Part shown: positions 1-64,000 of the stretch, one piece after another
How positions within the stretch are numbered: the first letter of the stretch is position 1
Layout of the letters: the number at the start of each line of letters is the position of its first letter
DNA from: Janibacter sp. DB-40
GTDB taxonomy: Bacteria > Actinomycetota > Actinomycetes > Actinomycetales > Dermatophilaceae
Direction of reading: 5' to 3'
DNA length: 64,000 nucleotides
NCBI RefSeq assembly: GCF_029510815.1
Contig: NZ_CP120360.1
Span: forward strand, 62,001 to 126,000
The notes under the pieces: model-generated
The model's database searches: none
Told to the model about the DNA's origin: nothing
What the model saw: only the letters and a program-made list of their open reading frames with translations
Program-made: the position numbers and the translations under genes

Positions 1-1
1 C

Positions 2-652
2 GACTCCTGGACCGTCGCCGAGGCCGCCGCCGCGGTCTCCGAGGGGGAGGACATCGACCGGGCAGAGGCGGCGCAGTACCTGCTGCCCTCCTCGCTGGTG
101 GAGCTGGACCCGGAGGTCATCGCCTACGCGGCGGGGATCCTGCCGCCCGACCGGCCCTTCGGCAGCGCCCTCGTGGCTCTCTACTCCGACATCTACCGCG
201 ACTTCACCTACGCCAAGGGTGCGACGAGCGTGAAGACGACCCTGCCGGAGCTGCTCCGGGGGCGGGCCGGTGTGTGCCAGGACTTCGCACACCTGGCCAT
301 CGGGTGCCTGCGGGCCGTCGGCATCCCCGCCCGGTACGTCTCCGGGTACATCGAGACCCGTCCGCCGCCCGGCGAGGCCAAGCTCGAGGGCTCCGACGCC
401 TCGCACGCCTGGGCGGCAGCGATGACGCCGGACGGCGACTGGGTGGACATCGACCCCACGAACAACCACTTCGCCGACTCGCGCTACATCGTCACCGGGT
501 GGGGTCGTGACTTCCGCGACGTCTCCCCGCTGAAGGGCATCATCTTCTCCGAGGGCAGCGGCTCGACGCTGGACGTCGGTGTCGACGTCATCCGTCTGGG
601 CACGGGCGACCCACGGGAGAGCGGCGCGACGGGCGCCGGCGACGGCCAGTAA
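2..652 (+). CDS. Transglutaminase-like domain protein, C-terminal part (5' end outside window)
   Basis: The reading frame is open from base 2, so the gene begins upstream of the window and only about 216 C-terminal residues are visible. The core carries the papain-like triad: Cys in GVCQDFAH (codon 275-277), His in SHAW and Asp in DIDPTNN. This order and the flanking GIPARYVSGY are typical of bacterial transglutaminase-like cysteine proteases/amidases of the circularly permuted-ATP-grasp-linked type; the N-terminal beta domain of that family would lie off the edge. The substrate cannot be told from sequence. The stop codon TAA overlaps the likely -10 element of the next gene. Confidence 0.85.
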   Translation, partial: DSWTVAEAAAAVSEGEDIDRAEAAQYLLPSSLVELDPEVIAYAAGILPPDRPFGSALVALYSDIYRDFTYAKGATSVKTTLPELLRGRAGVCQDFAHLAIGCLRAVGIPARYVSGYIETRPPPGEAKLEGSDASHAWAAAMTPDGDWVDIDPTNNHFADSRYIVTGWGRDFRDVSPLKGIIFSEGSGSTLDVGVDVIRLGTGDPRESGATGAGDGQ

Positions 653-662
653 TCTGGCGACC

Positions 663-1487
663 ATGCCCACGACCGCCTTCGTCCTCGGTGGAGGGGGCGT
701 TCTCGGGGCCACCCAGGTCGGGATGCTCCAGGCGCTCCTGGCCGCCGACGTCACACCGGACCTCGTCATCGGGACGAGCATCGGTGCGGTCAACGGCGCC
801 TTCGTGGCGGCCGACCCCACGGCGGAGGGCGTCGCCCGCCTCGAGGAGCTGTGGCGCGACGTGGTCCGCTCCGGCGAGATGGGCGAGAGCCCGGTGCGCC
901 AGGCGGCCCGCTTCGCCAAGTACCGCACCCACGTGATGCGAAGGGGGGTGATCCCCGACCTCGTCGAGCGCCACCTCGGCGTGGAGCGGATCGAGGACCT
1001 GGCCGTCCCCTTCCAGTGCGTCGCCGCGGAGATCGAGGGCTCGGCCTCGCGGTGGTTCACCTCCGGCCCGGTCGCGCCGGCGGTCGCAGCCAGCTGCGCG
1101 GTCCCGGGGCTCTTCGCCCCCGTGGAGATCGACGGTGCCCACTACTACGACGGCGGCCTCGTGCACTCCATCCCGGTGGGCAGGGCGATCGCGCTCGGTG
1201 CCACCGTCGTCCACGTGCTCCAGGTCGGCCGGGTCGAGCAGCCGCTGAGCGTGCCACGCAACCCGCTGGACGTCGGGCTCGTCGCCTTCGAGATCGCCCG
1301 GCGGCACCGCTTCGTCGAGGAGATCGCCGAGGTCCCCGACGACGTGCGGCTGCACGTCCTGCCCAGCGGGGTCGACCGCACGCCGACCGCCTCGCTCATC
1401 GGTCAGGGCTCGGTCGCGAAGGTGGAGGATCGGATGGCCCGCGCCTTCGACGCCACGAGTGCCTACCTGCAGGGGACCACCTCGTGA
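663..1487 (+). CDS. Patatin-like phospholipase
   Basis: A 274-aa patatin-family serine hydrolase that should cleave acyl esters of lipids with a Ser-Asp dyad. Visible are the glycine-rich oxyanion loop GGGGVLG (residues 9-15), the nucleophile elbow GTSIG (37-41, Ser39) and the DGG motif with Asp163. No signal peptide is seen, so it is probably cytosolic. I chose the ATG at 663, which lies 7 nt after TAATCT, a leaderless promoter arrangement; no Shine-Dalgarno is present. Its stop overlaps the next start by 4 nt (GTGA), so it heads a lipid operon with the acyltransferase and hydrolase that follow. Confidence 0.9.
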   Translation: MPTTAFVLGGGGVLGATQVGMLQALLAADVTPDLVIGTSIGAVNGAFVAADPTAEGVARLEELWRDVVRSGEMGESPVRQAARFAKYRTHVMRRGVIPDLVERHLGVERIEDLAVPFQCVAAEIEGSASRWFTSGPVAPAVAASCAVPGLFAPVEIDGAHYYDGGLVHSIPVGRAIALGATVVHVLQVGRVEQPLSVPRNPLDVGLVAFEIARRHRFVEEIAEVPDDVRLHVLPSGVDRTPTASLIGQGSVAKVEDRMARAFDATSAYLQGTTS

Positions 1488-2512
1488 AGATCAGCTCGCT
1501 CCCTTCGCTCCCGGCGCCGCCGTACTGGCTGCGGCTGGTCCTGCAGGGCATCTACCCGCTCGTCGGGATCTTCTTCTCGCTGCTCTTCGTCGCCGTGGCG
1601 CCGTTCATGCTCCTGCTGTGGCCGTGGGACCGACGCCTGGCCCTGCTGCGGTGCCTCTTCCTCGCGCTCTACATCATGTGGGAGGACATCGGGCTCGTCG
1701 TCGAGTGCTGGTACCTGCGGCTGCGCTCGCCGCGGGGCACCAGCCCGACCTGGGACGAGGACCACCTCACCCTGATCCGCCGGGCGCTGAACAACGTGAT
1801 CTTCACCGCCGGCAAGATGGTCGGCTTCACGATCGACGTCGAGGGCGCCATCACGGTCGGCCGCCCGGGCCACCCGCTCGTCGTCATCTCCCGGCACGCC
1901 GGCCCGGCGGACTCGCTGGCGATCGCCTGGCTGCTCGCGTCGACCGCCGGCCGGATCCCGCGGATCGTCCTCGCCGACGCGATGCTGTGGGACCCCGGCA
2001 TCGCGATGGTGCTGCAGCGCCTGGACTCCTACTTCGTCCCCTCGCGCTCCGGCGCCGGCGACGACCGCACCCGCGGGGTCGCGGACCTGGCGTCGACGCT
2101 CACGAGCAAGGACGCGATGCTCATCTTCCCCGAGGGACGCAACTGGGCGCCCGACCGCCACGAGGCCCTCGTCGAGCGCCTGCGTGCGCGCGGCGAGCAC
2201 GAGCGGGCGGACCGGGTCGAGTCGCGCCCGTGGGTGCTCGAGGCCCGTTCGCGCGGGGTCGCGGCCATCCGGGAGAACGCCCCCGAGGCCGACGTCATGG
2301 TCGTCGCCCACACGGGCCTGGACATGCTCACCGGGCCGGGGCCGGTCATCAGGGCGGTGCCCTTCCGCAACCGGCTGACCTTCCGCGGCATCACCCACCG
2401 CAGCGAGGACGTGCCCACCGAGCCCGGCGAGGTCGCCGAGTGGCTCGATGCCGAGTGGGACGAGCTCAACGACTGGGTCGGCTCCCACATCGAGCAACGC
2501 GAGCACCCGTGA
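1484..2512 (+). CDS. 1-acyl-sn-glycerol-3-phosphate acyltransferase family protein
   Basis: A 342-aa LPLAT-family acyltransferase. Hydrophobic segments near residues 18-47 and 52-76 suggest membrane anchoring. The catalytic HX4D motif is RHAGPAD (His138, Asp143), and FPEGRN (215-220) is the glycerol-phosphate binding block. Family members acylate lysophosphatidate or related lysolipids in membrane lipid synthesis; the exact acceptor is unknown. The GTG start overlaps the patatin stop (GTGA) and its own stop overlaps the next GTG, so it is translationally coupled on both sides. Pairing with a patatin suggests deacylation-reacylation remodelling, which is inference. Confidence 0.88.
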   Translation: MKISSLPSLPAPPYWLRLVLQGIYPLVGIFFSLLFVAVAPFMLLLWPWDRRLALLRCLFLALYIMWEDIGLVVECWYLRLRSPRGTSPTWDEDHLTLIRRALNNVIFTAGKMVGFTIDVEGAITVGRPGHPLVVISRHAGPADSLAIAWLLASTAGRIPRIVLADAMLWDPGIAMVLQRLDSYFVPSRSGAGDDRTRGVADLASTLTSKDAMLIFPEGRNWAPDRHEALVERLRARGEHERADRVESRPWVLEARSRGVAAIRENAPEADVMVVAHTGLDMLTGPGPVIRAVPFRNRLTFRGITHRSEDVPTEPGEVAEWLDAEWDELNDWVGSHIEQREHP

Positions 2513-3498
2513 GCCGCGCACAGCTGCCACCGACGGTGAGTGCGGAGGCGGCCGCAGCCGCTGCCGCGGCGGACAACCGGCCCCACCGGTGGCCGCTCAC
2601 CCCGCAGGTCACCCGGTGGCTGCGGACGAAGGGGGCGGCCGAGCAGCTCGTGGGGTTCGAGGCCGACCGCGCCGCCCGGGGCGTGCACGTCACCGAGCGC
2701 CCCGACGGCCACCTGCTGATGACGGCGGAGTCGGGTGACCTGGTCGCCGACGACGCGTGGGTGCTGTGGATCCACGGCGGCGGCTTCTGCTGGGGGTCCG
2801 CCCGCGACGGGACGGGGCTGCGGCTGGCCGAGGGGCTGGCCCGGCCGGTCATCTCGGTCGAGTACCCGCTCGCTCCCGAGGCCCGCTTCCCCGTCGCGAT
2901 CGACGTCTGCGTCGACGCCTACCTCGCCGGGGTGGCGGAGCGGGGCCCACGGGTGCTGCTCGGTGGCGTCTCCGCGGGCGCCAACCTCGCCCTCGGTGTC
3001 CTGCAACGCCTCCGGGCCCGGAGTGCGGGGGGTGCGGACGTCCCCCTGCCCCTGGGGCTGGTGGCGCTGACCCCCTTCGGCGACCTCGCGGGCGAGGGCG
3101 ACTCCTACCGCGTCAACGAGGGCCGCGACGCCTGGATCCGCTGGCGCGGCCAGCAGGAGCGCTTCGCGCGCGCCTACGCCGGGCGGGCCGATCTGCGGCA
3201 CCCGCTCGTGTCACCGGTGCACGCGGACTGGGCGGGTGGGGCGCTGCCGCCGGCCTTCTTCTCCTCCGGCACCCGTGACCTCTTCCTCTCCGACGCCGCG
3301 CGGATCCACACCGGATGGCGGGCGGCGGGTGGAGCGGCCGAGCTCGACGTCGCCGAGGGGCTGTGGCACTCCTACCACTCGAACCCCCGGCTGCCGGAAT
3401 CGCAGGCGCTGATGGGCCGGCTGCTGATCTGGTGCGAGGAGCGACTCAGCCGTCCCCGAGGGCCCGCAACCGCTCCAACCACCGACGCGCGTCCCTGA
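2509..3498 (+). CDS. Alpha/beta hydrolase (HSL/acetyl-esterase type)
   Basis: A 329-aa hydrolase of the hormone-sensitive-lipase family. The oxyanion motif HGGGF is at 89-93, the nucleophile elbow GVSAG at 153-157 (Ser155), the acid Asp257 in GTRDLF and the His287 in GLWHSYH. A run of alanines follows the N-terminus (residues 11-21). It should hydrolyse short or medium acyl esters; substrate unknown. The GTG start overlaps the acyltransferase stop by 4 nt. The last 53 bp overlap the convergent pheA gene, so the C-terminal tail of about 15 residues may be poorly conserved. Confidence 0.88.
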   Translation: MSRAQLPPTVSAEAAAAAAAADNRPHRWPLTPQVTRWLRTKGAAEQLVGFEADRAARGVHVTERPDGHLLMTAESGDLVADDAWVLWIHGGGFCWGSARDGTGLRLAEGLARPVISVEYPLAPEARFPVAIDVCVDAYLAGVAERGPRVLLGGVSAGANLALGVLQRLRARSAGGADVPLPLGLVALTPFGDLAGEGDSYRVNEGRDAWIRWRGQQERFARAYAGRADLRHPLVSPVHADWAGGALPPAFFSSGTRDLFLSDAARIHTGWRAAGGAAELDVAEGLWHSYHSNPRLPESQALMGRLLIWCEERLSRPRGPATAPTTDARP

Positions 3499-4381
3499 AG
3501 GCCTGGTCCGTGGTGATCGGGTCGACGGTGATCTCGGCGCCGGCGGCCGCCGGGTAGGAGCCCAGGAAGCGCAGGTCCGCGCACACCCGGTGCAGGCTCA
3601 TCAGGGCCGCGCCGACCCGCTCGTCCTGCACGTGCCCCTCGAAGTCGATCGAGAAGCAGTACGAGCCCATCGAGTCCTTCGTCGGGCGTGACTCGAGGCG
3701 GGTCATGTTGATGCCGCGCACGGCGAACTGCTCGAGCAGCTCCAGCAGGCCACCCGCGCGGTCGGTGCGCTGGTAGAGCACGACGGTCGTCTTGTCCTTG
3801 CCGGTGGGACCGGGCTGCCACTCCGGACGGGCAACGATGACGAAGCGGGTCACCGCGGTGGTCATGTCGCCGATGTCGTGGGCGAGGACCTCCAGCCCGA
3901 ACCGCTCGGCGGCGACCGGGGCGCACACCGCGGCTTGGTAGCCGACCTCGTCGGGGTGCTCGGCGAGGTCCTTGGCCGCCGAGGCGGTCGAGAGCGTGGG
4001 GACGTAGACCGCGTGCGGGACGGTGTGGTCGGCCCAGCCGCGCACCTGCGCCCACGCGTGGCTGTGGGTCCCGATCGCCGTGACGTCCTGCAGCCGCGTC
4101 CCCGGTCGGGCGCACGCGACGAAGGTGATCGGCACCAGCACCTCGCCGACGACGACGAGCGGTTCACCGGAGGCGAGGGCGTCGAGGGTGGCGGAGACGC
4201 CGCCCTCGACGGAGTTCTCGATGGGCACGACGGCGGCGTCGACGTCCCCGGCGCGCAGCTGCTCCAGCGCGGTGTCGACGGAGCCGCAGGGCACCTGCTC
4301 GGCGTCCTCGGTGGGCCCCCACATCATCAGCGCCTGCTGGGTGAAGGTGCCCTCGGGGCCGAGGTAGGCGTAGCGGGTCAT
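3446..4381 (-). CDS. pheA: Prephenate dehydratase
   Basis: A 311-aa monofunctional prephenate dehydratase (prephenate to phenylpyruvate, phenylalanine synthesis). The N-terminal catalytic domain begins YLGPEGTFT and contains the diagnostic TRF motif (178-180) in TTAVTRF. The C-terminal ACT domain (about 197-270) has the phenylalanine-binding ESRP motif (230-233), so feedback inhibition by phenylalanine is expected. Length is normal for Actinobacteria. There is no chorismate mutase domain. It is followed upstream by the DUF4446 gene on the same strand (25-nt gap) and converges with the hydrolase gene, overlapping its 3' end. Confidence 0.95.
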   Translation of the reverse strand: MTRYAYLGPEGTFTQQALMMWGPTEDAEQVPCGSVDTALEQLRAGDVDAAVVPIENSVEGGVSATLDALASGEPLVVVGEVLVPITFVACARPGTRLQDVTAIGTHSHAWAQVRGWADHTVPHAVYVPTLSTASAAKDLAEHPDEVGYQAAVCAPVAAERFGLEVLAHDIGDMTTAVTRFVIVARPEWQPGPTGKDKTTVVLYQRTDRAGGLLELLEQFAVRGINMTRLESRPTKDSMGSYCFSIDFEGHVQDERVGAALMSLHRVCADLRFLGSYPAAAGAEITVDPITTDQAFRDARRWLERLRALGDG

Positions 4382-4406
4382 GGTGTCTCCAGTGGGGTGG
4401 GGGAGG

Positions 4407-4814
4407 TCAGGCGTCGACCGAGCCGGTGCGGGCCGCGGCGAGCGCCTGGCGCTCCTCGGGGGTGAGGGTCGCGTCGGCGTCGCCACCGACGACGCCCTTG
4501 GCGTAGGTGCGGGACTCCCCGCGCCCGTGGATGCTGCTGACGACCAGGCCATCGCCGGTGTCGTCGATGATCGCGGCGGAGAAGGACAGCCGCCCGCCCA
4601 TGTCGCCGAAGGCGTCGTAGCGCACGACGGCCACGTGCCGCAGCGCCTGGGCGATGTCATGGCGAAGGGAGGCCAGGTCGCCCTCCCCGACGGGAGACCG
4701 GCGCTCGAGCTCGACCACCCGATCGCTCAGCGCGCGCAGGCGCAGCAGTGCCAGGGTCGCGACGGCCAGGGCGGCGACGAGCCCGCACAGCAGGGCGATC
4801 TCGACCACGGTCAT
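4407..4814 (-). CDS. DUF4446 family membrane-anchored protein
   Basis: A 135-aa protein with one N-terminal transmembrane helix (about residues 4-24), a short linker that may form a coiled coil, and the conserved DUF4446 core YDAFGDMGGRLSFSAA followed by a strand-rich segment ending near TYAKG. Function is unknown across the family. The ATG at 4814 lies 6 nt downstream of TAGGGT on the minus strand, the leaderless arrangement seen repeatedly here. It sits just upstream of pheA on the same strand and is probably co-transcribed with it. Confidence 0.85.
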   Translation of the reverse strand: MTVVEIALLCGLVAALAVATLALLRLRALSDRVVELERRSPVGEGDLASLRHDIAQALRHVAVVRYDAFGDMGGRLSFSAAIIDDTGDGLVVSSIHGRGESRTYAKGVVGGDADATLTPEERQALAAARTGSVDA

Positions 4815-4847
4815 GCGGTCACCCTAGCGACGCGGGGCCAGGGATCC

Positions 4848-4869
4848 GCAGGAGCCCAAGCGGTTGCGC
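4848..4869. repeat. Solitary copy of the GCAGGAGCC-type intergenic repeat
   Basis: One 21-22 nt copy of the repeat family that forms triple arrays at 18291-18397, 22730-22812 and 37319-37423. It lies in the 62-bp gap between DUF4446 and DUF5926. It differs from the array consensus at one core base (GCGG instead of GCAG). The element has weak dyad symmetry of the form CGCA-N3-GC-N-TA-N-GC-N3-TGCG. Function is unknown. Confidence 0.75.
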
Positions 4870-4876
4870 AAGGGGC

Positions 4877-5758
4877 TCAGCGCAGGGTCACCTGGCGGGA
4901 GAGCAGGCCGTTGCGCGCCCTGCGCTCGTCGGGGGTGAGGTCCTCGGTGGCGGCGAGCGCCGTCGCGTACCGGCCGGCGAAGTCGGCGACGGCGTCCTCG
5001 TGGTCGGCCGCCTCGCTGTCGGCCGGGACCTCCCAGACCGGCACGAGCAGGCCGCCGGCGCGGAAGGCGCCGAGGAGGCGACGGTCCTCGCCGAGGTGGG
5101 ACTCCCCCTTCGCGTGGAGGCGGGCCAGGGCCGTGGTGGCCGCGTCCTCGTCGTCCGGGAGCACGTGCCGGATGTAGGTGCGCTCCCCGATCCGGCACCA
5201 GTAGGTGGCCGGGGCCGAGGTGATCGGTGTCGTCGGGACGACGCTCTCGTTGGCGCGCTCGAGCGACTCGGCGGCCTCGCCGGTCACCTCCTGGCCGTCC
5301 AGCCAGAAGTCGAACCCCTCGTGCACCGTGACGTCGAAGTCGGCGTCGGTGTCGAGGAGGTCCTGCAGGCGCGGCGTCTCGGCGGTGGCTCGGGGGAGCC
5401 GGGTGATCGGTGCGCCCGGCTCGCCCTCGATGGCGGTGAGGAGCGCCTGCGCCAGGTCACGGCTCGGGTCCCCGCTGGTGGAGCCGGACTGGCTGGCGAC
5501 GAGGATGCTGCCGTCGTCACGCTTCAGCGCGGGCCAGGCCATCGGCAGCACCGTGGCCAGGGTGACCGTCTCCGGTGCGCCCTCGGGGACCGCGTCGGCC
5601 CTGAGGGTGAGGGTGGCCGTGGCCGCCGGGAGGATCTCGTAGGCAGCGACCCAGTCGGCCTCGCCCGGCAGTCCCGCGAAGGGGCGTGCCATGTGTGGCG
5701 CCGGGGCGACCTTGGTCTTCCCCTGCGCCTCCTTCTTGCGTCGCGAAGCCTTTCCCAT
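4877..5758 (-). CDS. DUF5926 family protein
   Basis: A 293-aa conserved actinobacterial protein that starts MGKASRRKKEAQ, a very basic N-terminus characteristic of DUF5926. Homologues are sometimes mislabelled as SecA-related because of this segment; no helicase motifs are visible. The rest is acidic with several short conserved Trp/Tyr motifs (for example YWCRIGERTYIRHVLPDDED). Function is unknown and it is probably cytosolic. The ATG at 5758 lies 7 nt after TACGCT on the minus strand, so the mRNA is likely leaderless. Divergent from the HATPase gene. Confidence 0.85.
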   Translation of the reverse strand: MGKASRRKKEAQGKTKVAPAPHMARPFAGLPGEADWVAAYEILPAATATLTLRADAVPEGAPETVTLATVLPMAWPALKRDDGSILVASQSGSTSGDPSRDLAQALLTAIEGEPGAPITRLPRATAETPRLQDLLDTDADFDVTVHEGFDFWLDGQEVTGEAAESLERANESVVPTTPITSAPATYWCRIGERTYIRHVLPDDEDAATTALARLHAKGESHLGEDRRLLGAFRAGGLLVPVWEVPADSEAADHEDAVADFAGRYATALAATEDLTPDERRARNGLLSRQVTLR

Positions 5759-5840
5759 GCGGGTCAGCGTAGGCCGTCGGTGCGTGGCGAGTTGGGCCGG
5801 ACCGTCCCCACGGGGACAATGGGGTGATCGGGGGAGGAAC

Positions 5841-6347
5841 ATGATCGGTGACGAAGGGAGTCCGACGGTGGGCCAGGCAGGCACGGCAGCGTCGTCCACG
5901 AGCGGTGTCGACAGCTTCGGAGGGGAGATCGGTCGCGGCCAGGCCCGCACGATCCGGGCCCGCTGGGAGCTGAAGACCGTGACCCGGATCCGGCAGGCCG
6001 TGGCTCTCGACCTGGTGGCGCGCGGGGTGGACGAGGACATCGTCGGCGAGGCCGAGCTGGTCACCACGGAGCTCGTGACCAACTCGCTGCGCCACGCCAC
6101 GCCGCTCGCGGACCGCACCGTGCGCATCCACTGGAAGGCGCGGGGCAACTGTGTCGAGATCGAGGTCAGCGACGGCGGGTCGGACACCCAGCCGGTGCCC
6201 GCCGCCCGAGCGGTGTGGGCCACCTCCGGTCGCGGCCTGCGGATCGTGCGCAGCATCGCCCACGAGTGGGGCGTGCAGCGCGACGAGAAGCAGACGACCG
6301 TCTGGGCCGCCCTCGGCGGGCCCTCCCGCCGCCGCGTCGGCCACTGA
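5841..6347 (+). CDS. ATP-binding protein of the serine/threonine anti-sigma kinase (HATPase_c_2) type
   Basis: A 168-aa single-domain GHKL ATPase. The N box is ELVTNSLRHA, the G1 box VSDGGSD and the G2-like box GRGLRIV. Such proteins are relatives of SpoIIAB/RsbW and in Actinobacteria phosphorylate anti-sigma antagonists or act in sigma-factor switching; many are orphan, and no partner is adjacent here. The ATG at 5841 follows GGGGAGGAAC, a good Shine-Dalgarno. The first 35 residues are low-complexity and may be disordered. Confidence 0.85.
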   Translation: MIGDEGSPTVGQAGTAASSTSGVDSFGGEIGRGQARTIRARWELKTVTRIRQAVALDLVARGVDEDIVGEAELVTTELVTNSLRHATPLADRTVRIHWKARGNCVEIEVSDGGSDTQPVPAARAVWATSGRGLRIVRSIAHEWGVQRDEKQTTVWAALGGPSRRRVGH

Positions 6348-6362
6348 GGCAGGCGGAAAAAT

Positions 6363-6393
6363 CAGTGGCCCCGTGAGGGCCACGGTGCCACTG
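6363..6393. terminator. Inverted repeat between HATPase gene and rsgA
   Basis: CAGTGGC (6363-6369) pairs with GCCACTG (6387-6393), with a nested GTGGCC/GGCCAC pair. It lies 16 nt after the HATPase stop and just before rsgA. It could terminate the upstream gene or act in the rsgA leader. No T tract is present. Confidence 0.4.
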
Positions 6394-6400
6394 TCGAGGG

Positions 6401-7483
6401 ATGACCACCACGACCACCGGCCTGACGCCCCTCGGCTGGGACGACGCCGTCGCTGCCGCCTTCGACGAGATGACGGCGGACTTCGTCCTGGTGCCGGGGC
6501 GGGTCGGTCGCGTCGACCGCGGCCGGGTCACCGTCCACACCGCCGAGGGCCCCGTCCTCGCCCTGGTGCGACTGCCCGCCGGGAGCCTGCTCGAGGACCA
6601 GCCGACGACCGGTGACTGGGTCGGTCTGGAGCGGCGCGACGACGGGGACGTCGTGCGGGCCGTCCTGCCCCGCCGCAGCGCGATCGTGCGCCGGGCCGCG
6701 GGGGAGCGCTCCGACGCGCAGGTGATGGCGGCCAACCTCGACCACGTCCTGGTCGCCGTCCCCTTCGAGACCCGGCTGCGGCTGTCGTCCATCGAGCGCT
6801 ACCTCGTCATCGCCTGGGAGTCGGGGGCGCGGCCCCTCATCGTGCTGACGAAGGCCGACCTCGCCTACGACCCCGACGCAGCCCGTGCCGAGGTCGAGGC
6901 GGCTGCGCCCGGGGTGACCGTGCTCGTCGCCTCGGCCGAGACCGGGGAGGGCATCGCCGACGTCGCCGAGGCGCTCGCGCTCGGGACCACCGCGCTCGTC
7001 GGGCAGTCCGGCGCCGGCAAGTCGACGCTCGTCAACGTCCTCGCCGGACGCGCGGTCCAGGCGGTGACCGACACCCGCCAGGACGGCAAGGGACGGCACA
7101 CGACGACGGCTCGGGAGCTCGTCCCGCTCGCCGGTGGCGGCGTCCTCCTCGACACACCCGGTCTGCGATCGATCGGCCTGCAGGAGGACGGCGAAGGGGT
7201 GGCCCGCACCTTCCCGGACATCGAGGAGCTGACGTCGGCCTGCCGGTTCAACGACTGCTCGCACGAGTGCGAGCCCGGGTGCGCCGTGCGGGAGGCCATC
7301 GCCGATGGTCGGCTGGAGGAGCGCCGGTGGGCCAGCCGGCAGAAGCTGCAGCGGGAGGCGGAGTGGATCGCGATGCGGTCCGACCCGGCCTCGAGGGCGA
7401 AGGCCCGCAAGCGGTGGGCCGCGACGGACCGGGCCGCGCAGGCCCGAGCGGCACTGAAGCGGGGGCAGGACCCCTTCGCCTGA
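6401..7483 (+). CDS. rsgA: Ribosome small subunit-dependent GTPase A
   Basis: A 360-aa circularly permuted GTPase (RsgA/YjeQ) that checks late 30S subunit maturation. Domains in order: N-terminal OB-fold (about 30-100); GTPase with permuted motifs G4 TKAD (150-153), G1 GQSGAGKST (201-209) and G3 DTPG (251-254); C-terminal zinc knuckle with Cys281, Cys286, His288 and Cys294. All key residues are present. The basic tail after 320 fits rRNA contact. The start ATG at 6401 has only a weak upstream GAGGG. Confidence 0.95.
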   Translation: MTTTTTGLTPLGWDDAVAAAFDEMTADFVLVPGRVGRVDRGRVTVHTAEGPVLALVRLPAGSLLEDQPTTGDWVGLERRDDGDVVRAVLPRRSAIVRRAAGERSDAQVMAANLDHVLVAVPFETRLRLSSIERYLVIAWESGARPLIVLTKADLAYDPDAARAEVEAAAPGVTVLVASAETGEGIADVAEALALGTTALVGQSGAGKSTLVNVLAGRAVQAVTDTRQDGKGRHTTTARELVPLAGGGVLLDTPGLRSIGLQEDGEGVARTFPDIEELTSACRFNDCSHECEPGCAVREAIADGRLEERRWASRQKLQREAEWIAMRSDPASRAKARKRWAATDRAAQARAALKRGQDPFA

Positions 7484-7555
7484 CGAGCCGGCTCACCGCG
7501 GCGCGGGCCTCCGCGCGGGCGGGAGCCGCCGGGACCTCGGTACCATGCGACTGCC

Positions 7556-8155
7556 ATGCCCCTTGCCCTCCCCGCCGCCCGACCGTCCGTGATCGACTGG
7601 GCGGAGGTCGGTGAGCGGTTGTGGATCGAGCCCAGCCACGCGATCTCCGTGGTGCTCTCCGCGGTCGGGATCTACCTCGCCTTCCTCATGCTCGTGCGCC
7701 TCTTCGGTGCCCGTGTCCTCACCGGGATGGGCACCTTCGACGCCGTCGTCGTCATCACCCTCGGTGCGGTCGCGGGCCGGGTGATCCTCGGCGATCCCCC
7801 GACGTTGGCCGCCGGGGTCATCGGCCTGACCTGCCTCTTCGCGATGGAGGCTGCCGTCGGCGAGCTGCGACGCACCATCCGTGGCGCCCGGTGGGTCAAC
7901 GCCGGCGCCGTCGTCCTCATGGCCGGCGACGACGTCCTCCTCGAGAACCTGCGGGCAGCGCACGTCACCCGCTCCGAGCTCAACGCGGCCCTGCGTCACG
8001 CCGGGGTGCGCCACCACAGGGAGGTCGCCTGTGTCGTCTTCGAGTCCACCGGGCGCATCACCGTGCTCCGCCGCGGCGAGCTGATCGGGCCCCGCATGCT
8101 CGCCGGCGTCCGGGACGCCCATCGCGTGCCGGCGGAGCTCTTCGAGAGCAGCTGA
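7556..8155 (+). CDS. DUF421 (YetF-type) membrane protein
   Basis: A 199-aa protein with three N-terminal transmembrane helices (about 28-48, 55-75 and 78-100) and a C-terminal soluble domain, the YetF/YcaP architecture. The conserved R-L-F-G and FDAVVVITLGAVAGR segments are present. Function is unknown; Bacillus homologues affect spore/membrane properties. The ATG at 7556 follows TACCAT with a 9-nt gap, giving at most a 2-3 nt leader. No obvious partner; convergent with the pirin gene, with a 14-nt gap. Confidence 0.85.
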   Translation: MPLALPAARPSVIDWAEVGERLWIEPSHAISVVLSAVGIYLAFLMLVRLFGARVLTGMGTFDAVVVITLGAVAGRVILGDPPTLAAGVIGLTCLFAMEAAVGELRRTIRGARWVNAGAVVLMAGDDVLLENLRAAHVTRSELNAALRHAGVRHHREVACVVFESTGRITVLRRGELIGPRMLAGVRDAHRVPAELFESS

Positions 8156-8169
8156 CGACCCGGGGGACG

Positions 8170-9192
8170 TCAGAGCACGTCGTGCCCGGGGCGACCGCCC
8201 CTGGCCATGGCCTCGGCGACCTCGAGGGCGGGACGCACCCGCGGAGCCTTGGGGATGACGCCGAGGCGACCGGCCTGGAAGTCCTCGACGGCGGTGATCA
8301 GCTCCTCGCGGGTGTTCATCACGAAGGGGCCGTAGGCGGCGACGGGCTCGCGGATCGGCCGGCCACCGAGGAGGACCACCTCGAGGGAGGGGCTGCGGGA
8401 GTCCTGCCGGTCGTCGGCGGCGATCTCGAGGGCGCCGCCGGTGCCGAAGACGGCCAGCTGGCCCTCGCGGATCGGGCGCCGCTCGGGGCCGACGAGCCCG
8501 CGACCGGAGAGCACGTAGGCCAGGCCGTTGAAGTCCTCGCGCCACGGCACGTGCATGCGCGCGCCCGGCGCGATCGTCGTGTGGATCATCGAGATCGGGG
8601 TCGTCGTGATGCCCGGGCCCTCGTGGCCGTCGAGCTCGCCGGCGATGACCCGGATCAGCGCGCCGCCGTCGTGGCTGGAGAGCAGGCCGACCTCGCCGGA
8701 GCGGATGTCCTGGTACTTCGGATCGGTCATCTTCTGGTGGCCGGGGAGGTTGACCCACAGCTGGAGGCCGTGGAAGACGCCGCCGCTGACGACGAGGTCC
8801 TCCGGCGGGGCCTCGATGTGCAGCAGCCCGGAGCCGGCGGTCATCCACTGCGTGTCGCCGTCGGTGATCAGCCCGCCACCACCGTGGGTGTCCTCGTGCG
8901 CGAAGGTCCCGTCGATGATGTACGTGACCGTCTCGAAGCCGCGGTGCGGGTGCCAGCTGGTGCCGCGGGCCTCGCCCGGCGCGTACTCCACCTCACCCAT
9001 CTGGTCCATGTGGATGAAGGGGTCGAGCCGGGCCGTGTCGACGCCGGCGAAGGCACGCCGGACGGGAAAGCCCTCGCCCTCGTGGCCCTGCGGTGCCGTC
9101 GTCACCGAGAGCACGGGGCGCGAGACCGTCTCGGGCAGCGGCTGGCTCACCCGGGGCAGGGTGAGGATGTTCTCGACGGTCACGGCGGGCAT
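8170..9192 (-). CDS. Pirin family protein (bicupin)
   Basis: A 340-aa pirin-family bicupin. The N-terminal cupin has the metal site His81 and His83 in HPHRGFET plus His125 and Glu127 in SGLLHIE, matching the iron ligands of human pirin and the quercetinase-active YhhW. The C-terminal cupin is degenerate. It may be a redox-sensitive dioxygenase. The ATG has a good Shine-Dalgarno (AAGGAG). Upstream is a TTGA-AAA-TCAA palindrome; pirin genes are often MarR-controlled, but no marR gene lies in this window. Confidence 0.9.
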   Translation of the reverse strand: MPAVTVENILTLPRVSQPLPETVSRPVLSVTTAPQGHEGEGFPVRRAFAGVDTARLDPFIHMDQMGEVEYAPGEARGTSWHPHRGFETVTYIIDGTFAHEDTHGGGGLITDGDTQWMTAGSGLLHIEAPPEDLVVSGGVFHGLQLWVNLPGHQKMTDPKYQDIRSGEVGLLSSHDGGALIRVIAGELDGHEGPGITTTPISMIHTTIAPGARMHVPWREDFNGLAYVLSGRGLVGPERRPIREGQLAVFGTGGALEIAADDRQDSRSPSLEVVLLGGRPIREPVAAYGPFVMNTREELITAVEDFQAGRLGVIPKAPRVRPALEVAEAMARGGRPGHDVL

Positions 9193-9233
9193 GGTGCGCT
9201 CCTTCGGTGGACGGTGTCACCATGTCCAACAGT

Positions 9234-9247
9234 AGTTGAAAATCAAA
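9234..9247. promoter_or_regulatory. Putative MarR-type operator upstream of pirin
   Basis: TTGA-AAA-TCAA (TTGA 9236-9239, TCAA 9243-9246) stands in an AT-rich patch between the divergent pirin and RluA-type genes. The left flank TAGTTGA is shared with a second palindrome at 26475-26488 upstream of the LLM oxidoreductase gene. A MarR-like regulator is inferred only from the motif form and gene type. Confidence 0.4.
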
Positions 9248-9310
9248 CATTCCGCGAGGGTGGGCGAGGGCCGGAGCGTGGTCGGTGCCCGAGCGTCTAG
9301 TCTCGCGACC

Positions 9311-10225
9311 GTGCCCCCACGTTCACCGCTCGCTGCGCGCCACGGACTCAGCGCCGCGTGGGTGCGCACGCCCGACCGGGACCGCCTGCGACCACCCCGC
9401 TGGCAGACGGTGTCTGCCTGGTTGCGGGAGAAGATCCCCGACGAGGTCGACGTGGACGGGATGCTCGCCGACGCGCGATTCGTCTACGACGACGGCAGCG
9501 CGGTCCGGCCCGACGACGAGTACCGACCGCACACCTTCGTGTGGTTCCACCGGGACCTGCGCGAGGAGGTCGAGGTGCCCGGTGAGCTGAGCGTCCTCCA
9601 CCGCGACGAGCGACTCGTCGTCGTGGACAAGCCGCCCTTCCTCTCGACGATCCCGCGCGGCCGGCACGTCCGGCAGAGCGTCGTGGTCCGGCTGCGCGAC
9701 GAGCTCGGCCTGCCGGAGCTCTCTCCGCTGCACCGGCTGGACCGGGTGACGTCGGGCGTGCTCATGCTGGCGACGGAGCGCCGGTGGCGGGGGCCGTACC
9801 AGACGATGTTCGAGCAGCAGCGGGTACGCAAGACCTATCTGGCCCTGGCTCCGTGGCGCGATGATCTGGCGCTGCCCGTCACGGTCCGCAACCACATCCA
9901 CAAGACGCGCGGGGTGTGGCAGGCCCAGGTGGTGCCGGACGCGCCGGTCAACGCCGTGACCGACGTCGAGGTCGAGGCACGCGCCGGTGACCTGGCGGTC
10001 TACCGGTTGACGCCGCACACCGGGCGCACCCACCAGCTACGGCTCCACCTCCACGATCTCGGCATCCCGATCGTGGGCGACCCGCTCTACCCGGAGGTGC
10101 TGGACGTCTCGGTCGACGACTTCTCCCGGCCGCTCCAGCTGCTCGCCAGCACGGTGGAGCTCGTGGACCCGGTCGACGGCGGCGAGCGTCGGTTCGTCAG
10201 CGCACGGCAGCTGCCGCTCGAGTGA
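9311..10225 (+). CDS. RluA-family pseudouridine synthase
   Basis: A 304-aa pseudouridine synthase of the RluA family. The catalytic motif HRLDRVTSG places the nucleophilic Asp at 144; TGRTHQLRLHLHDLGIPIVGDPLY is the conserved RNA-binding C-terminal block. The 90-residue N-terminal extension is not a clear S4 domain. Whether it modifies 23S rRNA or tRNA is unclear. I chose GTG 9311, which lies 7 nt after TAGTCT with no Shine-Dalgarno (leaderless); the frame is open further upstream but without a better start. Confidence 0.88.
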   Translation: MPPRSPLAARHGLSAAWVRTPDRDRLRPPRWQTVSAWLREKIPDEVDVDGMLADARFVYDDGSAVRPDDEYRPHTFVWFHRDLREEVEVPGELSVLHRDERLVVVDKPPFLSTIPRGRHVRQSVVVRLRDELGLPELSPLHRLDRVTSGVLMLATERRWRGPYQTMFEQQRVRKTYLALAPWRDDLALPVTVRNHIHKTRGVWQAQVVPDAPVNAVTDVEVEARAGDLAVYRLTPHTGRTHQLRLHLHDLGIPIVGDPLYPEVLDVSVDDFSRPLQLLASTVELVDPVDGGERRFVSARQLPLE

Positions 10226-10233
10226 GGTGACTC

Positions 10234-10917
10234 CTACGGGCGCGGGACGGCGGAGACCAGCAGGGTGGGCACGGCCAGGGCGGGGTCGCGCACCGTCGTC
10301 ACCCGGGTGCCCGGCTTGCGGCCCTCCCGTACCTCGGACACCTCGACCCCGGCCGCAGACAGTCGCGCGTGCGTCGCCTCGAGATCGGCCACCCGCCAGG
10401 CCACGCCGCCGAAGGTGTCCGGTCCCTCCGGCGGGTCGCTCGGCACGATGACCTCGACCACCGCACCGCCGCAGCGGAAGAACAGCCCGCGGAAGCCGTG
10501 CCCGGTGTCCCGGTCCAGCCGCAGCTCCAGACCCAGCCGGGCCCCGAAGGTCGCCGCCGCCCGTTCCGCGTCGTCGGTGACCACGACGACGTGGTCGACG
10601 ACGACGGGGTCGGCGAGGGCGGAGTCCCCGACGGCCTCCTCCGCGCGCGGCGCGGGCCCGCTCCCTTCGCTCCCGGGTGTGGGGGCCAACCGCCACACGG
10701 TGCCGCCGAGGTCGAGGCCACCGGCGTCACCGGCCAGCCCGCGCCGCCGCAGCAGGCGCTCGGTCGCAGCCACGTCCTCGACACCGAGCGTGACCGCCGC
10801 GAGCCCGGGCTCCCCGGCGACCACCTCGACGGCGACGCCCGATGGACCGAGTCGGCGCCAGGCCTCCTCCGTGGCATCGACGTCGGGTGCGGTGACGGTC
10901 AGGCCGATGATCTCCAT
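10234..10917 (-). CDS. VOC family protein (two glyoxalase-fold domains)
   Basis: A 227-aa protein with two vicinal-oxygen-chelate repeats (about 1-75 and 105-225). The second half has the typical DHVVVVTDDAERAAATF start and FRCGGAVVEVIVP. Metal ligands are not all evident, so catalysis is uncertain; it may be a glyoxalase/dioxygenase relative or a binding protein. The minus-strand ATG follows CATGAT by 6 nt, a leaderless-like arrangement. It converges with the RluA-type gene (8-nt gap). Confidence 0.75.
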   Translation of the reverse strand: MEIIGLTVTAPDVDATEEAWRRLGPSGVAVEVVAGEPGLAAVTLGVEDVAATERLLRRRGLAGDAGGLDLGGTVWRLAPTPGSEGSGPAPRAEEAVGDSALADPVVVDHVVVVTDDAERAAATFGARLGLELRLDRDTGHGFRGLFFRCGGAVVEVIVPSDPPEGPDTFGGVAWRVADLEATHARLSAAGVEVSEVREGRKPGTRVTTVRDPALAVPTLLVSAVPRP

Positions 10918-10946
10918 CCGGCCATCATGACCCGACCGGCTGACGG

Positions 10947-10996
10947 CGGGTCGATGTATCAGCGAGCCCTTGGACACGCGCTGATACATCGACCCG
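10947..10996. terminator. Perfect 18-bp inverted repeat
   Basis: Arms 10947-10964 and 10979-10996 are perfectly complementary around a 14-nt loop. It lies between two minus-strand genes, 16 nt after the SDR stop and 30 nt before the VOC start. It most likely terminates the SDR transcript or insulates it. The AT-rich middle of each arm (GATGTATCAG) is unusual for this genome. Confidence 0.6.
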
Positions 10997-11012
10997 GCGG
11001 AGGGCGCCCGGG

Positions 11013-11771
11013 TCAGAGCAGCTTGCGCACGACCTTCAGCGGCAGCACGCGCATCGCGGCGCCGACGGCCACCCACGGCTTGGCCGGGACGTAGGCCCTG
11101 GCCTTGCGGGCCTCGATCGCCTCGACCATCGCGCGCACGCCCACGTCGGTGTCGACCATGAACTTCGTCTTCTGCTCCACCTTCTCGTTCATCTCCGAGC
11201 GGATGTAGCCCGGGTAGAGGACCGAGACGTCGATGTCGAGCTCGGGCTTGCCGAGCATCTCGGAGCGGATGCCCTCGCCCAACGAGGCGACGAAGGCCTT
11301 GGTCGCGCCGTAGGTCGTCATCGACTTGGGCATGCCACGCAGCGCCGTGATCGAGGCGATGAGCACGAGGTGCCCGGCCTGCTGCTCGCGGAAGATCGCC
11401 ATCGCGGCCTCGGTCTGCGCGGCGGCGCCGAGCACGTTGGTGGTGATCGTCTCGCGGTTGGCGTAGTGGCTGCCCTTGCCGTAGGGCGCGCCCTTGCCCA
11501 GGCCGGCGTTGACGACGACGCGGTCGAGGCGGCCGAAGTCCCCCTTCGCCCGACCGAAGACCGCGGTGACGTCCTCGTCCCGGGTGACGTCGAGGGCGTA
11601 GGTCTCGACCCGGCGCTGCGGGTGGGCGGCGGCGATCTCGGCCTTGAGCGCGTCGAGGCGGTCGGTCCGGCGCGCGGTGAGCGCGAGGTCGTGACCGAGT
11701 GCGGCGAACTGGCGGGCCATCTCTGCGCCGAGGCCGGAGCTGGCGCCGGTGATCAGGGTCGTGAAGGTCAT
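11013..11771 (-). CDS. SDR family NAD(P)-dependent oxidoreductase
   Basis: A 252-aa classical short-chain dehydrogenase. The cofactor motif TGASSGLG is at 8-15, the NAG motif at 88-90, Ser140 and the catalytic YGATK at 154-158. Arg34-Arg35 after the second strand suggests NADP preference. The C-terminal tail (KPWVAVGAAMRVLP) is hydrophobic-basic, as in SDRs that act on lipids. Substrate unknown. The ATG at 11771 is 6 nt after TACCGT, a leaderless arrangement. Confidence 0.87.
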   Translation of the reverse strand: MTFTTLITGASSGLGAEMARQFAALGHDLALTARRTDRLDALKAEIAAAHPQRRVETYALDVTRDEDVTAVFGRAKGDFGRLDRVVVNAGLGKGAPYGKGSHYANRETITTNVLGAAAQTEAAMAIFREQQAGHLVLIASITALRGMPKSMTTYGATKAFVASLGEGIRSEMLGKPELDIDVSVLYPGYIRSEMNEKVEQKTKFMVDTDVGVRAMVEAIEARKARAYVPAKPWVAVGAAMRVLPLKVVRKLL

Positions 11772-11834
11772 GGCCCGACGGTATCGCGCGGCCGCCGGGC
11801 GCCCGGCGCCGCTCAGTCGGCCGTCCACCCTATT

Positions 11835-11876
11835 ATTTACGACTCATGCCGTGTAAATTGGACGGACCATGAGTCG
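11835..11876. promoter_or_regulatory. Two interleaved dyads in an AT-rich promoter region
   Basis: CGACTCATG (11840-11848) pairs with CATGAGTCG (11868-11876), and inside it ATTTAC (11835-11840) pairs with GTAAAT (11853-11858). The local AT content is high for this genome. It lies between the divergent SDR and FMN-binding protein genes and is a plausible regulator site for the latter. Sigma and regulator are unknown. Confidence 0.5.
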
Positions 11877-11919
11877 AGAGGACCACTTCGCCAGGAGTGC
11901 AGCAGCCGGGAGGCCCACC

Positions 11920-12387
11920 ATGACAACCACCGAGCAGCCAGGACGGGACCCCGCCGCCACGGACCACCGCGGGCTGGGGGTGCTGGACCACCAGGACTGC
12001 CTGCGCCGGATCGCGTCGACACCGATCGGCCGGATCGCCTTCCACGACGCCGGGGAGACGGTCATCCTCCCGGTCAACCACGTCGTCGACGGCGGCAGCA
12101 TCGCCTTCCGCGCCAGGTGGGACTCGTCGCTGGCGTCCGCGGTCAACCAGACATCCGTCGCGTTCGAGGTCGACGAGTTCGACGCACTCGAGGGCACCGG
12201 GTGGAGCGTGCTGGTCAAGGGCGTCGCGAGCACCGTCTACGACGAGGAGACCAGTCAGCGCTTCGAGGAGCTGCTCGGCGACCAGTGGGACGAGCAGCCG
12301 GAGGGGACGTTCTGGACCTCCATCCGCCCCGACGAGATCAGCGGGCGCGAGATGCGGGTCAGCCGTCGGGAGTGCGGCTGCTGTTGA
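11920..12387 (+). CDS. Pyridoxamine 5'-phosphate oxidase-like FMN-binding protein
   Basis: A 155-aa split-barrel flavoprotein of the PNPOx-like family. It has the typical GRIAFHDAGETVILPVNHVVDGG start and a barrel ending in SIRPDEISGREM. These actinobacterial proteins bind FMN or F420 and reduce varied substrates; the true activity is unknown. I chose ATG 11920, preceded by GGGAGG; an ATG at 11869 would add 17 residues but lies in a palindrome arm without a Shine-Dalgarno. The C-terminus ECGCC is Cys-rich, which is odd for the family. The following whiB gene overlaps the end of this one. Confidence 0.85.
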   Translation: MTTTEQPGRDPAATDHRGLGVLDHQDCLRRIASTPIGRIAFHDAGETVILPVNHVVDGGSIAFRARWDSSLASAVNQTSVAFEVDEFDALEGTGWSVLVKGVASTVYDEETSQRFEELLGDQWDEQPEGTFWTSIRPDEISGREMRVSRRECGCC

Positions 12388-12659
12388 ACCCCTTCACCCG
12401 GCGGGCGGACGAGACCCGGCACTGGCGCCACGACGCCGCATGCTTCGGCGAGGACCTGGACCTGTTCTTCCCGGTCGGCGTCGCGGGCCCTGCCGTGTGG
12501 CAGGTCAGCCGGGCCAAGGCGATCTGCGAGGACTGCCCGGTGCGCGCGCAGTGCCTCGAGTACGCCCTGCGGTCCGGGCAGGACCACGGGATCTGGGGCG
12601 GCCTGACCCCGCACGAGCGCCGCGAGCTGCGTCGCGCCGACGACGTCCGCGGGGCCTAG
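12372..12659 (+). CDS. WhiB-family transcriptional regulator
   Basis: A 95-aa Wbl protein. Four cysteines (24, 52, 55, 61) fit C-X27-C-X2-C-X5-C for a 4Fe-4S cluster, followed by the GIWGG turn (73-77) and a basic tail for DNA binding. Wbl proteins work with the primary sigma factor and sense redox or NO. Start is uncertain: GTG 12372 (16-nt overlap with the previous gene) or TTG 12384 (overlap TTGA). The tight overlap with an FMN-binding protein suggests a redox-linked pair. The 3' end overlaps the convergent lipid kinase by 4 bp. Confidence 0.9.
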   Translation: MRLLLNPFTRRADETRHWRHDAACFGEDLDLFFPVGVAGPAVWQVSRAKAICEDCPVRAQCLEYALRSGQDHGIWGGLTPHERRELRRADDVRGA

Positions 12660-13561
12660 GGCAGCGGCCCGGTCGGGGCGGAGGTGCGCACCGACAGGGC
12701 GTGGTGGACGCAGCGCACGTGCATCCGCCGGGCGGGCCCGACGACGTCCCCGTCGAGCTGGACGTGCAGCGGTGTCGCGCTGGTGACCGTCAGCTCGGTC
12801 GAGGGCCGGGTCCGCAGCCCGGAGACGTCGCGCTGCCAGCCCCACCCCTTCGCGGCCACGCCGACCCACTGGACCGGCCAGCGCACGATGACCTCGAGCA
12901 CGTCGAGGAGCCCGTCGTCGACGAGGCCGCCGGGCACCAGCACGCCGGCGCGCACGCGCGTGCAGTTCGCGGCCAGGACGCTCCAGGCGAGGACGTCCCG
13001 CTCCGGCTCGTCGTCGTGGCGCACCGTCATCGGCACCGGTCGGCGCATGGCCGACACCGCGGCGGGGGCCAGGTAGGCCGGCCACCCGATCCGGTCCTTC
13101 AGCCGGGGCCGGGTCGCCGCGACCGTCGCCGCGTCGTGGCCCATCCCCGCCAGGACGACGAAGGGGTGGTCCCCCGCCTCGTCGTCGATGCGGGCGAGCC
13201 CGAGGTCCACGGGTCGGGCGCTGCCGGTGATCGCCACGTGCGCGGCCGCCTCGATCCCGCTCGGCAGGTCGAGGTTGTGCGCGAGGAGGTTCGCCGTCCC
13301 GGTCGGGACGACGGCCAGCTGCGTGCCCGTCCCGACCAGGGCGTGGGCCACCGAGCGCACGGTGCCGTCACCCCCGGCGACGACGACCAGCTCGGCACCG
13401 GCCGCGACCGCGCTCGCGGCCTGGGCGCGGCCGGTCTCCTCGCGGGTCGTCAGGTGCACCGCCGGGGCCGGCCAGCCGGCCGCCTCCGCCTGCGAGGTGA
13501 CCGCCTCGAGCGCCCGCTCCCATCCCCCCTTCGCCGGGTTGATGATGAGGGCGGAGCGCAC
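12656..13561 (-). CDS. Diacylglycerol/sphingosine kinase-like lipid kinase
   Basis: A 301-aa protein of the DAGK catalytic-domain family. The nucleotide motif GGDGT is at 63-67 in VVVAGGDGTV, with PTGTANLLA (the PxGTxN lipid-kinase block) near 86-94 and a C-terminal beta-sandwich with DGLLDVLEV and QLDGD. Actinobacterial members phosphorylate diacylglycerol or take part in phosphatidylinositol mannoside/undecaprenol lipid recycling; the substrate is not fixed by sequence. The ATG at 13561 abuts the stop of the upstream beta-propeller gene (13562). Confidence 0.88.
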   Translation of the reverse strand: MRSALIINPAKGGWERALEAVTSQAEAAGWPAPAVHLTTREETGRAQAASAVAAGAELVVVAGGDGTVRSVAHALVGTGTQLAVVPTGTANLLAHNLDLPSGIEAAAHVAITGSARPVDLGLARIDDEAGDHPFVVLAGMGHDAATVAATRPRLKDRIGWPAYLAPAAVSAMRRPVPMTVRHDDEPERDVLAWSVLAANCTRVRAGVLVPGGLVDDGLLDVLEVIVRWPVQWVGVAAKGWGWQRDVSGLRTRPSTELTVTSATPLHVQLDGDVVGPARRMHVRCVHHALSVRTSAPTGPLP

Positions 13562-14839
13562 TCAGGCGACCGAACGGGAGTCGTCGAAGACGATGATCGA
13601 GCCGCCGTAGTTGGCCACCCAGACGCGCTCCTTGGTCGGCTCGTAGGTGATGCCGATCGGGTGCGGGTCCGTCTTCACCGTCTGCACGACCTCGAAGTCC
13701 TCGGTGAGGATCTTGCTCATCGTGGCGTCGTTGTAGTTGACGACGTAGAGGGCTCCGCCGTCGGGGCTCATCGTCATCGAGCGCGGCTGGTTGCCGACCT
13801 GGACGACCCGGGTGACCTCACCCGTCGCGGTGTCGACCTCGCTGACGGTGGCGTCGTTGTTGTTGGTGACGTAGAGGTGCGTGCCGTCCGGGGAGAGCAC
13901 GAGGTGGCGGGGCCCGTCGCCGGTGACGGTGAAGTCGCCGTCCACCTCGCCCGAGGCCAGGTCGACCGCGACGGTGCGGTCATCGCCCATGAGCGCGACG
14001 TAGGCCGTGGAGCTGTCCGGGGAGACCTCGATGCCGCGCGGGTTGTCACCGCCCAGCGGGATGGTCGAGGTGACCTCGCCCTGCTCCACGTCGATGACGC
14101 TGAGGTCCATCGAGCACCAGTTGGACACGAGGACCCGGGAGCCGTCGGGGGTGGCGGCGACGTACTTCGGCACGGCGCCGACCTCGATGACGTCGACGAT
14201 CTCCAGGGACGAGGTGTCGATCTTGTAGAGGTAGCTGTTGGAGATGCCCTCGGGGCCCTCGCACGCGTCCTTGCCCTCGGGCAGGAAGCCCTCCCCGTAC
14301 ATCGAGTAGTTGCTCACCCACGCGGTCTCGCCGTCGGGGGAGAAGGCCATCTCCACCGGGGAGCCCTGGCTGGTGCCCGGGTGACCCTCGATCCCGAAGT
14401 CGGCGAGCTCGACCGCGTCGCCGATCGTCTTCTGCAGCGAGCCGTCGGCGGTGAAGACGCTGACGGTGTGCGTGTACATCATGTTCTGGGCGAAGACCTG
14501 GCCCTTCTTCGAGGCGACGACCGACTTCGGCGTCATCTCCCCGGTGAGGCGCTGGACGCGCACGAGGTCGGACTCGGCCGGGTCGGCCTTCCCGCCCTGC
14601 TCGGTGGCCGGGGAGTCCTCCGGAGCCGGTGACTCGACCTCGGCCGGCGTGGTGGGCTCGGGCTCGCCCGTGGCGCTCGCGCTGGTGCTCGCGCTCGCGT
14701 TCGTCGGCGAGGCCTCGGCGGAGTCGTCGTCGCTGACCAGCTTGCCGATGATCAGGGCGAGGATGAGGGCGGCGACCACGAGGACGGCGATGACGGCGCG
14801 CCGCCGCCGGACGTAGACCGGGTCGTTCTTGATCTTCAC
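13562..14839 (-). CDS. Membrane-anchored YncE/YVTN-type beta-propeller protein
   Basis: A 425-aa protein with a basic N-terminus, one transmembrane helix (about 14-37), an Ser/Thr/Pro/Ala-rich linker (about 40-80) and an extracytoplasmic beta-propeller. At least six repeats with the YVTNNND/VVNYND and SPDG signatures are visible. Such propellers are surface lactonase-like or binding proteins; no catalytic residues can be named. I chose GTG 14839 (VKIKNDP), which fits the lysine-rich cytoplasmic end, although the frame stays open further upstream. It directly precedes the lipid kinase and is probably co-transcribed with it. Confidence 0.82.
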   Translation of the reverse strand: MKIKNDPVYVRRRRAVIAVLVVAALILALIIGKLVSDDDSAEASPTNASASTSASATGEPEPTTPAEVESPAPEDSPATEQGGKADPAESDLVRVQRLTGEMTPKSVVASKKGQVFAQNMMYTHTVSVFTADGSLQKTIGDAVELADFGIEGHPGTSQGSPVEMAFSPDGETAWVSNYSMYGEGFLPEGKDACEGPEGISNSYLYKIDTSSLEIVDVIEVGAVPKYVAATPDGSRVLVSNWCSMDLSVIDVEQGEVTSTIPLGGDNPRGIEVSPDSSTAYVALMGDDRTVAVDLASGEVDGDFTVTGDGPRHLVLSPDGTHLYVTNNNDATVSEVDTATGEVTRVVQVGNQPRSMTMSPDGGALYVVNYNDATMSKILTEDFEVVQTVKTDPHPIGITYEPTKERVWVANYGGSIIVFDDSRSVA

Positions 14840-14975
14840 GGAGGGCACCTCGATGTGGACAGCGTCACCGCAGAATCTAGGCCATGCGGGGCCGTCGTCA
14901 TGGAGGCGCACCGTGCTCGCCCGTATGGGGACGGGTGTGTGGCCGGGCCCGTCCCCGGTGGGGTCGGCTGCGGAC

Positions 14976-16574
14976 TCAGCCGCGCGGGACGTCCCGGCGG
15001 GTGAATCCGATGACCCCGAGAGCGAGGAGGACCAGCCCACCGACGCCCGCGACGAGCGAACCGACCACGTCGACGTCCTCCAGGGGCACGTTGCCGACGA
15101 GGCCGAAGGGGGACCACTCGATGAGCGCCTCGGGCAGGTCGAGGCCGGGGCCCATGTAGGCCAGGACGGCGGCCACGGCGAAGACCGCCCAGGCCGCCGG
15201 CTGGACCCGCGGCAGCCAGCCGAAGAGTGCCACCGAGAGCCCGGCGAAGAGCAGCACGACCGGCAGGTGCCCCACGCCCGCGGCCACGAGGGTGGCGATC
15301 CACGAGGAGTCCTCGAGGGAGGCGGCGGTCGTGACGGCGAGCGTCACCGTGCCGACACCGCCGACGACGAGGGCTCCGAGGGCGACCACGAGGATGTGCG
15401 GTGACAGCCAGAGGACCCGGCCGCGGGCCTCGCTCAGCTGCAGCTCCAGGCGGCCGGTCGTCTCCTCCTTGCGCAGCGAGCCGAGGGACTGCAGGACGTA
15501 GCCGACGACGAGCATCGCGAGCATGAGGACGAACATCGCCGTCATCGCCTCGACGAGCGCGTCGCCACCCCCGGCGATGAACTGGGTCAGCTGCGGGTTG
15601 TCCGCGAAGGCGTCCATGACCGTCTGGGTCAGCCCGCCGTAGGTGCCCATGAGGATCGCGACGAGCAGTGCCCACCCGAGGGTGGCACCACGGTGCTCCC
15701 GGACGGCGAGGCCGACCGGGGTGCGCAGCCACGACGTCGCCCGGTGGGGACCCGGTCGTGCGGCGAGGAGGGATCCGCCGACGTCGCGACCGGCGGACAT
15801 GCGCAGGGCGAGCGAGAGCAGGATGAGGGTCGTCGCCGCGGCGAGGACGAAGGGGGTCCCCTGCGGCTCCCCGAAGGGTGCCACCTCGTCGTACCAGCCG
15901 TGCGGCGAGAGCCACACCACCCACGTCCCGTCGACCGCGCCGATGCCGCGCAGGATGTAGGAGGCCAGCGCGATCGCCAGACCGGCGCCCCACACCGAGC
16001 GCTGGTGGCCGAAGACCTGCGCGAGGACCGCCGTCATCGCGACGAAGACGGCCCCGAAGGCCAGGATGGCCAGACCGTAGAGGAGTGACCCGACGGTGTC
16101 GGCACCCGCGGCGACGAAGGTCACCGTGGTCAGGGCGCCGAGGACGACCAGGGCCGCGAGGCCGAGGAGGACCGCCGCGACGAGCGGGGCCTGCCGACCC
16201 ATCCGCGAGGCCAGGAGGAGCTCGAGGCGACCTGCCTCCTCCTCGCGCCGCGTCCCGCGTCCGGTGAGCGAGATCGCCAGCACGGGGAGCGCGAAGGCGA
16301 CGACGAAGCCGAGCTCGTTGACCAGGACCCCACCGACCGTGTCCAGGCCGGCGACGTCCCCGTTGAGCATCCGCAGCGCGGGGGTGTCGGTCGAGGAGGC
16401 GTAGGCCTGCAGCTCGGCCGGCGTCTCGTAGAGGCTGGTGATCGACACCGCCGTGAGCGCGACGATGGCGTAGAGACCGAGCACCCAGGCGGCCAGGGCC
16501 TTCCAGCCGGTGCGCCACTGGACGCCCAGGTTGATGCCGACCCCCGAGACGTGGGTCCGCGTCGGGGCGCTCAT
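14976..16574 (-). CDS. ABC-2 type exporter permease (tetronasin-exporter type)
   Basis: A 532-aa polytopic permease with about 12 predicted transmembrane helices in two similar halves (break near 275, at the basic GPHRATSWLRTP loop). Each half has an EE-rich cytoplasmic loop, RREEEAGRLELLLASR and RKEETTGRLELQLSEAR, an internal duplication typical of the TnrB3-like family. It pairs with the ATPase encoded just upstream (ATGA overlap). The substrate is probably a lipophilic drug or antibiotic, by family precedent only. Last gene of the tetR-ATPase-permease operon. Confidence 0.87.
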   Translation of the reverse strand: MSAPTRTHVSGVGINLGVQWRTGWKALAAWVLGLYAIVALTAVSITSLYETPAELQAYASSTDTPALRMLNGDVAGLDTVGGVLVNELGFVVAFALPVLAISLTGRGTRREEEAGRLELLLASRMGRQAPLVAAVLLGLAALVVLGALTTVTFVAAGADTVGSLLYGLAILAFGAVFVAMTAVLAQVFGHQRSVWGAGLAIALASYILRGIGAVDGTWVVWLSPHGWYDEVAPFGEPQGTPFVLAAATTLILLSLALRMSAGRDVGGSLLAARPGPHRATSWLRTPVGLAVREHRGATLGWALLVAILMGTYGGLTQTVMDAFADNPQLTQFIAGGGDALVEAMTAMFVLMLAMLVVGYVLQSLGSLRKEETTGRLELQLSEARGRVLWLSPHILVVALGALVVGGVGTVTLAVTTAASLEDSSWIATLVAAGVGHLPVVLLFAGLSVALFGWLPRVQPAAWAVFAVAAVLAYMGPGLDLPEALIEWSPFGLVGNVPLEDVDVVGSLVAGVGGLVLLALGVIGFTRRDVPRG

Positions 16575-17572
16575 CGGACCGGCTCCCCTTCGCTGGTCGG
16601 GCCGCCGGCGTGGTCGCCGAGGCTCGGGGAGGGTCGCACGTCCCTCGTCGGGGACCCGTCCCCCGGCGTGTCGCGGTACAGCTCGAGGAAGACGTCGTCG
16701 AGGCTCGGCGGGGTGATCGTCAGGGTGTGCACCCCGGCGGCGTGGACCCGGCCGACGACGTCGGCGATCTGCGTCGCGTCGACGTGGCAGCGGATCTCCG
16801 GGCGCCCCTCGGAGGTGCTCGCCACCAGCCCGGTGACGCCGGGGACCGGGGCGAGGTCGAGCGGCCGGTCGGTCACGGCGTGCACCTGGCTGCTGGTGCT
16901 GCGGCGCAGCTCGGCGAGCGTCCCGGTCGTGACGGTCCGCCCCGAGCGGATGATGGTGACCCGGTCGGCGAGGGCCTCGACCTCCCCGAGGATGTGGCTC
17001 GACAGGAGCACGGTCGTGCCGTCGGCGACGCGCTCGCGCACGGTCTCCTGGAAGACCTGCTCCATGAGCGGGTCGAGGCCGGAGGTCGGCTCGTCGAGGA
17101 GCAGCAGCTCGACGTCGGCGGCGAGCGCGGCGATGAGCGAGACCTTCTGCTTGTTGCCGCTGGAGTAGTCGCGCGTCCGCTTGCGGGTGTCGAGGTCGAA
17201 GCGCTCGACCAGCTCGGCCCGGCGTCGCTCGTCGATGCCACCGTGGGCGCGACCGAGGATGTCGATGCACTGCCCGCCGGTCAGGCCCGGCCACAGGATG
17301 ACGTCGGCGGGCACGTAGGCGAGCCGCCGGTGCAGCGCGACGGCGGCTCGCCACGGGTCGCCGCCGAGGACGGTGACGGTGCCGCCGTCGGCGCGGGTGA
17401 GACCGAGCAGGACGCGGATGGTCGTCGACTTGCCGGAGCCGTTGGGGCCGAGGAAGCCGTGCACCTCACCGGGCGCGACGTCGAGGTCGAGCCCGTCGAG
17501 GGCCCGGGTGCTGCCGTACGCCTTGCGCAGGTCGGCGGCGTGGATGATCTGGTCGGGTGCGGTCTCGCTCAT
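16571..17572 (-). CDS. ABC transporter ATP-binding protein (drug-exporter type)
   Basis: A 333-aa ABC ATPase of the DrrA/antibiotic-exporter class. Walker A GPNGSGKST is at 42-50, the signature is the variant SSGNKQKV, Walker B is LLLLDEPTSGLDP and the switch His is in SSHILGEVE. A DrrA-type C-terminal extension (about 230-310, ending DDVFLELY) follows, then a Pro/Ser/Gly-rich tail. Start and stop overlap tetR and the permease by 4 nt (ATGA), so the three genes are translationally coupled. Confidence 0.9.
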   Translation of the reverse strand: MSETAPDQIIHAADLRKAYGSTRALDGLDLDVAPGEVHGFLGPNGSGKSTTIRVLLGLTRADGGTVTVLGGDPWRAAVALHRRLAYVPADVILWPGLTGGQCIDILGRAHGGIDERRRAELVERFDLDTRKRTRDYSSGNKQKVSLIAALAADVELLLLDEPTSGLDPLMEQVFQETVRERVADGTTVLLSSHILGEVEALADRVTIIRSGRTVTTGTLAELRRSTSSQVHAVTDRPLDLAPVPGVTGLVASTSEGRPEIRCHVDATQIADVVGRVHAAGVHTLTITPPSLDDVFLELYRDTPGDGSPTRDVRPSPSLGDHAGGPTSEGEPVR

Positions 17573-18222
17573 GGTCGCTCCTTCGACGAAGGGGGTCGGT
17601 CCCCGATCGCGGTGTCTGTCCCTGTATCCGGTGTGGGCAAGATCGCGGCATAGACACGCATCGCCTCGTCGGCCCACCGGGCGAAGCCGTCGCCGTGGAG
17701 CGGGTCGTAGCCGAGGACCTGCTGCCAGTGGTCGGCGAGCAGGAGGGTGCCGAGGTCGGAGGACATCGCCAGCGCCGCGCGGGTCTCCGGGTCGGGCCCG
17801 GCGAGGAGCTGTCCCGCCTCGTCCCAGGCGCGGAAGGTCTCGACGGTGCGGCGGTGCCAGGCGCTGAGCAGCTCGGTGGCGAGCGGGTCGCCGGTCATCA
17901 TCAGTCGGCGCAGGTAGGGGATGACGGGGGAGCCCTCGGGGAGGGCCTGCTGGAGCACCTCGGCGATCGAGGACCACTCGCCGGTGAGCCCGCTGTCGGT
18001 CGAGAGGTCGAAGAGCTCGTCCATCCGGTCGCGCACGTGCTCGACGACCGCCTGGCGCAGCCCCGCCTTGGACCCGAAGTGGTGCACGACGAGCGCCGCG
18101 GACACGCCGGCACGCTCGGCGATCTGCCGCATCGTCACCGCGTCCTCGCCGTGCTCGGCGAAGAGCTCGAGCGCTGCATCCCGCACCCGCGCCCGGGCCG
18201 TCCGGTCGTCCACTGAACTCAT
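17569..18222 (-). CDS. TetR family repressor of the ABC exporter operon
   Basis: A 217-aa TetR regulator. The N-terminal HTH (about 8-55) has the form AALELFAEHGEDAVTMRQIAERAGVSAALVVHHFGSKAGL; the C-terminal ligand domain is all-helical. I chose ATG 18222 rather than GTG 18231 because TAGTGT ends 7 nt upstream of the ATG and no Shine-Dalgarno exists. Two tandem palindromes cover the promoter and start, so autorepression of the whole operon is expected, released by a drug-like ligand. Its stop overlaps the ATPase start by 4 nt. Confidence 0.9.
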   Translation of the reverse strand: MSSVDDRTARARVRDAALELFAEHGEDAVTMRQIAERAGVSAALVVHHFGSKAGLRQAVVEHVRDRMDELFDLSTDSGLTGEWSSIAEVLQQALPEGSPVIPYLRRLMMTGDPLATELLSAWHRRTVETFRAWDEAGQLLAGPDPETRAALAMSSDLGTLLLADHWQQVLGYDPLHGDGFARWADEAMRVYAAILPTPDTGTDTAIGDRPPSSKERP

Positions 18223-18259
18223 GTTCAGCACACTAAACGCTGGTTCAGTGTCCGGTCAA
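18211..18259 (-). promoter_or_regulatory. Leaderless promoter with tandem TetR operators
   Basis: On the minus strand TTGACC (18254-18259) and TAGTGT (18230-18235) are 18 nt apart and transcription should begin at the ATG. Two palindromes of the form CACTRAAC-N4-GTTCAG cover it: 18211-18230 and 18231-18250, exactly 20 bp apart. Site 1 spans the start codon and site 2 the spacer, so a bound repressor would block both the promoter and the start. Confidence 0.75.
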
Positions 18260-18290
18260 GGTCTCCGCGTTGATCACTCCACCCCCCATT

Positions 18291-18397
18291 CGCAACTGCT
18301 TAGGCTCCTGCGAGTTGTGGGTGCCGCTCTTTCGCAACTGCTTAGGCTCCTGCAAAGCCTTGGGCGCCCCTCTTTCGCAACTGCTTGGGCTCCTGCG
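18291..18397. repeat. Triple array of the CGCAACTGCTTAGG-type intergenic repeat
   Basis: Three 22-nt copies begin at 18291, 18333 and 18376 (periods 42 and 43 bp). Flanking linkers are also partly conserved (TCTTTC before copies 2 and 3). The array lies between the divergent tetR and nucleotidyltransferase genes. The last copy belongs to a 92-bp segment duplicated in inverted orientation at 37251-37342. Spacers are not unique, so this is not CRISPR. Confidence 0.9.
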
Positions 18398-18442
18398 AGT
18401 TCGGGGCGCCGCGGTCCGGTGTGGCTGAGTAGGGTCGCGACC

Positions 18443-19030
18443 ATGTCAGCGACGGTGAGCGGGCTCGTCCTCGCGGCGGGGGCGGGGCGCCGGATGGGCA
18501 TGCCCAAGGCGCTCAAGACCGATCCCGACGGCACCTCGTGGCTCGCCCGGGCGGTCGCCGTGCTCCGTGACGGCGGGTGCGCGGACGTCACCGTCGTCCT
18601 CGGGGCCTGCGGGGGCCGCGCTGCCGAGCTCGTCCCCGACGTGCCGCACCTGCTCTGCCCTGACTGGGACGAGGGGATCGGCGCCTCGCTCGCCCACGGG
18701 CTGCGCCACCTGACCGCCCGCCCCGACGTCGACGCTGTGCTCGTCCACCTCGTCGACCTCCCCGACGTGACGGCGGACGTCCCCCGCCGTCTGCTGGCGA
18801 AGGGGGCCGCCCCGGCCGATCTGCGCCGCGCCGTCTACGACGGCGTGCCCGGCCACCCGGTGCTCATCGGCCGTGACCACTGGGCGCCCCTGCTCGCGGA
18901 GCTCGCCGGCGACCGCGGTGCCGGGCCCTACCTGCGTCGCCACGGCGCCGTCGAGGTCGAGTGCGGTGACCTCGCCACCGGGCGCGACGTCGACACCCCC
19001 GTCGTCGACACCCCGGACGCCCGGGACTGA
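18443..19030 (+). CDS. MobA-like nucleotidyltransferase family protein
   Basis: A 195-aa NTP transferase of the MobA/MocA (CTP/GTP:molybdopterin-like) class. The nucleotide motif LAAGAGRRMGMPK is at 10-22 and the metal-binding LVDLPDV near 101-107. Such proteins attach a nucleotide to molybdopterin in xanthine-dehydrogenase-type enzymes, but no molybdoenzyme gene is nearby, so the substrate is open. The ATG follows TAGGGT by 7 nt (leaderless). This promoter and start are duplicated at 37 kb. Confidence 0.82.
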   Translation: MSATVSGLVLAAGAGRRMGMPKALKTDPDGTSWLARAVAVLRDGGCADVTVVLGACGGRAAELVPDVPHLLCPDWDEGIGASLAHGLRHLTARPDVDAVLVHLVDLPDVTADVPRRLLAKGAAPADLRRAVYDGVPGHPVLIGRDHWAPLLAELAGDRGAGPYLRRHGAVEVECGDLATGRDVDTPVVDTPDARD

Positions 19031-19075
19031 CCGGCGGTGGTGGGGGACCCCCTTCGCCCGGCTACCGTCGTGCCC

Positions 19076-20581
19076 ATGACGGACAGCACGGTGCGCACGG
19101 CACCGGAGCCGCTGCCGGACAACCCGTGGCCGGCGCTGTGGGCGCTGGTCATCGGCTTCTTCATGATCCTCGTCGACGTCTCGATCGTCTCGATCGCGAC
19201 GCCGGCGCTGATGTCGTCCTTCGACGCGGGGATCGAGCCGGTGCTGTGGGTGACGAGCGCCTACCTGCTCGCCTACGCGGTGCCGCTGCTGATCACCGGG
19301 CGCTTCGGTGACCGCTACGGCCCCAAGCGGGTCTACCTCGTCGGCCTGACGGTCTTCACGCTCGCCTCCCTCGCGTGCGGGCTCAGCCCGACGATCCACT
19401 GGCTCGTCGGCGCGCGGGTCGTGCAGGGCCTGGGTGCCTCGCTGATGACCCCGCAGACGATGGCCGTGATCACCCGGACCTTCCCGCCGGAGCGACGGGG
19501 GTCGGCCATGGCCCTGTGGGGCGCCACCGCCGGCGTGGCCTTTCTCGTCGGCCCGCTGCTCGGTGGCCTGCTCCTCGACGCGCTGGGGTGGGAGTGGATC
19601 TTCTTCATCAACGTCCCCGTCGGTGTCATCGGCCTGGTCATGGCTGTGCGTCTCGTGCCCTCCCTGCGCACCCACGCGCACGCGATGGACTGGGTCGGGG
19701 TCGTGCTCTCCGCGGTCGGGCTCTTCCTCGTGATCTTCGGGCTGCAGGAGGGCGAGGGTCACGACTGGGGCAGCATCGTCGGACCGGTCACCGTCCCGGT
19801 GCTCATCGGCGCCGGGGTCCTCGTGCTCGCGGTCTTCGTCGGCTGGCAGGCGCGCGGGCCGGAGGAGCCGCTCGTGCCGCTCACCCTCTTCACCGACCGC
19901 AACTTCTCCCTGTCGAACGTCGCCATCACGATGATGAGCCTCGCCGTCACCGCGATGATGTTCCCGCTCCTCGTCTGGCTGCAGACGGTGCGCGGGTTCA
20001 CCCCGACCGGGGCGGCCGTGGTCATCGCGCCGCAGGCGATCGCCTCGATCGTGCTCGCACGCCGGGTCGGCCACCTCGTCGACCGGATCCACCCGCGGGT
20101 GCTGCCCACCGTCGGTCTCGGCGGCTTCGCGGTCACCCTCTTCGTCCTCGCCGCGCTGATGACACCGGACTCCCCGCTGTGGGCGGTCCTCATCGCCGTC
20201 GCCTTCATCGGCATCACCGGCGCCTGCGTCTGGGGCCCGCTCGCGACGACCGCCAACCGCAACCTCCCGCTGCACCAGGCCGGCGCGGGAGCGGGGATCT
20301 ACAACGCGACCCGGCAGGTCGGGGCGGTCATCGGCTCGGCGGCCATCGCCGCGGTCATGTCGGCCCGGATCGCCGCGCACCTGGGGCCGGGAGCCGCGGA
20401 GCAGTTCGCCGGTGGAGCCGAGGGCGCAGCAGCGAAGGGGGCCTCCGGCCTCCCACCGCAGGTCGCCGAGTCCCTGTCGGCCGCCTTCGCCGAGTCGATG
20501 CTCCTGCCTGCAGGTGTCCTCGTCGTCGGCGCCGTGGCTGCGGTCGCGCTGGAGCAGATGCGCCACGTGCGGCCACGCTGA
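19076..20581 (+). CDS. MFS transporter, DHA2 (14-TM drug exporter) family
   Basis: A 501-aa major facilitator of the EmrB/QacA family with about 14 transmembrane helices. Motif A-like GRFGDRYGPKRVYL, motif C-like TAGVAFLVGPLLGGLLLDALGW and the start helix FFMILVDVSIVSIATPAL are diagnostic. It should export drugs by proton antiport; the substrate is unknown. The ATG at 19076 lies 7 nt after TACCGT, so it probably has its own leaderless promoter despite the 45-nt gap to the gene before it. Confidence 0.9.
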   Translation: MTDSTVRTAPEPLPDNPWPALWALVIGFFMILVDVSIVSIATPALMSSFDAGIEPVLWVTSAYLLAYAVPLLITGRFGDRYGPKRVYLVGLTVFTLASLACGLSPTIHWLVGARVVQGLGASLMTPQTMAVITRTFPPERRGSAMALWGATAGVAFLVGPLLGGLLLDALGWEWIFFINVPVGVIGLVMAVRLVPSLRTHAHAMDWVGVVLSAVGLFLVIFGLQEGEGHDWGSIVGPVTVPVLIGAGVLVLAVFVGWQARGPEEPLVPLTLFTDRNFSLSNVAITMMSLAVTAMMFPLLVWLQTVRGFTPTGAAVVIAPQAIASIVLARRVGHLVDRIHPRVLPTVGLGGFAVTLFVLAALMTPDSPLWAVLIAVAFIGITGACVWGPLATTANRNLPLHQAGAGAGIYNATRQVGAVIGSAAIAAVMSARIAAHLGPGAAEQFAGGAEGAAAKGASGLPPQVAESLSAAFAESMLLPAGVLVVGAVAAVALEQMRHVRPR

Positions 20582-20601
20582 GGGCGCATGGGTCTGGTGC
20601 C

Positions 20602-20720
20602 GCGGACGGTGAGGCAACGTCGGCCTTGGCGCACCGTCCGCACCACCTGCGCGTACTCGTCACCCAAGGTGGTCAGTGCGGACGGCGGCCTGAGCCGGCC
20701 GACGCTGCCTCATCGTCCGC
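20602..20720. terminator. Nested 119-bp inverted repeat between convergent genes
   Basis: Outer arms 20602-20625 and 20697-20720 are 24 nt with 2 mismatches. Inside them a second stem pairs CCGTCCGCAC (about 20634-20643) with GTGCGGACGG (about 20676-20685). GCGGACGGTG-like words occur four times in alternating orientation, so alternative foldings exist. It fills the gap between the DHA2 exporter and the ATL gene and probably works as a two-way terminator. Confidence 0.7.
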
Positions 20721-20738
20721 TGAGAGCTGCCCCGTGCC

Positions 20739-21074
20739 TCAGCGCAGGTCGGCCACGGCGGTTGCGTGTGCCCGCGCGAGCTCCTCGAGGTCGACGCGCT
20801 GCTCGGCGATCCGGCAGCCGAGGCCGTTCGGCTTGACCGGGATGCCCTCGCCGCGCCAGTGGTCGAAGGCCTTCTGGCGCTTGTGCTTCGGTGGGTCACC
20901 GGCGGCGTTGACCACCCGCCACCAGGCGACGCCGCCGCCGTACTCGCGCAGGATCGTGCCGACGTGGCGCGGGCCGGTGCCGACGAGGGCGGCGATGTCG
21001 CCGTAGGAGATGACGCGGCCGGACGGGACGAGCTCGACCGCCCGCAGCACCTTCTCCACCAGGACCTCGTCCAC
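20739..21074 (-). CDS. Alkyltransferase-like (ATL/MGMT-family) protein
   Basis: A 111-aa MGMT-fold DNA-binding protein. The alkyl-acceptor motif PCHRV is replaced by AWWRVV (50-55), with Trp in place of the reactive Cys. That is the hallmark of ATL proteins, which bind O6-alkylguanine without repairing it and flag it for nucleotide excision repair. The N-terminal winged-helix part ([11 protein letters not shown]) is intact. The start is 3 nt from the stop of the cyclophilin gene, so both form one transcript. Confidence 0.9.
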
Positions 21075-21077
21075 GGC

Positions 21078-21749
21078 TCACTCCTCGGTGATCGTCACGC
21101 TCTCGATGGTGTGGACCGTCTCCGGCGGGCCCTCGCCGGTCGAGCCGTCGGCCTCGATCGTCTCGACGACGTCCATCCCGCCGGTGACCGTGCCGAAGAG
21201 GCTGTAGTTCGGCGGCAGGCCGACGCCCGCCTCGCCGGTGACGATGAAGAACTGCGAGCCGTTGGTGTCCGGGCCGGCGTTGGCCATCGCGACCGACCCG
21301 ACCTCGTACTCACCGGCCTCGGGCAGCTCGTCGTCGAACTGGTAGCCCGGCCCGCCGCTGCCGTCACCGGAGGGGTCGCCACCCTGCGCCATGAAGTCCT
21401 GGATGACGCGGTGGAAGGTCAGACCGTCGTAGTAGTGGTAGCGCGCCAGGACGACGAAGTTGTTGACCGTCGTCGGCGCCTTCCCCTCGAGCAGGTCGAC
21501 CTCGATGTCGCCGGCGTCCGTGGTGAGGGTCGCCGCGTAGTCCGTCGACTCGTCGATGCACATCGGCGGCGCCTGCTCGAACTGCGTGACCCGCTCCGCG
21601 CTCCCGTCGGCCGGCGGGCACTCGGTGGCGCCACTGCTGCTGCTGCTGCCACCGCCACCGCCGCCCTCGCCGTCCTCGCTCCCGGACCCGCTGCACCCGG
21701 GGAGGACGAGGGCGGCAGCGGCGACGAGGGGGAGCAGGCGAGGGGTCAT
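21078..21749 (-). CDS. Cyclophilin-type peptidyl-prolyl isomerase lipoprotein
   Basis: A 223-aa secreted lipoprotein. The signal peptide ends in the lipobox LPGC (Cys19), followed by a Gly/Ser linker and a cyclophilin domain with the active-site strings [15 protein letters not shown] and GSQFFIVTG. It should catalyse proline isomerisation of exported proteins outside the membrane. The ATG follows TACACT by 6 nt (leaderless). The Gly and Ser runs (residues 27-39) are short codon repeats. Downstream it is coupled to the ATL gene. Confidence 0.9.
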
Positions 21750-21780
21750 GGGGTGAGTGTAGGAGGGGCCCGGGCGCATC

Positions 21781-22709
21781 ATGGGAGGCATGAGCGCCTT
21801 CACCGACACCTTCGGCATCCGTACCCCGATCGTCCTGGCACCCATGGCCGGCGTGGCCGGCGGCCGTCTCGCCCACGCGGTCTCCATCGCCGGCGGGTTC
21901 GGGATGATCGGCACCCGCGGCTCCTCGTCGCCCGACTGGATCCGCGAGCAGGCGGCGATCGCGGGGGAGGGGGCCACTCCCTTCGGCATCGGTCTGATGG
22001 CCTGGGTGCCGGACCTGCGCACCCAGCTCGAGGCGATCCTCGCGCTCGAGGGCGACTCCCGGCCGGCGCTGGTCTCGGTCTCCTTCGGCGAGCTCGCCGA
22101 GCCGACCCGGGTGCTGCGCGAGGCGGGGTTCGCCGTGGCCTGCCAGGTCGGCAACGCCGCCGATGTCGCCGCGGCCGCGGCAGCCGGTGCCGACGTCATC
22201 GTGGCCCGTGGGGGCGAAGGGGGCGGACACGGCCGCAACGAGATGGCCACCGAGGAGATCCTCGCGCTCGCCCTCGAGGAGACCGACCGTCCGGTCCTGG
22301 CGGCCGGCGGCATCGCGGACGCGGCCGACGTCTCCCGGGTGATGGCGGCGGGGGCGGCCGGGGCCTGGTGCGGCACTGCCTTCCTCACCTGCCGCGAGGC
22401 GGACAGCCCGCACGCGGCGCGCACCGCGATCGGCAGGGCGGCGTACACGAGGTACTCCCGCGTCCACGACGTCGCGCAGGGCCTGGACTGGCCGCGGGAG
22501 TTCGGTGGCCGGGCGGTGGCGACGGACTTCGTCGAGGCCTGGGCGGGGCGCGAGGACGAGATGACGCAGCAGGCCCGCGCCGAGCACGCCGCGGGCCTGG
22601 CGGAGGGGACACCGCGTACACGCCGCTCTACGCCGGCGTCCGCGTCGACCGGCTCGGCTCGGAGGTCGACGCGGCCGACGTGGTCTCGGCCCTGACCCCG
22701 CGGCCCTGA
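21781..22709 (+). CDS. Nitronate monooxygenase-family FMN oxidoreductase, frameshifted near the 3' end
   Basis: A TIM-barrel flavoprotein of the nitronate monooxygenase/2-nitropropane dioxygenase family: APMAGVAGG near the N-terminus, [11 protein letters not shown] as the FMN-phosphate/catalytic His region, and [21 protein letters not shown]. In the starting frame the end (to 22695) becomes Arg/Ser-rich nonsense after 22608, while the next frame gives the expected tail [23 protein letters not shown] to 22709. Adding one G to the GGGG run at 22605-22608 joins them. ATG 21790 is an alternative start. Probably a sequencing error. Confidence 0.8.
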
Positions 22710-22729
22710 CCGTTCTCGCACCGGAGTTC

Positions 22730-22812
22730 GCAGGAGCCCAAGCAGTTGCGGGAGGTGTTCGCAGGAGCCCAAGCAGTTGCGGGGGGTGTTCGCAGGAGCC
22801 CAAGCAGCTGCG
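22730..22812. repeat. Triple array of the GCAGGAGCCCAAGCAGTTGCG repeat
   Basis: Three 21-nt copies begin at 22730, 22761 and 22792, with an exact 31-bp period, shorter than the 42-bp arrays elsewhere. Linkers are also repeated (GGNGGTGTTC). It lies between the NMO-type gene and the 495-aa unknown gene, both on the plus strand, and runs in the opposite sense to the 18-kb array. Confidence 0.9.
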
Positions 22813-22865
22813 GTGGCCCGTGGTGGAACTTGCTCCCGTGTGAGCGCTGACACAAGGATGGGCCC

Positions 22866-24353
22866 ATGAGCGACGAGACCTCCGCGGGTGTCCACTTCCC
22901 GGCCGACGACCAGGGCAGACGGTCAACGACCACGACGACGAAGGGGGTCCTCGCCGACTCCGTGCGCGGCGTCGACGCGGCCCTGGCCGAGCGCATCGAC
23001 GGCTCCCGCGAGTGGCGCAAGGACTATGTCGACCTCGTCCACGCGGTGACCGCCGCCAGCGCCGGCTCCGCCGACCGCGCCGCGCGGATAGCCACCGACG
23101 GCCTGGCCTCGATGCGTCGCCGGATGGTCCTCGTCGACCCCTCCGGCACCGAGGTGCCCCTCGAGGAGGCGACGCCGACGATGCCTGCCGGTGCGGCCCC
23201 CTTCGGCACCGAGACCGTGCGCGGCACCGCCGCCCCGGAGACCACCCTGCGGGTCCCGCTCGACGGGCGGGTGCTCGAGGGCGAGGAGCTGCGCGGGCAG
23301 CTCGCGTCCTGGGTCGACCGCCAGCTCGTCGAGCCCTCCTTCGCCACGGCGGTCGGCGAGGTCATCGACCACCCGGAGTGGCTGACGCTGCCCGGCCGGC
23401 GGGTGCTGCTCGTCGGGGCCGGCGCCGAGATGGGGCCGCTCGAGTCGCTGCTGTCCTGGGGCGCCGACGTCATGGCGATCGACCTGCCCCGCAGTCGTGC
23501 CTGGCGGCACAAGAAGGGCCTGGCCACCCGCGGCGCGGGCACGCTGACCTTCCCCGTCGACGGGTCGGGCGACTCCGGCGCCGACGTCGTCCACCAGCCC
23601 GGCCAGGTGCTCGAGTGGATCCGTCGCGAGCGCGGTGACGACCCCCTCGCTGTCGGGATGCACGCCTACGCCGACTCCGGGGTGCACGTGCGCGTCAGTG
23701 CCGCGATGGACCTGATCATGGACGAGCTGACCGCCGACGACGCCGGGACCGCGCTCGGGTGGCTGGCCACGCCGACGGACGCCTTCGTGGTGCCGCCGGA
23801 GGTCGTCGCGGCCGCCCGCGCCCGCTGGGACTCGCGGGGCCCGACCATCGCGTCGCTCCAGGCGCCCCTGCGGGCCCTGGGTCGGGGCAGGCTCTTCGCC
23901 CCCGCCTACCGGGACGCGCACGAGGGGCAGCCGGGGATCGCGGACGTGCTCGTGCCCCAGCAGGGCCCCAACTACGCGATCGCCAAGCGGCTCCAGCGGT
24001 GGCGCGGGGTGGCCGCCGAGGGCGCGGGGCAGCGGGTGTCCTTCAACGTCGCACCGGCCACGTGGACGCGCTCGGTGACGAAGAACCCGGTGCTGGGCGC
24101 GGCGTACGGCGGGGCGCACCACTTCGGGGTCGAGGTCTTCCGTCCGGAGACGGTCCGTCCGCTGATGGCGGCGCTGCTCGTGCGTGACCTCGTGCGTGAA
24201 GCGCCGGTGCGCTCGCACCCCGAGGAGCTCTTCAGCGAGGCCGCGGCCCACGGGGGCCTCTGGCGCGTGGGCTACGAGCCGAAGGCGGTGCTCGGCGTGG
24301 CGGCCGCCGCGGGTCTGCCCGGGTCCGTCGCGCGGCGGCTGCGACGCGGCTGA
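22866..24353 (+). CDS. Conserved hypothetical protein with Rossmann-like nucleotide-binding core
   Basis: A 495-aa protein I cannot assign. Residues 176-207 form a clear beta-alpha-beta nucleotide site with GAGAEMG (184-190) and an acidic strand end AIDLPR, as in NAD- or SAM-binding folds. Towards the C-terminus FNVAPATWTRSVTKNP and HHFGVEVFRPETVRPLMAALLV look like strongly conserved blocks. From memory similar blocks occur in algal and oomycete hypothetical proteins, so the family may span kingdoms. No signal peptide or membrane helix is seen. The only promoter hint is AAGGAT 6 nt before the ATG. Confidence 0.75.
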   Translation: MSDETSAGVHFPADDQGRRSTTTTTKGVLADSVRGVDAALAERIDGSREWRKDYVDLVHAVTAASAGSADRAARIATDGLASMRRRMVLVDPSGTEVPLEEATPTMPAGAAPFGTETVRGTAAPETTLRVPLDGRVLEGEELRGQLASWVDRQLVEPSFATAVGEVIDHPEWLTLPGRRVLLVGAGAEMGPLESLLSWGADVMAIDLPRSRAWRHKKGLATRGAGTLTFPVDGSGDSGADVVHQPGQVLEWIRRERGDDPLAVGMHAYADSGVHVRVSAAMDLIMDELTADDAGTALGWLATPTDAFVVPPEVVAAARARWDSRGPTIASLQAPLRALGRGRLFAPAYRDAHEGQPGIADVLVPQQGPNYAIAKRLQRWRGVAAEGAGQRVSFNVAPATWTRSVTKNPVLGAAYGGAHHFGVEVFRPETVRPLMAALLVRDLVREAPVRSHPEELFSEAAAHGGLWRVGYEPKAVLGVAAAAGLPGSVARRLRRG

Positions 24354-24648
24354 GCCTGCCCCTGCCGCGGTGTGATCGACTGCGGCGAGTCGGACCGTGG
24401 CCCGACATGGATGTAGCCCCGTGGGACGGGGGACCGCCTGGGTGGCGGTCCGTCGCACGGGGCTACATCCGACGTGTGTCGGACCCACCACCCCAGGGTC
24501 GGTGGCGGGGCCGACTGCGAACGACGACGACGTAGGAGGAAACAGGTAAACCTTCGTCGCGTGCTCTGCGAGGAAGTCTGCCCCGCTTGGCTGGGACCAG
24601 CCTGAGTGCCGGCTGCGGGTCACCTCCACGAGCCGCACCGAGACCGGC
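24354..24648. other. Convergent intergenic region with a long hairpin; no gene seen
   Basis: This 295-bp gap lies between two convergent genes. A strong stem-loop occupies 24409-24470: perfect outer arms GGATGTAGCCCCGTG (24409-24423) and complement (24456-24470), with an inner GGACCGCC/GGCGGTCC stem (24431-24438 and 24444-24451). It should stop transcription from both sides. The rest (24471-24648) has small dyads such as GGCTGGGACCAGCC but no start with a Shine-Dalgarno and no RNA family I recognise. Confidence 0.6.
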
Positions 24649-25290
24649 TCAGCCCCCGTCGTGCCCCCGCAACAGCTCGGAGAAGTCGGTGACCGGCCCG
24701 AGGGGCTCGACGTCCTCCTCGCCCGTCGGCGCGAAGCCGGCGACGCCGGTGCGCTCGGCCACGACCAGGGTGGCCAGCTCGCCGGCGGCACGGTGCACGC
24801 GGCGCTCGAGGTCGATGTCACCGCCGAAGTCCTCGGTGGCGGCGAACACCGCGGTCGGCACGACGACCGCCCGCAGGTACGCGAACAGCGGGCGCATCGC
24901 GTGCTCGAGCACGAGGCTGTGCCGGGGGGTGCCGGCCGTCGCGGCGAGGAGCACCGGCGTGCCGGTGAGCGAGGTCGGGTCGAGCAGGTCGACGAAGGTC
25001 TTGAACAACCCGGAGTAGCTGGCCGTGAAGACCGGCGTGACGGCGATGATCCCGTCCGCGGCGGCGATCTTCCGCTTCGCATCGACCATGCCGGGAGTCG
25101 GCCGGTTGCCGGAGACCAGCGTCTGCGCCATCTCGACGGCGAGCTCACGCAGCTCGATGGTCTCGACCTGCGCCGACTCGCCCCGCCCGCCGACGGCCGC
25201 GCGGGTGGCGTCGGCGAGCTGGTCGGCGAGCAGGCGGGTGCTGGAGGGCTCGGAGAGCCCGGCGCTGATGACGAGGAGGCGGCGGCTCAT
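24649..25290 (-). CDS. FMN reductase (CE1759-type) partner of the LLM oxidoreductase
   Basis: A 213-aa NAD(P)H-dependent FMN reductase with flavodoxin fold: VISAGLSEPSSTRLLAD at the N-terminus binds the FMN phosphate and TPVFTASYSGLFKTFVDLL is the conserved flavin-contact block. It should supply reduced FMN to the monooxygenase encoded directly upstream; the two genes overlap by 4 nt (ATGA), and this pairing is conserved in Actinobacteria as CE1758/CE1759. The shared substrate is unknown. Confidence 0.9.
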   Translation of the reverse strand: MSRRLLVISAGLSEPSSTRLLADQLADATRAAVGGRGESAQVETIELRELAVEMAQTLVSGNRPTPGMVDAKRKIAAADGIIAVTPVFTASYSGLFKTFVDLLDPTSLTGTPVLLAATAGTPRHSLVLEHAMRPLFAYLRAVVVPTAVFAATEDFGGDIDLERRVHRAAGELATLVVAERTGVAGFAPTGEEDVEPLGPVTDFSELLRGHDGG

Positions 25291-26456
25291 CGAGCGCCCG
25301 CCTTCGCCTGCTCGCGCTCGGCCTTCTCCTCCTCGCGGGCGATGGCGACGGGGGAGGGGACGACCTTGCGGTGCGGGCCGTCCGGACCCTGCGCGACGAG
25401 CGAGGCATGCGTCGGCGGCTCGCTCGGCACGTGCTCGGGACGGCGCCGCTCGAACTCCGCGCGCAGCACCGGGACGACCTCCGTGCCGAGCATCTCGACC
25501 TGTTCGAGGACCATCTCGAGGGGCAGGCCCGCGTGGTCCATGAGGAACAGCTGGCGCTGGTAGTCACCGACGGAGTCGGCGAAGGACAGCGTGCGCTCGA
25601 TGACCATCTCGGGGGTGCCGACGGTCAGCGGGGTCTGTGCGGTGAAGTCCTCCATCGACGGCCCGTGCCCGTAGACCGGCGCGTTGTCGAAGTAGGGGCG
25701 GAAGGTCCGCTTGGCCTCGGCCTCGGTCGCGGCCATGAAGGCCTGGCCGCCGAGCCCGACGATCGCCTGGTCGGCGGAGCCGTGCCCGTAGTGCTCGAAG
25801 CGACGGCGGTACAGGTCCACCATCTGGGCGGTGTGCTCCATGTTCCAGAAGATGTTGTTGTGGAAGAACCCGTCGCCGTAGAAGGCGGCCTGCTCGGCGA
25901 TCTCGGTGGAGCGGATCGAGCCGTGCCACACGAAGGGCGGGGTGTCGTCCAGCGGGAAGGGTGAGGTGGTGAACCCCTGCAGGGGCGTGCGGAACTGGCC
26001 CTTCCAGGTGACGTTCTTCTCCCGCCACAGGCGGCGGAGCAGGTGGTAGTTCTCGATCGCCAGCGGGATGCCCTGGCGGATGTCCTTGCCGAACCACGGG
26101 TAGACCGGGCCGGTGTTGCCGCGGCCCATCATCAGGTCGACCCGCCCGCCCGAGAGGTGCTGCAGGAAGGAGTAGTCCTCGGCGATGCGCACCGGGTCCG
26201 TCGTCGTGATGAGGGTGGTCGCGGTCGAGAGCTTCAGGTGCTGCGTCTGCGCGGCGATGAAGGCCAGGTGCGTCGTGGGCGCGGACGGGACGAAGGGCGG
26301 GTTGTGGTGCTCCCCGGTGGCGAAGACGTCGAGCCCGACCTCCTCGGCCTTCAGCGCGATCTGCGTCATGGCGGAGATGCGCTCGGCCTCGCTCGGCGTG
26401 CGGCCGGTCGTGGGGTCCGTCGTCACGTCGCCGACGGAGAAGAGTCCGAACTGCAT
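25287..26456 (-). CDS. LLM class flavin-dependent oxidoreductase (CE1758-type)
   Basis: A 389-aa bacterial luciferase-like monooxygenase. MQFGLFSVGD start, GLDVFATGEHHNPP, and RVDLMMGRGNTGPVYPWFG are hallmarks of the family, which uses reduced FMN and oxygen. The C-terminal 40 residues are charged and may be a linker. ATG 26456 has a Shine-Dalgarno (GAGGAAGC). A palindrome GTTGA-ACCG-TCAAC lies 19 nt upstream near the expected -10, so it is probably regulated by a MarR/TetR-type protein not present in the window. Confidence 0.9.
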   Translation of the reverse strand: MQFGLFSVGDVTTDPTTGRTPSEAERISAMTQIALKAEEVGLDVFATGEHHNPPFVPSAPTTHLAFIAAQTQHLKLSTATTLITTTDPVRIAEDYSFLQHLSGGRVDLMMGRGNTGPVYPWFGKDIRQGIPLAIENYHLLRRLWREKNVTWKGQFRTPLQGFTTSPFPLDDTPPFVWHGSIRSTEIAEQAAFYGDGFFHNNIFWNMEHTAQMVDLYRRRFEHYGHGSADQAIVGLGGQAFMAATEAEAKRTFRPYFDNAPVYGHGPSMEDFTAQTPLTVGTPEMVIERTLSFADSVGDYQRQLFLMDHAGLPLEMVLEQVEMLGTEVVPVLRAEFERRRPEHVPSEPPTHASLVAQGPDGPHRKVVPSPVAIAREEEKAEREQAKAGAR

Positions 26457-26474
26457 TGCTTCCTCCACTGCTTG

Positions 26475-26488
26475 GTTGAACCGTCAAC
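26475..26488. promoter_or_regulatory. GTTGA-N4-TCAAC operator-like palindrome upstream of the LLM gene
   Basis: Perfect 5-4-5 palindrome at 26475-26488. On the minus strand the flank reads TAGTTGA, the same as the pirin palindrome at 9236. Both genes encode oxidative-metabolism proteins, so a shared regulator is possible. Confidence 0.45.
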
Positions 26489-26521
26489 TAGTCTAACAGC
26501 AGCAGGTCAGGAGGCATTCCC

Positions 26522-27361
26522 TCATCCCGCAAAGGGGGTGACCGCCTTCCCCCGCACGCCCGGCCGCGCGACGAAGAGCGAGCCGGCCGCGGGGTCCTCG
26601 CCCTCGTCGAGCCCCTCGCGGGAGGTCGTGATGTACAGCTCGTCCAGGTCCGCGCCGCCGAAGGTGCACGCGGTCACCTGCCGCGCCCCGACCTCGACCA
26701 CCGCGTCGCGGGTCCCGTCCGGAGCCCGGCGCTCGACCCGGCCGCCGCCGAAGACGGCCGTCCACACGCCCCCTTCGCCGTCGACGGTGAGGCCGTCGGG
26801 GAAGCCGTCCACCTCCGCGAACACCCGGCCGTGCTCCAGCCCGCCCTCCGGCGACCAGTCGAAGACCGTGATCGCCCCGGTCGGGGTGTCGTTGTAGTAG
26901 GCGCGGCTGCCGTCGGGGGCGAAGTCGATGCCGTTGGAGACGGTCACCGACTCCAGCGCGGTCTCCACGCGGCCGTCGGGATGCACGCGGTAGAGGCGGG
27001 CGGCACCCTTCGCCTGGTCGTAGGCCATCGACCCGACGTAGAGGCTGCCGTCGGGCGCGACGCCGCCCTCGTTCATCCGGACGGCGTCCGTGGTCCACAT
27101 CGGGCGAAGGGGGTCCACCCGCCAGTCCTCGTCCGCGAACCCCAGGCCGCGCTCGAGTGCGATGACCGCGCCGCCGACGCTCCGGGGCCGGATCATCGCC
27201 GCGACGTCACCGACGTGGGTGCGGCCCACCGCGCCGGAGTCGGTCAGGTGCAGCACGTCGCCGGCGGTCATGTCGACCCAGCGCAGGCCGCCCCAGCCCG
27301 GCCACCAGCACGGTCCCTCGGCGTGGTGGGCGACGGCGTCGGTGAGGCGTTCGGCGCGCAT
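26522..27361 (-). CDS. SMP-30/gluconolactonase/LRE family protein
   Basis: A 279-aa six-bladed propeller of the SMP-30 family, metal-dependent lactonases. The expected metal ligands are present: Glu in AEGPCWW (near 15), Asn in SNGIDF and Asp in FPDGLTVD, with MNEGGVAPDG as the substrate-side Asn. It probably hydrolyses a sugar or other lactone. The ATG at 27361 lies 7 nt after TAGCCT (leaderless). Downstream of the LLM pair by position but divergently unrelated; no sugar pathway genes are adjacent. Confidence 0.88.
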   Translation of the reverse strand: MRAERLTDAVAHHAEGPCWWPGWGGLRWVDMTAGDVLHLTDSGAVGRTHVGDVAAMIRPRSVGGAVIALERGLGFADEDWRVDPLRPMWTTDAVRMNEGGVAPDGSLYVGSMAYDQAKGAARLYRVHPDGRVETALESVTVSNGIDFAPDGSRAYYNDTPTGAITVFDWSPEGGLEHGRVFAEVDGFPDGLTVDGEGGVWTAVFGGGRVERRAPDGTRDAVVEVGARQVTACTFGGADLDELYITTSREGLDEGEDPAAGSLFVARPGVRGKAVTPFAG

Positions 27362-27394
27362 GCTCCCGAGGCTAGCGCCGACGGGCGCCTCCGG

Positions 27395-28342
27395 TCAGTC
27401 GCGCTCGAGCAGCTCAGCGATCTCGTGGGTGAGGGCGACGCCCGCCTCGATCTCGACCCTGCGGCTGGAGACGGACTCGACGTTGAAGCCGAAGGGGATG
27501 CCCAGGTACCGGCAGAAGTCGGCGAGCTCCCGGGCGGCGTTGAGGGCCTGCTGGCGGGACCAGTCGAGCGGGTCCTCGGTGTGCAGGATCTCGTTGCGCA
27601 CCCAGTGCGGCACCTCGACCCCGAGCCACTCGAGGAAGGACAGCGTCTTCGCCGAGCCGCACAGGGAGAGGGTGAAGATGAGCGGAGCGACTTCGACGCC
27701 GCTCTCGCGGGCGGCGTAGCGGTAGTCCGAGGCGAGGTTCTTGGCGGCACCGATGTCGTAGACGATCTGGCTGATGAAGAACTGCGAGCCCCCTTGCTGC
27801 TTGCGCAGCAGGCGCTGGTGCTCGTCGCCGCGCCCGATGTGCCGCTCGGGGATCGTCACCGCGCCCAGGGGCAGCTCGGGACGGGTCTCGTGGTGGATCT
27901 CCACGGCCTGCGGCAGGCTCGTGCGGACGGTGGCGTCGCTGCTCGAGGAGCCGACGAAGACCGTCATGACGTTGTCGGGCGCCGACTGCAGCCAGCTGCG
28001 CAGCTCGTCCGGGGAGTACTTGCCGACGTAGCGGTAGATGACGGCCGGCTTGTCCCACCCGGTCAGGCCGTCCGACAGGTAGGCCGCCGGGTCGAGCATC
28101 TCGACGAAGGGGAAGGGGCGCGGCTGCGGGTTGCGGTCGGCTTCGTCGGTGATGTCGTAGATCACCAGCGCGTCGACCGGCAGGGCGTCGACCCGGGCGA
28201 GGGTGCGCTCGGCGATCTCGGTGACGCGCTCGGGCGTGGTGTCGGCGCGCGGGGGAGTCAGGCCGAAGAGCAGGACCTCGCGCGGGTTGCGGGCCGGTGC
28301 GGGGAAGGCGGCCGGAACGAGGGTGCGGTGCTGATCCTGCAT
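27395..28342 (-). CDS. Methylenetetrahydrofolate reductase-like protein
   Basis: A 315-aa TIM-barrel protein resembling the MTHFR family (VLLFGLTPPRADTTPE, AVTIPERH, QFFISQIVYD with the flavin-region Gln, PLIFTLSLCGSAKTLSFLEWLGVEVP). It is shorter and more divergent than MetF, and I see no met genes nearby, so a true CH2-THF reductase role is uncertain. I chose ATG 28342 (MQDQHRTLVP). It is divergent from the SDR gene across a 113-bp region that holds an inverted repeat. Confidence 0.78.
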   Translation of the reverse strand: MQDQHRTLVPAAFPAPARNPREVLLFGLTPPRADTTPERVTEIAERTLARVDALPVDALVIYDITDEADRNPQPRPFPFVEMLDPAAYLSDGLTGWDKPAVIYRYVGKYSPDELRSWLQSAPDNVMTVFVGSSSSDATVRTSLPQAVEIHHETRPELPLGAVTIPERHIGRGDEHQRLLRKQQGGSQFFISQIVYDIGAAKNLASDYRYAARESGVEVAPLIFTLSLCGSAKTLSFLEWLGVEVPHWVRNEILHTEDPLDWSRQQALNAARELADFCRYLGIPFGFNVESVSSRRVEIEAGVALTHEIAELLERD

Positions 28343-28359
28343 GGGGGGCACGTTAACCC

Positions 28360-28411
28360 CCGTGGCCGCACCCGCGTCGTACCGTCTCGCCACCGGCGCC
28401 CGCGGCCACGG
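28360..28411. promoter_or_regulatory. Divergent promoter region with 10-bp inverted repeat
   Basis: CCGTGGCCGC (28360-28369) pairs with GCGGCCACGG (28402-28411); flanks GTTAAC and GTTAGG extend the symmetry loosely. A TAGGCT element at about 28413-28418 is a likely -10 for the plus-strand SDR. The dyad may bind a regulator of both divergent genes. Confidence 0.45.
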
Positions 28412-28455
28412 TTAGGCTCGCACCGAATGCACCCACGGACTTCAGGAGCACGGAC

Positions 28456-29214
28456 ATGCAGGTCAAGGACACCGCCGCGATCGTTACCGGAGGCGCCTCC
28501 GGGCTGGGGGCGGCCACCGCAGCGGCGCTCGCGGAGCAGGGCGCCAAGGTCTTCGCCTTCGACCTGGCTGACTCCATCGCCGCGGCGCCCGCCGTCGACG
28601 GCGTGGAGTACGTCGAGGTGGACGTGACCGACCAGGGGCAGGTGCGCGAGGCCGTGGCCACCGCGGCGGGTGCCGGGGTCCCCCTTCGCACGGTCATCAA
28701 CTGCGCCGGCATCGGGCCGTCGATGCGCATCCTCGGCCGCAAGGGCCCGCACGACCTCGACACCTACGCCAAGGTCGTCCAGATCAACCTCGTCGGCTCC
28801 TTCAACGTGCTCACCCTCGCGGCGGAGCAGATCGCGGAGACCGAGCCGCTGGCGGACGACGCCCGCGGCGTCATCATCAACACCGCCTCCATCGCCGGCT
28901 ACGAGGGCCAGATCGGGCAGGCGGCCTACGCCTCGAGCAAGGCCGGCATCATCGGCCTGACCCTGCCCGCGGCCCGCGACCTCGCCCAGCACGGCATCCG
29001 CGTGCTGACGATCGCGCCGGGCATCGTCGAGACGCCGATGCTCGCGACGGTCTCGGAGGAGTTCCGGGAGGGGCTGGCCGCCGGCGTGCCCTTCCCGAAG
29101 CGCCTGGCCCGCCCGGACGAGTACGCCCGGCTGGCGATGTCGCTCGTCGAGCAGGACTACCTCAACGGCGAGGTCGTGCGCATGGACGGCGCGCTGCGGA
29201 TGGCCCCGCGCTGA
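28456..29214 (+). CDS. SDR oxidoreductase, 3-hydroxyacyl-CoA dehydrogenase type 2-like
   Basis: A 252-aa classical SDR resembling HSD10. TGGASGLG is the cofactor motif (about 11-18), with Asp at the end of the second strand (FAFDLAD) favouring NAD; NCAG, catalytic Ser in NTASIAGYEGQIGQ and YASSK follow. The PGIVETPM and FPKRLARPDEYA blocks are typical of 3-hydroxyacyl-CoA dehydrogenases. A thiolase and enoyl-CoA hydratase lie 1.4-2.5 kb downstream on the other strand, consistent with fatty acid oxidation. A Shine-Dalgarno (CAGGAG) precedes ATG 28456. Confidence 0.87.
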   Translation: MQVKDTAAIVTGGASGLGAATAAALAEQGAKVFAFDLADSIAAAPAVDGVEYVEVDVTDQGQVREAVATAAGAGVPLRTVINCAGIGPSMRILGRKGPHDLDTYAKVVQINLVGSFNVLTLAAEQIAETEPLADDARGVIINTASIAGYEGQIGQAAYASSKAGIIGLTLPAARDLAQHGIRVLTIAPGIVETPMLATVSEEFREGLAAGVPFPKRLARPDEYARLAMSLVEQDYLNGEVVRMDGALRMAPR

Positions 29215-29243
29215 CCTGACCTCGCGCGCACCCCCACCTCCTG

Positions 29244-29265
29244 CGCATTTGCCTGGGGAAATGCG
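29244..29265. terminator. Convergent terminator-like hairpin
   Basis: CGCATTT (29244-29250) pairs with AAATGCG (29259-29265) across an 8-nt loop, between the convergent SDR and YbaK genes. A CCTGGGG word of the loop recurs 30 nt later. Moderate terminator candidate. Confidence 0.5.
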
Positions 29266-29298
29266 TCTGCACACCGTTTCCCTGGGGTCGTGCGGCCC

Positions 29299-29766
29299 TC
29301 AGGCGGGGTCGGTGACGTCGGCGACGTCCGCGCCGAGGCGGATGATGGCCGCGTCCGCGTCGACGGTGGCCGCGACCCCGTGGGCGCCGGCCCCGATGGA
29401 GACGATCCGGCCGGCCATGGAACTGTCGGCGATGACCGGCAGCTCGGTGAGCGACCCGAAGGGGGTGATCGTGCCCCTCTCGTAGCCGGTCACCTCGCGG
29501 GCGACGTCCTTGTCCGGCAACGACAGCCGGTTCACGTCGAGGTGGGCGCGCAGCTTCGGCCAGGAGATCTGCCGGTCGCCGGGGACGAGGACGAAGAGGT
29601 GGTCGTCCTCGCCCCGGCGCACGACGAGCGTCTTGATGATGTCCGCGGGCTCGACACCGCGTGCCGCGGCGGCCTCCTCGAGGGAGCCGACCTTCCCGTG
29701 CCGGGTGATCGTGTACTCCATACCGCTGTCCCTGAGGGCCTGTGTCGCCCGGGTCTCACCATCCAT
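29299..29766 (-). CDS. YbaK/EbsC family aminoacyl-tRNA deacylase
   Basis: A 155-aa YbaK/ProX-like editing domain. Conserved positions include the TLVVRRGEDDHLFVLVPGD strand pair, Lys in IIKTLV and GSLTELPV. Relatives hydrolyse mischarged Cys- or Ala-tRNA(Pro) in trans. The ATG lies 6 nt after TACGCT (leaderless). A free-standing gene between convergent and co-directional neighbours. Confidence 0.9.
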   Translation of the reverse strand: MDGETRATQALRDSGMEYTITRHGKVGSLEEAAAARGVEPADIIKTLVVRRGEDDHLFVLVPGDRQISWPKLRAHLDVNRLSLPDKDVAREVTGYERGTITPFGSLTELPVIADSSMAGRIVSIGAGAHGVAATVDADAAIIRLGADVADVTDPA

Positions 29767-29863
29767 GGCCCCAGCGTAGGACCCGCGCAGCGCACCGGGT
29801 GGTGGACGAGTGCGTCACGGGAGTGCCCGTGGAGCACCGGTCCACCACCGGGCGCGGCGGCGG

Positions 29864-30613
29864 TCAGCGCTGCAGGAACTGCGTGAAGCGCTCGCGCGTC
29901 TCGGACTTCATCGACAGCCAGCTGATCATGTTCGCCTCGTCCTGGCCGACTTCCTCGCGGATGAGGTCCGCGCTCGCGCGCATCAGGCTGCGGGCCCGGC
30001 CGTAGGCCTCGGACGCACCCGCGGCCCACATCCCGGCGATCTCGCGCGCCCGGGCACCCGGGTCCGCGGCGATCTCCGTCACCAGGTCCTGCTCGACCGC
30101 CTCCGCGGCCGACATCGGCTCACCGAGCAGCGCGAAGGCCAGCGCCCGGCGCTGCCCGAGGACCCGGGGCAGTGAGCCCGAGGCCCCGCAGTCGGGGGAC
30201 AGCCCGATGTTCGGGTAGGCGAAGACGAACTTCGTGCCCTCCGCGGCGACGATGACGTCGGCGGCGAGCATGATGCCCAGGCCGCCGCCCGCGACGGCTC
30301 CCTGCACGGCGGCGACGACCGGCTTGGCCATCGACTCGAGCGTCTGCACGGCCGAGTCCGCCGTCAGGGCGAGCTCGCGGATGTAGCTGCTCGGCTCCTC
30401 CTCGCCGGCGAAGGCGGCGACATCGCCGCCCCCGCAGAATCGTGCGCCGGCCCCGCTGAGGACCACGGCGCGCACCGTGTCGTCCTCGGCCGCGTTGGTC
30501 GCGGCCTCCCCGAGCGCGAGCGCGAGGGGCATGTCGATCGTGTTGGCGGACTCGGGACGGTTGAGCTCGATGTGAGCGATCCCGTCCGCGACGGTGTAGG
30601 TGACTTCAGTCAT
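29864..30613 (-). CDS. Enoyl-CoA hydratase/isomerase family protein
   Basis: A 249-aa crotonase. The oxyanion-hole segments are AGARFCGGGDV and VQGAVAGGGLGIMLAADV. Of the two usual glutamates, the second position carries Asp in LSPDCGASG, so the reaction may be isomerase- or hydratase-like with altered geometry. Its ATG overlaps the thiolase stop by one base (TGATG), following a strong Shine-Dalgarno, and the two enzymes should act together in acyl-CoA degradation. Confidence 0.88.
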   Translation of the reverse strand: MTEVTYTVADGIAHIELNRPESANTIDMPLALALGEAATNAAEDDTVRAVVLSGAGARFCGGGDVAAFAGEEEPSSYIRELALTADSAVQTLESMAKPVVAAVQGAVAGGGLGIMLAADVIVAAEGTKFVFAYPNIGLSPDCGASGSLPRVLGQRRALAFALLGEPMSAAEAVEQDLVTEIAADPGARAREIAGMWAAGASEAYGRARSLMRASADLIREEVGQDEANMISWLSMKSETRERFTQFLQR

Positions 30614-31785
30614 CAGACCCTCCTGAAAAGTGCGGCGAGGGCCTGGCCCCCACCGATGCACATGGTGACGATGCCGTACTCGAGGTCGTTGCGCACCATG
30701 TGCTTGGCTGCGCGCACGGTGAGGATGGCGCCGGTCGCACCGACGGGGTGGCCGAGCGCGATGGCCCCGCCGTAGGGGTTGACCCGCGCCGGGTCCAGGC
30801 CGGTGTCGCGGATGACGGCGACGGCCTGGGAGGCGAAGGCCTCGTTGAGCTCGATGACGCCGACGTCGGAGGGCTGCAGCCCCGTCTTCGCGAAGAGCGC
30901 CTTGAGCGCGTGCGTCGGCGCGTAGCCCATGAGCTCCGGTTCCATGGCGGCCGTGGTGACCGCTTCGAGGCTGACGAGGCCGGTCCGACCGCGCTCCTTG
31001 ACGGCGGACTCACGGCCGAGGACGACGGCTCCGGCGCCGTCGTTGATGCCGGAGGCGTTGCCGGCGGTGACCGTGCCGTCCTTGCTGAAGGCCGGGCGCA
31101 GCTTCGCCAGGGTCTCCAGGGTGGTGTCCGGCTTGGGGTGCTCGTCCGTGTCGGCGGTGAAGGGCTTGCGACCCCCGACCTCGACGGCCGTGATCTCCTC
31201 GGCGAAGGCGGCCTGCGCCTCGGGAGTCGCGGCACGACGCTGCGACTCGAGCGCGAACTCGTCCTGCTCCTCGCGGGAGACGCCGTACTTCGTCGCGACG
31301 TTCTCCGCGGTGACACCCATGTGGATGTCGTGGAAGGGATCGGTGAGCATGAGGACGGTGCCGTCCTCCAGCTTCCGGTTGCCCAGCTTGTAGCCGCTGC
31401 GGGCGCCGAAGTCGTAGAACGGCATCCGCGTCATCGACTCGTCGCCACCCGCGAGGGTGAAGTCGAGGTCGTTCCACCGCATCTCCTGCGCGGCGGACCA
31501 GATGGCCTGCAGGCCGGAGCCGCAGAGGCGGTTGACGGTGAAGGCGGGGACGTTGGTGGGCAGGCCGGCGGTCACCGCGACCCGGCGGGCGTTGTAGGCG
31601 TCCGGGCCGACCTGGCCGATGCAGCCCATGACGACCTCGGAGATGTCCTCACCGGCCACCCCGGCCCGGGTCAGCGCCTCCCGGCTGGCGGTCGCCCCGA
31701 GCTCGTAGCCGGGGACGTCCTTGAACATGCCGCCGAAGCTGCCGGTGGGGGTCCGGGCTCCGTCGACGACGACGATCTTCTCCAC
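30613..31785 (-). CDS. Acetyl-CoA acyltransferase (thiolase)
   Basis: A 390-aa thiolase II. The acyl-accepting Cys88 is in NRLCGSG, the base His in GHPVGATGA and the second Cys in CIGGGQA, all near the standard spacing. NEAFASQA is also intact. It should cleave 3-ketoacyl-CoA or condense acetyl-CoA. I chose GTG 31785, with Shine-Dalgarno GGAGAGA, because upstream residues (MECWQE...) do not match the family. It forms an operon with the enoyl-CoA hydratase gene downstream. Confidence 0.92.
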   Translation of the reverse strand: MEKIVVVDGARTPTGSFGGMFKDVPGYELGATASREALTRAGVAGEDISEVVMGCIGQVGPDAYNARRVAVTAGLPTNVPAFTVNRLCGSGLQAIWSAAQEMRWNDLDFTLAGGDESMTRMPFYDFGARSGYKLGNRKLEDGTVLMLTDPFHDIHMGVTAENVATKYGVSREEQDEFALESQRRAATPEAQAAFAEEITAVEVGGRKPFTADTDEHPKPDTTLETLAKLRPAFSKDGTVTAGNASGINDGAGAVVLGRESAVKERGRTGLVSLEAVTTAAMEPELMGYAPTHALKALFAKTGLQPSDVGVIELNEAFASQAVAVIRDTGLDPARVNPYGGAIALGHPVGATGAILTVRAAKHMVRNDLEYGIVTMCIGGGQALAALFRRV

Positions 31786-31854
31786 GATGTCTCTCCGTTG
31801 GTCGGGGAAGGGGGTCTCCTGCCAGCATTCCATCCCACCCCACCCGCTCCACGC

Positions 31855-31904
31855 CGAGCCCCGCTCGGTGTCCGCGACGCACGCTGCGCGCGCAGCGGGG
31901 CTCG
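31855..31904. terminator. 11-bp inverted repeat after the GyrI-like gene
   Basis: CGAGCCCCGCT (31855-31865) pairs with AGCGGGGCTCG (31894-31904) over a 28-nt loop, between the stop of the GyrI-like gene and the thiolase start on the minus strand. Likely terminates the former. Confidence 0.5.
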
Positions 31905-31929
31905 ACGACGACGAGCGGGGGTCGGCGCG

Positions 31930-32439
31930 TCAGCGGGCCAGGAGCGTCACCAGGTCCGTGCGCAGGGTGCTGGGGTCCACGTCGGGTCCCGGCTCGGTCA
32001 CGTAGACCTCCCAGAACGGCAGCTGCGGCTGGTGCCCGGCGCGCGCGACCGCCTTCATGAACTCCTGCCAGGCCTGCCCCAGTCCGTCGTAGCCGCCGAA
32101 GTACGAGATTGTCGCGATCCGCCCGGCGGGCAGTTTCGAGGCGTAGAAGGTGATGCCGCCCGCCTCGAGCTCGCCGTTGAGCACCTTGTCCACCGGGAAG
32201 CCGACGTCGAAGGTCATCGTCGCCCCGGGGTTGCGGTGGTGCAGCGAGAAGGCGGGACCGGTCGCGGCGACGTCGAACTCCTCCAGCCCCGGGACCAGGG
32301 CGGAGAAGGTCTCGTCGAAGATCCCGCCCATCTCGTGCGGCGCGACCCCCTCGGTGACGCGCACGACGGTCGGCGTCTCCTCGGCGGTGAGGTAGGTGAC
32401 CTCGGTGTGTGGCTCGTCGAGGTAGCTGGGCTCGGTCAC
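31930..32439 (-). CDS. GyrI-like/effector-binding domain protein
   Basis: A 169-aa SOUL/GyrI-fold protein like the C-terminal effector domain of BmrR- and Rob-type regulators, but without a DNA-binding part. Typical strings are GGIFDETFSALVPGLEEF, AGGITFYASKLPAGRIATISYFGGYDGLGQAW and PFWEVYVTEPG. Stand-alone members bind small drugs or hydrolyse some ligands. The GTG start has a good Shine-Dalgarno (AGGAG). Encoded between the dehydrogenase and thiolase genes, all on the minus strand with gaps near 90-140 nt. Confidence 0.82.
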   Translation of the reverse strand: MTEPSYLDEPHTEVTYLTAEETPTVVRVTEGVAPHEMGGIFDETFSALVPGLEEFDVAATGPAFSLHHRNPGATMTFDVGFPVDKVLNGELEAGGITFYASKLPAGRIATISYFGGYDGLGQAWQEFMKAVARAGHQPQLPFWEVYVTEPGPDVDPSTLRTDLVTLLAR

Positions 32440-32528
32440 GGCGTGCTCCTGTCGTCGGGGTCCGGCATGGTCGTCGCCTCGATCATCCTCGTGCCGCGGA
32501 CGGGATGCCAGCCGACGGCGCCGCGCTC

Positions 32529-33713
32529 TCAGGGCTGGAGGACCACCTTGATGCAGCCGTCCTCCTTGTCCCGGAAGGTGCGGTAGGCCTCGGGTGCCTC
32601 GGCCAGCGGCAGGTGGTGGGTGGCCAGGCCCTCGACGTCGAAGACGTCCTCGTCGCGGGAGACCGTCTCCAGCAGCTCGTCGGTCCAGCGCCGCACGTTG
32701 GCCTGACCCATCCGCATCGTCACCTGCTTGTCGAACATCGTCAGCAGCGGCATCGGGCTCACCATGCCGCCGTAGACGCCACTGAGCGAGATCGTGCCGC
32801 CGCGCCGGACGCAGTCGATGGCACTGTGCAGGGCCTCGAGGCGGTCGATGCCCACGGTCTTCATGGCCGCGCGGGCCAGCGGCTTCGGGGTGCGAGTCGT
32901 CGCCTTGATGACCGTCTCGGCGATGGGGTTGCCGTGCGCCTCCATGCCGACGGCGTCGATGACCCGGTCGGCGCCGCGGCCCTGCGTGAGGTCCCGCACG
33001 GCGTCACCGAGGTCGTCCACGGTGCGCAGGTCGAGCGTCTCCACGTCGTGTGCCGCGGCCATCGCCAGGCGCTCGTCGACACGGTCGACCCCGATGACGC
33101 GGCCGGCCCCCTGGACCTTCGCGGAGCGGGTGGCCATCTGGCCGATCGGACCGAGACCGAGCACGAGGACGGTGTCGCCCTCGCCGATCTCCGCGTACTG
33201 CGCGGCCTGCCACGCGGTCGGGAGGACGTCGGAGAGGTACAGGTAACGCTGGTCCGGCCCGGTGTCCGGGATGCGGACGGGACCGTACTGGGCCTGCGGC
33301 ACCCGCAGGTACTCGGCCTGGCCGCCCGGGACGGAGCCGTAGAGGCTGCTGAACCCGAAGAGGGAGGCGCCCATGCCCTGCTCGGTCACCTGGGTGGTCT
33401 CGCACTGGGACTGCAGCCCCCGCTCGCACATCCAGCAGCGCCCGCAGGAGATGTTGAAGGGCACGACGACTCGATCGCCCACCTTCAGGTCCCCGGTGTC
33501 GGGGCCGACCTCCTCGACGATGCCCATGGCCTCGTGGCCGAGGACGTCCCCCGGTGAGAGGAAGGGGCCGAGGACGCCGTAGAGGTGCAGGTCCGAGCCG
33601 CAGATGGCGGTCGAGGTGACGCGGACGATCGCGTCGGTCGGCTGCTCGATCCGCGGGTCGGGGACGTCCGTCACCTCGACGGAGTTGTGGGACTGCCAGG
33701 TCACGGCCTTCAT
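32529..33713 (-). CDS. Zinc-dependent alcohol dehydrogenase (glutathione-independent formaldehyde dehydrogenase-like)
   Basis: A 394-aa medium-chain dehydrogenase. Catalytic zinc ligands are in ICGSDLH (Cys38 region) and GHEAMG; the structural zinc cysteines are the four in CGRCWMCERGLQSQC. The cofactor site is LGLGPIGQMATRSAK with an Asp (GVDRVDER) favouring NAD. The insertion around 105-150 and HSAIDCVRRGGTISLSGVYGG match the formaldehyde dehydrogenase-like subgroup. ATG 33713 has AGGAGG. Probably aldehyde/alcohol detoxification. Confidence 0.88.
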   Translation of the reverse strand: MKAVTWQSHNSVEVTDVPDPRIEQPTDAIVRVTSTAICGSDLHLYGVLGPFLSPGDVLGHEAMGIVEEVGPDTGDLKVGDRVVVPFNISCGRCWMCERGLQSQCETTQVTEQGMGASLFGFSSLYGSVPGGQAEYLRVPQAQYGPVRIPDTGPDQRYLYLSDVLPTAWQAAQYAEIGEGDTVLVLGLGPIGQMATRSAKVQGAGRVIGVDRVDERLAMAAAHDVETLDLRTVDDLGDAVRDLTQGRGADRVIDAVGMEAHGNPIAETVIKATTRTPKPLARAAMKTVGIDRLEALHSAIDCVRRGGTISLSGVYGGMVSPMPLLTMFDKQVTMRMGQANVRRWTDELLETVSRDEDVFDVEGLATHHLPLAEAPEAYRTFRDKEDGCIKVVLQP

Positions 33714-33866
33714 GGTTGCCTCCTGAGAGGGTCGGGTACTCCACCCCGCTACCCGGTCGGCGGCTCCCCAACCGGGGGCCGCCCCCTTCGCCCGGACGGG
33801 TCCGGTCCTCGCCTCCCTGGGAAGGGGCGACGCAGTCGGGTGGCCCGGTGCGCCCCGAGAGCACGG

Positions 33867-33900
33867 CGGTGGCCGCCACCCGAAGGGGTGACGGCCACCG
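33867..33900 (-). terminator. Hairpin terminator of the symporter operon
   Basis: CGGTGGCCG (33867-33875) pairs with CGGCCACCG (33892-33900) just after the stop of the 43-aa membrane gene and before the dehydrogenase start on the same strand. A good rho-independent-like hairpin without a U tract, as is usual in Actinobacteria. Confidence 0.6.
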
Positions 33901-33918
33901 GCGCGCGGGGTCCGGGCC

Positions 33919-34050
33919 TCAGATGAGGTCCTCGCCCTTCCGCCTCGCGGAGCGCATCTCGCGCACGAAGCCGGTGCCGATCACGGCCAGGATGACGCCG
34001 ACGATCGCCGGCCACATGAGGATGTAGATGGTCAGTGCGGTGATGGACAT
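33919..34050 (-). CDS. 43-aa single-TM accessory protein of the sodium symporter
   Basis: A very small gene encoding 43 residues: start MSITALTIYILMWPAIVG, one hydrophobic helix (about 4-27), then a basic tail RSARRKGED. It sits 15 nt downstream of the symporter gene on the same strand, and a Shine-Dalgarno-like GAGAGGGGAC precedes the ATG. Small single-helix proteins accompany SSS and NSS transporters in Actinobacteria (for example MetS with MetP), so a role as a small transporter subunit is likely; this is inference from size and position. Confidence 0.75.
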   Translation of the reverse strand: MSITALTIYILMWPAIVGVILAVIGTGFVREMRSARRKGEDLI

Positions 34051-34065
34051 GGGTGGCGTCCCCTC

Positions 34066-35766
34066 TCAGACGGTCGCGGGCTCGTCGTCGGGGTCGACGA
34101 CGGGGCGGGTTGTGGATGCGGCGGCCTCGTCCTCCGGGTCGAAGTCCCCCGTCTTGCGGGCGATGACGTCGAAGTCGAAGGGCTCCCCGCGGGAGGCGAG
34201 GGTCATGGCGGCGCAGACGAGCGTCGAGACCGCGTAGGCCACGAGCGACCCGGACAGCGCGGCGTAGTCCGCGATGAGGCCGATGGCGAAGGGGGCGAGG
34301 ACCAGGGCGGCGATGGTGCCACCGGCGAGGCCGACCTTCGGCCCGAAGAACCCGAAGAGCATCAGTCCGATGACCACTCCGATCCCGACGACGCCGAGCA
34401 GCTCGACGACCAGGTCCGTGCCCGTGGTGCGCGGCAGCCAGCCGAAGCGGACCGGGAGGAACGCGGCGAGGGCGAGGAGCACCGAGACGGTGAAGGCCGA
34501 GTTGGTGACCTTGGTCCAGTAGAAGGACGCGATGACGGGGAAGACCAGGCAGCCCCAGAGCGCGCCCACGAAGACGAGCAGGTCGAGGATGCTCAGCTCC
34601 AGGGCCGCGAACGCGACCGCTGCTGCCGTCGCCAGGACCATCGTCAGCCGACCGATGAGCAGCATCGTGCGCGGGCTGACGGTCCGCCCGCTGCGGCGGA
34701 CGCTCACGCCGTAGACGTCGGTCATGACGATCGAGGAGAGGGCGGCCAGGTCGGAGTCGGCCGTCGAGGAGAGCGAGCCGATGATCATCACGAAGAAGAC
34801 GACGATGAGCGGCGTCGCGAGGTGGCTGGCGGCCAGCTGCGGCAGCAGGTTGTTCGGGTCGCCGCCCGCCGGCTGGACGCCGGCGTAGAGGGCGAGGACG
34901 CCGAGCATGCCGACACCGATGACGGTCGCGCCGTAGCCGATGGTCGCGGTGATGAAGGTCGGCTTGATGAGGTCCTCGCGCACGGCGAAGAGTCGCTGGG
35001 CGATCGTCTGGTTGCCGATGGCGTAGGCGAGGACGGCCGCGATGTACGGGGCGCCCTGCATGAGGAAGGCCTCGGAGGAGAAGAAGTTGGACTGCTGCGG
35101 GGTGAGGTTGGTGGCACCCTCACGCAGCAGGTCCGTCCCACCGAGGAGGAAGAACAAGGTCGGCACGAGGACGACGACGGCACCGAGCATGGCGACGACC
35201 TGGGCGAAGTCCGTCAGCACCGAGGCGCGGAACCCCGACCAGATCGTGTACAGGAGCACGCCACCCGCGATCGCGAGGACGCCCTGGATGAAGCTCAGCG
35301 GCGACAGCATCGCGATGAGCGCGCCACCGGCGATGAAGTTCGACATCAGGGAGATGACGCTGCCGAGGACGTTGGACCCGGCGAGCATCAGCTGGCTCGA
35401 GCGGCCGTGGCGCACGGCCATCACCTGGGCGAGCGTGTGCGCTCGCGGCGCGACGGCGCGGATCCGCTTGCCGAAGGGGTAGATGAACAGGATCATCAGG
35501 GCGCCCCACAGGCCGTAGTGGATCGGCCCGGAGATCCCGTAGAGGTAGCCGGAGGTGGCGGAGGCGTACATCGAGGACGCCCAGATCCAGGTGGCCGTCA
35601 TGGAGGCGGCGGAGATGCCGAATCCGATGCCGTGACCTGCGGTCATGTAGTCGTCGGCGTTCTCCTTGCCGCGGCTGATCCTGACGGACATGTACATCGT
35701 CAGTCCGTAGAAGAGGAGCAGGAGCGCGACGATGGTCACGATTCCCAATGGGGGCTCGGTAGGCAT
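34066..35766 (-). CDS. Sodium:solute symporter family protein (Dur3-like)
   Basis: A 566-aa SSS transporter with about 14-15 transmembrane helices. The segment SGYLYGISGPIHYGLWG followed by RAVAPRAHTLAQVMAVRHG resembles the Dur3 urea-symporter branch; SADSDLAALSSI-like (STADSDLAALSSIVMTDVYG) is the sodium-site helix. Substrate may be urea or an organic acid; no urease genes are nearby. I chose ATG 35766 with a Shine-Dalgarno GGAAGGAAGG. The cytoplasmic tail (about 525-566) is acidic. Confidence 0.85.
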   Translation of the reverse strand: MPTEPPLGIVTIVALLLLFYGLTMYMSVRISRGKENADDYMTAGHGIGFGISAASMTATWIWASSMYASATSGYLYGISGPIHYGLWGALMILFIYPFGKRIRAVAPRAHTLAQVMAVRHGRSSQLMLAGSNVLGSVISLMSNFIAGGALIAMLSPLSFIQGVLAIAGGVLLYTIWSGFRASVLTDFAQVVAMLGAVVVLVPTLFFLLGGTDLLREGATNLTPQQSNFFSSEAFLMQGAPYIAAVLAYAIGNQTIAQRLFAVREDLIKPTFITATIGYGATVIGVGMLGVLALYAGVQPAGGDPNNLLPQLAASHLATPLIVVFFVMIIGSLSSTADSDLAALSSIVMTDVYGVSVRRSGRTVSPRTMLLIGRLTMVLATAAAVAFAALELSILDLLVFVGALWGCLVFPVIASFYWTKVTNSAFTVSVLLALAAFLPVRFGWLPRTTGTDLVVELLGVVGIGVVIGLMLFGFFGPKVGLAGGTIAALVLAPFAIGLIADYAALSGSLVAYAVSTLVCAAMTLASRGEPFDFDVIARKTGDFDPEDEAAASTTRPVVDPDDEPATV

Positions 35767-36050
35767 GCCTTCCTTCCGGTGTGGTGTTGTCGGGGTGTGG
35801 CATGCGGAAGGTAACCCCGGATGCATATGCATTGCCAATGACGGCAAACGGCTCCAAACCGCCCGAGAAGCCGATGCCATCAACGAAAAGTGAATGTTCA
35901 TGCACCTAGTCGGATGTGGGGAACGTCACCCGTGTGAGCACGTTTTCCGGGACTTCCGGCGGTGAGTCCGGTCGCGGTCGGTTACGCCCGACGGCGACCG
36001 TCCGCAGGTGGGTCTTGCACGCATGACGAGTTGGGGCTTGGCTGTGCTCC
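35767..36050. promoter_or_regulatory. Upstream region of the symporter with ATGCATATGCAT palindrome
   Basis: This 284-bp gap separates the divergent symporter and Gly/Pro-rich protein genes. A perfect 12-bp palindrome ATGCATATGCAT lies at 35821-35832 in the only AT-rich patch, with CATGCAC and GCATGC words nearby (35800-35912). It may be an operator for the symporter. No small gene is seen. Confidence 0.5.
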
Positions 36051-36971
36051 ATGAGCTACCAGCCACCGCCACCGCCACCTCCGGGCGGGCCGGGCCAACC
36101 ACCCCCGTCCGGTGGGTACGGAGGACCGCCCTATCCGCCTCCGGGTGGTTACGGCGGTCAGCCGCCCGGTGGCTACGGTGGCCCACCCGGCGGTTACGGC
36201 GGTGGCCCACCCGGCGGTTACGGCGGTGGCCCACCCGGCGGTTACGGCGGTCAGCCACCCGGGTGGGGCGGCGTCCCGACGCCCTACAGCCCCCTCGAGG
36301 CGCTGACCTACGGCTGGCGGAAGTTCACCCAGAACCTCGGACCCTTCCTCGGGATGACGGTGCTGCTCGGTGTCATCGCCCTCGGGTTCTCCTTCGTCTC
36401 CGAGCTCCTGCTGCAGACCGGTCCGACCGTCCCCGGCCCAGCCGACCCGTTCACCGGTGAGCCGACGCAGGTGCGTGAGCCGGGGATCGGCGCGATCGCG
36501 GCCAGCGGCGTCCTGAGCATCATCAGCGCGATCGTCCAGTTCGTCATCGCCGCTGCTCTGATCCGTGCCGCGCTCGACGTGGTCGACACGGGGAGCGCGA
36601 GCATCGGCACGATGTTCACCCGGATCCCGTGGCTGCACATGGTGCTGGCGGCCATCCTCGTCGCCCTGGTGAGCATGGTCGGTCTGATCCTGTGCATCAT
36701 CCCGGGCATCATCGCCGCGTTCCTGCTGTCCTTCACCAACTTTGCGGTCGTGGACGGCAACTCGGCCACGGATGCGATGGGGGCGAGCTTCCGGTTCACC
36801 AAGGCCAATGCCGGTCCGGTGCTGCTCCTCTTCCTGGTCTTCCTCGGCCTCGGGATCCTCTCGCTGTGCACCCTCGGCCTCGGCTTCCTGGTCCTGATCC
36901 CGGTGGGCTACATCGCCGTGGCCTACACCTGGCGCATGCTGCAGGGGCGCCCAGCCGTCGGGGCCGCCTGA
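36051..36971 (+). CDS. Pro/Gly/Tyr-rich N-terminus membrane protein
   Basis: A 306-aa protein. Residues 1-80 are a low-complexity cytoplasmic segment of GGYGG and PP repeats; the rest is a membrane domain with about six helices resembling the DUF975/glycerophosphodiester-phosphodiesterase-like membrane domains (GWRKFTQNLGPFLGMTVLLG ... LSFTNFAVVDGNSATDAM ... FRFTKANAGPVLLLF). Function unknown. It has no nearby partner. The repeat-coded DNA is prone to slippage. Confidence 0.78.
   Translation: MSYQPPPPPPPGGPGQPPPSGGYGGPPYPPPGGYGGQPPGGYGGPPGGYGGGPPGGYGGGPPGGYGGQPPGWGGVPTPYSPLEALTYGWRKFTQNLGPFLGMTVLLGVIALGFSFVSELLLQTGPTVPGPADPFTGEPTQVREPGIGAIAASGVLSIISAIVQFVIAAALIRAALDVVDTGSASIGTMFTRIPWLHMVLAAILVALVSMVGLILCIIPGIIAAFLLSFTNFAVVDGNSATDAMGASFRFTKANAGPVLLLFLVFLGLGILSLCTLGLGFLVLIPVGYIAVAYTWRMLQGRPAVGAA
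36127..36260 (+). repeat. In-frame 24-bp tandem repeat coding PPGGYGG
   Basis: A run of near-identical 24-nt units (GGCGGTGGCCCACCCGGCGG core) codes the PPGGYGGG repeats of the membrane protein. At least three units (about 36190-36255) are almost perfect and the flanks degenerate. Repeat number is probably variable between strains. Confidence 0.8.
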
Positions 36972-37031
36972 CCCGGTCCGGCTAACCCGCAGCCCCTTGA
37001 CGGGCTGTGAATGCCGGGAGCAGGCTGTGGC

Positions 37032-37238
37032 ATGGTCAGGACTCCGGCTCCAGCAGGCATCATGGTCGCACTAGGACTGGTCGACGGGGCGGCAGCAGGG
37101 ACGGCCATCGGTGTGGCGGTGGCCGGCGGGCCCGGTCTCGCCCTCGGCGCAGCCATGGGCGGGGGGTTGGGCATCGTCGTCGGTGCGATCGTCGATCAGT
37201 GGTCCTCTGCGAGGTCGCGCACCGATCCCACGAGCTGA
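37032..37238 (+). CDS. Small glycine-zipper protein
   Basis: A 68-aa protein almost wholly made of a Gly/Ala helical zipper (ALGLVDGAAAGTAIGVAVAGGPGLALGAAMGGGLGIVVGAIVD), consistent with a membrane hairpin of two helices. Function unknown. I start at ATG 37032; ATG 37011 in the same frame would add 7 residues. The end of the gene is close to the inverted promoter copy at 37251-37342, which would transcribe antisense across it. Confidence 0.6.
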   Translation: MVRTPAPAGIMVALGLVDGAAAGTAIGVAVAGGPGLALGAAMGGGLGIVVGAIVDQWSSARSRTDPTS

Positions 37239-37250
37239 GTCTGCGGCGTC

Positions 37251-37342
37251 GCCCGCTCGCCGTCGCTGACATGGTCGCGACCCTACTCAGCCGCAACGGA
37301 CCGCGGCGCCCAGAACTCGCAGGAGCCTAAGCACTTGCGAAA
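37251..37342 (-). repeat. Inverted 92-bp copy of the promoter and start region of the 18.4-kb gene
   Basis: The minus strand here matches 18373-18464 at 86 of 92 positions by eye. The copy includes the last repeat unit, the TAGGGT -10 element, the 7-nt gap and an ATG (37270-37272) with the first six codons, then diverges. The fused minus frame runs to about 37060 (70 residues, Arg-rich) antisense to the glycine-zipper gene and looks non-coding. Confidence 0.85.
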
Positions 37343-37423
37343 GGGGGGCACCCAGACCTTGCAGGAGCCTAAGCACTTGCGAAAGGGGGGCGCCCAGAAC
37401 TCGCAGGAGCCTAAGCAGTTGCG
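37319..37423. repeat. Triple array of the GCAGGAGCCTAAGCACTTGCG repeat
   Basis: Three 21-nt copies begin at 37319, 37361 and 37403, an exact 42-bp period with conserved linkers (AAAGGGGGGC...CCAGA). The first copy is part of the inverted 92-bp duplication. Located between the glycine-zipper gene and the methyltransferase 3' end (37527). Confidence 0.9.
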
Positions 37424-37526
37424 AAAGGAGGCTGCGCTCGGGGCGTGGATGGCCTTGCGCACGGCCGCGGTCGATCGCCATGGGGATTGCGGTCGTGGCG
37501 CGCACGACCCCACGAGATGCGGTGGA

Positions 37527-38135
37527 TCAGCGGCCGAAGATCGCCACGATGTACTCGCCGTCCTCGGCGAAGGGCTCGAGCGCCCACCCGCCGAGGAGGA
37601 CCTGCTCGGTCAGACCCGCCGCCGTCGCGTCGGCCCGGAAGTCCGCGAAGTCGTAGCCGCGCCCCGCACCGAATCCGATGACCACGCGCCCGCCCTCGGC
37701 CAGGTGCTCGGCGAAGCCGGCGAGGACGTCGCCGCGGGTGCTCGGCGCGAGGAAGGTCATGACATTGCCGGCCGAGACGATCACGTCGAAGAGCCGGCGC
37801 TCGCCCCCTTCGGCCCGCACGTCGAGGACGGCGAGGTCGCTGACCAGCCACTCGGGACCGGGGTGGTCCTCCTTCGCCGCGGCGATGAGGGCGGGGTCGA
37901 CGTCGGCCCCGGTGACCTCGTGGCCCAGCTCGTGGAGCCGGCCGCCCACTCGGCCGGGGCCGCAACCGGCGTCGAGGATGCGGGCACCCCGCGCGGCCAT
38001 CGCGTCGACGAGGCGGGCCTCACCGTGCAGGTCGTCCCCGCGCGCGGCCATCGCCCGGAAGCGCTCGATGTACCACGTCGAGTGGTTCGGATCCTCTGCG
38101 ACCTTGCGCATCCACTGACTCGTCTCAGGCACCAT
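37527..38135 (-). CDS. Class I SAM-dependent methyltransferase
   Basis: A 202-aa methyltransferase. Motif I is ILDAGCGPGRVGGRL (about 54-68), the acidic motif II end is GADVDPALI and motif IV-V includes FDVIVSAGNVMTFL. Substrate unknown. Related proteins often act on small molecules. ATG 38135 follows TATCGT by 6 nt (leaderless). It is separated from the RIC gene by 92 nt on the same strand. Confidence 0.88.
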   Translation of the reverse strand: MVPETSQWMRKVAEDPNHSTWYIERFRAMAARGDDLHGEARLVDAMAARGARILDAGCGPGRVGGRLHELGHEVTGADVDPALIAAAKEDHPGPEWLVSDLAVLDVRAEGGERRLFDVIVSAGNVMTFLAPSTRGDVLAGFAEHLAEGGRVVIGFGAGRGYDFADFRADATAAGLTEQVLLGGWALEPFAEDGEYIVAIFGR

Positions 38136-38227
38136 GCACCCACGATAGGCGTGAGGTCCTCGCCGCCCGACGGCGCGCCGGAGTGGGCACGCCACCGGCC
38201 GATGCAGGCGGCCGGTGGCGTGCGGTC

Positions 38228-38935
38228 TCACGCCCCACGGAGTCGTTCGTGCATCTCCAGGACCCGGGGGAAGAGCAGGTTGTTCTCCTTGTGGACGTGC
38301 TCGTGCACGTCGTGCTCCAGCTCGGCCAGGCCGGTGAGCATCGCGCGGTAGGAGTTGCAGGCGTCCTGCGGTGGGGTGTGGCCATCCGTCAGCTCGTGGA
38401 TCCGGGTGAGCAGGTCGCCGACGACGTCGTGCTCCGCGATGAGCTCGCGCAGCGCATCGGAGAAGTCGCCGGAGGAGAGCCGGACCGGGGCCTGCGTCTT
38501 CTCCAGGCGGCTGATGGCCGGGAAGATCACCCGCTCCTCGCGCGTCATGTGCGGCTCGAGCTCGGCGACCACACGAGCGTAGAGCTCCTTGACCACGGCG
38601 AGCTCCGGGTGGCGCTCCCTGTGCACTCCGGCGACCTTGTCTACGAGCGCCTGCAGCCGCGGCATCTCCTCCCACGTGTAGGCGTGGTGGGTGTCGACGA
38701 TGTCGTGGGCGAGCGCGGCCATCTCGAGATCACGGGCGACGACGGCCGGCGGCTCGCCGGGCAGGTCCAGTCGCGTGCTGACGTCCTCGAGGTCGAGGCC
38801 GGCCGCCTGGGCGGCCTCCTCGAGCGGGCGCTGCCCGTTGCAGCAGTAGTCGAGACCGAGCTGCTCGAGCACGCGGCTGCGGCGGGGGTCCTCGGCGACC
38901 AGGTCACCGAGGGTTGCGGTGGTGGCGACGGCCAT
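38228..38935 (-). CDS. Iron-sulfur cluster repair di-iron protein (RIC/ScdA/YtfE family)
   Basis: A 235-aa protein with an N-terminal DUF542 domain whose LDYCCNG (Cys31, Cys32) is diagnostic, then a hemerythrin-like four-helix domain with spaced His/Glu ligands (DIVDTHH, EPHMTREERVIFP, LIAEHDVV, HEHVHKENNLLFP). It repairs Fe-S clusters after NO or oxidative damage. It follows the Rrf2 regulator gene by 27 nt on the same strand and is almost certainly its target. The start has an AAGGGA Shine-Dalgarno. Confidence 0.93.
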   Translation of the reverse strand: MAVATTATLGDLVAEDPRRSRVLEQLGLDYCCNGQRPLEEAAQAAGLDLEDVSTRLDLPGEPPAVVARDLEMAALAHDIVDTHHAYTWEEMPRLQALVDKVAGVHRERHPELAVVKELYARVVAELEPHMTREERVIFPAISRLEKTQAPVRLSSGDFSDALRELIAEHDVVGDLLTRIHELTDGHTPPQDACNSYRAMLTGLAELEHDVHEHVHKENNLLFPRVLEMHERLRGA

Positions 38936-38962
38936 GTCCGTTGTCCCTTCGTGGTCGGGGCC

Positions 38963-39373
38963 TCACGGTGTGCCCCTGCGGTGGACGTCGACCGCCGGGG
39001 TGGCGGCCAGCGTGGTGGTGAGTGTGGTGCGGGCGCGGGTCCACGCCTCGTGCAGGGCGCAGGTGCGCCCGTGGCCGCAGGCCCGGTCCTCGGCGACACA
39101 GCGCCCGTTGGCGGTCGGTCCGTCGACCGCCTCGATGACGTCGAGCACGCTGGCGCGGGCCGCGGAGTCGGTGAGGGAGTAGCCACCGGTCGGGCCGGGG
39201 GTGGACCGGACCCACCCGGCCTTGACGAGCGGGCCCACGACCTGGGCGACGAAACCGGGGGTGGCGTCCAGCGCCTCGCCCAGCTCGGGGGCCTTGAGGC
39301 GGGCATCCGTCGGGGACAGGGCCGCGATCGCCTGCACGGCCAGCTCGGCCCGTCGCGTGACCTCTAGTCTCAT
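38963..39373 (-). CDS. Rrf2-family regulator (NsrR-like)
   Basis: A 136-aa Rrf2 regulator. The winged helix covers 1-65 and three cysteines, Cys92, Cys99 and Cys105 (C-X6-C-X5-C), match the Fe-S ligands of NsrR-type NO sensors. With RIC as the next gene, it is likely an NO-responsive repressor. The ATG is 6 nt after TAGTCT on the minus strand, and a 7-7-7 palindrome covers the -10 and start codon, so autorepression is expected. Confidence 0.9.
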   Translation of the reverse strand: MRLEVTRRAELAVQAIAALSPTDARLKAPELGEALDATPGFVAQVVGPLVKAGWVRSTPGPTGGYSLTDSAARASVLDVIEAVDGPTANGRCVAEDRACGHGRTCALHEAWTRARTTLTTTLAATPAVDVHRRGTP

Positions 39374-39385
39374 AGTGAGAGACTA
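39365..39385 (-). promoter_or_regulatory. Rrf2 operator over a leaderless promoter
   Basis: TAGTCTC (39365-39371) and GAGACTA (39379-39385) form a palindrome with a 7-nt centre. On the minus strand the right arm contains the -10 TAGTCT and the left arm contains the ATG, so the site blocks initiation directly. Likely bound by the adjacent Rrf2 protein. Confidence 0.6.
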
Positions 39386-39390
39386 ATGGA

Positions 39391-39996
39391 TTATGGGTGC
39401 TGTGGGAAGGGCGCTTCGTCGAGGGCGCCTCCCGGCGACGGGCGTGCACGCCTCGGCCGACCCAGCGGCCACTCGTGCAGCACGCGGCACCGGTCGGACT
39501 CCCACCACGCGAGCTGCAGCCGCGTGAGCGTGCACGTCACCGGCACCACGTCACCGAGCAGCATGCGGGTGCTCTCGAGGGAGACCGTGGCCGAGGCGGC
39601 ATCCAGCGTCAGGTGCGGGTCGACGCGCGGGCCGAACCTCCCTTCGTACGGCGGGAAGTCCGGGAAGGCCGCGACCAGCGCCTCCGTCAGGTCACGCAGG
39701 GGACCGTCCGGCTCGGGCCGCAGATGGATGATGCCGTTCGGGAACTGCCCGAGGTCGGCGAGGCGGATCGCCATCGGCGCGGTCGCCGCCGCGATCCGCC
39801 GCACCTCGGCCAGGTCGCTCGCCGACGGCGCAGGGGCGAAGGGGGCCAGGGCCGTCACGTGCGCGTGGCCGAATCGTGGGTCGGCGGAGACGAACCCCGG
39901 GTCGTAGGAGCGGGTGCGCTCGCGGACCCAGGCCTCCAGCGGAGGCGCGGGGAGCTGCAGCACGGTGTGGCCGGTCACGCCCCGAGCCTGCCCCAT
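39391..39996 (-). CDS. 2'-5' RNA ligase superfamily (LigT/CPD) protein
   Basis: A 201-aa 2H phosphoesterase-type protein. The two HXT motifs are HVT in FGHAHVTAL and HLT in VDPHLTLD, about 90 residues apart, as expected for the fold. Substrate may be a cyclic phosphodiester or RNA end. ATG 39996 (MGQARG) is my choice; GTG 39978 is also possible. The 3' end is 5 nt from the Rrf2 operator. No partner. Confidence 0.8.
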   Translation of the reverse strand: MGQARGVTGHTVLQLPAPPLEAWVRERTRSYDPGFVSADPRFGHAHVTALAPFAPAPSASDLAEVRRIAAATAPMAIRLADLGQFPNGIIHLRPEPDGPLRDLTEALVAAFPDFPPYEGRFGPRVDPHLTLDAASATVSLESTRMLLGDVVPVTCTLTRLQLAWWESDRCRVLHEWPLGRPRRARPSPGGALDEAPFPQHP

Positions 39997-40003
39997 CGGT
40001 GCG

Positions 40004-40110
40004 TGGTTTCGAGGCTCGGGCCCGGGGGCCCTCACACCTCAACCACCGGTGGGCCTCGCCCAACGGTGGTTGAGGTGCGAGTCCGCCCAGCGGGCGAAGC
40101 CTCGAAGCCA
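40004..40110. repeat. REP-like nested palindrome (copy 1)
   Basis: Perfect inner arms CACCTCAACCACCG (40035-40048) and complement (40064-40077). Outer arms TGGTTTCGAGGCT (40004-40016) and AGCCTCGAAGCCA (40098-40110) pair with one G:T. The same two words occur at 47245-47325. From memory similar palindromes are widely scattered in actinobacterial genomes. Located between the LigT-like and ceramidase genes. Confidence 0.8.
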
Positions 40111-40120
40111 CCGGCAGCGG

Positions 40121-42196
40121 TCACCGCACCGTGAAGGCCTGCGAGGCACCGCGGTAGGGCCGCACGCTGCCGGTCCAGCCGTCCTTCCGGTCACCGATCT
40201 GCACGAGACGGTAGGTGCCGGGTGGGGTCCGCTCGCCGATCCGCCACTCGACCGTGGTCCGCGAGGCGGCGATGCCCTCCCGCTCCCACGTGTACGTCGT
40301 GTCCCAGTCGCGGTCGGTCAGGACGGTCCTCCAGCCGTTCCCGGTCCGGCGTTGGACCTCCAGGAAGGTGCCGTTGGTGCGCAGGTCGTTCTTCGGGTGG
40401 GCCCCGCGGAAGTCGGCGGTGGCGGTCTCCCCCTTCGCGTAGGCCTCCCGCGGCTGGGTGAGCACGTCACCGAAGTCCTGACCGATCGGGGTGTCGTCGT
40501 GGACGACCCCGGGGCGCTCCGGGTACCAGCTGCCGCTCCGGTCCTCGGGGCGCACGCCGTTGCCAACGGGCTCGCCCTCGGCCATCGCGGAGGCGAGGTC
40601 GGCGTACTCCTGCCGGTAGGCGGCCAGCGTGTGGGGGCCGAACTCCGTCGAGGCGCCCTCGTAGTGCTGGGCCGCGAACTCCTCGCGCGTGGTGACGTAG
40701 CCGGTGTAGGAGTTGGCCAGCCCGGCGACGACGACGGTGTCCACGCCGCTGCCCGCGAGCCGCTCCTGCACGGTGGCCTCGAGGCGCCGGCCGCTCATCG
40801 TCGTCGGCTCGCCGGGCACGCCGACGATCGCGAGGGAGCCGAGGCGCAGCAGTTGGACGGGGACCTTCGTCGGGACCCAGCCGAGGTGGCCGGTCGGGAG
40901 CAGCACGGGCTTCTCCGCCTGGCAGCTGTCGAGCACGGGGGCGTTGACGAGGGCGTCGCCGAGCAGGGCACCCAGGGCCGAGCCCTCGATGGTGTCGAGC
41001 GTGCCGCCGGTCGTGCTGCTGCGGGTCATCCCCTCGGTGATGCCGGGGATGTTCGAGGGGCCGTTCTCGCCACCTGCGGCGAAGGAGAAACCGCGGGCGG
41101 GGGTGCACAGGTCGCGCTCCGGATCGCCCTTGGTGAACTCGTCGCGGACCGTGTAGTCGCCGAAGTCGGCCCAGCGGGAGCGGCTGTCGACGGGGCCGGT
41201 GAGGGGCTCCCCCGTCGCCTCCCACAGGCGGACCGCCGCGTCGAACTGCCGCCGGCCCGCCCGCTCGACGTTGAGCCGCTCGTCCGCGCTGCCCTCGTAG
41301 CCGGGGGCGGAGTGGGAGTTGCCGTCGACGGCGACGACGTCACCCTCCGCGGCGTTGGCGAAGCTCGCGACGAAGGTGTCGTCCGAGGCCGGGTCGGTGC
41401 CCATCCTCTCCGCGAAGAGGTAGCGCGCGTAGCCCTTGTTGTCGGCGCTGAGGTGGGTCCACTCCTTGCTGAAGCTCGTTGGGTGGACGGCGAACCAGTT
41501 GAGCATCCCGACCGGTTCCCCGGTGGCGTCGGTGAGCTCCAGCTGGGTCATCCGGGTGTCGACGTCCGTCGGGTACTCGCCGGCGTCGTCATTGGCCTCG
41601 TACGCCGGGATCGAGCGGTTGCGGGTGGCATCGTCGAGGTCGCCCCGGGTCAGCGAGACGCTGCCCGGCTCGAGGTTGTCGTGCGCGCGGACGATCGAGG
41701 CGACGATGCCGTCGACGGCGGCGCGGAAGTTCTGCGTGCTGTAGCCCGCCCCCGAGGCGTCTGCACCGGCGATCTGGTAGAGCGTCGCGTGCGCCTGGCC
41801 GGAGTTGCCGACGTGGGTGTGCGTGGCGGTGAGCATGACGTTGTCGCCGGTGTAGGTGTCGCCGAAGCGCTCGCGCAGCTCCTTGACCACCTCGACGCGC
41901 ACGGACTGGAACATCGCGCCCATGTCCGCGGAGACGTAGACGATCCGCTCGTCGGTGCCGGGGTCGGCGATGACGTAGGCGTGCGAGTACAGGCGGTCCT
42001 GGATGCCCCGCATCTCCTGCTGTGCGGCGTAGCCGAAGGCGCCCGTCTCCGCTGCGGCCCCCGTGATGTCGTACAGGCCGGCGCCGACGAGGTAGTCGGC
42101 GGACGCGGGCGCGGCCGTGGCGCTCGCGGCGAAGGGGGTGACCAGCCCGAGCGCGAGCGTGCCGGTGAGCAGTCGGGTCCGGGTCCTTCGCGACAT
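40121..42196 (-). CDS. Secreted neutral/alkaline ceramidase family protein
   Basis: A 691-aa protein with a Sec signal peptide (about 1-28, RRTRTRLLTGTLALGL core) and the neutral ceramidase fold: N-terminal catalytic domain starting YLVGAGLYDITG, zinc-site THTHVGNSG and FAVHPTSF, GGENGPSNIPG around the catalytic Ser, and a C-terminal beta domain. The family hydrolyses ceramide to sphingosine and fatty acid. Full length for the family. It would act outside the cell on environmental or host lipids. Its promoter holds an operator-like palindrome. Confidence 0.9.
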   Translation of the reverse strand: MSRRTRTRLLTGTLALGLVTPFAASATAAPASADYLVGAGLYDITGAAAETGAFGYAAQQEMRGIQDRLYSHAYVIADPGTDERIVYVSADMGAMFQSVRVEVVKELRERFGDTYTGDNVMLTATHTHVGNSGQAHATLYQIAGADASGAGYSTQNFRAAVDGIVASIVRAHDNLEPGSVSLTRGDLDDATRNRSIPAYEANDDAGEYPTDVDTRMTQLELTDATGEPVGMLNWFAVHPTSFSKEWTHLSADNKGYARYLFAERMGTDPASDDTFVASFANAAEGDVVAVDGNSHSAPGYEGSADERLNVERAGRRQFDAAVRLWEATGEPLTGPVDSRSRWADFGDYTVRDEFTKGDPERDLCTPARGFSFAAGGENGPSNIPGITEGMTRSSTTGGTLDTIEGSALGALLGDALVNAPVLDSCQAEKPVLLPTGHLGWVPTKVPVQLLRLGSLAIVGVPGEPTTMSGRRLEATVQERLAGSGVDTVVVAGLANSYTGYVTTREEFAAQHYEGASTEFGPHTLAAYRQEYADLASAMAEGEPVGNGVRPEDRSGSWYPERPGVVHDDTPIGQDFGDVLTQPREAYAKGETATADFRGAHPKNDLRTNGTFLEVQRRTGNGWRTVLTDRDWDTTYTWEREGIAASRTTVEWRIGERTPPGTYRLVQIGDRKDGWTGSVRPYRGASQAFTVR

Positions 42197-42238
42197 CGCG
42201 ACTCCTGCATCGGGTTGCGCGGTGGCACCGCGCAAAAG

Positions 42239-42282
42239 TTACTGCCAAGTAATATTGGCCGCAGGAGGTGGGGTCGTCAAGT
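42239..42282 (-). promoter_or_regulatory. Ceramidase promoter with TTACT-N4-AGTAA operator
   Basis: On the minus strand TTGACG is followed after 18 nt by AATATT, a near-consensus sigma-70-type promoter that is rare here, and the perfect 5-4-5 palindrome TTACT-GCCA-AGTAA (42239-42252) covers the expected start site. A TetR-like repressor is likely. A Shine-Dalgarno (AGGAG) precedes the ATG about 43 nt later. Confidence 0.65.
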
Positions 42283-42762
42283 GCGCGTCGGTGCCGCGGG
42301 GGCCGTGGGTGCCGTGTCCCTTCCGCCTCGGGTGATCCGTCCCCGCAGCACGGCGGTTGCCGCCGCGGCGGCGGCCGAGGTGGCGAAGGCCCCCCAGGCC
42401 ATGTCGATGGGCACGATCCCGACGGGGTAGCCCTCGATGACGGCCAGGCTGGTCAGGTCGAAGGTTGCATAGGCGACCAGGCCCAGCGCGGCCCCCTGCA
42501 GGGTCGCGGTGCGGATGCTGCGGCTGCGCAGTCCCGGAGCGGTCGCGAAGTGCGTGATGCCGAGCGTGTAGATCACGTAGAACGCTGCTGCCGCAGGGGC
42601 GTTCATCGGGTCGGCGAGCAAGGGGCCGAAGGCGCTCTCGTAGGTGCCCTGGGCGATGACGCCGAGCCAGGCGCCGTCGAGGACGCCGAAGGCGATCGCG
42701 GTCATGGCCCAGCCCGCGAGCCAGGATCGCGCTCCCAGCGGGGGATTCGTCGTGGCGGTCAT
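42277..42762 (-). CDS. DUF2177 family membrane protein
   Basis: A 161-aa protein with four predicted transmembrane helices. Family marks are FGVLDGAWLG near the start, AAAAFYVIYTLGITHFA and YATFDLTSLAVI. Function unknown; homologues are often near photolyase-type or lipid genes, none seen here. Upstream of the ceramidase gene on the same strand, but the ceramidase has its own promoter, located at the 3' end of this gene. Confidence 0.85.
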   Translation of the reverse strand: MTATTNPPLGARSWLAGWAMTAIAFGVLDGAWLGVIAQGTYESAFGPLLADPMNAPAAAAFYVIYTLGITHFATAPGLRSRSIRTATLQGAALGLVAYATFDLTSLAVIEGYPVGIVPIDMAWGAFATSAAAAAATAVLRGRITRGGRDTAPTAPAAPTRT

Positions 42763-42918
42763 GGGCCCTCCCGAGCGTGGCGCCGGGTCGTTGGTGGCAC
42801 GGCGTGCCGATCCCGAGCGTGTCCTACCTTTGTCCAAGGTTAGTCGATGTCCGCCGGTGGGTGGTGACGGACCCTGCGGGCCGCGCATGATCCGTGGGCC
42901 TGCGGGTACAGCGGGGGC

Positions 42919-43104
42919 ATGTCGCGTCAACTCGTACGCCCACGCAATGGCAAGTGGATCGCAGGCGTCTGCGCCGGTCTCGCCGACCGGCTCGGGCTGC
43001 CGCGTTTCCTTGTCCGCCTCGGTTTCGTCATCTTCGGCGTCGTCGGGGTGGGGGAGCTCGTCTACATCGCGCTGTGGATCCTCATGCCCAAGTCCGACAA
43101 CTAG
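42919..43104 (+). CDS. PspC domain protein
   Basis: A 61-aa single PspC domain: GKWIAGVCAGLADRLGLPRFLVRLGFV, one helix, then a second segment ending WILMPKSDN. PspC proteins are inner-membrane phage-shock or envelope-stress components; this is the minimal stand-alone form. ATG follows TACAGC by 6 nt (leaderless-like). A strong hairpin follows 38 nt after the stop. Confidence 0.85.
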   Translation: MSRQLVRPRNGKWIAGVCAGLADRLGLPRFLVRLGFVIFGVVGVGELVYIALWILMPKSDN

Positions 43105-43142
43105 CCGCGTCGCGGCCTCGGGAGACCGAGGTGTCGAGGCGT

Positions 43143-43184
43143 GCCGAAGGGGGGCCGGGTGACGTGAACCCGGCCCCCTTCGGC
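43143..43184 (+). terminator. Long hairpin terminator after pspC-like gene
   Basis: GCCGAAGGGGGGCCGGGT (43143-43160) pairs with ACCCGGCCCCCTTCGGC (43168-43184) with a single G bulge and a 7-nt loop. One of the most stable stems in the window. It contains both strands of the CGAAGGGGG word. Confidence 0.75.
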
Positions 43185-43290
43185 GTGCGCCTGGGGGATC
43201 GCGGCGCCGTCGGCGCGGACCCCAACATCGGGGGCGAGGGGCTGTCGCGGAGGACGAAGGCGCTCCGCGGTCGTCACCGGAATGACGAAT

Positions 43291-43314
43291 GGGCCGTCAC
43301 GAGTGTGACGGCCC
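43291..43314. terminator. Second hairpin in the 43105-43398 gap
   Basis: GGGCCGTCAC (43291-43300) and GTGACGGCCC (43305-43314) are perfectly complementary around GAGT. Probably terminates the 65-aa gene running leftwards from 43596. The remaining gap 43105-43398 shows no further gene. Confidence 0.65.
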
Positions 43315-43398
43315 AGAGGGTCTGGTGGGCGGTGCGCCCGGGTCCCGGGCTGTGCCCGGAGGGTGGAGGTCGGCCTGACGACGCTGTCAGGCCGGGCC

Positions 43399-43596
43399 TC
43401 AGTTGCGGGCGGTGATCGTGGCGGGGACGTACATGTTGGCGCCGCGACGGAGGGTCGCGACGATGCCGGAGAGGCCCAGCTCGCTCAGCGCGACGCGCTC
43501 GGTGCCGGGGGTGAGGTGACGGCCGGCGACCCACCACGGGGAGAGGCCCGCGACGAGGAGGACGGCCAGGACTGCGATCGTTGTGAAGATGCTCAT
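43399..43596 (-). CDS. Small hypothetical membrane protein
   Basis: A 65-aa open frame with an N-terminal transmembrane helix (IFTTIAVLAVLLVAGLSPWWV, about 3-23) and a short extracytoplasmic or cytoplasmic tail ending ATITARN. Unknown family. It is divergent from the lysR gene with an 81-bp gap and followed by a hairpin, so it may be the LysR target. Coding status is probable but not certain. Confidence 0.5.
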   Translation of the reverse strand: MSIFTTIAVLAVLLVAGLSPWWVAGRHLTPGTERVALSELGLSGIVATLRRGANMYVPATITARN

Positions 43597-43677
43597 GACT
43601 CAAGTATCACGAACATCTTCAACAACCACAAGCGGCGATTCCCACAAGAACATCAGGTAACGCCTTATGATCGATTC

Positions 43678-44583
43678 ATGATCGATCTGCACCGTCTGTC
43701 CATCTGGCGCGCCGTCGTCGCGAGCGGTTCCGTCAGTGGCGCCGCGGCCAACCTCGGCTTCACCCCGGCGACCGTCAGTCAGCACATCATCGCCCTGCAG
43801 ACGGCCGTCGGGCTGCCGCTGTACGAGCGGCGCGGGAGGGGTATCGAGCCCACCGCCGTGGGCGAGCGCCTGGCCGAGGCGTCGACCGAGGTGTTCGAGA
43901 GCGCGCGCCGCCTGGAGGCCTTCATCGAGGACCTGCACGCGGGGCCGACGCCCACCCTGTCGATCGGATCCTTCGCCTCGCTCGCCCGCGCCTGGCTGCC
44001 CGGCGTCGTCGCCGACCTCACGAAGGAGTTCCCCGACGTGCAGTGGGCCATCGACATCCACACGCCCGAGGCGCCCCCCGGGTACCGCACCCGTGACATC
44101 GAGATCGACGACGAGGTCCCGGCCGAGATGCCGCTCGACCTCAGCGGGTACCGGCGGCGGGAGCTGGCGATCGACGACTTCGGGGTCGCGGTGGCGGCCG
44201 GCCACCCGCTGGCCGGCGCGACGGAGGTGCGGGCCGTCGAGCTGCGCGACGAGCTGTGGATCGACCACGACATGTACGACCGCACGTCCGGCCGGGTGGT
44301 GCGGGACGCCTGCCATGCCGCCGGGTTCGAGCCGCGCTACGTGGCCCGGTCGGACGACCACAACGTCGCCTTCGCCATGGTGGGTGCGGGCGTCGGCATC
44401 GCGATGCTGCCGAGGCTGGCGAAGGGGGAGACCCCACCCCACGTGCACACGGCACCGGTCGTCGACCCCGTCCCGCAGCGGCGGATCGCGATGCACGTGC
44501 GGGACACGAGCAGCCACCTGGACTACGTCCAGCGGGCGGTCGAGCTGATCGAGGAGCGCGCGGAGGCGGGCCCCGGGGAGTAG
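43678..44583 (+). CDS. LysR family transcriptional regulator
   Basis: A 301-aa LysR protein. The N-terminal HTH (about 1-60: LSIWRAVVASGSVSGAAANLGFTPATVSQHI) and C-terminal ligand domain are complete. It resembles actinobacterial LysRs that control a nearby oxidoreductase or transporter, but only a 65-aa membrane gene is divergent. The ATG lies 6 nt after TATGAT (leaderless). The sequence ATGATCGAT is repeated directly (43667-43675 and 43678-43686) across the start, an unusual feature. Confidence 0.88.
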   Translation: MIDLHRLSIWRAVVASGSVSGAAANLGFTPATVSQHIIALQTAVGLPLYERRGRGIEPTAVGERLAEASTEVFESARRLEAFIEDLHAGPTPTLSIGSFASLARAWLPGVVADLTKEFPDVQWAIDIHTPEAPPGYRTRDIEIDDEVPAEMPLDLSGYRRRELAIDDFGVAVAAGHPLAGATEVRAVELRDELWIDHDMYDRTSGRVVRDACHAAGFEPRYVARSDDHNVAFAMVGAGVGIAMLPRLAKGETPPHVHTAPVVDPVPQRRIAMHVRDTSSHLDYVQRAVELIEERAEAGPGE

Positions 44584-44786
44584 GGGGCTACAGCAGGTCG
44601 TGGGTGGGGCGCGCACTCGGTCTCCTTCCCGCCTCTCGTCCGGTCTCAGTCGATCTACGATCTGGCCGATACATGGAGATAGGGGGCTACCGACCATTCC
44701 CGAGTGCCGGGAAGGTGGCTCGGGGACGAGCGAGTCGGTGCTCTGGCTCGCCCGGGGTTCGACTCCCGTGGTGACAGGGTGGGGAC

Positions 44787-45701
44787 ATGGACAACGGATC
44801 GTGGTCGAGCGAGGACATGCCGGACCTGACGGGGCGCACCGCGGTCGTCACCGGTGCAAACACCGGCCTCGGCGCGGTGACGGCACGGGAGCTCTCCCAG
44901 CGGGGCGCACGGGTGGTCCTCGCCTGCCGGGACATGGCGAAGGGGGCGGACGTCGCCGCTGACCTCGCCGAGGCGCAGGTGGTCCGGCTGGACCTCTCCT
45001 CCCTGGCGTCGGTGCGGGACGCCGCAGCGCAGATCCGGGAGATGACCGGCCGGCTCGACCTGCTGATCAACAACGCCGGCGTGATGATGACGCCCCGCGG
45101 GGTCACCCAAGACGGCTTCGAGCTGCAGCTCGGCACCAACCATCTCGGCCACTTCGCCCTGACCGGCCTGCTGCTCGACCGGCTCGTCGCCACCCCGGGG
45201 TCCCGGGTGGTCACCGTCTCGAGCCTGGCGCACCGCCTCGGGTCCGGGTGGATGAGATTCGAGGACCTGCACAGCGAGCGTTCCTACGACCGGATGGGGG
45301 CGTACGCGCAGTCGAAGCTGGCCAACCTCCTCTTCACCCACGAGCTGCAGCGGCGACTCGAGGCGACCGGTGCGGAGACCATCGCGGTGGCGGCACACCC
45401 GGGCATCTCGAGCACCGACCTCGGCCGCTACGTGCCCTGGTACGCGCGGCCGGTGGTCTCGGGCTTCACCCTCGCCGCAGGGCACAGCGCGGCGAAGGGG
45501 GCGCTGCCCACGCTCCGTGCCGCGACCGATCCCACCGTGGTCGGTGGCGATTACCTCGGTCCGACTGGCTACCGGCAGATGCGGGGACGACCCGGTGTGG
45601 TCACCCCGTCCCGTGCCTCGCGGGACCCGGAGGCCATGCGACGACTGTGGGAGATCTCCGAGGAGCTCACCGGCGTCCGGCCGCCGCTCGCCGTGGGTTA
45701 A
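44787..45701 (+). CDS. SDR family oxidoreductase (retinol dehydrogenase-like)
   Basis: A 304-aa SDR of the RDH/WWOX-like class. Motifs: TGANTGLG cofactor site (about 23-30), NNAGVM, Ser in TVSSLAHRLG and YAQSKLANLL. Arg in ACRDM after strand 2 suggests NADP. Substrate probably a lipophilic alcohol or aldehyde. The gap upstream (44584-44786, 203 bp) holds no gene; it contains a T-loop-like string that I rejected as tRNA. Convergent with the HNH gene. Confidence 0.87.
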   Translation: MDNGSWSSEDMPDLTGRTAVVTGANTGLGAVTARELSQRGARVVLACRDMAKGADVAADLAEAQVVRLDLSSLASVRDAAAQIREMTGRLDLLINNAGVMMTPRGVTQDGFELQLGTNHLGHFALTGLLLDRLVATPGSRVVTVSSLAHRLGSGWMRFEDLHSERSYDRMGAYAQSKLANLLFTHELQRRLEATGAETIAVAAHPGISSTDLGRYVPWYARPVVSGFTLAAGHSAAKGALPTLRAATDPTVVGGDYLGPTGYRQMRGRPGVVTPSRASRDPEAMRRLWEISEELTGVRPPLAVG

Positions 45702-45845
45702 AGCCCCAGGGGGTGTGTTGAGCGCCTCCGGGCCCGGACCCGTAGTCGTGGAGCTGCTCGCCGTGGGCCGGCAGCACCCCGGCGCCCTTGGAGGGGCGGG
45801 AGCACCTCGGAGCCTGGGATCGGGGCGCCCGTGGGCATGCCTTCG

Positions 45846-45867
45846 AGCCCTTCCTTGGGGAAGGGCT
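45846..45867. terminator. Convergent terminator hairpin
   Basis: AGCCCTTCC (45846-45854) pairs perfectly with GGAAGGGCT (45859-45867) around TTGG, between the SDR and HNH genes. Likely two-way terminator. Confidence 0.65.
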
Positions 45868-45881
45868 GTGGGGCGGGGTCG

Positions 45882-47201
45882 CTACAGGTGCCAGGTCACG
45901 CCGGTGGGGGTGATGCTCGCTCGCAGGTCTCGGGTGTGGACCCTGGTGTGGTGGCGCTCGCACAGCAGGGCGGCGTTGCCGATGTCGCTGGCCCCGCCGC
46001 GGGACCACCAGGCCACGTGGTGCGCGTCGCACCACTGCGGGGGCATGGTGCACCCCGGATAGGTGCAGCCGCCGTCACGTAGCCACAGGGCGCGTTTCTG
46101 CCCGGGGGTGAACCAGCGCGCCGAGCGGCCCAGGTCCAGGATCTCGCTGTCGCCGCCGAGCACGACCGGGATGATCCCCGCGTCGCAGGCCAGCTTGCGC
46201 ACCACCGACGGGGCCAGCACCTGCCCGGTGGCGGTCACCCCCGCGCCGTGGGTGCCCTGGTGCAGGTCGTCCAGGCCGATGGTGACCACCACCTGCGCCT
46301 TCTCGCACTTCGGCTCCGCGCCCGGGGAGGCGACACCGCGGCGGATGATCTCCACCAGCGCGTCCGCCCGCCGCTGGGTCGCGGGCCGCTCATCCGCCTG
46401 ACCGTCGGGGCCCTTGACCGGCCCCGACAGCGCGGCCAGGGCCGCGTCGACGACCGCGGCGCCCTCGGGATCGAGCACCACCCGGTACAGCGACATGCCG
46501 GCCGGGCCCTGGCTCTTGGTCAACGAGCGGCCGCGCTTGGCGCGACGGTCATCGTCCTCGCTCTCCTTCTCCGGCTTCAGCAACCGACCCGTGCGGGTGA
46601 TCGCCACCGCCAGCTCCTTCTCGCCCAGCCCCCGCACCCGCTCCCGACGCCGCCCCTCCGGACCGGTGGCGACCACGTCGTCCTTCGCGGCCGCGACCAG
46701 GGCGCCCAGGTCCTCCTCAAGCATCTCCTCGTCCGCGACCGGCGCGACCTGCGCATGGAAGCGTGCCAGCTGGTCGGCCTTGCCCAACGGGAGCTCCCCG
46801 GCCTCGAAGGCTCCTCTCAGGTCGTTGACGGCATCTGTGGCCTTCAGCGCCGATGGGCCAGCCATCCGGGTGCCGGCCTGCGCGACCCGGACCACCGACG
46901 CGGTGTGCCGCACCCCCGGGTCCGGCGCCCGCTGGCCCTCGGCGCGGGTGACCCAGTCCGCCGGCGACCACGACGACTCCCCCGGCAACCCCCGCGCCAA
47001 GCCCTCGCGGACCAGGTCCACCTCGGCGACCTCCAACAGGGCACGTGCCTGCCCGACCACCGCCAACGCATCCGTGACCTCCGCATCCCCCAGACGCCAC
47101 AACTCACCGCCACCACCAGCGCCCTGCGTCAACGACCGCAGCGCGTCACGCAGGCCGGGAGCAGTCCCGTAGCCCTCGTCCCACTGCGCTGTCATCGCCA
47201 T
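45882..47201 (-). CDS. DUF222 / HNH endonuclease (13E12-type)
   Basis: A 439-aa protein with an N-terminal DUF222 domain (about 15-330) and a C-terminal HNH domain with zinc cysteines (CTYPGCTMPPQWCDAHHV) and WWSRGG..NAALLCERHHTRVH. These REP13E12-like proteins are multicopy in Actinobacteria and are thought to be mobile-element-linked homing-type nucleases; function is unproven. The copy seems intact, with low-complexity Gly run near 28-33. A REP-like element lies directly upstream. Confidence 0.88.
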   Translation of the reverse strand: MAMTAQWDEGYGTAPGLRDALRSLTQGAGGGGELWRLGDAEVTDALAVVGQARALLEVAEVDLVREGLARGLPGESSWSPADWVTRAEGQRAPDPGVRHTASVVRVAQAGTRMAGPSALKATDAVNDLRGAFEAGELPLGKADQLARFHAQVAPVADEEMLEEDLGALVAAAKDDVVATGPEGRRRERVRGLGEKELAVAITRTGRLLKPEKESEDDDRRAKRGRSLTKSQGPAGMSLYRVVLDPEGAAVVDAALAALSGPVKGPDGQADERPATQRRADALVEIIRRGVASPGAEPKCEKAQVVVTIGLDDLHQGTHGAGVTATGQVLAPSVVRKLACDAGIIPVVLGGDSEILDLGRSARWFTPGQKRALWLRDGGCTYPGCTMPPQWCDAHHVAWWSRGGASDIGNAALLCERHHTRVHTRDLRASITPTGVTWHL

Positions 47202-47244
47202 GAAGAGACTCTGCCAGCGACCACCGACAACCCAGCCCGGGGCA

Positions 47245-47325
47245 TGGTTTCGAGGCTCGCTCGCTACGCGAACTCACACCTCAACCACCACTGTCGGGAC
47301 TCGCTATGCACACCTCAACCACCGG
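47245..47325. repeat. REP-like element (copy 2, partial)
   Basis: TGGTTTCGAGGCTCG (47245-47259) and two direct CACCTCAACCACC words (47277-47289 and 47311-47323) match the element at 40004-40110, but no inverted partner is present, so this copy is degraded. It lies between the divergent HNH and baeRF2 genes. Confidence 0.7.
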
Positions 47326-47340
47326 GTGTCGAAGGGCCAG

Positions 47341-47370
47341 TCCACAGGTGTGCGCACGCCCACCTGTGGA
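47341..47370. promoter_or_regulatory. Perfect 10-bp inverted repeat upstream of baeRF2
   Basis: TCCACAGGTG (47341-47350) and CACCTGTGGA (47361-47370) around 10 nt. It may be an operator or a small hairpin in the upstream region of the 47474 gene. Half of it (TCCACA) resembles part of a DnaA box, which I regard as chance. Confidence 0.4.
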
Positions 47371-47473
47371 CGGCATGCCAGTACCCGTACCGGCCGGCCG
47401 CTCCTCGCACGCATGAGCCGCGCTGCCGCGGGTAGGGCGACCACAACGACCCCCCCAACACGGAAGAAGCGAG

Positions 47474-48497
47474 ATGAAACTGCAGGCACTCCGCAAGGTC
47501 TACGACGCGGAAGGACCCTTCGCCACCGTCTACCTGGAGGCGCGCTCGCCCGGCGAGGACGCACGCAAGCAGGTGCGGCTGCGCTGGGACGCCCTGCGTG
47601 GGCAGCTGGAGGACGCGGACGCACCGGAGGGCGTGGTGACCGCGCTCGACGAGGCGCTCCAGGAGGAGCAGAGCGGGGAGGTCCAGGCCGACGGTCGTGT
47701 CCTCGTCGCCGACCCGACGGGTGTGCTCCTCAACGAGCCGTGGGACGCCGCACTCGGCGCCGGCGACGCCGCCCACTTCGCCGGACAGCCCGAGCTGGGC
47801 GCCTACGTCCGGGAGTGGGCGCACTCGGTGCGGCTGCTGGTGGCGATCGTGGATCAGAACCGCGCCGTGGTCCGGCGTGAGGTCGCTGTCGCCGATCGCG
47901 AGCACCCTGCCGGCCCCGAGGAGGTCGTGGAGCCGGACACCGTCGAGTCCGTCCACAAGCCGCGCGGGCAGGCACTGTCCCACAAGCAGATCCAGCGTCG
48001 GGCGCACGAGACGGTCGAGCAGAACGCCCGGGAGATCGCCGAGCACCTCCAGTCGGTGGCCAAGCACTGGACACCGGACGTGCTGGTCCTGGCCGGCGAG
48101 GTGCAGGGCAGGACCGCGGTGCAGGAGGCGCTGCCCGAGGCACTCGCTCGGATCTGCCACCAGACCGACAGCGGAGGGACCGTCGACGAGGCGGCCGAGG
48201 AGGCACTCACCGCCGCGCTGCGCGAGCTGGCCAGCGACGTCGCGGCTGAGCGCGACCACCACCACCGTGAACGATTCGAGGAGGCCAAGGCGCACGACCG
48301 GGCGGTCGAGGGCTCGCGGGCCGTCGCTCAGGCCGCCGAGGCCGGCGCCGTCGACACCATCTTCTTCGGTGACGGCGAGGCCCCCTCGGGTGACGGAGAG
48401 TTGCTCGCCGCCTGTGCCCGGACGGATGCCGACGCCGAGGTGCTGGACGGCTCCGTCACCGATGGAGTCGCCGCGGTGCTGCGATTCGAGGCGCCCG

Positions 48498-48505
<8 letters not shown>
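47474..48505 (+). CDS. Rv2629-like baeRF family 2 protein (possible ribosome hibernation factor)
   Basis: A 343-aa protein of the bacterial archaeo-eukaryotic release factor (eRF1-like) family, group 2. Recognisable parts are the N-terminal [35 protein letters not shown], the H-rich [21 protein letters not shown] helix and the C-terminal DTIFFGD...[12 protein letters not shown]7Ae-like part. From the literature, Rv2629 and its relatives are related to Balon, a dormancy factor that enters the ribosomal A site. Shine-Dalgarno GGAAGAAG. Probably expressed in stress. Confidence 0.87.
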
Positions 48506-49592
<1,087 letters not shown>

Positions 49593-49688
49593 GATCTCTC
49601 CTTCACCGGCGCTGGGCGCCGAACCGTTGTTCGGGGTGGGGGCGTGGGTGGTTGGGGACAGGGGCGCGAAGGGGGCGGGGCCGGCCGG

Positions 49689-50657
49689 TCATCGCAGCAG
49701 CTCCTCGGCGAGGGCGAAGTCGCAGAGGAGCCCGGTGACCAGGCCCCCTTCGACGGCTGCACGCACGGCGGTGGCCCGCTCGGAGCCGGAGCACACGGCG
49801 ATGACCTCCGGGATGGCCACGAGCTCGGCGACGGACACCGAGATCAGCCGGTCGGCCAGCGGTGAGGTGACGCTGCGCCCGTGCGCGTCGAAGAGGACGC
49901 CGGCGATCTCGCCGACGACACCCGCCTCACGGACCTTCCGGCGCTCCTGCGCCGAGACGGCGTCGTGGATCGTCGAGGTGCCCGCACCCCACGCGCCGAG
50001 GCCGACGACGGCGTGGGTCACCCGGGACCGGTCGGCGATGGCGGTGCGGACCTCGCTCTGCCGCAGCACCGCACGGGCCGCGGCGGCATCCTCGAGGACG
50101 AAGGGGGCGAAGAAGAGCGTGGCCCGTCCGCCGGTGACCCGGGCGCTCTCCCGGGCGATGGAGACGGCGCTGGAGTCGACGCCGGGCACCTGCAGGGCGC
50201 CGGTCAGCTGGACGACGTCGACCGGGGGCAGGTCGTGCAGCAGGCCGGGCAGGACGCTGACCGTGCGCGACCACGGGAGTCCGAGCACGTCGCCCTCGCG
50301 CAACAGCTCTTGCAGCAGATCGGCGGCGAGCCGCGCCAGGGCCTCGCGCACGGCAGGAGCAGCGGCCGGTGTGGGCCCCGGCGTGACCAGCACGTGCTCG
50401 AGCCCCAGGTGGTCGCGCAGACGGGCAGAGGTCTCGGTGTCGAGGCTGTCCGGCGGCGTGATGCTGATCTGCACGATGCCCGCGCCCAGGGCGAGGTCGA
50501 TGAGCCGGGCGACCTTGAAGCGGCTGATCCCCAGGGTCTCGGCGATGTCGGTCTTGGCCTCGCCCAGCACGTAGTGGCGCCGGGCGACCTCGGTCGCCAG
50601 GACGAGCTCCCTCGGCCCCGGACCGCCCTCGGTCGGGACCCTGCCGGTGGTTGACAC
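49689..50657 (-). CDS. SorC/DeoR-family sugar-binding transcriptional regulator
   Basis: A 322-aa SorC-type regulator: N-terminal HTH (about 20-55, YVLGEAKTDIAETLGISRFKVARLI) and a large sugar-phosphate or polyol sensing domain (GDVLGLPWSRTV, VVGLGAWG, AVCSGSERATAVRAA). The GTG start lies 6 nt after TATGCT (leaderless). Two palindromes, 21 bp apart, lie in the divergent promoter region. It likely controls the polyol operon to its right and the ATPase gene to its left. Confidence 0.9.
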   Translation of the reverse strand: MSTTGRVPTEGGPGPRELVLATEVARRHYVLGEAKTDIAETLGISRFKVARLIDLALGAGIVQISITPPDSLDTETSARLRDHLGLEHVLVTPGPTPAAAPAVREALARLAADLLQELLREGDVLGLPWSRTVSVLPGLLHDLPPVDVVQLTGALQVPGVDSSAVSIARESARVTGGRATLFFAPFVLEDAAAARAVLRQSEVRTAIADRSRVTHAVVGLGAWGAGTSTIHDAVSAQERRKVREAGVVGEIAGVLFDAHGRSVTSPLADRLISVSVAELVAIPEVIAVCSGSERATAVRAAVEGGLVTGLLCDFALAEELLR

Positions 50658-50678
50658 ACGAGCAGCATAAGCCCTTTA

Positions 50679-50710
50679 CTCATATGAGCAACACCCCCGC
50701 TCATGTGAGC
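50679..50710. promoter_or_regulatory. Tandem operator of the SorC regulator
   Basis: CTCATATGAG (50679-50688) and GCTCATGTGAGC (50699-50710), palindromes of the form GCTCAYRTGAGC, have centres 21 bp apart, two helical turns. They sit between the GTG start of the regulator and the lipoprotein gene, 20-60 bp from both. Expected to bind the SorC protein and to respond to a polyol. Confidence 0.7.
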
Positions 50711-50769
50711 ATCGGTGGATCGATGGTGACCACGCCGGCGGCGGTACCTCGTGCAACGGAGGACGAATC

Positions 50770-52140
50770 GTGCGACAGAGAGCCGGACGAGCACTGTGTG
50801 CCACGGCGGCGGCCACGCTGGCCCTCACGGCCTGCACCGCGGGCTGGGGCGGAGGCGCTCCCGAGGGCGGCAGCGGCAGCATCAACGTGCTCATGGTCAA
50901 CAACCCCCAGATGGTCGACCTGCAGCGGCTGACCAGGGAGCACTTCACCGAGGACACCGGCATCACCGTCAACTTCACGGTCCTGCCGGAGAACGACGTC
51001 CGCGGCAAGATCAGCCAGGAGTTCTCCAGCCAGGCAGGCCAGTACGACGTCGCCTCGCTGAGCAACTTCGAGGTCCCGATCTACGCCCGGGCCGGGTGGA
51101 TCGCACCCCTCGACGAGTACGCCGAGCAGGACAGCGAGTTCGACCAGGACGACATCCTCGACTCGATGGAGAGCTCGCTCTCGCAGGACGGCTCGATCTA
51201 CGCCGAGCCGTTCTACGGCGAGTCCTCCTTCCTCATGTACCGCAAGGACGTCCTCGCCGAGCACGACCTGACCATGCCCGACGAGCCGACGTGGGACGAG
51301 GTCGCGGAGGTGGCCGCCACCGTCGACGAGAACGAGCCGGGGATGGCCGGCATCTGCCTGCGCGGCCTGCCCGGGTGGGGCCAGGTCCTCGCGCCGCTGA
51401 CGACGGTGGTCAACACCTACGGCGGTACCTGGTTCGACGAGGACTGGGACGCGCGCGTCGCCTCCCCGGAGTTCACCGAGGCCGTGCAGTTCTACGTCGA
51501 CCTCGTCCGCGACCACGGTGAGCGCGGCGCGCCCCAGGCCGGCTTCGCCGAGTGCCTCAACAGCCTCGTGCAGGGGGAGTCGGCCATGTGGTACGACGCC
51601 ACCTCGGCCGCGGGGCTCATCGAGGCCGAGGGCTCGCCGCACCGGGGCAAGTTCGGCTACGCGGCGGCACCGACCGTCGAGACGGACAGCTCGGGCTGGC
51701 TCTACGCGTGGGTGTGGAGCATGCAGTCGGCAAGCACGAAGAAGGACAAGGCCTGGGAGTTCATCTCGTGGGCGTCGAGCAAGGAGTACGAGGAGCTCGT
51801 TGGCTCCGAGCTCGGCTGGTCGCGGGTCCCCTCGGGCAAGCGCGCGTCCACCTACGAGAACGAGGACTACCTGGCCGAGGCCGGTGACTTCGCGGGACCG
51901 ACCCTCGAGGCGCTCCAGGCGACCGATCCCCTGGACCCGGGCGTGCAGCCGCGCCCGGCGCCCGGCGTGCAGTTCGTCGGCATCCCGGAGTTCCCGTCCC
52001 TGGGGACGCAGGTCTCCCGGGAGATCAGCGCGGCGATCGCCGGCCAGCAGAGCGTGGAGGACGCACTCGAGCGCGGGCAGGAGCTCACCGACGACGTCGG
52101 CGCCCTGTATCGCGAGGGCAAGGGAGGGAGGCAGCCATGA
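50770..52140 (+). CDS. Polyol/sugar ABC transporter substrate-binding lipoprotein
   Basis: A 456-aa type-1 extracellular binding protein. Signal peptide with lipobox LTAC (Cys22), then VLMVNNPQMVDLQRLT, the periplasmic-binding fold, and a C-terminal region ending QSVEDALERGQELTDD. It resembles SmoE/MtlE-type polyol-binding proteins. GTG start. Its stop overlaps the first permease start (ATGA), and it begins an operon with two permeases, mannitol-type dehydrogenase and xylulokinase. Confidence 0.9.
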   Translation: MRQRAGRALCATAAATLALTACTAGWGGGAPEGGSGSINVLMVNNPQMVDLQRLTREHFTEDTGITVNFTVLPENDVRGKISQEFSSQAGQYDVASLSNFEVPIYARAGWIAPLDEYAEQDSEFDQDDILDSMESSLSQDGSIYAEPFYGESSFLMYRKDVLAEHDLTMPDEPTWDEVAEVAATVDENEPGMAGICLRGLPGWGQVLAPLTTVVNTYGGTWFDEDWDARVASPEFTEAVQFYVDLVRDHGERGAPQAGFAECLNSLVQGESAMWYDATSAAGLIEAEGSPHRGKFGYAAAPTVETDSSGWLYAWVWSMQSASTKKDKAWEFISWASSKEYEELVGSELGWSRVPSGKRASTYENEDYLAEAGDFAGPTLEALQATDPLDPGVQPRPAPGVQFVGIPEFPSLGTQVSREISAAIAGQQSVEDALERGQELTDDVGALYREGKGGRQP

Positions 52141-53093
52141 GCGTCATGACCCGGACCGAAGGGGGCCGCGCCCCTGACGAGACCACGGGGCCCGATCCCC
52201 GGTCCAGCTCGATGGCCAGGGCGGGACGGTGGGCCCGACGGGCGCCGCTGCTTCCGGCGCTGATTTTCACGATCGTGGTCACCCAGCTGCCCTTCGCGGC
52301 GGCCGTGGTCATCTCGCTGATGAACTGGAATGCCTACTACCCCGACAACCGGGGGTTCGCGGGCTTCGGCAACTTCGCCAGCATCTTCACCGACTCCAAC
52401 GCCCGCTCGGCGGTCCTCGTCACCATCCTGCTGACCGCCTCGGTGGTCCTCGTCAGCCTCGCCCTGGGGCTGGGCATCGCGATCCTGCTCGACCGGCCCT
52501 TCCGCGGTCGGGGGGTGGTGCGCACGATGATGATCACCCCCTTCCTCGTCGTGCCGGTGGCCGCGGCCCTGCTGTGGAAGCACGCCCTCTACAACCCGGA
52601 GTACGGGCTGCTCAACGGGATGCTCACGTGGGTCTTCGGGGACAACGCGCCGCAACCGGACTGGATCAGCGAGAACCCACTCGTCTCGATCATCGTCGCG
52701 CTCGTGTGGCAGTGGACCCCCTTCATGATGCTCATCCTGCTGGCGGGCCTGCAGAGCCGGCCGCTCGACGTCATCGAGGCGGCCCGCCTGGACGGCGCCA
52801 GCTCGTGGCAGATCTTCCGGTACATGACGCTGCCGCACCTGCGTCGCTACATCGAGCTGGCCGGCCTGCTCGGCGCGATCTACGTCGTGCAGAACTTCGA
52901 CCACGTCTTCACCATCACCGCCGGCGGGCTCGGCACCGCCAACCTGCCGTACTTCATCTACGAGACCTTCTACCTCGCGCAGGACTACGGACGGGCATCC
53001 GCCGCGGGCGTGGTCACCGTCATCGGCACGCTGATCGTCGCGATCCTCGCGCTGCGCACGGTCTTCAGCATCTTCAAGGAGGAGACGTCGTGA
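52137..53093 (+). CDS. Polyol ABC transporter permease (MalF/SmoF type)
   Basis: A 318-aa CUT1 permease with six transmembrane helices. The EAA loop is EAARLDGASSWQIFRYMTLPHL. The cytoplasmic N-terminal 30 residues are Gly/Arg/Pro-rich. It forms the transport pore with the next gene product. Start overlaps the binding-protein stop (ATGA) and its own stop overlaps the next GTG (GTGA). Confidence 0.93.
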   Translation: MSVMTRTEGGRAPDETTGPDPRSSSMARAGRWARRAPLLPALIFTIVVTQLPFAAAVVISLMNWNAYYPDNRGFAGFGNFASIFTDSNARSAVLVTILLTASVVLVSLALGLGIAILLDRPFRGRGVVRTMMITPFLVVPVAAALLWKHALYNPEYGLLNGMLTWVFGDNAPQPDWISENPLVSIIVALVWQWTPFMMLILLAGLQSRPLDVIEAARLDGASSWQIFRYMTLPHLRRYIELAGLLGAIYVVQNFDHVFTITAGGLGTANLPYFIYETFYLAQDYGRASAAGVVTVIGTLIVAILALRTVFSIFKEETS

Positions 53094-53932
53094 CCGCTGC
53101 ACCCCAGATCGAGAAGTCCAGACGGCCAGGGCTCGCGGGCCTGCTCACGGCGGCCGCGTGGGTGTGCGGCATCCTCTTCGCCCTCCCGGTCCTGTGGATG
53201 GTGCTGACCTCCTTCCACAGCGAGCCGGACGCGGCCACCAACCCCCCGAGCCTCTTCGCGCCGCTCAGCCTCGAGGGGTACCGCTCCTTCCTCGACGCCG
53301 GGCCGTGGCCGCCGCTGCTGAACTCGATGACGGCCAGCATCGTCTCGACGATCCTCGTCATCCTGCTCGCCTTCCCCGCGGCATACGCCCTCTCGATCAA
53401 GCCGGTGGAGAAGTGGACGGACGTCATGTTCTTCTTCCTCTCCACGAAGATGCTGCCGATCGTTGCCGCGATCATGCCGCTGTACCTCTTCGCGCAGCAG
53501 CTCCAGGTGCTCGACAACATCTGGTTCCTCGTCGTCCTCTACACGGCGATGAACCTGCCGATCGCGGTGTGGATGCTGCGTTCCTTCCTCGCGGAGGTGC
53601 CCACGGAGATGCTCGAGGCGGCCCAGGTCGACGGTGCCGGCCTCATCCGCACCCTCGTGTCGGTCGTCGCGCCCGTCGTGGCGCCGGGGATCGCGGCGGC
53701 CTCGCTCATCTGCTTCATCTTCAGCTGGAACGAGCTGCTCCTCGCCCGGGTGCTCACGAGCACGGTGGCCCAGACCGCCCCGGTCTTCCTCACCGGCTTC
53801 GTCACCAGCCAGGGCCTCTTCCTCGCCAAGGTCTGTGCGGCGTCCTTCGTCGTCTCCGTGCCCGTGCTCGTGGCCGGCTTCGCCGCGCAGGACAAGCTGG
53901 TGCAGGGCCTGTCGATGGGAGCCGTCAAGTGA
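53090..53932 (+). CDS. Polyol ABC transporter permease (MalG/SmoG type)
   Basis: A 280-aa CUT1 permease, six transmembrane helices, EAA loop EAAQVDGAGLIRTLVSVVAP. GTG start at 53090 overlaps the MalF-type gene, and a Shine-Dalgarno AAGGAGGAGA lies just before it. Its stop overlaps the GTG of the dehydrogenase gene by 4 nt, showing strong coupling. Confidence 0.93.
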   Translation: MTAAPQIEKSRRPGLAGLLTAAAWVCGILFALPVLWMVLTSFHSEPDAATNPPSLFAPLSLEGYRSFLDAGPWPPLLNSMTASIVSTILVILLAFPAAYALSIKPVEKWTDVMFFFLSTKMLPIVAAIMPLYLFAQQLQVLDNIWFLVVLYTAMNLPIAVWMLRSFLAEVPTEMLEAAQVDGAGLIRTLVSVVAPVVAPGIAAASLICFIFSWNELLLARVLTSTVAQTAPVFLTGFVTSQGLFLAKVCAASFVVSVPVLVAGFAAQDKLVQGLSMGAVK

Positions 53933-55431
53933 GCCGAGCGCTGGTCGACCTCACCGCCGACGAAGGGGGCCTCACCGGCCTGGACGAGCGGGTCGCCGCC
54001 CCCGGTTACGACCGCACGTCGCTGCGGACGGGGATCGTCCACTTCGGGATCGGTGGCTTCCACCGGGCGCACCTCGCGGCCTACCTCGACCGGCTCATGG
54101 AGTCGGGAGAAGCCTCGGACTGGGCCCTCACCGGGGTGGGGGTGCTGCCGCACGACCGCGCGATCGTGGAGACCCTCGCCGCGCAGGACGGGCGGTACAC
54201 CCTCGTCGTCAAGCACCCCGACGGCCGCCTGGAGCCGCGCATCATCGGGTCCGTCCGCGAGGCGCTGCTCGCGCCGGACGATCCCGAGGCGGTGCTCGAC
54301 CGACTGACCGACCCCGCGGTGCGCATCGTGTCGTTGACGATCACGGAGGGCGGGTACCTCGTCAACCAGGTCACCGGCGAGCTCGACGCCGACGCGGAGT
54401 CGATCCGGGCGGACCTCGTCCCGGGGGCCACGCCGAGCTCCGTCTTCGGGTACGTCGTCGAGGGGCTGCGCCGGCGCCGCTCCGCCGGCACCGCCCCCTT
54501 CGCCGTGATGTCCTGCGACAACCTCCCGGGCAACGGTGACGTGGCCCGGCGGATGATCACCGCCTTCACCCGGCTGACCGATCCCGACCTCGCCGACTGG
54601 ATCGAGCGGGAGGTGGCCTTCCCCAACGCGATGGTCGACCGGATCACCCCGGTCACCTCGCCGGAGGACGTCGCCACGCTCGAGCGCGAGTTCGGCGTCC
54701 GGGACGGGTGGCCCGTCGTCTGCGAGCCCTTCACGCAGTGGGTCCTCGAGGACGAGTTCCCGCTGGGCCGCCCGCCGCTGGAGCAGGTCGGTGTCCAGCT
54801 CGTCGAGGACGTCGTGCCCTACGAGCTGATGAAGCTGCGGCTGCTCAACGCCAGCCACCAGGCGCTCTGCTACCTCGGCCACCTCGCCGGCCACCGCTAC
54901 GCGCACGAGGTGCTGGGGGAGGAGATTTTCCGCCGCTTCCTCCACGGCTACATGGTCCGCGAGGGGATGCCGACGCTGCCCGAGGTCGCCGGGGTGGATC
55001 TCGAGGAGTACGCCCGCACGCTCATCGAGCGCTTCGCCAACCCCGAGATCCGCGACACCCTCGCCCGGCTCTGCGCCGAGAGCAGCGACCGGATCCCCAA
55101 GTGGCTGGTGCCGGTGATCCGCGCGAACCTCGCCGCCGGCGGGGAGATCGAGCTGTCCGCGCTCGTCGTCGCGTCCTGGGCCCGGTACGCGGAAGGGGTG
55201 GACGAGCAGGGGCACCCGATCGAGGTCGTCGACCGGATCCGGGAGCGGGTCATGGCCGCGGCCGCACGGCAGGAGGAGGACGAGCTCGCCTTCCTGCGCG
55301 ACCCCGATCTCTTCGGCGACCTCGTCGTGGACGAGCGCTTCACCAGCGCCTACCGGCGGGCCCTCGCGAGCCTGCACGAGGTCGGTGCCCGGGCCACCGT
55401 CGAGCGATGGGTTGAGCGGGTCGGTGCCTGA
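53929..55431 (+). CDS. Mannitol dehydrogenase family protein
   Basis: A 500-aa long-chain polyol dehydrogenase (PSLDR). The N-terminal cofactor domain starts VHFGIGGFHRAH (GxGxFH-type), and the family catalytic motif K-X4-N-X2-H is KLRLLNASH (Lys302, Asn307, His310). The enzyme oxidises mannitol, arabitol or sorbitol to a ketose; substrate not determinable. It begins in the stop of the permease gene (GTGA overlap) and precedes the xylulokinase gene by 78 nt, consistent with D-arabitol to xylulose use or mannitol to fructose. Confidence 0.93.
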   Translation: MSRALVDLTADEGGLTGLDERVAAPGYDRTSLRTGIVHFGIGGFHRAHLAAYLDRLMESGEASDWALTGVGVLPHDRAIVETLAAQDGRYTLVVKHPDGRLEPRIIGSVREALLAPDDPEAVLDRLTDPAVRIVSLTITEGGYLVNQVTGELDADAESIRADLVPGATPSSVFGYVVEGLRRRRSAGTAPFAVMSCDNLPGNGDVARRMITAFTRLTDPDLADWIEREVAFPNAMVDRITPVTSPEDVATLEREFGVRDGWPVVCEPFTQWVLEDEFPLGRPPLEQVGVQLVEDVVPYELMKLRLLNASHQALCYLGHLAGHRYAHEVLGEEIFRRFLHGYMVREGMPTLPEVAGVDLEEYARTLIERFANPEIRDTLARLCAESSDRIPKWLVPVIRANLAAGGEIELSALVVASWARYAEGVDEQGHPIEVVDRIRERVMAAAARQEEDELAFLRDPDLFGDLVVDERFTSAYRRALASLHEVGARATVERWVERVGA

Positions 55432-55509
55432 CCGTCCGTCGCGGCCCGCGGTGGCCGAAGTCGGCCTCCCGCGCCAGACTGGCCGTCGAGCCCCGATCAG
55501 GAGGTCCGC

Positions 55510-56921
55510 GTGAGTGCACGCCCGCTCGTTGCCGGTGTCGACTCCTCGACGCAGTCGACCAAGGTCGTCGTCCACGACGCCGAGACCGGAGCCGTCGTGC
55601 GCTCCGGCCGCGCCGGTCACCCCGACGGCACCGAGGTCCATCCCGACCGGTGGTGGGAGGCCTACGGGGCGGCGAGCGAAGGGGGTCTGCTCGAGGGCGT
55701 CTCGGCGATCGCCGTCGGTGGCCAGCAGCACGGTCTGGTCACCAGTGACGCCTCCGGGGCGGTCGTGCGCGACGCCCTGCTGTGGAACGACAACCGCTCG
55801 GCCGACGCGGCGGTGGACCTCGTGCGCGAGCTCGGTGGCCAGGACGCCTGGGTGGACGCCGTCGGCAGCGTGCCCGTGGCCAGCTTCACCGTGACGAAGC
55901 TGCGCTGGATGGCATGGCACGAGCCGGAGCTGGCCGCCCGGGTCGCTCGGGTGGAGCTGCCGCACGACTGGATCACCTCACGCCTGCTCGACGGCGGCGA
56001 GCGGGTGGCCGACGCGGTGACCGACCGTGGCGATGCGAGCGGGACCGGCTACTGGTCACCCGCGAGCGGCGAGTACCGCACCGACCTCCTCGAGCTCGCG
56101 CTCGGGCGGGTGCCCGACCTGCCCACGGTGCTCGGGCCGCACGCTGCCGCGGGCCGGACCGCCGCCGGCCTGGTCGTCGGTCCGGGGACCGGCGACAACA
56201 TGGGCGCCGCCCTCGGGCTGGGGCTGCTCGAGGGCGACGCCGTGGTCTCGCTCGGCACGAGCGGCACGGCCTTCGCCGTCCACGCCGAGGCGGTCCGTGA
56301 CCCCTCCGGTGACGTCGCCGGGTTCGCCGACGCGACCGGCCTCCACCTGCCGCTGGTGTGCACGCTCAACGCGGCCCGGGTCATCACCTCCGCCGCCCAG
56401 ATGCTCGGGGTGGACGTCGCCGAGCTCGACCGGCTGGCGCTCGCCGCGCGTCCCGGCGCCGAGGGGCTGGCGCTCCTGCCCTACCTCGACGGGGAACGCA
56501 CCCCGACGCTGCCGCACGCCAGCGGTACCCTGGCCGGGCTGCGGCGGGACAACATGACCCCGGAGAACCTCGCCCGGGCCGCCTACGAGGGGATGCTGTG
56601 CAACGTCGGCGCGGGCCTGGACGCGCTGCGGGCGCACGGCGTCGAGGTGCGCCGGGTCTTCCTCATCGGTGGTGCGTCGATCTCCACCGCCGTGCAGGCG
56701 ATCGCCCCGGACGTCTTCGGCGCCCGGGTCGTCGTGCCGGTGGCCGGGGAGTACGTCGGACGGGGGCCGCCCGGCAGGCCGCGTGGGTGCTCTCCGGTGA
56801 GGAGCAGCCCCCGCAGTGGGAGATCGAGGTGGACTCGGTCGCCGACCCGGACGGCGCTGCCGACGGCGAGGCCGTGCGCGGTCAGTACGCCGAGCTGCTG
56901 CGGGCCACCCACGGCATCTGA
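55510..56921 (+). CDS. xylB: Xylulokinase, frameshifted near the 3' end
   Basis: A FGGY-family sugar kinase: [12 protein letters not shown] (N-terminal phosphate loop), [38 protein letters not shown] and FLIGGASIS. Product would be xylulose 5-phosphate. In the starting frame an Arg/Pro/Ser-rich tail runs to 57075 beyond residue 418, while the next frame gives the correct tail [18 protein letters not shown] to 56921. One extra G in the GGGGG run 56762-56766 restores a 470-aa protein. Shine-Dalgarno AGGAGG before GTG 55510. Probably a sequencing error. Confidence 0.88.
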
Positions 56922-56941
56922 CGCCGCCGCGGCCCGGGGAG

Positions 56942-57979
56942 TCAGCGTGCCGGGTCCACGATCGTCATCCCCGCGACGGTCGCCCGGTCGAAGCCGGGCA
57001 GCAGTGCCGCCGCCTCCTCGAGGCCGATGGTCCGCTCGACGAGCCGCTGCGGCCGGAGCGCCCCGGACTCGATGAGCGCGAGCATGCCCGGGTAGTCGAC
57101 CGCCGCCATGCCGTGGCTGCCGAGCAGGTCGAGCTCCCAGCCGATGACCCGCGCCATCGGCACCCGCGGGTGGCCCTCGACCGGCGGCAGCAGGCCGATC
57201 TGCACGTGGCGGCCACGACGACGCAGGCTGTGGATGGCGTCGGCGCAGGTCTGCTCGCTGCCCACGGCGTCGACGGCGACGTGGCTGCCGCCGCCGGTCA
57301 GCCCGGCCACGGCTTCCCCGATGTCGCGGCCGTCCGCGAGGAGGGTGTGGTCGGCGCCCAGCTCGGTGGCCACGGCGAGGGCCTGCGGGTTCCGGTCGAC
57401 CGCGACCACCCGGGCGCCGAGCGCGCGGGCGATCATCACCGCGCTCAGCCCGACGCCGCCGGCACCGACGACGGTGACCCATTCCCCCTTCGTCAGTGCG
57501 GCCCGGGCGACCAGCGCCCGGTATGCCGTGGCGAAGCGGCACCCCAGGCTCGCCGCCGTCGTGAAGTCCACGCTCTCGGGGAGGCGGACGAGGTTGGTGT
57601 CGGCCGCGTGCAGCGCCACGTACTCGGCGAAGGAGCCCCAGTGCGTGAATCCCGGCTGCTCCTGGTCCGGGCAGACCTGCGCCTCGCCCGCGGCGCACCA
57701 CGAGCACCGCCCGCAGCCGCAGACGAAGGGGACGGTGACCCGGTCCCCGACCTGCCACCGACGGACACCGGCGCCGACCTCGGTCACCACCCCGGCGAGC
57801 TCATGACCGGGGACGTGGGGCCAGGCGATGTCGTCGTGTCCCGCCCACGCGTGCCAGTCGCTGCGGCACAGTCCGGTCGCCCTCACTTCCACCACGACCC
57901 CACCCTCCGGAGCGAAGGGGGGCGCCACCTCCCGCACCTCGGGCTGGGCTCGGACGGCATCGATGACCACGGCTCGCAC
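56942..57979 (-). CDS. Zinc-dependent alcohol dehydrogenase (polyol-type)
   Basis: A 345-aa medium-chain dehydrogenase. Catalytic zinc site in [10 protein letters not shown] and PGHELAG, structural zinc in [17 protein letters not shown], cofactor motif [10 protein letters not shown] with Asp (VAVDRNP) favouring NAD. It converges with the xylulokinase gene, and the location suggests a polyol or aldehyde substrate, but its regulation is separate. GTG start at 57979; GAGGAT lies 6 nt upstream. Confidence 0.88.
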
Positions 57980-58034
57980 ACGGTCATCCTCTCAACCGCG
58001 TCCCGGCGGCGGACGGGGCACTAGCGTGTGCGCC

Positions 58035-59369
58035 ATGACGACCCCCGCGGACTCGATGCCCACCCCCGCCGGTCGCGGCCGAGCGCGGCAGAACGCGATC
58101 TACCGCCCCGGCGCGCTCGGCATCGCACCGACCGTCCCCACCGACGTCACCGAGCTCGAGCGGCGGGCGAAGCGCGCGATGAGCCGCAAGGCATGGGCCT
58201 ATGTCGCGGGTGGAGCGGGCACGGGGGCGACGGTGCGGGCCAACCGCGACGCCTTCGACCGCTGGCAGGCCGTCCCGCGGATGCTGCACGGGACCACCCG
58301 GCGCGACCTGTCCACCCGGGTCCTCGACACCCCGATGGACGCACCCCTGATGCTCGCGCCCGTCGGGGCCGCCGGGCTCGTCGTCGAGGACGCCGACGTG
58401 CGGGTCGCCGAGGGTGCGCACGCCAGCGGCATCCCCTACGTCTTCTCCTGCCAGGGCAGTGCCCCGATGGAGATGACGGCGCGGGCGATGGCCGGGACCC
58501 CCTTCTGGTACCAGCTCTACTGGTCGACGGACGAGGGCCTCGTCGACTCGATGATCGAGCGCGCCGAGGCGGCCGGTGCGCAGGCGCTCGTCGTCACCCT
58601 CGACACCACCATGCTCGGGTGGCGCACCCAGGACCTCGATCTGGGCAGCCTGCCCTTCGCCCGGGGGCAGGGGATCGCGCAGTACACCTCGGACCCGCGC
58701 TTCATGACGCTCGTCCGGGAGCGGATCGCGGCCGCCGGCGCGGCGGCGCAGGGCCTGGGCCTCGACCCCCGGCAGCCCGTGCAGCTGGCCAGGGCAGCGA
58801 AGGGGGGAGTCGGCACCCTGCTGTCGATGTCCCGCGAGCACCCCGGCGGGTTGCGGGACAACCTGCGCTCCGCCGAACCGCGGGCGGCGGTCGAGACCTT
58901 CCTCGACATCTACTCCAACCCGGCCCTGTCGTGGGAGCACATCGCCACGCTCAGGGAGCGCACCTCCCTTCCCGTGGTGCTCAAGGGTGTCCTCCACGAG
59001 GACGACGCGAGGCGCGCCTTCGACTCGGGCGTCGACGGCATCGTCGTGTCCAACCACGGTGGACGGCAGGTGGACCGCTCGATCGGTGCCCTCGACGCAC
59101 TGGTCCGCATCCGCGATGCCGTCGGGCCGGAGCCGACGGTCCTCATGGACAGCGGGATCCGGTCCGGCGCGGACCTCTTCATCGCGCTGGCGCTCGGCGC
59201 CGATGCCTGCCTGCTGGGCCGACCGCACATCTACGGCCTCGCGCTCGACGGTGCCGCCGGTGTCAGCGCCGTCATCGACAACGTGCTCGGGGAGCTCGAC
59301 CTGACCATGGGGCTGGTCGGCGCCGCCTCGATCGCGGACATCACCCGGGAGCTGCTCGTCGGGGCCTGA
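58035..59369 (+). CDS. FMN-dependent alpha-hydroxy acid oxidase (lactate 2-monooxygenase-like)
   Basis: A 444-aa flavoprotein of the FMN alpha-hydroxy acid dehydrogenase family. The catalytic His is His341 in SNHGGRQVD; FMN contacts include MLAPVGAAGL and DSGIRSGADLF, with LVVTLDTTMLGWRTQDLDLG. The insertion around 205-265 resembles lactate 2-monooxygenase. It would oxidise lactate or another 2-hydroxy acid. ATG 58035 lies 7 nt after TAGCGT (leaderless). Substrate not proven. Confidence 0.88.
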   Translation: MTTPADSMPTPAGRGRARQNAIYRPGALGIAPTVPTDVTELERRAKRAMSRKAWAYVAGGAGTGATVRANRDAFDRWQAVPRMLHGTTRRDLSTRVLDTPMDAPLMLAPVGAAGLVVEDADVRVAEGAHASGIPYVFSCQGSAPMEMTARAMAGTPFWYQLYWSTDEGLVDSMIERAEAAGAQALVVTLDTTMLGWRTQDLDLGSLPFARGQGIAQYTSDPRFMTLVRERIAAAGAAAQGLGLDPRQPVQLARAAKGGVGTLLSMSREHPGGLRDNLRSAEPRAAVETFLDIYSNPALSWEHIATLRERTSLPVVLKGVLHEDDARRAFDSGVDGIVVSNHGGRQVDRSIGALDALVRIRDAVGPEPTVLMDSGIRSGADLFIALALGADACLLGRPHIYGLALDGAAGVSAVIDNVLGELDLTMGLVGAASIADITRELLVGA

Positions 59370-59398
59370 CCTGCTGTCGGGCGACGAGGAGCGTCAGG

Positions 59399-60109
59399 TC
59401 AGTCCTGGGTCGCGGGGGACGCGGCGACACACAGGACTCCCTGGTTGCCGTCCTGGTCGGCGATCACGGTGAGCGAGGGCGCGTCGCTGTCGTCGACGAC
59501 GGTCCCACCCGCGGCGAGGACGGCGGCGATCCGCGCCTCGGCCACCTCGGGCGCCACGTAGACCTCGAGGTGGAACCGCTGCCGAGGCCCCTCGTGCTCG
59601 TCGTCATCGCCGAACCACAGGTGCGGTACCCGTCCCGTGGCATCCCGGATCTCGTCGCCGAAGGGGGTCCCTCGCCCCTGTGACTCTGCGCTCCCGGTCA
59701 GCAGAGCGGCCCACACGGGAGCGATGGTCGCGGAGCGTGCCGTGTCGAGGCCGAGCTCGAAGTCGCTGACCGAGGCGGGGTCGGCGGTGACCTCGTGGTC
59801 GGAGGCGAGCTGCGTGATCCGTCGGGCGAGGTCGACGTCCCGCTGGGTCACCCACTCGACGCGGTGCTCGGTGCCCTCGTCGTCGCGGTAGACGGCGTCG
59901 TGCGAGACCAGCTTGAGGTCGACGTACCCATCGTCGATCGTCACCCGCGGATGGTGCGCGAGCGCGTCGCCCGCCTCGCCCACTGCGGCGACGAACCGTG
60001 CGCTGCTCCCGAAGTCGTCGACCAGGTATCGCGCGTGGAGCCCCTGCGCCAGCTTGCGCCAGTCGGTCAGGTCGGCCTCGGCGATCGCTTCCCCCATGAG
60101 CATGTCCAT
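59399..60109 (-). CDS. Fusion of pterin-4a-carbinolamine dehydratase and VOC domains
   Basis: A 236-aa protein. The N-terminal half (about 1-105) has the PCD motif with ALAHHPRVTIDD and LKLVSHDA, and the C-terminal half (about 120-230) is a glyoxalase-like domain ending in LTVIADQDGNQGVLCV. From memory this fusion is found in several Actinobacteria and is commonly called 4a-hydroxytetrahydrobiopterin dehydratase; its function here is uncertain as no aromatic amino acid hydroxylase is seen. The start lies 8 nt after TAACGT. Confidence 0.82.
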   Translation of the reverse strand: MDMLMGEAIAEADLTDWRKLAQGLHARYLVDDFGSSARFVAAVGEAGDALAHHPRVTIDDGYVDLKLVSHDAVYRDDEGTEHRVEWVTQRDVDLARRITQLASDHEVTADPASVSDFELGLDTARSATIAPVWAALLTGSAESQGRGTPFGDEIRDATGRVPHLWFGDDDEHEGPRQRFHLEVYVAPEVAEARIAAVLAAGGTVVDDSDAPSLTVIADQDGNQGVLCVAASPATQD

Positions 60110-60160
60110 GCCGTAGGACGTTATCGCTGACCCGACCTCAGTGGTCCGCTCCCGCGTGGG

Positions 60161-60475
60161 TCATCCGCTGAGCGGCAGGTCCAGGTCGTAGGCCAGGACC
60201 ACGGCCCGGGCCAGCTCGTCCTCCTGGGCCGCCGACAAGTACCCGACGGTGCGTCCGAGCCGCTCCACGGGGACGGTGACGACGTTGTCGAGGGCGACGG
60301 CGCAGTCCTGATCGAGACCGTTCGCCGGCCCCACCCGGACCTCGCTGGACAGCCCCTTGATCGTGGTGGTGATCGGGGCGAGCGTCACCTTCGTCATGGC
60401 CCCACGTGCGGTCTCCCGGGTGAGGACGAGCGCCGGTCGGGTCTTGTCCAGCCTGACGAGGCAGATCTCCCGCAC
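60161..60475 (-). CDS. MazF/PemK-type toxin (mRNA interferase)
   Basis: A 104-aa PemK/MazF protein: REICLVRLDKTRPALVLTRE carries the conserved Arg and Pro-Ala-Leu of the active-site strand; LSSEVRVGPANGLDQDCAVALDNV follows. It should cleave mRNA at short sequence sites. GTG start 4 nt after the antitoxin stop, so co-translated. No mobile element is visible around it. Confidence 0.92.
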   Translation of the reverse strand: MREICLVRLDKTRPALVLTRETARGAMTKVTLAPITTTIKGLSSEVRVGPANGLDQDCAVALDNVVTVPVERLGRTVGYLSAAQEDELARAVVLAYDLDLPLSG

Positions 60476-60479
60476 GGCG

Positions 60480-60713
60480 TCAGTCCCCGAGCCCCACGTG
60501 CGTGCTCGTCCACGTGACCAGATCGTCGAGGTCGTCGGCGGTGCCCCTCTCGTGCAGGAGAGCCACGTCGTGCTCGGCGGCCAGCCGACGCATCTCCCGC
60601 TCCAGCGCAGAGGTCACGAGCGCCGCGCGGCTGGTCACCCGCCCGCTGGCGACCTCCCGGTCGAGGAACTCCACCATCTCGTCAGGGAGGCGAACGGCGA
60701 TCTGGATGCTCAT
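60480..60713 (-). CDS. Ribbon-helix-helix antitoxin of the MazF toxin
   Basis: A 77-aa CopG/RHH protein: MSIQIAVRLPDEMVEFLDREV beta-strand and SRAALVTSALERE helix, with an acidic toxin-binding tail (DDLDDLVTW). It binds the operator upstream at 60732-60752 and neutralises the toxin encoded just downstream. Confidence 0.9.
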   Translation of the reverse strand: MSIQIAVRLPDEMVEFLDREVASGRVTSRAALVTSALEREMRRLAAEHDVALLHERGTADDLDDLVTWTSTHVGLGD

Positions 60714-60731
60714 GAATCCATGGTAGTGGAG

Positions 60732-60752
60732 CGCATCCCGAAATGGGATGCG
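60732..60752 (-). promoter_or_regulatory. Toxin-antitoxin operator
   Basis: CGCATCCC-GAAAT-GGGATGCG, perfect 8-5-8 palindrome, 19-39 nt upstream of the antitoxin ATG (60713). TACCAT on the minus strand (about 60719-60724) may be the -10, so the site would cover the -35 region. Likely bound by the antitoxin or complex for autoregulation. Confidence 0.7.
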
Positions 60753-60792
60753 TTCGTGATCAGTGGTCGGTGGTCGTCCTCAGCCCGGCTCG

Positions 60793-62316
60793 TCACGACG
60801 TGAAGTCGTACGGCTGCAGCAGCTGGTCCACGGGCGCGTGGTCGTCGGTGAGGACCTGGGCGTCGCCGACCCAGGTGGCGACGTCGTCACCGGCGATGGC
60901 AGTCCACTCGGTGTCCCGCGCGTCGAGGGCACTCTCGATGGCCGTCGGGTCGAGCGGGCGGTCCGATCCCACGACGACGATGTTGCCCCCTTCGCGGTCC
61001 GCCGAGTCGACGTCGACGGTGGACGGCTCACCGACCACGGCCACGTGCTCGAAGACCTCGAGCATCGTCGCGACCTTCGCCCGGGCGAAGGCCAGGTCGC
61101 CGTGGTCGATGAGGTTGGCCGCGTAGACCCCGTCGTCGTCGAGGACCCGATGGACGTCGGTCATGGCCCTGCGAGTCGTCAGGTGCCACGGCACGCTGAC
61201 CCCGCCGAAGGCGTCGCCCACGACGAGGTCCCGGCTGTTGCCGTCGAGCTCGCGGAGGCCGAGTCTGCCGTCCTCCACGCGCACCTCGATCCCACCGCCG
61301 AAGTCCGGTCCGAGCAGCTGTCGATCGATGTCCACCACCCCGCCGTCGATCTCCGAGACGACGCTGCGGGTGCCGGGCCGGGTCTCCTCGAGGTACCGGG
61401 GGAAGGTGAGGCCGCCGCCTCCGAGGTGGTAGGCGTCGAGCGCCTCGCCCGGGCCGAAGAACGCATCGGTGACGGCGGCGATGGCACGGACGTACTCGAA
61501 CTCCAGGTGGGTGGGGTCGTCGATGTCGACGTAGGAGTGGCGCAGGCCGTCGAGGACCAGCGTCCGGCCACCCTGCCGCTCCGGATCGGCGAGCACCTCC
61601 ACGCAGTGGTAGCGGGTCTCCGCGTCGCAGCCGCCGGGCGCGACACCGCTCCCGAGCCCCGCGGCGACGACGAGCGCGAGCGCCGCGGCGCTGCGCCGGC
61701 GGCGTCCGTGCCACTCCATCACCACCCCGCCGAGCACGAGCAGCCCACCGAGGCCCAGGAGGATGCCGCTGACCGGCAGGTGCGAGATGAGGACGAACCC
61801 CGTGACCACGGTGCCCACGATGGCGCCGACGGTGCCGATGCTGGACAGGCGCCCGACGACCGTCCCGGTCTCGGCGATGGTTGTCAGCCTCACCTTGGTC
61901 ACGAGGGGCGTCACCGCTGACAGCAGGGCGCCCGGGACGATGATGGTCCCTGCGGCGACGAGGAAGAGCAGCGGCGGCGACCACTCCGCCGTGGCCCGCA
62001 TCAGCAAGGGCGTGAAGGCCACGATCACCCCCGAGATCGCCAGGGCGGGCCCGAGGAGCCGACGCGGATCCACGCGGTCGGCGTACCAGCCGCCCGCCCA
62101 CGACCCGAGCGCGATCGCGCCGAGGGCGACCCCGATCACCATCGTGCTCGTCTCCAGCGTGAGCCCGAGGTACGGGGCCAGCAGCCGCAGCGCGACGATC
62201 TCGACGACGAGGACTGCGGCGGAGGCCCCGAAGACGAGCACGGCCGCGGTCCGAGGGCCCATGCCGGCGGGCGCGGACACCGGCGCGGCAGGAGGTTGTG
62301 AGGTCGAGCCCGTCAT
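60793..62316 (-). CDS. Membrane-fused spermidine synthase-like protein
   Basis: A 507-aa fusion: N-terminal MFS-like membrane part with about seven helices (about 20-245) and C-terminal spermidine synthase fold (about 260-500) with the SAM site LGGGGLTFPRYLEETRPGTRS, EIDGGVVDIDRQ and VGDAFGG. Such fusions occur in many bacteria; their true product is unknown and not necessarily polyamine. ATG 62316; ATG 62325 possible. Divergent from the 258-aa 2-TM gene. Confidence 0.85.
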   Translation of the reverse strand: MTGSTSQPPAAPVSAPAGMGPRTAAVLVFGASAAVLVVEIVALRLLAPYLGLTLETSTMVIGVALGAIALGSWAGGWYADRVDPRRLLGPALAISGVIVAFTPLLMRATAEWSPPLLFLVAAGTIIVPGALLSAVTPLVTKVRLTTIAETGTVVGRLSSIGTVGAIVGTVVTGFVLISHLPVSGILLGLGGLLVLGGVVMEWHGRRRRSAAALALVVAAGLGSGVAPGGCDAETRYHCVEVLADPERQGGRTLVLDGLRHSYVDIDDPTHLEFEYVRAIAAVTDAFFGPGEALDAYHLGGGGLTFPRYLEETRPGTRSVVSEIDGGVVDIDRQLLGPDFGGGIEVRVEDGRLGLRELDGNSRDLVVGDAFGGVSVPWHLTTRRAMTDVHRVLDDDGVYAANLIDHGDLAFARAKVATMLEVFEHVAVVGEPSTVDVDSADREGGNIVVVGSDRPLDPTAIESALDARDTEWTAIAGDDVATWVGDAQVLTDDHAPVDQLLQPYDFTS

Positions 62317-62360
62317 GGACCGCATCCTGCCAACTGTTCGGGCGTGGCAGGCTGATCGGC

Positions 62361-63137
62361 ATGGCAGTCGACCGCGCCCGATCCCGAACCGCCGACGAGG
62401 AGCCGGCTGCACCACAGCCACCTGCGCAGGAGGTCACCCCCAGCCTGGACCGGCTCGAGGCCGATCTGGTGCAGGTGAGCATCGCGCACCTGGGTCAGCG
62501 GATCGCCGCTCGCTTCCCCGCGCGCAACCTGGTCCAGGTGGCAGCCCAGCTCGCCGACCTGGCCGACGAGGTCGAGGACACCTCCGGCGCCAGCCGTACC
62601 CGCTTGCGCATCGCACGGTGGGTCTCGGCCCTCCTGGGTCTGGCCATCACGGCCGCGACCGTGCTGATCGTGGTCGCGGTGCTGCGCCAGGTGCGGGTCG
62701 AGCTCGTGGACGGCTCGGCCGACTGGGTCCCCCTCGTGGAGTCGGGGATCAACGACGTCGTCTTCGCCGGCATCGCGATCTGGTTCCTCCTCGCCCTGCC
62801 CGCGCGCTTCGAGCGGGCGCGCATCCTCGCGCTGCTGCATCGGCTGCGCTCGTTGGCCCACGTCATCGACATGCACCAGCTGACCAAGGACCCCGAGCAC
62901 CTCAACCCGAACTACAGCCCCACGGGTGTGTCGGTGCGCGACCCCATGTCACGTGAGGAGATGGCCCATTACCTCGACTACTGCTCGGAGCTGTTGTCGC
63001 TGACCGGCAAGGTGGCCGCCCTCTGCGCCGAGGCGAGTGAGGACGACGTCATCCTCGACACCGTCGCCGGGGTGGAGTCCCTGACCTCGGACCTGGCCGC
63101 CCGGATCTGGCAGAAGATCTCGCTGCTGCCCGACTGA
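62361..63137 (+). CDS. Hypothetical two-TM protein
   Basis: A 258-aa protein with cytoplasmic helices (about 20-80), two transmembrane segments (about 88-110 and 135-155) and a cytoplasmic helical C-terminus (about 195-258). I do not recognise a family. It is divergent from the spermidine-synthase fusion and upstream of the radical SAM gene by 70 nt; functional link unknown. Confidence 0.7.
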   Translation: MAVDRARSRTADEEPAAPQPPAQEVTPSLDRLEADLVQVSIAHLGQRIAARFPARNLVQVAAQLADLADEVEDTSGASRTRLRIARWVSALLGLAITAATVLIVVAVLRQVRVELVDGSADWVPLVESGINDVVFAGIAIWFLLALPARFERARILALLHRLRSLAHVIDMHQLTKDPEHLNPNYSPTGVSVRDPMSREEMAHYLDYCSELLSLTGKVAALCAEASEDDVILDTVAGVESLTSDLAARIWQKISLLPD

Positions 63138-63182
63138 GCGAGATCGCTGCGGTAGCTGTCCGCGGGGCCGGTTCGGTATTTT

Positions 63183-63198
63183 CTACGACTGGGCGTAG
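63183..63198 (+). promoter_or_regulatory. CTACG-N6-CGTAG dyad in the radical SAM gene promoter
   Basis: CTACG (63183-63187) and CGTAG (63194-63198) form a palindrome inside an AT-rich patch. TAGTTT (63196-63201) or TTTATT nearby may be the -10 just before GTG 63208, so the operator would cover a leaderless promoter. Confidence 0.45.
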
Positions 63199-63207
63199 TT
63201 TATTCGT

Positions 63208-64000
63208 GTGACCCGGTCTCCTTCCCGCTCCGTGCGTCGGCAGAAGCACGATGTCCACGACCGCCCGTTCATCGTCATCTGGGAGGTCACGCGCGCCTGT
63301 CAGCTCGCGTGCCTGCACTGCCGCGCCGACGCCATCACTCGCCGCAACCCCGGCGAGCTGACCTTGGAGGAGGGGCGCCGGCTGCTCGACGGCATCGCCG
63401 GCTTCCCCAAGCCCCACCCGCTGGTCGTGCTGACCGGTGGTGACCCCTTCGAGCGCCCCGACCTGGCCGACCTCGTGCGGTACGGAGCGTCGACCGGGCT
63501 GTCGGTCTCGCTCTCGCCGTCGGTCACCCCGAACCTGACGCCGGAGCGCCTCACGGAGATGCACACCGCAGGGGCCAGGGCCATCTCGCTGTCGCTCGAC
63601 GGTGCGCAGGCCGGCACCCACGACGCCTTCCGTGGCTTCGAGGGCACGTACACGGCCACCCGGGTCGCGGCGCAGCAGGTCACGGACGCGGGCTTCCGGT
63701 TGCAGATCAACTCCACCGTGACCCGGACGACCGTGGAGGAGCTACCCGCGCTGCTGCGCGACGTCATCGAGCTCGGCGCGAAGCTCTGGAGCGTGTTCCT
63801 CCTCGTGCCGACCGGGCGGGGCCAGCAGCTGCAGACGCTCTCGGCCGACGAGGTCGAGGACGTGCTGCACTGGCTGGCCGACGTGTCGCGGTTCATCGCG
63901 ATCAAGACCACGGAGGCGCCCCACTTCCGCCGGGTCGTCCTCCAGCGGGAGATCGCCGCCGCGGCCGGGGACGACCCCGCGGCCGGACGGGGTGAGCTGT
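63208..64000 (+). CDS. Radical SAM protein, N-terminal part (3' end outside window)
   Basis: The first 264 residues of a radical SAM enzyme. The cluster motif C-X3-C-X2-C is CQLACLHC (Cys31, Cys35, Cys38), then VVLTGGDPFERPDLADLV and LSLDGAQAGTHDAFRG, as in SPASM-type peptide-modifying or heme-pathway (TIGR04053-like) enzymes. The C-terminal SPASM region would lie outside the window. GTG start 63208 without Shine-Dalgarno. Substrate unknown. Confidence 0.88.
   Translation, partial: MTRSPSRSVRRQKHDVHDRPFIVIWEVTRACQLACLHCRADAITRRNPGELTLEEGRRLLDGIAGFPKPHPLVVLTGGDPFERPDLADLVRYGASTGLSVSLSPSVTPNLTPERLTEMHTAGARAISLSLDGAQAGTHDAFRGFEGTYTATRVAAQQVTDAGFRLQINSTVTRTTVEELPALLRDVIELGAKLWSVFLLVPTGRGQQLQTLSADEVEDVLHWLADVSRFIAIKTTEAPHFRRVVLQREIAAAAGDDPAAGRGEL

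Follow-up and report, generated by a model that had tools for sequence, protein, structure and literature searches.

A nucleotidyltransferase gene start copied in inverted orientation with a tandem dyad array in Janibacter sp. DB-40

The start of a MobA-like nucleotidyltransferase (NTase) gene of Janibacter sp. DB-40, together with its candidate promoter and the array of 22-bp dyads upstream of it, occurs a second time in inverted orientation at a 37-kb locus of the same window, the 64,000-nucleotide stretch of DNA analyzed here (C1:62001-126000 of the one-contig 3.35-Mb genome, G000). Our analysis confirms this observation, which was made in a first-pass annotation, and supports the direction of copying that it proposed, from the NTase locus to the 37-kb locus. 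A general delivery of promoters by the repeat arrays is not supported.

Homology between the NTase gene start and the 37-kb locus

The NTase gene (18443..19030, plus strand; Pfam NTP_transf_3, E 3.7e-29) is divergent from a TetR-family regulator gene (17569..18222, minus strand; Pfam TetR_N, E 3.4e-17). Between them lies array A (18291..18397, minus strand), which consists of three 22-bp dyads starting at 18291, 18333 and 18376 (spacings 42 and 43 bp), and a candidate −10-like element visible in the sequence, TAGGGT (18430..18435, plus strand), stands 7 bp upstream of the ATG. The source block, denoted block A (18280..18464, plus strand), contains the array, the promoter, the ATG and NTase codons 2-7, and block B (37251..37434, minus strand) is its inverted, truncated copy. 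Alignment of 18280-18464(+) with 37434-37251(−) gives 166 identical bases in 185 columns with one 1-bp gap, a divergence of about 10% of positions (E = 3e-65, BLAST within G000). The homologous block is thus longer than the 92 bp first noted. For that shorter pair, 18373-18464 against the reverse complement of 37251-37342, the annotated figure of about 86 equal bases proves to be exactly 86/92. Identity is not limited to the 22-nt repeat, since 63 of the 67 bases outside the array (18398-18464) are equal in the two blocks.

The blocks share a complete three-unit array, the 32 bp that lead to the −10 element, the TAGGGT itself, the ATG and NTase codons 2-7. On the far side the block ends close to the array, and on the gene side it ends 67 bp beyond it. 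The ends of block B are abrupt, with no inverted repeats of the block's own, and an imperfect direct repeat (13/15 bases, 37223-37237 and 37505-37519) lies at a distance on either side of it; the former copy lies at the end of a glycine-zipper gene and the latter within a relic dyad. Only two of the 84 matches to a 122-bp query in G000 include the promoter-ATG part (blocks A and B), and there is no third place. A second match between the flanks of the two blocks (44 bp, 84%; about 18131-18174 with 37540-37583) was ascribed to chance, because both segments are coding sequence present in relatives and the orientation of the match is not that of the A/B alignment.

As annotated at first pass, the copy still has its −10 element (TAGGGT, 37280..37285, minus strand, seen in the sequence) and its ATG (37270..37272, minus strand), and the spacing between them is retained. 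Also borne out is its fusion to sequence on the antisense strand of the glycine-zipper gene: the copied ATG opens a 70-aa antisense ORF that runs from 37272 to 37060. Its codon score is non-coding (−0.59; NTase, +0.22; glycine-zipper gene, −0.01). There is no evident gene behind the copied candidate promoter, which is probably a passenger.

The direction of copying can be read from the gene starts. The NTase gene begins with ATGGCGAACGTGAGCGGGCT in three related genomes (G013, G014, G005) versus ATGTCAGCGACGGTGAGCGGGCT in G000. The terminus of block B reads GACGGCGAGCGGGC, and its last 8 bases are NTase codons common to the three relatives, so that the 37-kb block is the copy. The N-terminus MSATVSG is also present in a separate metagenome NTase (P0004, 92% identical), which argues that locus A is a native gene start. 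Thirteen of the 49 proteins listed in the NTase protein search were inspected, including the window's own; among the 12 others, P0004 has MSATVSG, P0011 is truncated at its start and ten have different starts (MANVSG, MATVHG, MVSTVSG, MAARVSG, MTATVHG, MTVHG, MSTVHG). The −10 element and leader of the G000 NTase gene are clearly unlike those of G013, G014 and G005, and these three carry another palindromic sequence in the TetR-NTase gap where G000 has array A. Locus A may therefore have been exchanged before it was copied.

Receiving site and origin of the copy

In the closest relative compared (G013), aligned blocks are 92-96% identical to G000. Comparison with G013, G005 and G014 delimits a segment of about 500 bp (36983..37481) that is extra in G000; its place is taken by 40 bp in G013 and by about 75-80 bp in G005 and G014. 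The flanking genes thus stand 40-80 bp apart in these genomes, with neither the glycine-zipper gene nor block B between them, so that the copy is absent from the 37-kb locus in all three relatives (3/3). The segment contains a small glycine-rich (glycine-zipper-like) gene of 68 aa (37032..37238, plus strand), whose product is 88% identical to a metagenome protein of equal length (P0001) and has no Pfam match; the gene is found in G000 alone among 16 Janibacter genomes. Block B begins 12 bp past its stop codon and includes array B (37318..37423, plus strand), with three 22-bp dyads starting at 37318, 37360 and 37402 (spacings 42 and 42 bp). Beyond it lies a relic dyad of another family (CGACC/GAGA type; 37501..37521, plus strand), and G013 has two dyads of this type at the locus, of which G000 retains the one relic. 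A query of 36981-37560 has any match in 10 of 38 relatives, either to the array, to the end of a methyltransferase gene or to short segments elsewhere (29-67 bp). Matches of 30 nt in G021 and G022 (E about 6e-4) that touch the copied start region were read as chance. Upstream of the segment, a 24-bp tandem repeat (36147-36262) is located in the Pro-, Gly- and Tyr-rich N-terminus of a membrane protein gene (36051-36971).

The origin that we hold probable, on balance, is one-sided ectopic recombination, in which the array served as homology and the NTase 5′ end was copied in truncated, inverted form to give block B. A broken or stalled end with an array or array-like unit would have paired with array A. 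Synthesis would then have copied the array and continued about 67 bp past its edge, through the promoter, the ATG and codons 2-7, and illegitimate rejoining would have placed the product 12 bp past the glycine-zipper stop codon, where the boundary is observed to be abrupt. Such copying is favored because the whole array is included while the block ends near the array on its far side and overruns it by 67 bp on the gene side, because the block ends are abrupt and without inverted repeats, and because the site is without the block in G013, G014 and G005. If arrays are copied about, other pairs of arrays are expected to be alike, and 85-91% identity is found over 107-154 bp of array. Several points count against ectopic copying: the glycine-zipper gene is also peculiar to G000 and may have arrived together with the block, locus A was possibly exchanged itself given its distinct −10 and leader, the weak direct repeat around block B could hint at insertion, and the sharing of flanks is a single case.

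A joint arrival is the alternative that survives best, and we regard it as unlikely though worth serious weight. Block B would have come already joined to the glycine-zipper gene on a segment of about 500 bp from another Janibacter strain, with the copying done elsewhere. The segment that G013, G005 and G014 lack consists of the gene and the block together, the gene is found in one of 16 Janibacter genomes with an 88% relative in a metagenome, and the difference of about 10% between blocks A and B is above expectation for a very recent copy. No donor with both gene and block was found, however, and a joint arrival shifts the copying to another lineage and leaves it unexplained.

The remaining origins are far less probable. 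Movement in the reverse direction, in which the NTase gene would have received its array, promoter and ATG from the 37-kb locus, agrees with the unlike leader and first codons of the G000 NTase and with the absence of the array at the NTase gene of the three relatives, but is very improbable given that block B ends in NTase codons with no gene behind them and that the MSATVSG start is found in another NTase. A duplication of the whole NTase gene that decayed to its first codons would account for the inclusion of the gene start, but we give it very little credence, as the homology ends abruptly at 18464/37251, next to an intact gene that has a relative of its own. A miniature mobile element of array and promoter moved by a transposase, to which the complete array in the unit and the short repeats flanking the block might point, is scarcely credible: the promoter part is in two copies only, the block ends lack inverted repeats, and a Y1 transposase, the one type searched, was found in none of seven Janibacter genomes.

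In a comparison of 53 array clusters with 300-bp flanks, a set that leaves out at least 8 further array places, flank abutting an array is shared at high identity in the A/B pair only (65 bp, 93.8%, E 8e-21). The masked flank comparison also gives many weak matches (57-95%, 21-150 bp), none of which abut arrays. The initial suggestion that arrays generally move with neighboring DNA and deliver promoters is thus narrowed to one pair among 53 clusters. Because array pairs are so much alike, arrays may spread by copying, but seldom with their neighbors. The A/B case indicates that a repeat array can bring a promoter and a start codon to another site with no visible transposase, and one pair among 53 arrays bounds the frequency of such carriage.

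Organization of the dyad arrays in G000

The array unit is a 22-bp dyad, CGCA-N14-TGCG, arranged head to tail, and the arrays of G000 hold about 150-200 copies of it. The sequence GCAGGAGCCYAAGCA occurs 198 times in G000 at ≤1 mismatch (100 places listed), compared with 6 for the reversed control. With ≤5 mismatches, 180 matches to the 22-bp core, 7 of which are one dyad scored on the other strand, fall into 53 clusters in 46 stretches and the window. Within the window, array C (22729..22812, plus strand) has three dyads at spacings of 31 and 31 bp, and a dyad of another family (CGCA TTTGC CTGG GGAAA TGCG) is located at 29244-29265, followed by part of a second unit; its gap holds no dyad in G013 and is filled by different sequence in G014 and G005.

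Neighboring units in the same direction are spaced at three or four helical turns. Of 119 such spacings, which are not independent within one array, 45 are 30-33 bp and 71 are 39-43 bp (together 116/119), one is 28 bp and two are 62 bp. Among the 47 clusters with at least two units, spacing is all short in 15, all long in 27 and mixed in 5. By eye, the spacers are alike within an array and different between arrays; a CRISPR array was rejected on this account, as the spacers are not unique. Gene context, assigned with crude gene calls in which the glycine-zipper gene was missed, places 24 of the 53 clusters between convergent genes (24 of the 40 with classified intergenic context), 15 in tandem gaps, 1 (array A) in a divergent gap and 2 inside genes, with 11 unclassified. 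Clusters are enriched in the origin half of the chromosome (48/61, p 8e-6), also when the two complete site lists only are used (126/198 sites; 36/47 clusters, p 3e-4). A DUF559 nuclease was considered as a driver of the arrays and rejected: each of five genomes searched has only 2-4 matches, so there is no general link between DUF559 and arrays. In G000, one gene with a DUF559 match (C1:2822568-2824010) stands between arrays of 4 and 6 units.

Distribution and possible nature of the arrays

Counts of the dyad frame CGCANNNSCYYRRGSNNNTGCG differ widely among nine Janibacter genomes (G012, 201; G000, 154; G011, 135; G014, 35; G010, 29; G007, 13; G009, 8; G005, 3; G003, 1). Controls give 0-3 (3 in G003), so two of the nine are at background. 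The frame reaches at most 7 in any of the family's 140 other genomes, and at most 6 outside Janibacter in a draw of 248 genomes of the order, which overlaps the family set. In several other Janibacter species the frame is kept around different inner bases, in some of them at the same site. A related 17-nt core occurs 252 times in G001, a related dyad is present in G008, and the listed sites of G012 and G001 are spaced like those of G000. Upstream of the NTase gene, a frame dyad is present in 8 of 15 Janibacter loci (G000, G004, G006, G008, G010, G011, G012, G015), with at least five inner sequences, and no frame dyad is found in the other seven (G002, G003, G005, G007, G009, for which 20 bp only are available, G013, G014). 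Site-by-site comparison with G013, G014 and G005 covered five window sites; at that of array C there are 3 units in G000, 2 in G013, 1 in G014 and about 1.2 kb of other sequence in G005. In G012 (dnaA at C1:3218238) 28 of 47 clusters lie in the origin half, which is not significant (p 0.24; 100/107 sites listed). A tandem-repeat search of 20-40 kb samples from 12 other genomes found one array of period 31-32 or 41-43 bp, and the same search found no array of helical period in 4 of 8 Janibacter samples (G005, G010, G013, G014), so samples of this size are too small for a comparison of genera.

From their spacing, orientation and conservation, the arrays may be sites of a putative dimeric DNA-binding protein that binds cooperatively, as spacings of three or four helical turns would set the dyads on one face of the helix; of the roles considered, we hold this one the likeliest. 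We tentatively propose, as a possible reading, that Janibacter carries phased tandem operators of 22 bp, mostly at gene ends and numbering up to about 250 in some species, that the specificity of the putative protein has shifted between species and its sites have been exchanged throughout the genome, even within one and the same intergenic gap, and that the sites spread by recombination between arrays, of which the copied NTase promoter would be a footprint. Should a single protein use all the arrays as its operators, the genus would provide a natural series of species for the joint change of a protein and its hundred or more sites.

That the arrays are instead RNA hairpins or terminators at gene ends is a doubtful reading, with some evidence in its favor. 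It fits the preponderance of convergent and tandem gaps over the single divergent one, and in three arrays the six strands fold somewhat better than shuffled sequence (z −1.0 to −4.8). Against it stand the quantized spacing of the units and the conservation of non-pairing columns: in 168 units, the column pair 6-17 is GG in 155, 7-16 AA in 163 and 10-13 CA in 156, and the pair 1-22 is TG in 36 and CA in 14 with no compensating TA. The 168 units thus give no sign of a hairpin palindrome kept by compensating changes; this applies to the G000 family only, as dyads elsewhere (e.g. G011) can be perfect palindromes. No Rfam family matches the 64-kb window at gathering scores.

Returning to the reading as protein sites, the nucleoid-occlusion proteins Noc and SlmA bind many dyad sites. 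The arrays resemble these in the number of dyads and in the origin-half enrichment of G000, and differ in being phased tandem arrays and in the non-significant bias of G012; a reading as sites of the nucleoid-occlusion kind was set aside. Mobile promoters were reportedly described by Matus-Garcia et al. 2012 and van Passel et al. 2014. As in passages on such promoters in PMC8049555, one promoter sequence is present here in more than one copy. Unlike them, the NTase promoter is not dispersed before different genes but has two copies only in G000, tied to a repeat array and the second without an evident gene.

REP, BIME and REPIN elements are described in portions of PMC3733652 and PMC3116915 as short intergenic dyads, many per genome, that often lie close to gene 3′ ends in convergent or unidirectional arrangement. 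As far as those portions go, the Janibacter arrays are likewise short intergenic dyads with many copies per genome and several families per genus, and, as for REPs (PMC3733652), they sit behind genes (24 convergent and 15 tandem of the 53 clusters). They differ in being clustered head to tail with a spacing of three or four helical turns, and in a dyad that is kept imperfect in G000. By inspection, the unit consensus and flanks contain no GTAG or CGTC tag, and the RAYT-type Y1 transposase (PF01797) is found in 0 of 7 Janibacter genomes and in 5 of 14 controls. The parts of PMC6749651 on non-coding satellites of Leptospira describe tandem repeats scattered over the chromosome and apparently copied between places. 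The Janibacter repeats are similarly scattered and apparently copied about, but they are built from a constant 22-bp dyad, separated by spacers that have a fixed length and are specific to each array. Among the open-licence papers listed, judged partly by title and abstract start, none deals with these repeats. The copying event looks like the work of ordinary recombination, and the repeats like an unusual set of evenly spaced, species-specific sites.

In G013, two array matches on contig C1 recur at 60-66 kb and at 3465-3470 kb with the same offset of 3,404,681 bases, pointing to an overlap of about 90 kb between the ends of this contig.
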